8,571 nt of DNA from an uncultured Lachnospiraceae bacterium. Its GTDB lineage: Bacteria > Bacillota_A > Clostridia > Lachnospirales > Lachnospiraceae. This document shows, piece by piece, positions 1-8,571 of this stretch. Location of the stretch: assembly GCA_902795835.1 (NCBI GenBank), contig CADBNA010000325.1, positions 1 through 8,571 on the forward strand, written 5' to 3'. Numbering within the stretch: the stretch's first letter is position 1; each line of letters starts with the position of its first letter. Both the position numbers and the translations under genes were made by a program. The notes under the pieces were generated by a model. It searched no databases. It was given only the letters and a program-made list of their open reading frames with translations, and was not told the origin of the DNA.

Positions 1-75
1 CGTGTAATGGAGACCAGACCGCTGTCCAAGGACAAGAGATGGAGACTGGTCCAGATCATCGAGAGAGCGAAGTAA
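1..75 (+). CDS. rpsQ: 30S ribosomal protein S17, C-terminal fragment
   Basis: An open frame enters from the left edge in frame 1 and stops at TAA 73-75, giving the last 24 residues. They include METRPLSKDKRWRLVQI, the conserved C-terminal tail of bacterial S17. S17 is a primary 16S rRNA binding protein of the 30S subunit. Only the tail is present, so the start and the OB-fold core are outside the window. Its place directly before rplN is the usual junction between the S10-spc gene clusters, which supports the call. The spacer to rplN is 27 nt and carries the rplN ribosome binding site. Confidence 0.93.
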   Translation, partial: RVMETRPLSKDKRWRLVQIIERAK

Positions 76-102
76 AGGATCTTTAGAAGGAGGTAGATCA
101 GC

Positions 103-471
103 ATGATTCAGCAGGAAAGCAGATTAAGAGTCGCTGACAACACCGGTGCTAAAGAGATCCTTTGCATCCGTGTTATGGGAGGCTCCACCAGAAGATATGC
201 CAACATCGGCGACGTGATCGTTGCGACCGTCAAAGACGCAACACCAGGCGGCGTTGTAAAGAAGGGCGATGTTGTCAAGGCTGTCGTGGTCCGTACCGTA
301 AAGGGCGCCCGCCGCAAAGACGGTTCCTACATCCGGTTCGACGAGAACGCAGCAGTTATCATCAAGGATGACAAGACACCCAGAGGAACCCGTATTTTTG
401 GACCGGTAGCGAGAGAGCTTCGTGAGAAACAGTTCATGAAGATCGTTTCCCTGGCTCCGGAAGTATTATAA
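103..471 (+). CDS. rplN: 50S ribosomal protein L14
   Basis: L14 is a 23S rRNA-binding protein of the 50S subunit, located at the subunit interface near bridge contacts with the 30S. The 122-residue product has the full family length. It starts [19 protein letters not shown] and has the conserved core [20 protein letters not shown], followed by the basic stretch [16 protein letters not shown] and the C-terminal [13 protein letters not shown]. The ATG is preceded by AAGGAGG at 87-93 with a 9-nt gap. The stop TAA (469-471) overlaps the ribosome binding site of rplX, so the two genes are closely coupled in the spc operon. Nothing unusual is seen. Confidence 0.98.
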
Positions 472-482
472 GGAGGACGTCC

Positions 483-791
483 ATGTCAGTTAAGATTAAG
501 AAAGGCGATACCGTTCGCGTTATTGCCGGAAAAGATAAAGACAAAGAGGGAAAAGTCCTTTCTGTTGATGTAAAGAAGAACCGCGTTATTGTTGAAGGCT
601 GCAACATGATCACCAAGAGCGTAAAGCCGAGCATGGCCAATCAGCAGGGCGGCATCATCAACACCGAAGCACCGATCGACATTTCCAACGTGATGTACCT
701 GCACAAGGGACAGACCACACGTATCGGATACAAATTTGAGAACGGCAAGAAAGTCCGTGTCGCCCGCAAGACTGGCGATGTGATCGACTAA
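483..791 (+). CDS. rplX: 50S ribosomal protein L24
   Basis: L24 is an assembly-initiating 50S protein that binds the 5' region of 23S rRNA near the exit tunnel. The 102-residue product has a KOW motif near the N terminus ([20 protein letters not shown], about residues 6-25). It also has the conserved central segment around [16 protein letters not shown] and a basic C terminus. Its length fits the Firmicute family. AAGGAGG at 470-476 lies 6 nt from the ATG. rplE follows after 17 nt. In E. coli, S8 represses the spc operon near the L24-L5 junction; I see no comparable hairpin in this short spacer. Confidence 0.97.
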
Positions 792-808
792 GAGAGGAGG
801 CATAGATC

Positions 809-1348
809 GTGAGCAGATATAAAGAAATGTACGATACACAGATCGTTGAAGCTCTGACAAAGAAATTCAACTATAAGAATGTGAACGAAGTGCCGAAGCT
901 CTCCAAGATCGTTGTCAACATGGGTGTAGGCGAAGCCAAGGAGAACGCAAAGCTCCTGGATTCCGCTGTAGCCGATCTTGAGAAGATCACCGGACAGAAG
1001 GCTGTCGTCACAAAGGCAAAGAAATCCGTCGCCAACTTCAAGATTCGTGAAGGCATGGCGATCGGCTGCAAGGTTACCCTTCGCGGCGAGCGCATGTATG
1101 ACTTTGCTGATCGTCTGATCAGCATCGCTCTTCCCCGTGTACGTGACTTCCGCGGCGTTAATCCCAACGCATTCGATGGCAGAGGAAACTATGCTCTTGG
1201 TATCAAAGAGCAGCTGATCTTCCCCGAGATCGAGTACGATAAGATCGACAAAGTGAGAGGTATGGACATCATCTTTGTTACCACAGCAAAGACCGATGAA
1301 GAAGCACGTGAATTACTGGCACAGTTCAAGATGCCGTTCGCAAAGTAA
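809..1348 (+). CDS. rplE: 50S ribosomal protein L5 (GTG start)
   Basis: L5 binds 5S rRNA and contacts the P-site tRNA in the central protuberance of the 50S subunit. The 179-residue product has the typical family length. Hallmarks include [19 protein letters not shown] near the N terminus, the [25 protein letters not shown] segment in the middle, and [20 protein letters not shown] followed by the [12 protein letters not shown] stretch. The start is GTG at 809, chosen because AGGAGG at 795-800 is 8 nt upstream and the N terminus MSRYKEMY matches the family. The next ATG (827) has no ribosome binding site. Spacing to rpsN is 19 nt. Confidence 0.98.
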
Positions 1349-1367
1349 TTAGGGAGGAAATTTATTC

Positions 1368-1553
1368 ATGGCTAAAACAGCAATGAAAGTTAAGCAGGCT
1401 CGCAAACCGAAATTCTCCACCAGAGCATATACTCGCTGCCGGATCTGCGGACGTCCCCATTCCGTGCTGAAGAAATACGGCATCTGCCGTATCTGTTTCC
1501 GCGAGTTGGCGTACAAGGGAGAGATCCCGGGCGTCAAGAAGGCAAGCTGGTAA
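1368..1553 (+). CDS. rpsN: 30S ribosomal protein S14, zinc-binding type Z
   Basis: S14 sits in the 30S head and is needed late in subunit assembly. This is the short 61-residue, zinc-ribbon form. Cysteines fall at residues 24, 27, 40 and 43 in the pattern CRIC-x12-CRIC, all four intact. The N terminus [16 protein letters not shown] and the C-terminal [10 protein letters not shown] are characteristic of type Z S14 in Firmicutes. Having all four ligands means this is the zinc-dependent version, not the cysteine-free paralogue used under zinc limitation in some bacteria. The ribosome binding site GGGAGG (1352-1357) lies 10 nt upstream of the ATG. rpsH follows after 22 nt. Confidence 0.98.
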
Positions 1554-1575
1554 TTAAGGAAGGAGGAAAATTCAC

Positions 1576-1977
1576 ATGTCTATGAGCGATCCGATTGCAG
1601 ATATGCTTACTAGAATCCGCAACGCAAATGCGGCAAAGCACGACACCGTCGATGTTCCGGCATCGAAGATGAAGGTTGCCATCGCTGACATTCTCGTTGA
1701 CGAAGGATATATCGAGAAATATGATCTGGTTGACAAGGGCGCGTACAATGATATCCACATCACTCTGAAGTACGGCGCTGACAAAAACGAGAAGATCATC
1801 TCCGGCATCAAGAGAATCTCCAAGCCCGGTCTTCGCGTTTATGTCACAAAGGATGAGCTTCCGAGAGTCCTTGGCGGACTGGGTATCGCTATCCTTTCCA
1901 CAAACCAGGGCGTTATCACCGACAGACAGGCAAGAAAGCTTCAGGTTGGCGGAGAAGTCCTCGCTTACGTATGGTAA
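1576..1977 (+). CDS. rpsH: 30S ribosomal protein S8
   Basis: S8 is a primary 16S rRNA-binding protein that organises the central domain of the 30S subunit. In E. coli it is the translational repressor of the spc operon. The 133-residue product has the normal length, with [16 protein letters not shown] at the N terminus and the C-terminal [20 protein letters not shown] ending in VLAYVW. AGGAGG at 1561-1566 is 9 nt before ATG 1576. A second in-frame ATG at 1582 would remove MS, and the spacing favours the first. Unlike the other junctions upstream of secY, the 3' side has a 78-nt spacer before rplF with a small hairpin. Confidence 0.97.
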
Positions 1978-2001
1978 TCACACAGATCTAAACTGAAAAC
2001 A

Positions 2002-2022
2002 GGGGGCGCGCAAAGCGCTTCC
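2002..2022 (+). promoter_or_regulatory. Hairpin in the rpsH-rplF spacer
   Basis: The 78-nt spacer 1978-2055 contains GGGGGCGC (2002-2009) that can pair with GCGCTTCC (2015-2022). This gives an 8-bp stem with two G-U pairs and a GCAAA loop. No T-tract follows, so it does not look like an intrinsic terminator. It ends 18 nt before the rplF ribosome binding site at 2041-2046. Its function is unknown. It could be an mRNA processing or stability element, or a protein-binding site within the operon. Confidence 0.35.
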
Positions 2023-2055
2023 CGAGAATTTAAGTTAAACAGGAGGACATGTCAT

Positions 2056-2595
2056 ATGTCACGTATAGGCAGAATGCCTGTACCGGTACCGGCTGGCGTA
2101 TCGGTAGAAATCAAAGAAGGTAATGTAGTTACTGTTAAGGGACCCAAGGGAACTCTGGAGAGAGAATTCGCTCCGGAACTCGGGATCGAGCTGAAAGAGA
2201 ACGAGATCATCGTTACCCGTCCGAATGACCTGAAGAGAAACAAAGCTCTTCACGGCCTGACCAGGTCCCTGATCCACAATATGGTCGTTGGTGTTAGCGA
2301 AGGCTACGCTAAGGTCCTGGAGGTTAACGGTGTCGGTTATCGTGCTTCTAAGGCAGGAAACAAGCTGACCCTGAACCTTGGTTACTCTCATCCGGTAGAG
2401 ATGGTCGATCCCGACGGCATCGAGACTGTTGTCGATGGCAACAAGATCACTGTCAAGGGCATCTCCAAAGAGCAGGTCGGACAGTACGCAGCTGAGATCA
2501 GAGGAAAGAGAGCTCCGGAACCCTACAAGGGCAAGGGCATCAAGTATGCTGATGAAGTGATCAGACGTAAAGTCGGCAAGACCGGTAAGAAATAA
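2056..2595 (+). CDS. rplF: 50S ribosomal protein L6
   Basis: L6 is a 50S protein near the GTPase-associated region and the sarcin-ricin loop. The 179-residue product has the expected two-domain length. Visible marks are [19 protein letters not shown] at the N terminus, [12 protein letters not shown] in domain 1, [20 protein letters not shown] at the start of domain 2, and the C-terminal signature [25 protein letters not shown] at 2041-2046 lies 9 nt from the ATG. It is separated from rpsH by an unusually long spacer for this operon and from rplR by 18 nt. No oddities are seen in the protein. Confidence 0.98.
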
Positions 2596-2598
2596 TAG

Positions 2599-2605
2599 AA
2601 GGAGA
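2599..2605 (+). promoter_or_regulatory. rplR ribosome binding site deciding the start
   Basis: AAGGAGA at 2599-2605 lies only 2 nt before an in-frame GTG at 2608 but 8 nt before ATG 2614. The second spacing is normal for this operon, so ATG 2614 is taken as the real rplR start and the two upstream codons as untranslated. Confidence 0.75.
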
Positions 2606-2613
2606 GAGTGATT

Positions 2614-2982
2614 ATGATTAACAAAGTATCTAGAGCACAGGTTCGTCAGAAAAAGCATAGAAGACTGCGTCATCACATCGCTGGAACCTCCCAGAGACCG
2701 CGTCTCGCTGTATTCCGCAGTGACAAGCACATCTACGCACAGATCATAGATGATTCCACTGGTAAGACCCTGGTGGCTGCTTCCACTGTCGAGAAGGATA
2801 TCAAGAGCGAGCTGGAGAAGACAAATAATGTTGCTGCTGCTTCCTATGTTGGTTCTGTAATCGGCAAGAAGGCACTTGAGGCTGGAATCGAAGAGGTCGT
2901 CTTCGACCGCGGCGGATATATCTACCACGGCAAGGTACAGGCTCTGGCCGAGGCTGCAAGAGAAGCAGGACTGAAATTCTAA
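2614..2982 (+). CDS. rplR: 50S ribosomal protein L18
   Basis: L18 binds 5S rRNA together with L5 and helps place it in the central protuberance. From ATG 2614 the product is 122 residues, the usual length. It starts [20 protein letters not shown], with a basic N-terminal arm. The conserved [20 protein letters not shown] and [11 protein letters not shown] segments follow, and the protein ends [20 protein letters not shown] plus EAGLKF. An in-frame GTG six bases upstream would add two residues, but it sits too close to the ribosome binding site. rpsE follows after 18 nt. Confidence 0.96.
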
Positions 2983-3000
2983 CAGGGAGGAGAAGAACAT

Positions 3001-3510
3001 ATGAGACACGTAATCATTGATGCAAGCCAGCTTGAACTGGAAGAGAACGTTGTTTCCATCAAGCGAGTTGTCAAGGTTGTAAAAGGTGGCCGTAACTCCC
3101 GTTTTACCGCACTTGTTATTGTAGGTGACCACAATGGCCACGTAGGTGCAGGCCTTGGAAAAGCAGTAGAAATTCCGGAAGCGATCCGGAAGGGCAGAGA
3201 GGATGCTTCCAAGCATCTGATCTCTGTTGCCAGAGATGAGAATAACAGTGTTACCCATGACATTATCGGAAAATACGGCAGCGCTTCCGTACTTCTGAAG
3301 AGAGCTCCGGAAGGTACCGGTATCATCGCCGGCGGCACAGCCCGTGCAGTCGTAGAGCTGGCAGGTATCCAGAATATCCGTACAAAATGTCTTGGCTCCA
3401 ACAACAAGCAGAATGTTGTTCTGGCTACTCTTGACGGACTTCGTCAGCTGAAGACACCGGAAGAAGTTGCAAGACTCCGCGGAAAATCCGTTGATGAGAT
3501 TCGCGCATAA
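3001..3510 (+). CDS. rpsE: 30S ribosomal protein S5
   Basis: S5 contributes to decoding accuracy and to mRNA unwinding at the entry channel of the 30S subunit. The 169-residue product contains the N-terminal double-stranded RNA-binding-like S5 domain, with [20 protein letters not shown] at about residues 22-41. The K28-G29-G30-R31 loop, where spectinomycin-resistance changes map in other bacteria, is wild-type. A conserved [10 protein letters not shown] segment and a C-terminal half with [20 protein letters not shown] follow. In the last motif GGTARAV replaces the more common GGPxRAV, a mild variation. GGGAGG (2985-2990) precedes the ATG by 10 nt. rpmD follows after 14 nt. Confidence 0.98.
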
Positions 3511-3524
3511 GGAGGGCTTAAAGA

Positions 3525-3707
3525 ATGGCAGACAAGAAGATTAAAGTGACATTGGTTCGTTCCACGATCGGCTGTGTTCCGAAGCACAAAAAGATCATCG
3601 AGGGAATCGGCTTAAGAAAACTGAATCACTCAGTAGAGCTTCCGGATAATGAAGGCACCCGCGGCATCATTCGTCAGGTAGGCTACCTGCTGAAGGTTGA
3701 AGAGTAA
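3525..3707 (+). CDS. rpmD: 50S ribosomal protein L30
   Basis: L30 is a small 50S protein. The 60-residue product matches the bacterial-type short L30 in length and pattern: KIKVTLVRSTIGCVPKHKKI at the N terminus, then GLRKLNHSVELPDNEGTRGI, ending RQVGYLLKVEE. The ribosome binding site AAGGAGG (3509-3515) overlaps the last bases of the rpsE stop codon, so translation is probably coupled. Its stop overlaps the start of the rplO ribosome binding site in the same way. Confidence 0.97.
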   Translation: MADKKIKVTLVRSTIGCVPKHKKIIEGIGLRKLNHSVELPDNEGTRGIIRQVGYLLKVEE

Positions 3708-3720
3708 GGAGGTTCCGTAA

Positions 3721-4161
3721 ATGGATTTATCAAATTTACAGCCGGCTGAGGGCTCCAGACAGAGCGATGACTTCCGCAGAGGCCGTGGACACGGATCAGG
3801 CAACGGCAAGACCGCAGGCAAGGGACACAAGGGTCAGAAGGCCCGTTCCGGTGCTCCGAGACCTGGTTTCGAAGGCGGCCAGATGCCTTTATACAGACGT
3901 CTTCCGAAGAGAGGCTTCAAGTGCCGCAACTCCAAGGACATCGTTGCGATCAACGTTGAAGAGCTGAACCGTTTTGAGGACGGCGCAGAGGTCAACATCG
4001 CAGCTCTGGTCGAGAGCGGTATCGTCTCCAATCCGAGAGATGGCGTCAAGATCCTGGGAACAGGAACCCTGACCAAAAAACTGAATGTAAAGGTGACTGC
4101 AGCTTCTGCAGGCGCAAAAGAAAAAATTGAGGCGGCTGGTGGAACAATCGAGGTGATCTGA
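3721..4161 (+). CDS. rplO: 50S ribosomal protein L15
   Basis: L15 is a 50S assembly protein. It has a long basic, glycine-rich N-terminal extension that threads into 23S rRNA, and a globular C-terminal domain. The 146-residue product shows both. Residues about 20-65 carry [20 protein letters not shown] and [18 protein letters not shown]. The C-terminal half has the [20 protein letters not shown] pattern followed by [24 protein letters not shown] starts at 3706, inside the rpmD stop. The stop TGA shares its A with the ATG of secY, giving a one-base overlap and probable translational coupling. Confidence 0.98.
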
Positions 4162-5471
4162 TGTTTAAAACATTGCGTGATGCATTCCGAATCAAGGAAA
4201 TACGGCGGAGATTGCTGTATGTTTTTCTCATGCTCGTCATCATTCGAATGGCTTCTCAGATCCCTGTCCCAGGCGTTGACACAGAATTCTTTAAGAATTA
4301 TTTTGGCAGCACTTCCAATGACGCATTCAATTTCCTGAATGCGTTTACGGGAGGCGGCTTCACCAATTTCTCCATCCTGGCCCTGAGCATTACGCCCTAC
4401 ATCACGGCGTCCATTATTGTCCAGCTGCTGACGATCGCGATCCCGGCACTGGAAGAGATGTCCCGTGACGGCGAGGATGGCAGAAAGAAGATGAACACCA
4501 TCACGAGATGGCTCACTGTGGGTCTTTCCCTTTTCGAGTCCGTCGCCATGTGCATCGGCTTCAGAAATCAGCTGATCCTGGAGCTCAATGCACTGAACGT
4601 GATCGTAGTAGTCGCAAGCCTTACCGCAGGATCCTGTCTCCTGATGTGGCTGGGTGAGCAGATCAATGAGAAGGGTGTTGGCAATGGTATCTCCATCGTC
4701 CTCCTGATCAATATCCTCTCCCGGGTACCCCAGGATATGATTACCCTGTATGAGAACTTTGTAACCGGAAAAACCATCGCCAGGGCTACTCTTGCCTGGA
4801 TCATCATCATTGCGGTCATCCTTGCGGTCGTGGTTCTGACACTGATTCTTAACGGCGCTGAGCGCAGGATCCCGGTACAGTATTCACAGAAGATGGTAGG
4901 CAGACGCCTGGTCGGCGGAAATGCCTCCAACATTCCGCTGAAGATCAATACCTCTGGTGTAATCCCAATCATCTTTGCTTCGTCCCTGATGTCCTTCCCG
5001 CAGATCATCATTGCATTTGTGGGCAAGACACCCGGCGGATTCTGGGGCAAGATCATCAAGATGCTCAGCTCGAGCAACTGGTTCAACCCGGCAGACTGGC
5101 TGTCTACCGTAGGCCTGATCCTGTATATCGTGCTTGTTGTCTTCTTTGCTTACTTCTACACATCCATCACCTTCAATCCGATTGAGGTGGCTGACAACAT
5201 GAAGAAGCAGGGCGGCTTCATCCCCGGTATCCGGCCTGGCAAGGCAACCGAGAATTACCTGAATTCCGTACTGAAGTACATCATTTTCATTGGCGCGGTC
5301 GGTCTGGTGATCGTATGTGTGATCCCCTACATTTTCAACGGCCTGTTCCATGCAAATGTATCCTTCGGCGGAACATCCCTGATCATTATCGTATCCGTCA
5401 TCCTGGAGACGCTCAAGCAGATCGAATCCATGATGCTGGTACGCAACTACAAGGGATTCCTGACCGAGTAA
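4161..5471 (+). CDS. secY: Protein translocase subunit SecY
   Basis: SecY is the channel-forming subunit of the SecYEG translocon in the cytoplasmic membrane and accepts proteins from SecA or the ribosome. The 436-residue product has the family length and repeated hydrophobic segments consistent with ten membrane helices. Visible signatures are FSILALSITPYITASIIVQL at residues 70-89 (plug and TM2 region, with S where many SecYs have G), LGEQINEKGVGNGIS at 164-178, and GIRPGKATENYL at 356-367. The last lies in the cytoplasmic loop holding the arginine (here R358) important for SecA function. Translation starts at an ATG overlapping the rplO stop, with GAGGTG (4150-4155) upstream. An intrinsic terminator follows, so this is the last gene of its transcription unit. 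Confidence 0.98.
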   Translation: MFKTLRDAFRIKEIRRRLLYVFLMLVIIRMASQIPVPGVDTEFFKNYFGSTSNDAFNFLNAFTGGGFTNFSILALSITPYITASIIVQLLTIAIPALEEMSRDGEDGRKKMNTITRWLTVGLSLFESVAMCIGFRNQLILELNALNVIVVVASLTAGSCLLMWLGEQINEKGVGNGISIVLLINILSRVPQDMITLYENFVTGKTIARATLAWIIIIAVILAVVVLTLILNGAERRIPVQYSQKMVGRRLVGGNASNIPLKINTSGVIPIIFASSLMSFPQIIIAFVGKTPGGFWGKIIKMLSSSNWFNPADWLSTVGLILYIVLVVFFAYFYTSITFNPIEVADNMKKQGGFIPGIRPGKATENYLNSVLKYIIFIGAVGLVIVCVIPYIFNGLFHANVSFGGTSLIIIVSVILETLKQIESMMLVRNYKGFLTE

Positions 5472-5493
5472 GGTCTGAAAATCAAAAGCCAAT

Positions 5494-5565
5494 AGGGCTG
5501 CCGCAGACGGCGGAGCTCATGCCTGACAAAAGGTATGGGGCGCCGGGAGCGGCAGCTCTTTTTTT
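5494..5565 (+). terminator. Intrinsic terminator after secY
   Basis: A5494 plus GGGCTGCCGC (5495-5504) pairs with GCGGCAGCTC (5549-5558) plus T5559. This gives an 11-bp stem with one G-U pair, followed at once by seven Ts (5559-5565). The 44-nt interior can extend the hairpin: CTCATGCC pairs with GGTATGGG around a TGACAAAA loop, and GGCG with CGCC below it. The stem, T-tract and position 23 nt after the secY stop fit a rho-independent terminator ending the spc unit. The interior fold was read by eye. Confidence 0.85.
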
Positions 5566-5571
5566 CTACCC

Positions 5572-5600
5572 TTGACGGAGGGCAGGAGAATGGATAGAAT
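5572..5600 (+). promoter_or_regulatory. Sigma-A type promoter for adk-map-KOW-infA
   Basis: TTGACG at 5572-5577 (five of six consensus bases) and TAGAAT at 5595-5600 (five of six) are separated by exactly 17 bp. The -35 box begins only 6 nt after the T-tract of the secY terminator. Predicted transcription start is about 5607, leaving a leader of about 57 nt before adk. The spacing and position between a terminator and the adk ribosome binding site make this a convincing housekeeping promoter. Confidence 0.85.
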
Positions 5601-5663
5601 GTATATGTTAAACTATGTCTGCTGACAGGAGACACAGAATATATACGGACAAGGAGGCACTGC

Positions 5664-6317
5664 ATGAAGATCATTATGCTTGGCGCGCCTGGCGCGGGAA
5701 AAGGAACACAGGCAAAGAAAATCGCTGAAAAGTACGCAATTCCGCACATCTCTACCGGAGATATCTTTCGGGCTAACCTGAAGGCCGGCACGGAGCTGGG
5801 AATGAAGGCAAAGGAGTATATGGATCAGGGACTGCTGGTGCCGGATGAGCTGACCTGCGATCTTGTCGTAGACCGCATCTCCCAGCCGGATGCAAAGAAC
5901 GGTTATGTCCTTGACGGCTTCCCGCGGACCATTCCGCAGGCAGAGGCGCTCACCAATGCTCTGAATGCCAGAGGTGAGGCAGTTGACTATGCCATCGACG
6001 TTGAGGTTCCGGATGATAATATCGTCAAACGCATGGGCGGCAGAAGAGCATGCCTGAAGTGCGGAGCGACCTACCACATCACCTTCAACCCGCCGAAGAA
6101 AGAGGGCTGCTGTGATGCCTGTGGTGGAGAGCTGGTGCTTCGTGATGACGACAAGCCCGAGACCGTTCAGAAGCGTCTGGATGTCTACCATGCGCAGACA
6201 CAGCCGCTGATCGAGTATTATTCTGCAGCCGGCAAACTGAAGACAGTTGACGGAACGCAGGAAATCGGCAAGGTATTTACCGACATCACCGCGATCCTCG
6301 GCGGAGCAGAGGCATAA
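5664..6317 (+). CDS. adk: Adenylate kinase, zinc-lid long form
   Basis: Adenylate kinase converts ATP plus AMP to two ADP in the cytoplasm and sets the adenylate energy balance. The 217-residue product shows the P-loop GAPGAGKGT (residues 7-15, K13), STGDIFR (30-36, with AMP-binding R36) and DGFPRT (84-89, R88). Its lid carries cysteines at 130, 133, 150 and 153. The CX2C-x16-CX2C pattern is the structural zinc site of the Gram-positive long form, here with all four ligands cysteine. The C-terminal [20 protein letters not shown] is also conserved. AAGGAGG (5651-5657) lies 6 nt from the ATG. It is the first gene after its own promoter and precedes map by 29 nt. Confidence 0.98.
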
Positions 6318-6346
6318 GAGAGAAAAGGGGCGTAAGAAGAGCAAGC

Positions 6347-7123
6347 ATGGCAGTTACGATAAAGAGTGCCCATGAAATAGAAAAGATGCGGCAGTCGAAC
6401 CGCCTCCTGCAGGAGGTGTTCGCCGGAATGGAAAAGCTGATCGAGCCCGGGATCTCCACCTATGAGATCAACCGGGAGGGTGAGCGCCTGATCCGGTCCC
6501 TTGGCGGAGTACCGAACTTCCTCAATTACAACGGATATCCGGCGTCGATCTGTACATCGGTCAACGAAGAGGTCGTCCACGGCATTCCGAAGAAGGACAG
6601 GATCCTGAAAGAGGGCGATATCATCAGCCTGGATGCGGGCCTGATCTATGACGGCTACCATTCCGACTGTGCCAGGACCTACGCGGTAGGGCAGATCAGC
6701 CCGGAGGCACAGGAGCTGATGCGGGTGACGAAGCAGAGCTTTTTCGAGGGTATGAAATACGCAAGAGCCGGCTGTCATCTGCATGACATTTCTGCGGCGA
6801 TCGGCAACTATGCAGAGGGACTTGGCTACGGTGTGATCCGTGACCTGTGCGGACACGGCATCGGCACACGGATGCACGAGGACCCGCAGATCCCCAACTT
6901 CCCGCAGAAAAGCAGAGGGATCCGTCTGGTGCCCGGCATGACACTGGCCATTGAGCCGATGATCGCCATCGGAAACTGGCGCGTACGCTGGTGCGACGAT
7001 GACTGGACCGTCGTTACTGCCGACGGAAGCCTTGCGGCCCATTACGAGAATACGATCCTGATCACCGAGGGAGACCCCGAGATCCTGACGCTTTCTCCGG
7101 CGGAGGCAGAAGGACTCTTATGA
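6347..7123 (+). CDS. map: Type I methionine aminopeptidase
   Basis: The enzyme removes the initiator methionine from new proteins whose second residue is small. The 258-residue product has the pita-bread fold length for a type I enzyme with no N-terminal extension. The five metal ligands are all present: D96 (SLDAG), D107 (HSDCARTY), H170 (CGHGIG), E203 (AIEPM) and E234 (HYENT). The substrate-contact histidines H78 (EEVVHGIP) and H177 are also present. The start has only a weak AGAAGAG-like ribosome binding sequence near 6335-6341, poorer than its neighbours, so translation may be less efficient or partly dependent on adk. The stop TGA overlaps the ATG of the next gene in ATGA. Confidence 0.97.
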   Translation: MAVTIKSAHEIEKMRQSNRLLQEVFAGMEKLIEPGISTYEINREGERLIRSLGGVPNFLNYNGYPASICTSVNEEVVHGIPKKDRILKEGDIISLDAGLIYDGYHSDCARTYAVGQISPEAQELMRVTKQSFFEGMKYARAGCHLHDISAAIGNYAEGLGYGVIRDLCGHGIGTRMHEDPQIPNFPQKSRGIRLVPGMTLAIEPMIAIGNWRVRWCDDDWTVVTADGSLAAHYENTILITEGDPEILTLSPAEAEGLL

Positions 7124-7422
7124 AGCAGCTGAGATACGGCATGTATGCCAGAAGCCTTGCTGGTCACGACAAGGGCAGGCTGTATATAATAATAGAAGAA
7201 ACGGACGGCGCCGTCAGTCTTTGCGACGGCAGGCTGAGGAAAGTCGATAATCCAAAGAAAAAAAAGAAGAAGCATGTCCTGGTCGAGTACAATGTCTCAC
7301 CGGTCATAGAAGAGCGGATCGAGGCGGGCAGGCCAGTCAGGGATGAGGATATCCGAAAAGCCCTGAAGGAAAAAGAAAAACATAAAGGGCAAGAGGAGGA
7401 GATTATACATGTCCAAGAATGA
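7120..7422 (+). CDS. Small KOW-domain RNA-binding protein (L14e-like)
   Basis: This is a 100-residue protein of the KOW-domain family found between map and infA in many Clostridia; its precise function is not established. The N-terminal half shows the KOW core ([20 protein letters not shown], residues 6-25), then [12 protein letters not shown] basic patch of six lysines follows (K46-K51, in [10 protein letters not shown]). The C-terminal third is charged and probably helical ([14 protein letters not shown]). RNA or ribosome binding is inferred from the KOW fold and location. The ATG overlaps the map stop by four bases, and the 3' end overlaps infA by 14 bases, so all three are likely translated together. 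The lysine codons hold an A8 run containing A_AAA_AAG in the zero frame. Confidence 0.88.
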
Positions 7423-7627
7423 TGTCATTGAAGTAGAGGGTGTCGTGCTCGAGAAGCTGCCGAATGCGATGTTCCGGGTAGAGCTGGAGAACAAGCACGT
7501 GGTGCTGGCGCATATCAGCGGAAAGCTCCGGATGAATTACATCCGTATCCTTCCCGGCGACAAGGTTACACTTGAACTTTCCCCCTACGATCTGGACAAG
7601 GGCAGGATCATCTGGAGAGACAAATAA
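7409..7627 (+). CDS. infA: Translation initiation factor IF-1
   Basis: IF-1 occupies the 30S A site during initiation and assists IF-2 and IF-3. The 72-residue product has the exact family length and OB fold. Landmarks are [20 protein letters not shown], then [20 protein letters not shown], and the end [20 protein letters not shown] with [17 protein letters not shown] at 7394-7399 lies inside the KOW gene, 9 nt before the ATG. It is the last gene of the adk unit. After the stop come an inverted repeat, a promoter and a terminator, so the following rpmJ starts a new transcription unit. Confidence 0.98.
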
Positions 7628-7647
7628 ATAACAGCAGATTCCATAAA

Positions 7648-7669
7648 TTCACAAAAAAAACTTTGTGAA
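7648..7669 (+). repeat. Inverted repeat upstream of the rpmJ promoter
   Basis: TTCACAAA (7648-7655) and TTTGTGAA (7662-7669) form a perfect 8-bp inverted repeat around AAAAAC. It lies 20 nt after the infA stop and 7 nt before the -35 box of the rpmJ promoter. In DNA it could be an operator or an A-rich upstream element; in RNA it could be a stability hairpin at the end of the infA mRNA. The half-sites are in the opposite order to the Rex consensus (TTGTGAA-n4-TTCACAA). Confidence 0.6.
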
Positions 7670-7676
7670 AATTTAC

Positions 7677-7705
7677 TTGCATTTCATAGCGCACGGTGAT
7701 ACAAT
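7677..7705 (+). promoter_or_regulatory. Promoter for rpmJ-rpsM unit, inside a terminator
   Basis: TTGCAT (7677-7682) and TACAAT (7700-7705, five of six) are separated by 17 bp, and TGA directly before the -10 gives an extended -10 element. The -35 box matches only three bases, which the extended -10 can offset. The -10 box lies within the 5' arm and loop of the terminator hairpin at 7688-7733, and the predicted start near 7712 falls at its apex. The resulting leader before rpmJ is about 104 nt. Confidence 0.7.
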
Positions 7706-7733
7706 GCTAGCTGTATCTCTGTGCGCTTTTTTT
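7688..7733 (+). terminator. Intrinsic terminator after infA
   Basis: AGCGCACGG (7688-7696) pairs with TCTGTGCGCT read back from 7727, and GATACA (7698-7703) pairs with TGTATC (7712-7717). The arms are 16 positions long with one T-T mismatch and one G-U pair, and the loop is ATGCTAGC. The 3' arm runs into seven Ts (7727-7733). This is a strong rho-independent terminator for the adk-infA transcript. Confidence 0.85.
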
Positions 7734-7815
7734 CGGACTAACCCACCGAAAAGGGCCAAAATACAGGCGATACGGACACTCGCAGGCTGTTCATTTATGA
7801 AAGGAGGATGCTCAC

Positions 7816-7929
7816 ATGAAGGTAAGATCTTCTGTAAAACCGATCTGTGATAAGTGCAAAGTCATTAAGAGAAAAGGCAGTATCCGCATCATTTGTGAGA
7901 ATCCAAAGCATAAACAGCGCCAGGGATGA
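7816..7929 (+). CDS. rpmJ: 50S ribosomal protein L36, zinc-binding type
   Basis: L36 is the smallest 50S protein. The 37-residue product is [20 protein letters not shown] followed by [17 protein letters not shown]. The zinc ligands C11, C14, C27 and H32 are all present, so this is the zinc-dependent form rather than the ligand-free paralogue. AAGGAGG at 7801-7807 lies 8 nt from the ATG. The gene is the first of a transcription unit started at about 7712 and is followed by an unusually long 277-nt spacer before rpsM. Its stop codon sits inside a short AGGGA-TGA-TCCCT inverted repeat (7922-7934). Confidence 0.97.
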
Positions 7930-8206
7930 TCCCTCAACGATCCCTATTGCAGTTTATGCGAACTAATATTATAAAGTGAGACCTGACTGGCTGCGTCAGG
8001 ATGCCTCCGGCGGATCATACGCAGGAGCGTAAGATCCCTTATAATATTACTTAAAACTCTCATGTACGGCTGCCCTGCCGGATGTGGGAGAAAGGCCGTT
8101 CATCGTCGTGCGGCTGGATGCAGAAAGCATCCCATTTAAGCTAGTATCAAAATTGATCCGACATTCCAGGGACTTGTACGGATCGCAACAGAAGGAGGAA
8201 ATGCAC
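7930..8206 (+). promoter_or_regulatory. Candidate structured 5' leader of rpsM
   Basis: This 277-nt spacer has no supported gene. It can fold extensively. A perfect 11-bp helix, TAATATTATAA (7964-7974) with TTATAATATTA (8039-8049), encloses two hairpins: CCTGAC/GTCAGG (7982-7987, 7995-8000) and GGATC-A-TACGC/GCGTA-A-GATCC (8012-8022, 8027-8037). Downstream are CTCTCATGT-A-CGGC with GCCG-G-ATGTGGGAG (8057-8090), GGCCG/CGGCT (8094-8115), GGATGC/GCATCC (8116-8132) and GATCCGACA/TGT-A-CGGATC (8155-8184). The last ends 7 nt before the rpsM ribosome binding site. Proteobacteria control rpsM translation through S4 binding at this place, so an analogous role is inferred; the ligand is unknown. Confidence 0.65.
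8192..8198 (+). promoter_or_regulatory. rpsM ribosome binding site deciding the start
   Basis: AAGGAGG at 8192-8198 is 2 nt from an in-frame ATG at 8201 and 8 nt from ATG 8207. The second spacing is normal and gives the conserved N terminus [11 protein letters not shown], so 8207 is chosen. GGAGG (8194-8198) is complementary to CCTCC at 8004-8008 in the leader. Confidence 0.85.
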
Positions 8207-8571
8207 ATGGCTCGTATAGCTGGTGTAGATTTACCAAGAGACAAACGAGTAGAGATAGGTCTGACCTATATCTATGGCATTGGAAGAACTTCTTCCAATC
8301 GTATCCTTGCGCAGGCAGGCGTTAACCCGGACACCCGCGTCAGAGATCTGACCGATGAAGAGGTCAAGAAGATCGCGACCGTCATCGATGAGACCCAGAC
8401 CGTAGAAGGTGATCTCCGCCGTGAAACCGCTATGAACATCAAGCGTCTCCAGGAGATCGGCTGCTACCGCGGTATCCGTCATAGAAAAGGACTTCCGGTT
8501 CGCGGCCAGAAGACCAAGACGAACGCGAGAACCCGCAAGGGCCCGAGAAGGACTGTAGCAAACAAGAAGAA
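8207..8571 (+). CDS. rpsM: 30S ribosomal protein S13, 3' end cut by window
   Basis: S13 lies in the 30S head, contacts the P-site tRNA and forms bridges to the 50S. The 121 visible codons are nearly the whole protein (the family is about 120-123 residues). They run from [20 protein letters not shown], through [14 protein letters not shown] with its helix-two-turn-helix, to [20 protein letters not shown] and [17 protein letters not shown]. The basic C-terminal tail is the part that reaches the tRNA. No stop is reached before the edge at 8571. It is preceded by the long structured leader. In relatives rpsK, rpsD, rpoA and rplQ follow, which lie outside this window. Confidence 0.97.

Follow-up and report, generated by a model that had tools for sequence, protein, structure and literature searches.

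A proposed two-fold S4-Clostridia leader upstream of rpsM in Lachnospiraceae

The closest described relative of the RNA considered here is the S4-Clostridia ribosomal-protein leader, published in 2020 by Eckert and Weinberg and held in Rfam as RF03140. In the accessible part of that report, S4 was assigned as the ligand by precedent, the 5´ GAAA was pointed out, and rRNA mimicry was left open (PMC7247131). Within the literature searched, which lay outside supplements and most subscription journals, the leader is treated only in that report and, by name, in the Rfam 14 paper.

Here we analyze the DNA between rpmJ and rpsM in an uncultured Lachnospiraceae bacterium, as part of a stretch of 8,571 nucleotides that we refer to as the window. 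RF03140 is the sole Rfam family at gathering threshold in the whole window, where it is matched over its full length with a score above the cut-off (Table 1) and with the P3 and P4 hairpins following GAAAG (8090-8132); a permissive search of 7600-8571 (E ≤ 5) added only three weak matches, to eukaryotic or snoRNA families. The position of the family upstream of rpsM-rpsK-rpsD-rpoA-rplQ is likewise found, with rpsM in the window and the remainder read in the nearest relative. On these sequence grounds, we regard it as settled that the leader is a member of the published S4-Clostridia family. A preliminary description of this DNA had seen no clear likeness to any known leader, a view that the RF03140 match overturns, and had suggested a different architecture. 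The E. coli and Bacillus S4 leaders indeed have no Rfam match in the window, which supports that suggestion in part, but the family itself was already known.

The rpmJ-rpsM spacer and its relatives

The names infA, rpmJ, rpsM, map, and adk come from NCBIfam matches, and the remaining genes of the cluster are presumably those expected from gene order. From the rpmJ stop at 7929 to the rpsM ATG at 8207, the spacer has the 277 nt initially reported. Most other spacers of the cluster do have about the 11-30 nt given for them at first (11-29 nt), but three are longer, at 78 nt (1978-2055), 192 nt (5472-5663), and 188 nt (7628-7815), and in the ORF table the rpmJ-rpsM spacer is the longest rather than the sole long one. 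Its predicted fold (-90.9 kcal/mol) is more stable than those of shuffled sequences (-76.3 kcal/mol, sd 4.8; z -3.0), with none of 200 shuffles equaling it. The fold contains more than seven helices, as at least seven had been claimed, and the 11-bp helix described between 7964-7974 and 8039-8049 is an exact complement that closes a junction. A hairpin does occupy 8155-8184, but its supposed 9 bp are 6 bp and 3 bp around a bulged A rather than a continuous stem; by eye, this stem is kept with changes in two relatives (L092 and L102, the latter equal to L001) and is missing in some close relatives.

Three other features of the cluster are recorded here as separate observations. A strong hairpin with a T run after it, resembling an intrinsic terminator, lies at 7688-7727 in the infA-rpmJ gap (-23.3 kcal/mol, z -5.6); it was missed by a pattern scan, has a similar element in 26 of 129 relatives by a crude test, and is absent in L001. 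The 192-nt spacer, secY-adk by gene order, is unusually long for the cluster and has no Rfam match at cut-off. A 100-aa frame at 7120-7422, between map and infA and overlapping both, has no NCBIfam match.

Table 1. Features of the rpmJ-rpsM region (window coordinates)
Feature	Positions	Strand	Basis
rpmJ (ribosomal protein L36), upstream of leader	7816..7929	+	ORF table; NCBIfam TIGR01022, 80.8 bits
rpmJ-rpsM spacer (leader region), 277 nt	7930..8206	+	ORF table, fold
P0 5´ strand, pairs with 8039-8049	7964..7974	+	exact complement; swap control in relatives
Hairpin within P0, loop UGGCUGC	7982..8000	+	fold; GCTGCG kept in window and 7 relatives without module A (by eye)
Anti-Shine-Dalgarno CCUCC; in the P1 fold, potential partner of 8194-8198	8004..8008	+	predicted folds
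Second hairpin within P0 (GGAUC/GAUCC stem)	8012..8037	+	fold
Middle strand: P0 3´ strand; 8044-8049 also P1a 5´ strand	8039..8049	+	fold, comparison
P1 5´ strand (P1a 8044-8049, P1b 8051-8055)	8044..8055	+	comparison of relatives
P2 stem-loop (8057-8065/8082-8090; inner 8067-8070/8077-8080)	8057..8090	+	fold, covariation; outside Rfam model
Rfam RF03140 S4-Clostridia leader match	8090..8140	+	41.8 bits, gathering cut-off 37.5; model 1-55 of 55
P3 hairpin (8094-8099/8110-8115)	8094..8115	+	Rfam model, covariation
P4 hairpin (8116-8121/8127-8132)	8116..8132	+	Rfam model, covariation
P1 3´ strand (P1b 8135-8139, P1a 8142-8147, bulged C8141)	8135..8147	+	comparison of relatives
Accessory hairpin 5´ of Shine-Dalgarno	8155..8184	+	fold; no module C model match
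Shine-Dalgarno GGAGG of rpsM	8194..8198	+	sequence
rpsM (ribosomal protein S13), truncated at window end, ATG at 8207	8207..8571	+	NCBIfam TIGR03631, 182.4 bits

Bilifractor porci (L001) has the nearest RpsM protein (96%), and its rpsM is followed by frames read as rpsK, rpsD, rpoA, and the first part of rplQ. In 299 genomes from the family of this bacterium, RF03140 is matched in 74 at E ≤ 1e-3 (55 above the cut-off), and all 70 of the matches examined sit in the rpmJ-rpsM gap, the four weakest (G043, G204, G190, and G153) having been left out. The Rfam scan of relatives covered 40 of 80 RpsM loci and found no family besides RF03140 at cut-off in those 40. The earlier proposal of an alpha-operon ribosomal-protein leader, possibly for S4, is supported by the RF03140 match and by rpsD in the operon of B. 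porci. We infer that S4 is the most likely ligand because of that match, the precedent reported for the family in the part of PMC7247131 available, and, in the nearest relative, an operon that includes rpsD.

The junction helices P1-P4

For comparison of the helices we used 74 distinct sequences, including the window, L007, L014, and L033; the spacers of L001 and L102 are identical and were counted once. The comparison suggests that the leader is larger than its 55-position Rfam model, with P2 and a closing P1 added to form a four-way junction. The compensatory changes expected of a real structure are clear in P1b, P2, P3, and P4, all of which are shown by this alignment-based comparison, and P0 passes a swap control (see below); P1a is weak in a fixed register. 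The six outer pairs of P2, which precedes GAAAG, are canonical in 74, 74, 73, 68, 52, and 66 of the 74 sequences, where the make-up of the columns predicts 74, 63, 46, 40, 26, and 31, and they show up to six pair types. The first pair of P1b, which closes the junction, is T-A in 52, T-G in 16, and A-T in five, including the window, and the third is A-T in 59, G-C in 14, and G-T in one; the outer pair falls under expectation (48 of 74 paired, 53 expected).

Conservation of P1a is mainly at the level of sequence. Its pairs 2, 3, 4, and 6 are at the chance level given by column make-up, pair 1 (G-C in 35, A-T in 16) is paired in 53 sequences with 45 expected and fails in 21 of 74, and pair 5 is paired in 64 with 52 expected; when the two strands are re-paired randomly, the mean hardly drops, from 5.09 to 4.97 of six pairs (sd 0.04). 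We also built a model, R1, from 19 training sequences of one class that excluded the window. R1 locates the window leader at 8036-8153 (41.7 bits) and matches 57 of the 299 genomes, as against 74 for RF03140 (E ≤ 1e-3), 10 of the 57 being new by comparison of the lists. An alignment to R1 took in 79 of 82 source sequences, the 19 training rows included, and was fitted to the structure; with that proviso, 94.7% of its cells are paired, compared with 28-46% when partners are slid, and both-side changes occur in 445 cells, compared with 132 in shuffles. For P1a, this fitted alignment gives 89.1% pairing, and five of the six pairs show both-side changes.

We think it very improbable that the structure is only a processing or stability element with no part in regulation. 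Such an element would agree with the wide variation in accessory parts and in spacer length, whose conservation, anticipated at the outset, did not hold (16 to 577 nt across the 79 of 80 RpsM relatives with a readable spacer); set against it are the strong covariation and the fixed location before rpsM.

Two further observations concern loops and were made by eye. P2 loops are frequently GUCAUU(A/U), as in L097, L098, L106, L109, L113, and L133. Leaders that lack the junction (L009, L017, L163, L165, L167, and L175) have a hairpin whose loop is similar to UUUUAUACCGAG; it resembles J1/P2 of the S4 junction and is perhaps a reduced form.

Two exclusive folds and the Shine-Dalgarno sequence

The 3´ strand of P0 includes nucleotides 8044-8049, which P1a needs, and P0 and P1 are therefore mutually exclusive. 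To score P0 in relatives we used 70 of the 74 sequences, four having too little upstream DNA. The best upstream helix scores 18.2, compared with 13.9 when upstream regions are swapped between relatives (sd 0.36, maximum 14.8 in 40 swaps) and 12.7 when they are shuffled. A P0 of 8-14 bp, scoring at least 16, is present in 45 of the 70, and 25 are without a strong P0; the comparison supports P0 in the majority of relatives, and supports that it excludes P1. One class has AATATAC-AAGGA (AAUAUAC-AAGGA in the RNA) as its P0 5´ strand, a copy of the downstream P1a 3´ strand plus a Shine-Dalgarno-like piece, which would be the decoy in a strand exchange.

The two folds have similar energies. When each is imposed on the window, both come to -92.3 kcal/mol, and across the 45 relatives with a P0 score of at least 16 the median difference is -2.2 kcal/mol (quartiles -4.1 and 0.6), with 30 of 45 within 5 kcal/mol. 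In the 44 of these with GGAGG (L132 was excluded), predicted accessibility of the Shine-Dalgarno sequence is 0.47 in the P0 fold and 0.26 in the P1 fold, and is lower in the latter for 35 of 44. The decrease arises because an anti-Shine-Dalgarno segment freed in the P1 fold pairs with GGAGG: in the class of the window this is CCUCC (8004-8008, pairing with 8194-8198), and in another class it is UCCUC directly 5´ of the middle strand. Shuffling the P0 region alone raises accessibility in the P1 state to 0.45, and 35 of 44 real values lie below their shuffled counterparts (Wilcoxon p 1e-5); kinship is left uncorrected here, as in the other controls. A complement of at least 5 nt to the Shine-Dalgarno sequence is found in 21 of 44 P0 regions, with 5.6 expected, and the mean complementary run there is 4.39, compared with 3.39 in shuffles and 3.93 in the junction region, which is longer. 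The TTAC class behaves in the opposite way, all three members scored gaining accessibility from P0 to P1 (L123 0.27 to 0.91, L126 0.42 to 0.74, and L138 0.49 to 0.69). Exclusive helices are thus combined with a predicted trend in 35 of 44 leaders that is reversed in three TTAC members, and the models support masking of the Shine-Dalgarno sequence by the P1 fold in the majority of classes, though not in every one. P0 of the window constrains CCUCC only loosely, and a pseudoknot between CCUCC and the Shine-Dalgarno sequence, of a kind that nested folding leaves out of account, is conceivable.

We somewhat favor a model in which S4 stabilizes P1 in a two-fold leader and shuts off rpsM translation. 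In this model, the leader would control rpsM and, judging by relatives, rpsK-rpsD-rpoA-rplQ, and the four-way junction P1-P4, only P3 and P4 of which are in the Rfam model, would be the ligand-binding part. In the first fold, 8039-8049 would pair upstream as P0, CCUCC would be kept within the domain formed by P0, and the ribosome-binding site of rpsM would be exposed. In the second, 8044-8049 would pair downstream as P1, closing the junction and opening P0, and the released CCUCC would pair with GGAGG and block rpsM translation. Free S4 exceeding 16S rRNA would bind and stabilize the junction, shifting the leader to the off state, such that excess S4 would lessen translation of its own operon.

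It is also conceivable, though we consider it unlikely, that the same S4-binding junction acts with no anti-Shine-Dalgarno switch, S4 near the start blocking or trapping the initiating ribosome and P0 serving as a folding scaffold. E. coli S4 acts by entrapment, according to the accessible part of PMC10931766, P0 is weak or missing in the 25 leaders noted above, and in the TTAC class the junction occurs with no masking in P1. Yet P0 and P1 have a strand in common, P0 outscores the swapped sequences, Shine-Dalgarno complements are enriched in the P0 region, and shuffling that region frees the Shine-Dalgarno sequence.

Mutually exclusive helices are also a typical feature of attenuators, and the two folds could instead govern early termination before rpsM. 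We regard this as improbable: a pattern scan found no terminator-like site in 7400-8300, though it also missed 7688-7727, and no U run was seen after P1.

Conserved modules in relatives and the question of ligand

Relatives carry two further conserved elements, neither with an Rfam match at cut-off in the 40 loci scanned. In 114 de-duplicated spacers of at least 150 nt, the most frequent 7-mer is GCGGCTG (90, against a mean of 1.8 in shuffles), which outnumbers the Shine-Dalgarno word GGAGGAA (83); the count includes copies inside P3/P4, among them the sole copy of the window. Upstream copies adjoin a hairpin just 5´ of the P0 5´ strand, which we call module A. Only three pairs were returned for it by RNAalifold, because MAFFT misaligned its stems. 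Module A is seen in L009 (2191-2244), L017, and the L151-L190 spacers, whether or not the S4 junction is present, and in one group (L028, L035, L041, L126, L137, and L138) the adjoining hairpin has a CCGTCAA loop by eye.

Module C is a hairpin close to the Shine-Dalgarno sequence with CAUUUCAG in a lopsided internal loop (for example, L125, 681-724, and L151, 513-557). Both-side changes occur in nine of its 11 pairs in 18 sequences, and by eye all 18 show a coordinated exchange of an A.G pair with G.A. Training rows were chosen by word (ATTTCAG for module C, GCGGCTG for module A), and those words are invariant by choice. The module C model, R2, gave 55 matches in 54 of the 299 genomes, of which 14 lie in loci already sampled and 40 more were examined, with G300 left out. 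Among these 40, 39 fall between rpmJ and rpsM, and each of the 39 spacers also has a GCGGCTG that lies outside P3/P4, a word not used in choosing them; the A.G/G.A step holds by eye in 33 of the 34 with CATTTCAGnC, the exception being L188.

Neither module is clearly present in the window, in which R2 finds nothing and GCGGCTG lies in P3/P4. The idea that 8155-8184 is a worn copy of module C is unsupported, with no R2 match in the window, L092, or L102 at E ≤ 1. The GCTGCG of the P0-internal hairpin loop is not kept in seven relatives that have module A (by eye).

Resemblance to 16S rRNA was considered as a lead only. P3/P4 of the window contains GTGCGGCTGGAT, an exact match to the 3´ end of the L191 16S rRNA, but 12-nt matches to 16S also turn up in five of 161 base-shuffled spacers. 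GCGGCTG and its complement CAGCCGC both occur in the L191 16S rRNA, on whose sense strand a random 7-mer has an 8.8% chance of occurring. The likeness is no evidence for mimicry, since it is within chance level.

Taken with P0, these modules could belong to a larger, composite Lachnospiraceae leader working as a strand-exchange switch, in which the strand with the anti-Shine-Dalgarno segment and the junction 5´ strand would swap between an upstream decoy and the P1 strand plus the real Shine-Dalgarno sequence, and in which the GCGGCUG internal loop and the CAUUUCAG hairpin with its A.G/G.A swap may sense a second ligand. We put this forward tentatively, with a little less conviction than the S4-driven model above. 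The modules suggest that, in this major family of gut bacteria, the leader responds to more than a single signal.

The same modules bear on whether the switch might answer to another ligand: S13, S11, rRNA itself, or, in relatives, a factor reading GCGGCUG or CAUUUCAG. We judge this somewhat less likely even than direct blocking by S4. It would accommodate the two modules, and the S4 assignment is by precedent only, going by the portion of PMC7247131 available to us. S4, however, is a product of the operon and has known leaders elsewhere. Among 68 loci readable to rpoA, rpsD lies between rpsM and rpoA in 44 of 44 with spacers of at least 150 nt and in 16 of 24 with shorter ones; the eight lacking rpsD in the operon all have spacers of 17-27 nt, although these are seven Paenibacillus and one Hydrogenibacillus, and the link is confounded by kinship and class. 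The balance of the alpha operon (S13, S11, S4, RNA polymerase alpha, and L17) in Clostridia, which retain rpsD there, would rest on this predicted leader.

Comparison with known systems

The S4-Clostridia leader RF03140 is like the leader of the window in its full-length match, P3, P4, the 5´ GAAA, and its place before rpsM. The Rfam model ends at 55 positions, and P1, P2, P0, and the anti-Shine-Dalgarno segment of the window leader lie outside it. The E. coli alpha-operon S4 leader has in common the operon, the proposed ligand, and rpsM translation as target, and S4-lowered translation of its own operon would match the E. coli outcome with another structure (PMC10931766, in the part available). 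It has no Rfam match in the window at cut-off, nor in 7600-8571 at E ≤ 5, and combines a pseudoknot with entrapment, whereas the window leader has a four-way junction and a proposed strand exchange. The Bacillus subtilis rpsD leader shares S4 as the proposed ligand, as far as the same partial source goes (PMC10931766). It too has no Rfam match in the window, nor in 7600-8571 at E ≤ 5, and it precedes an rpsD outside the alpha operon, whereas rpsD of B. porci is inside.

In translational riboswitches with an anti-Shine-Dalgarno segment, one strand takes part in two alternative helices and the Shine-Dalgarno sequence is masked in one state. The window leader would resemble these switches in having a strand common to two helices and a Shine-Dalgarno sequence predicted to be masked in one of them; unlike theirs, its proposed ligand is a protein, and the comparison is one of working only, not of membership. 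With a more complete structure, a two-state model set out explicitly, and nucleotides specified by position, the proposal lends itself directly to testing by probing and reporter mutants. What was known is the family, by class; what is added is an architecture and a testable switch that are absent from the Rfam model.
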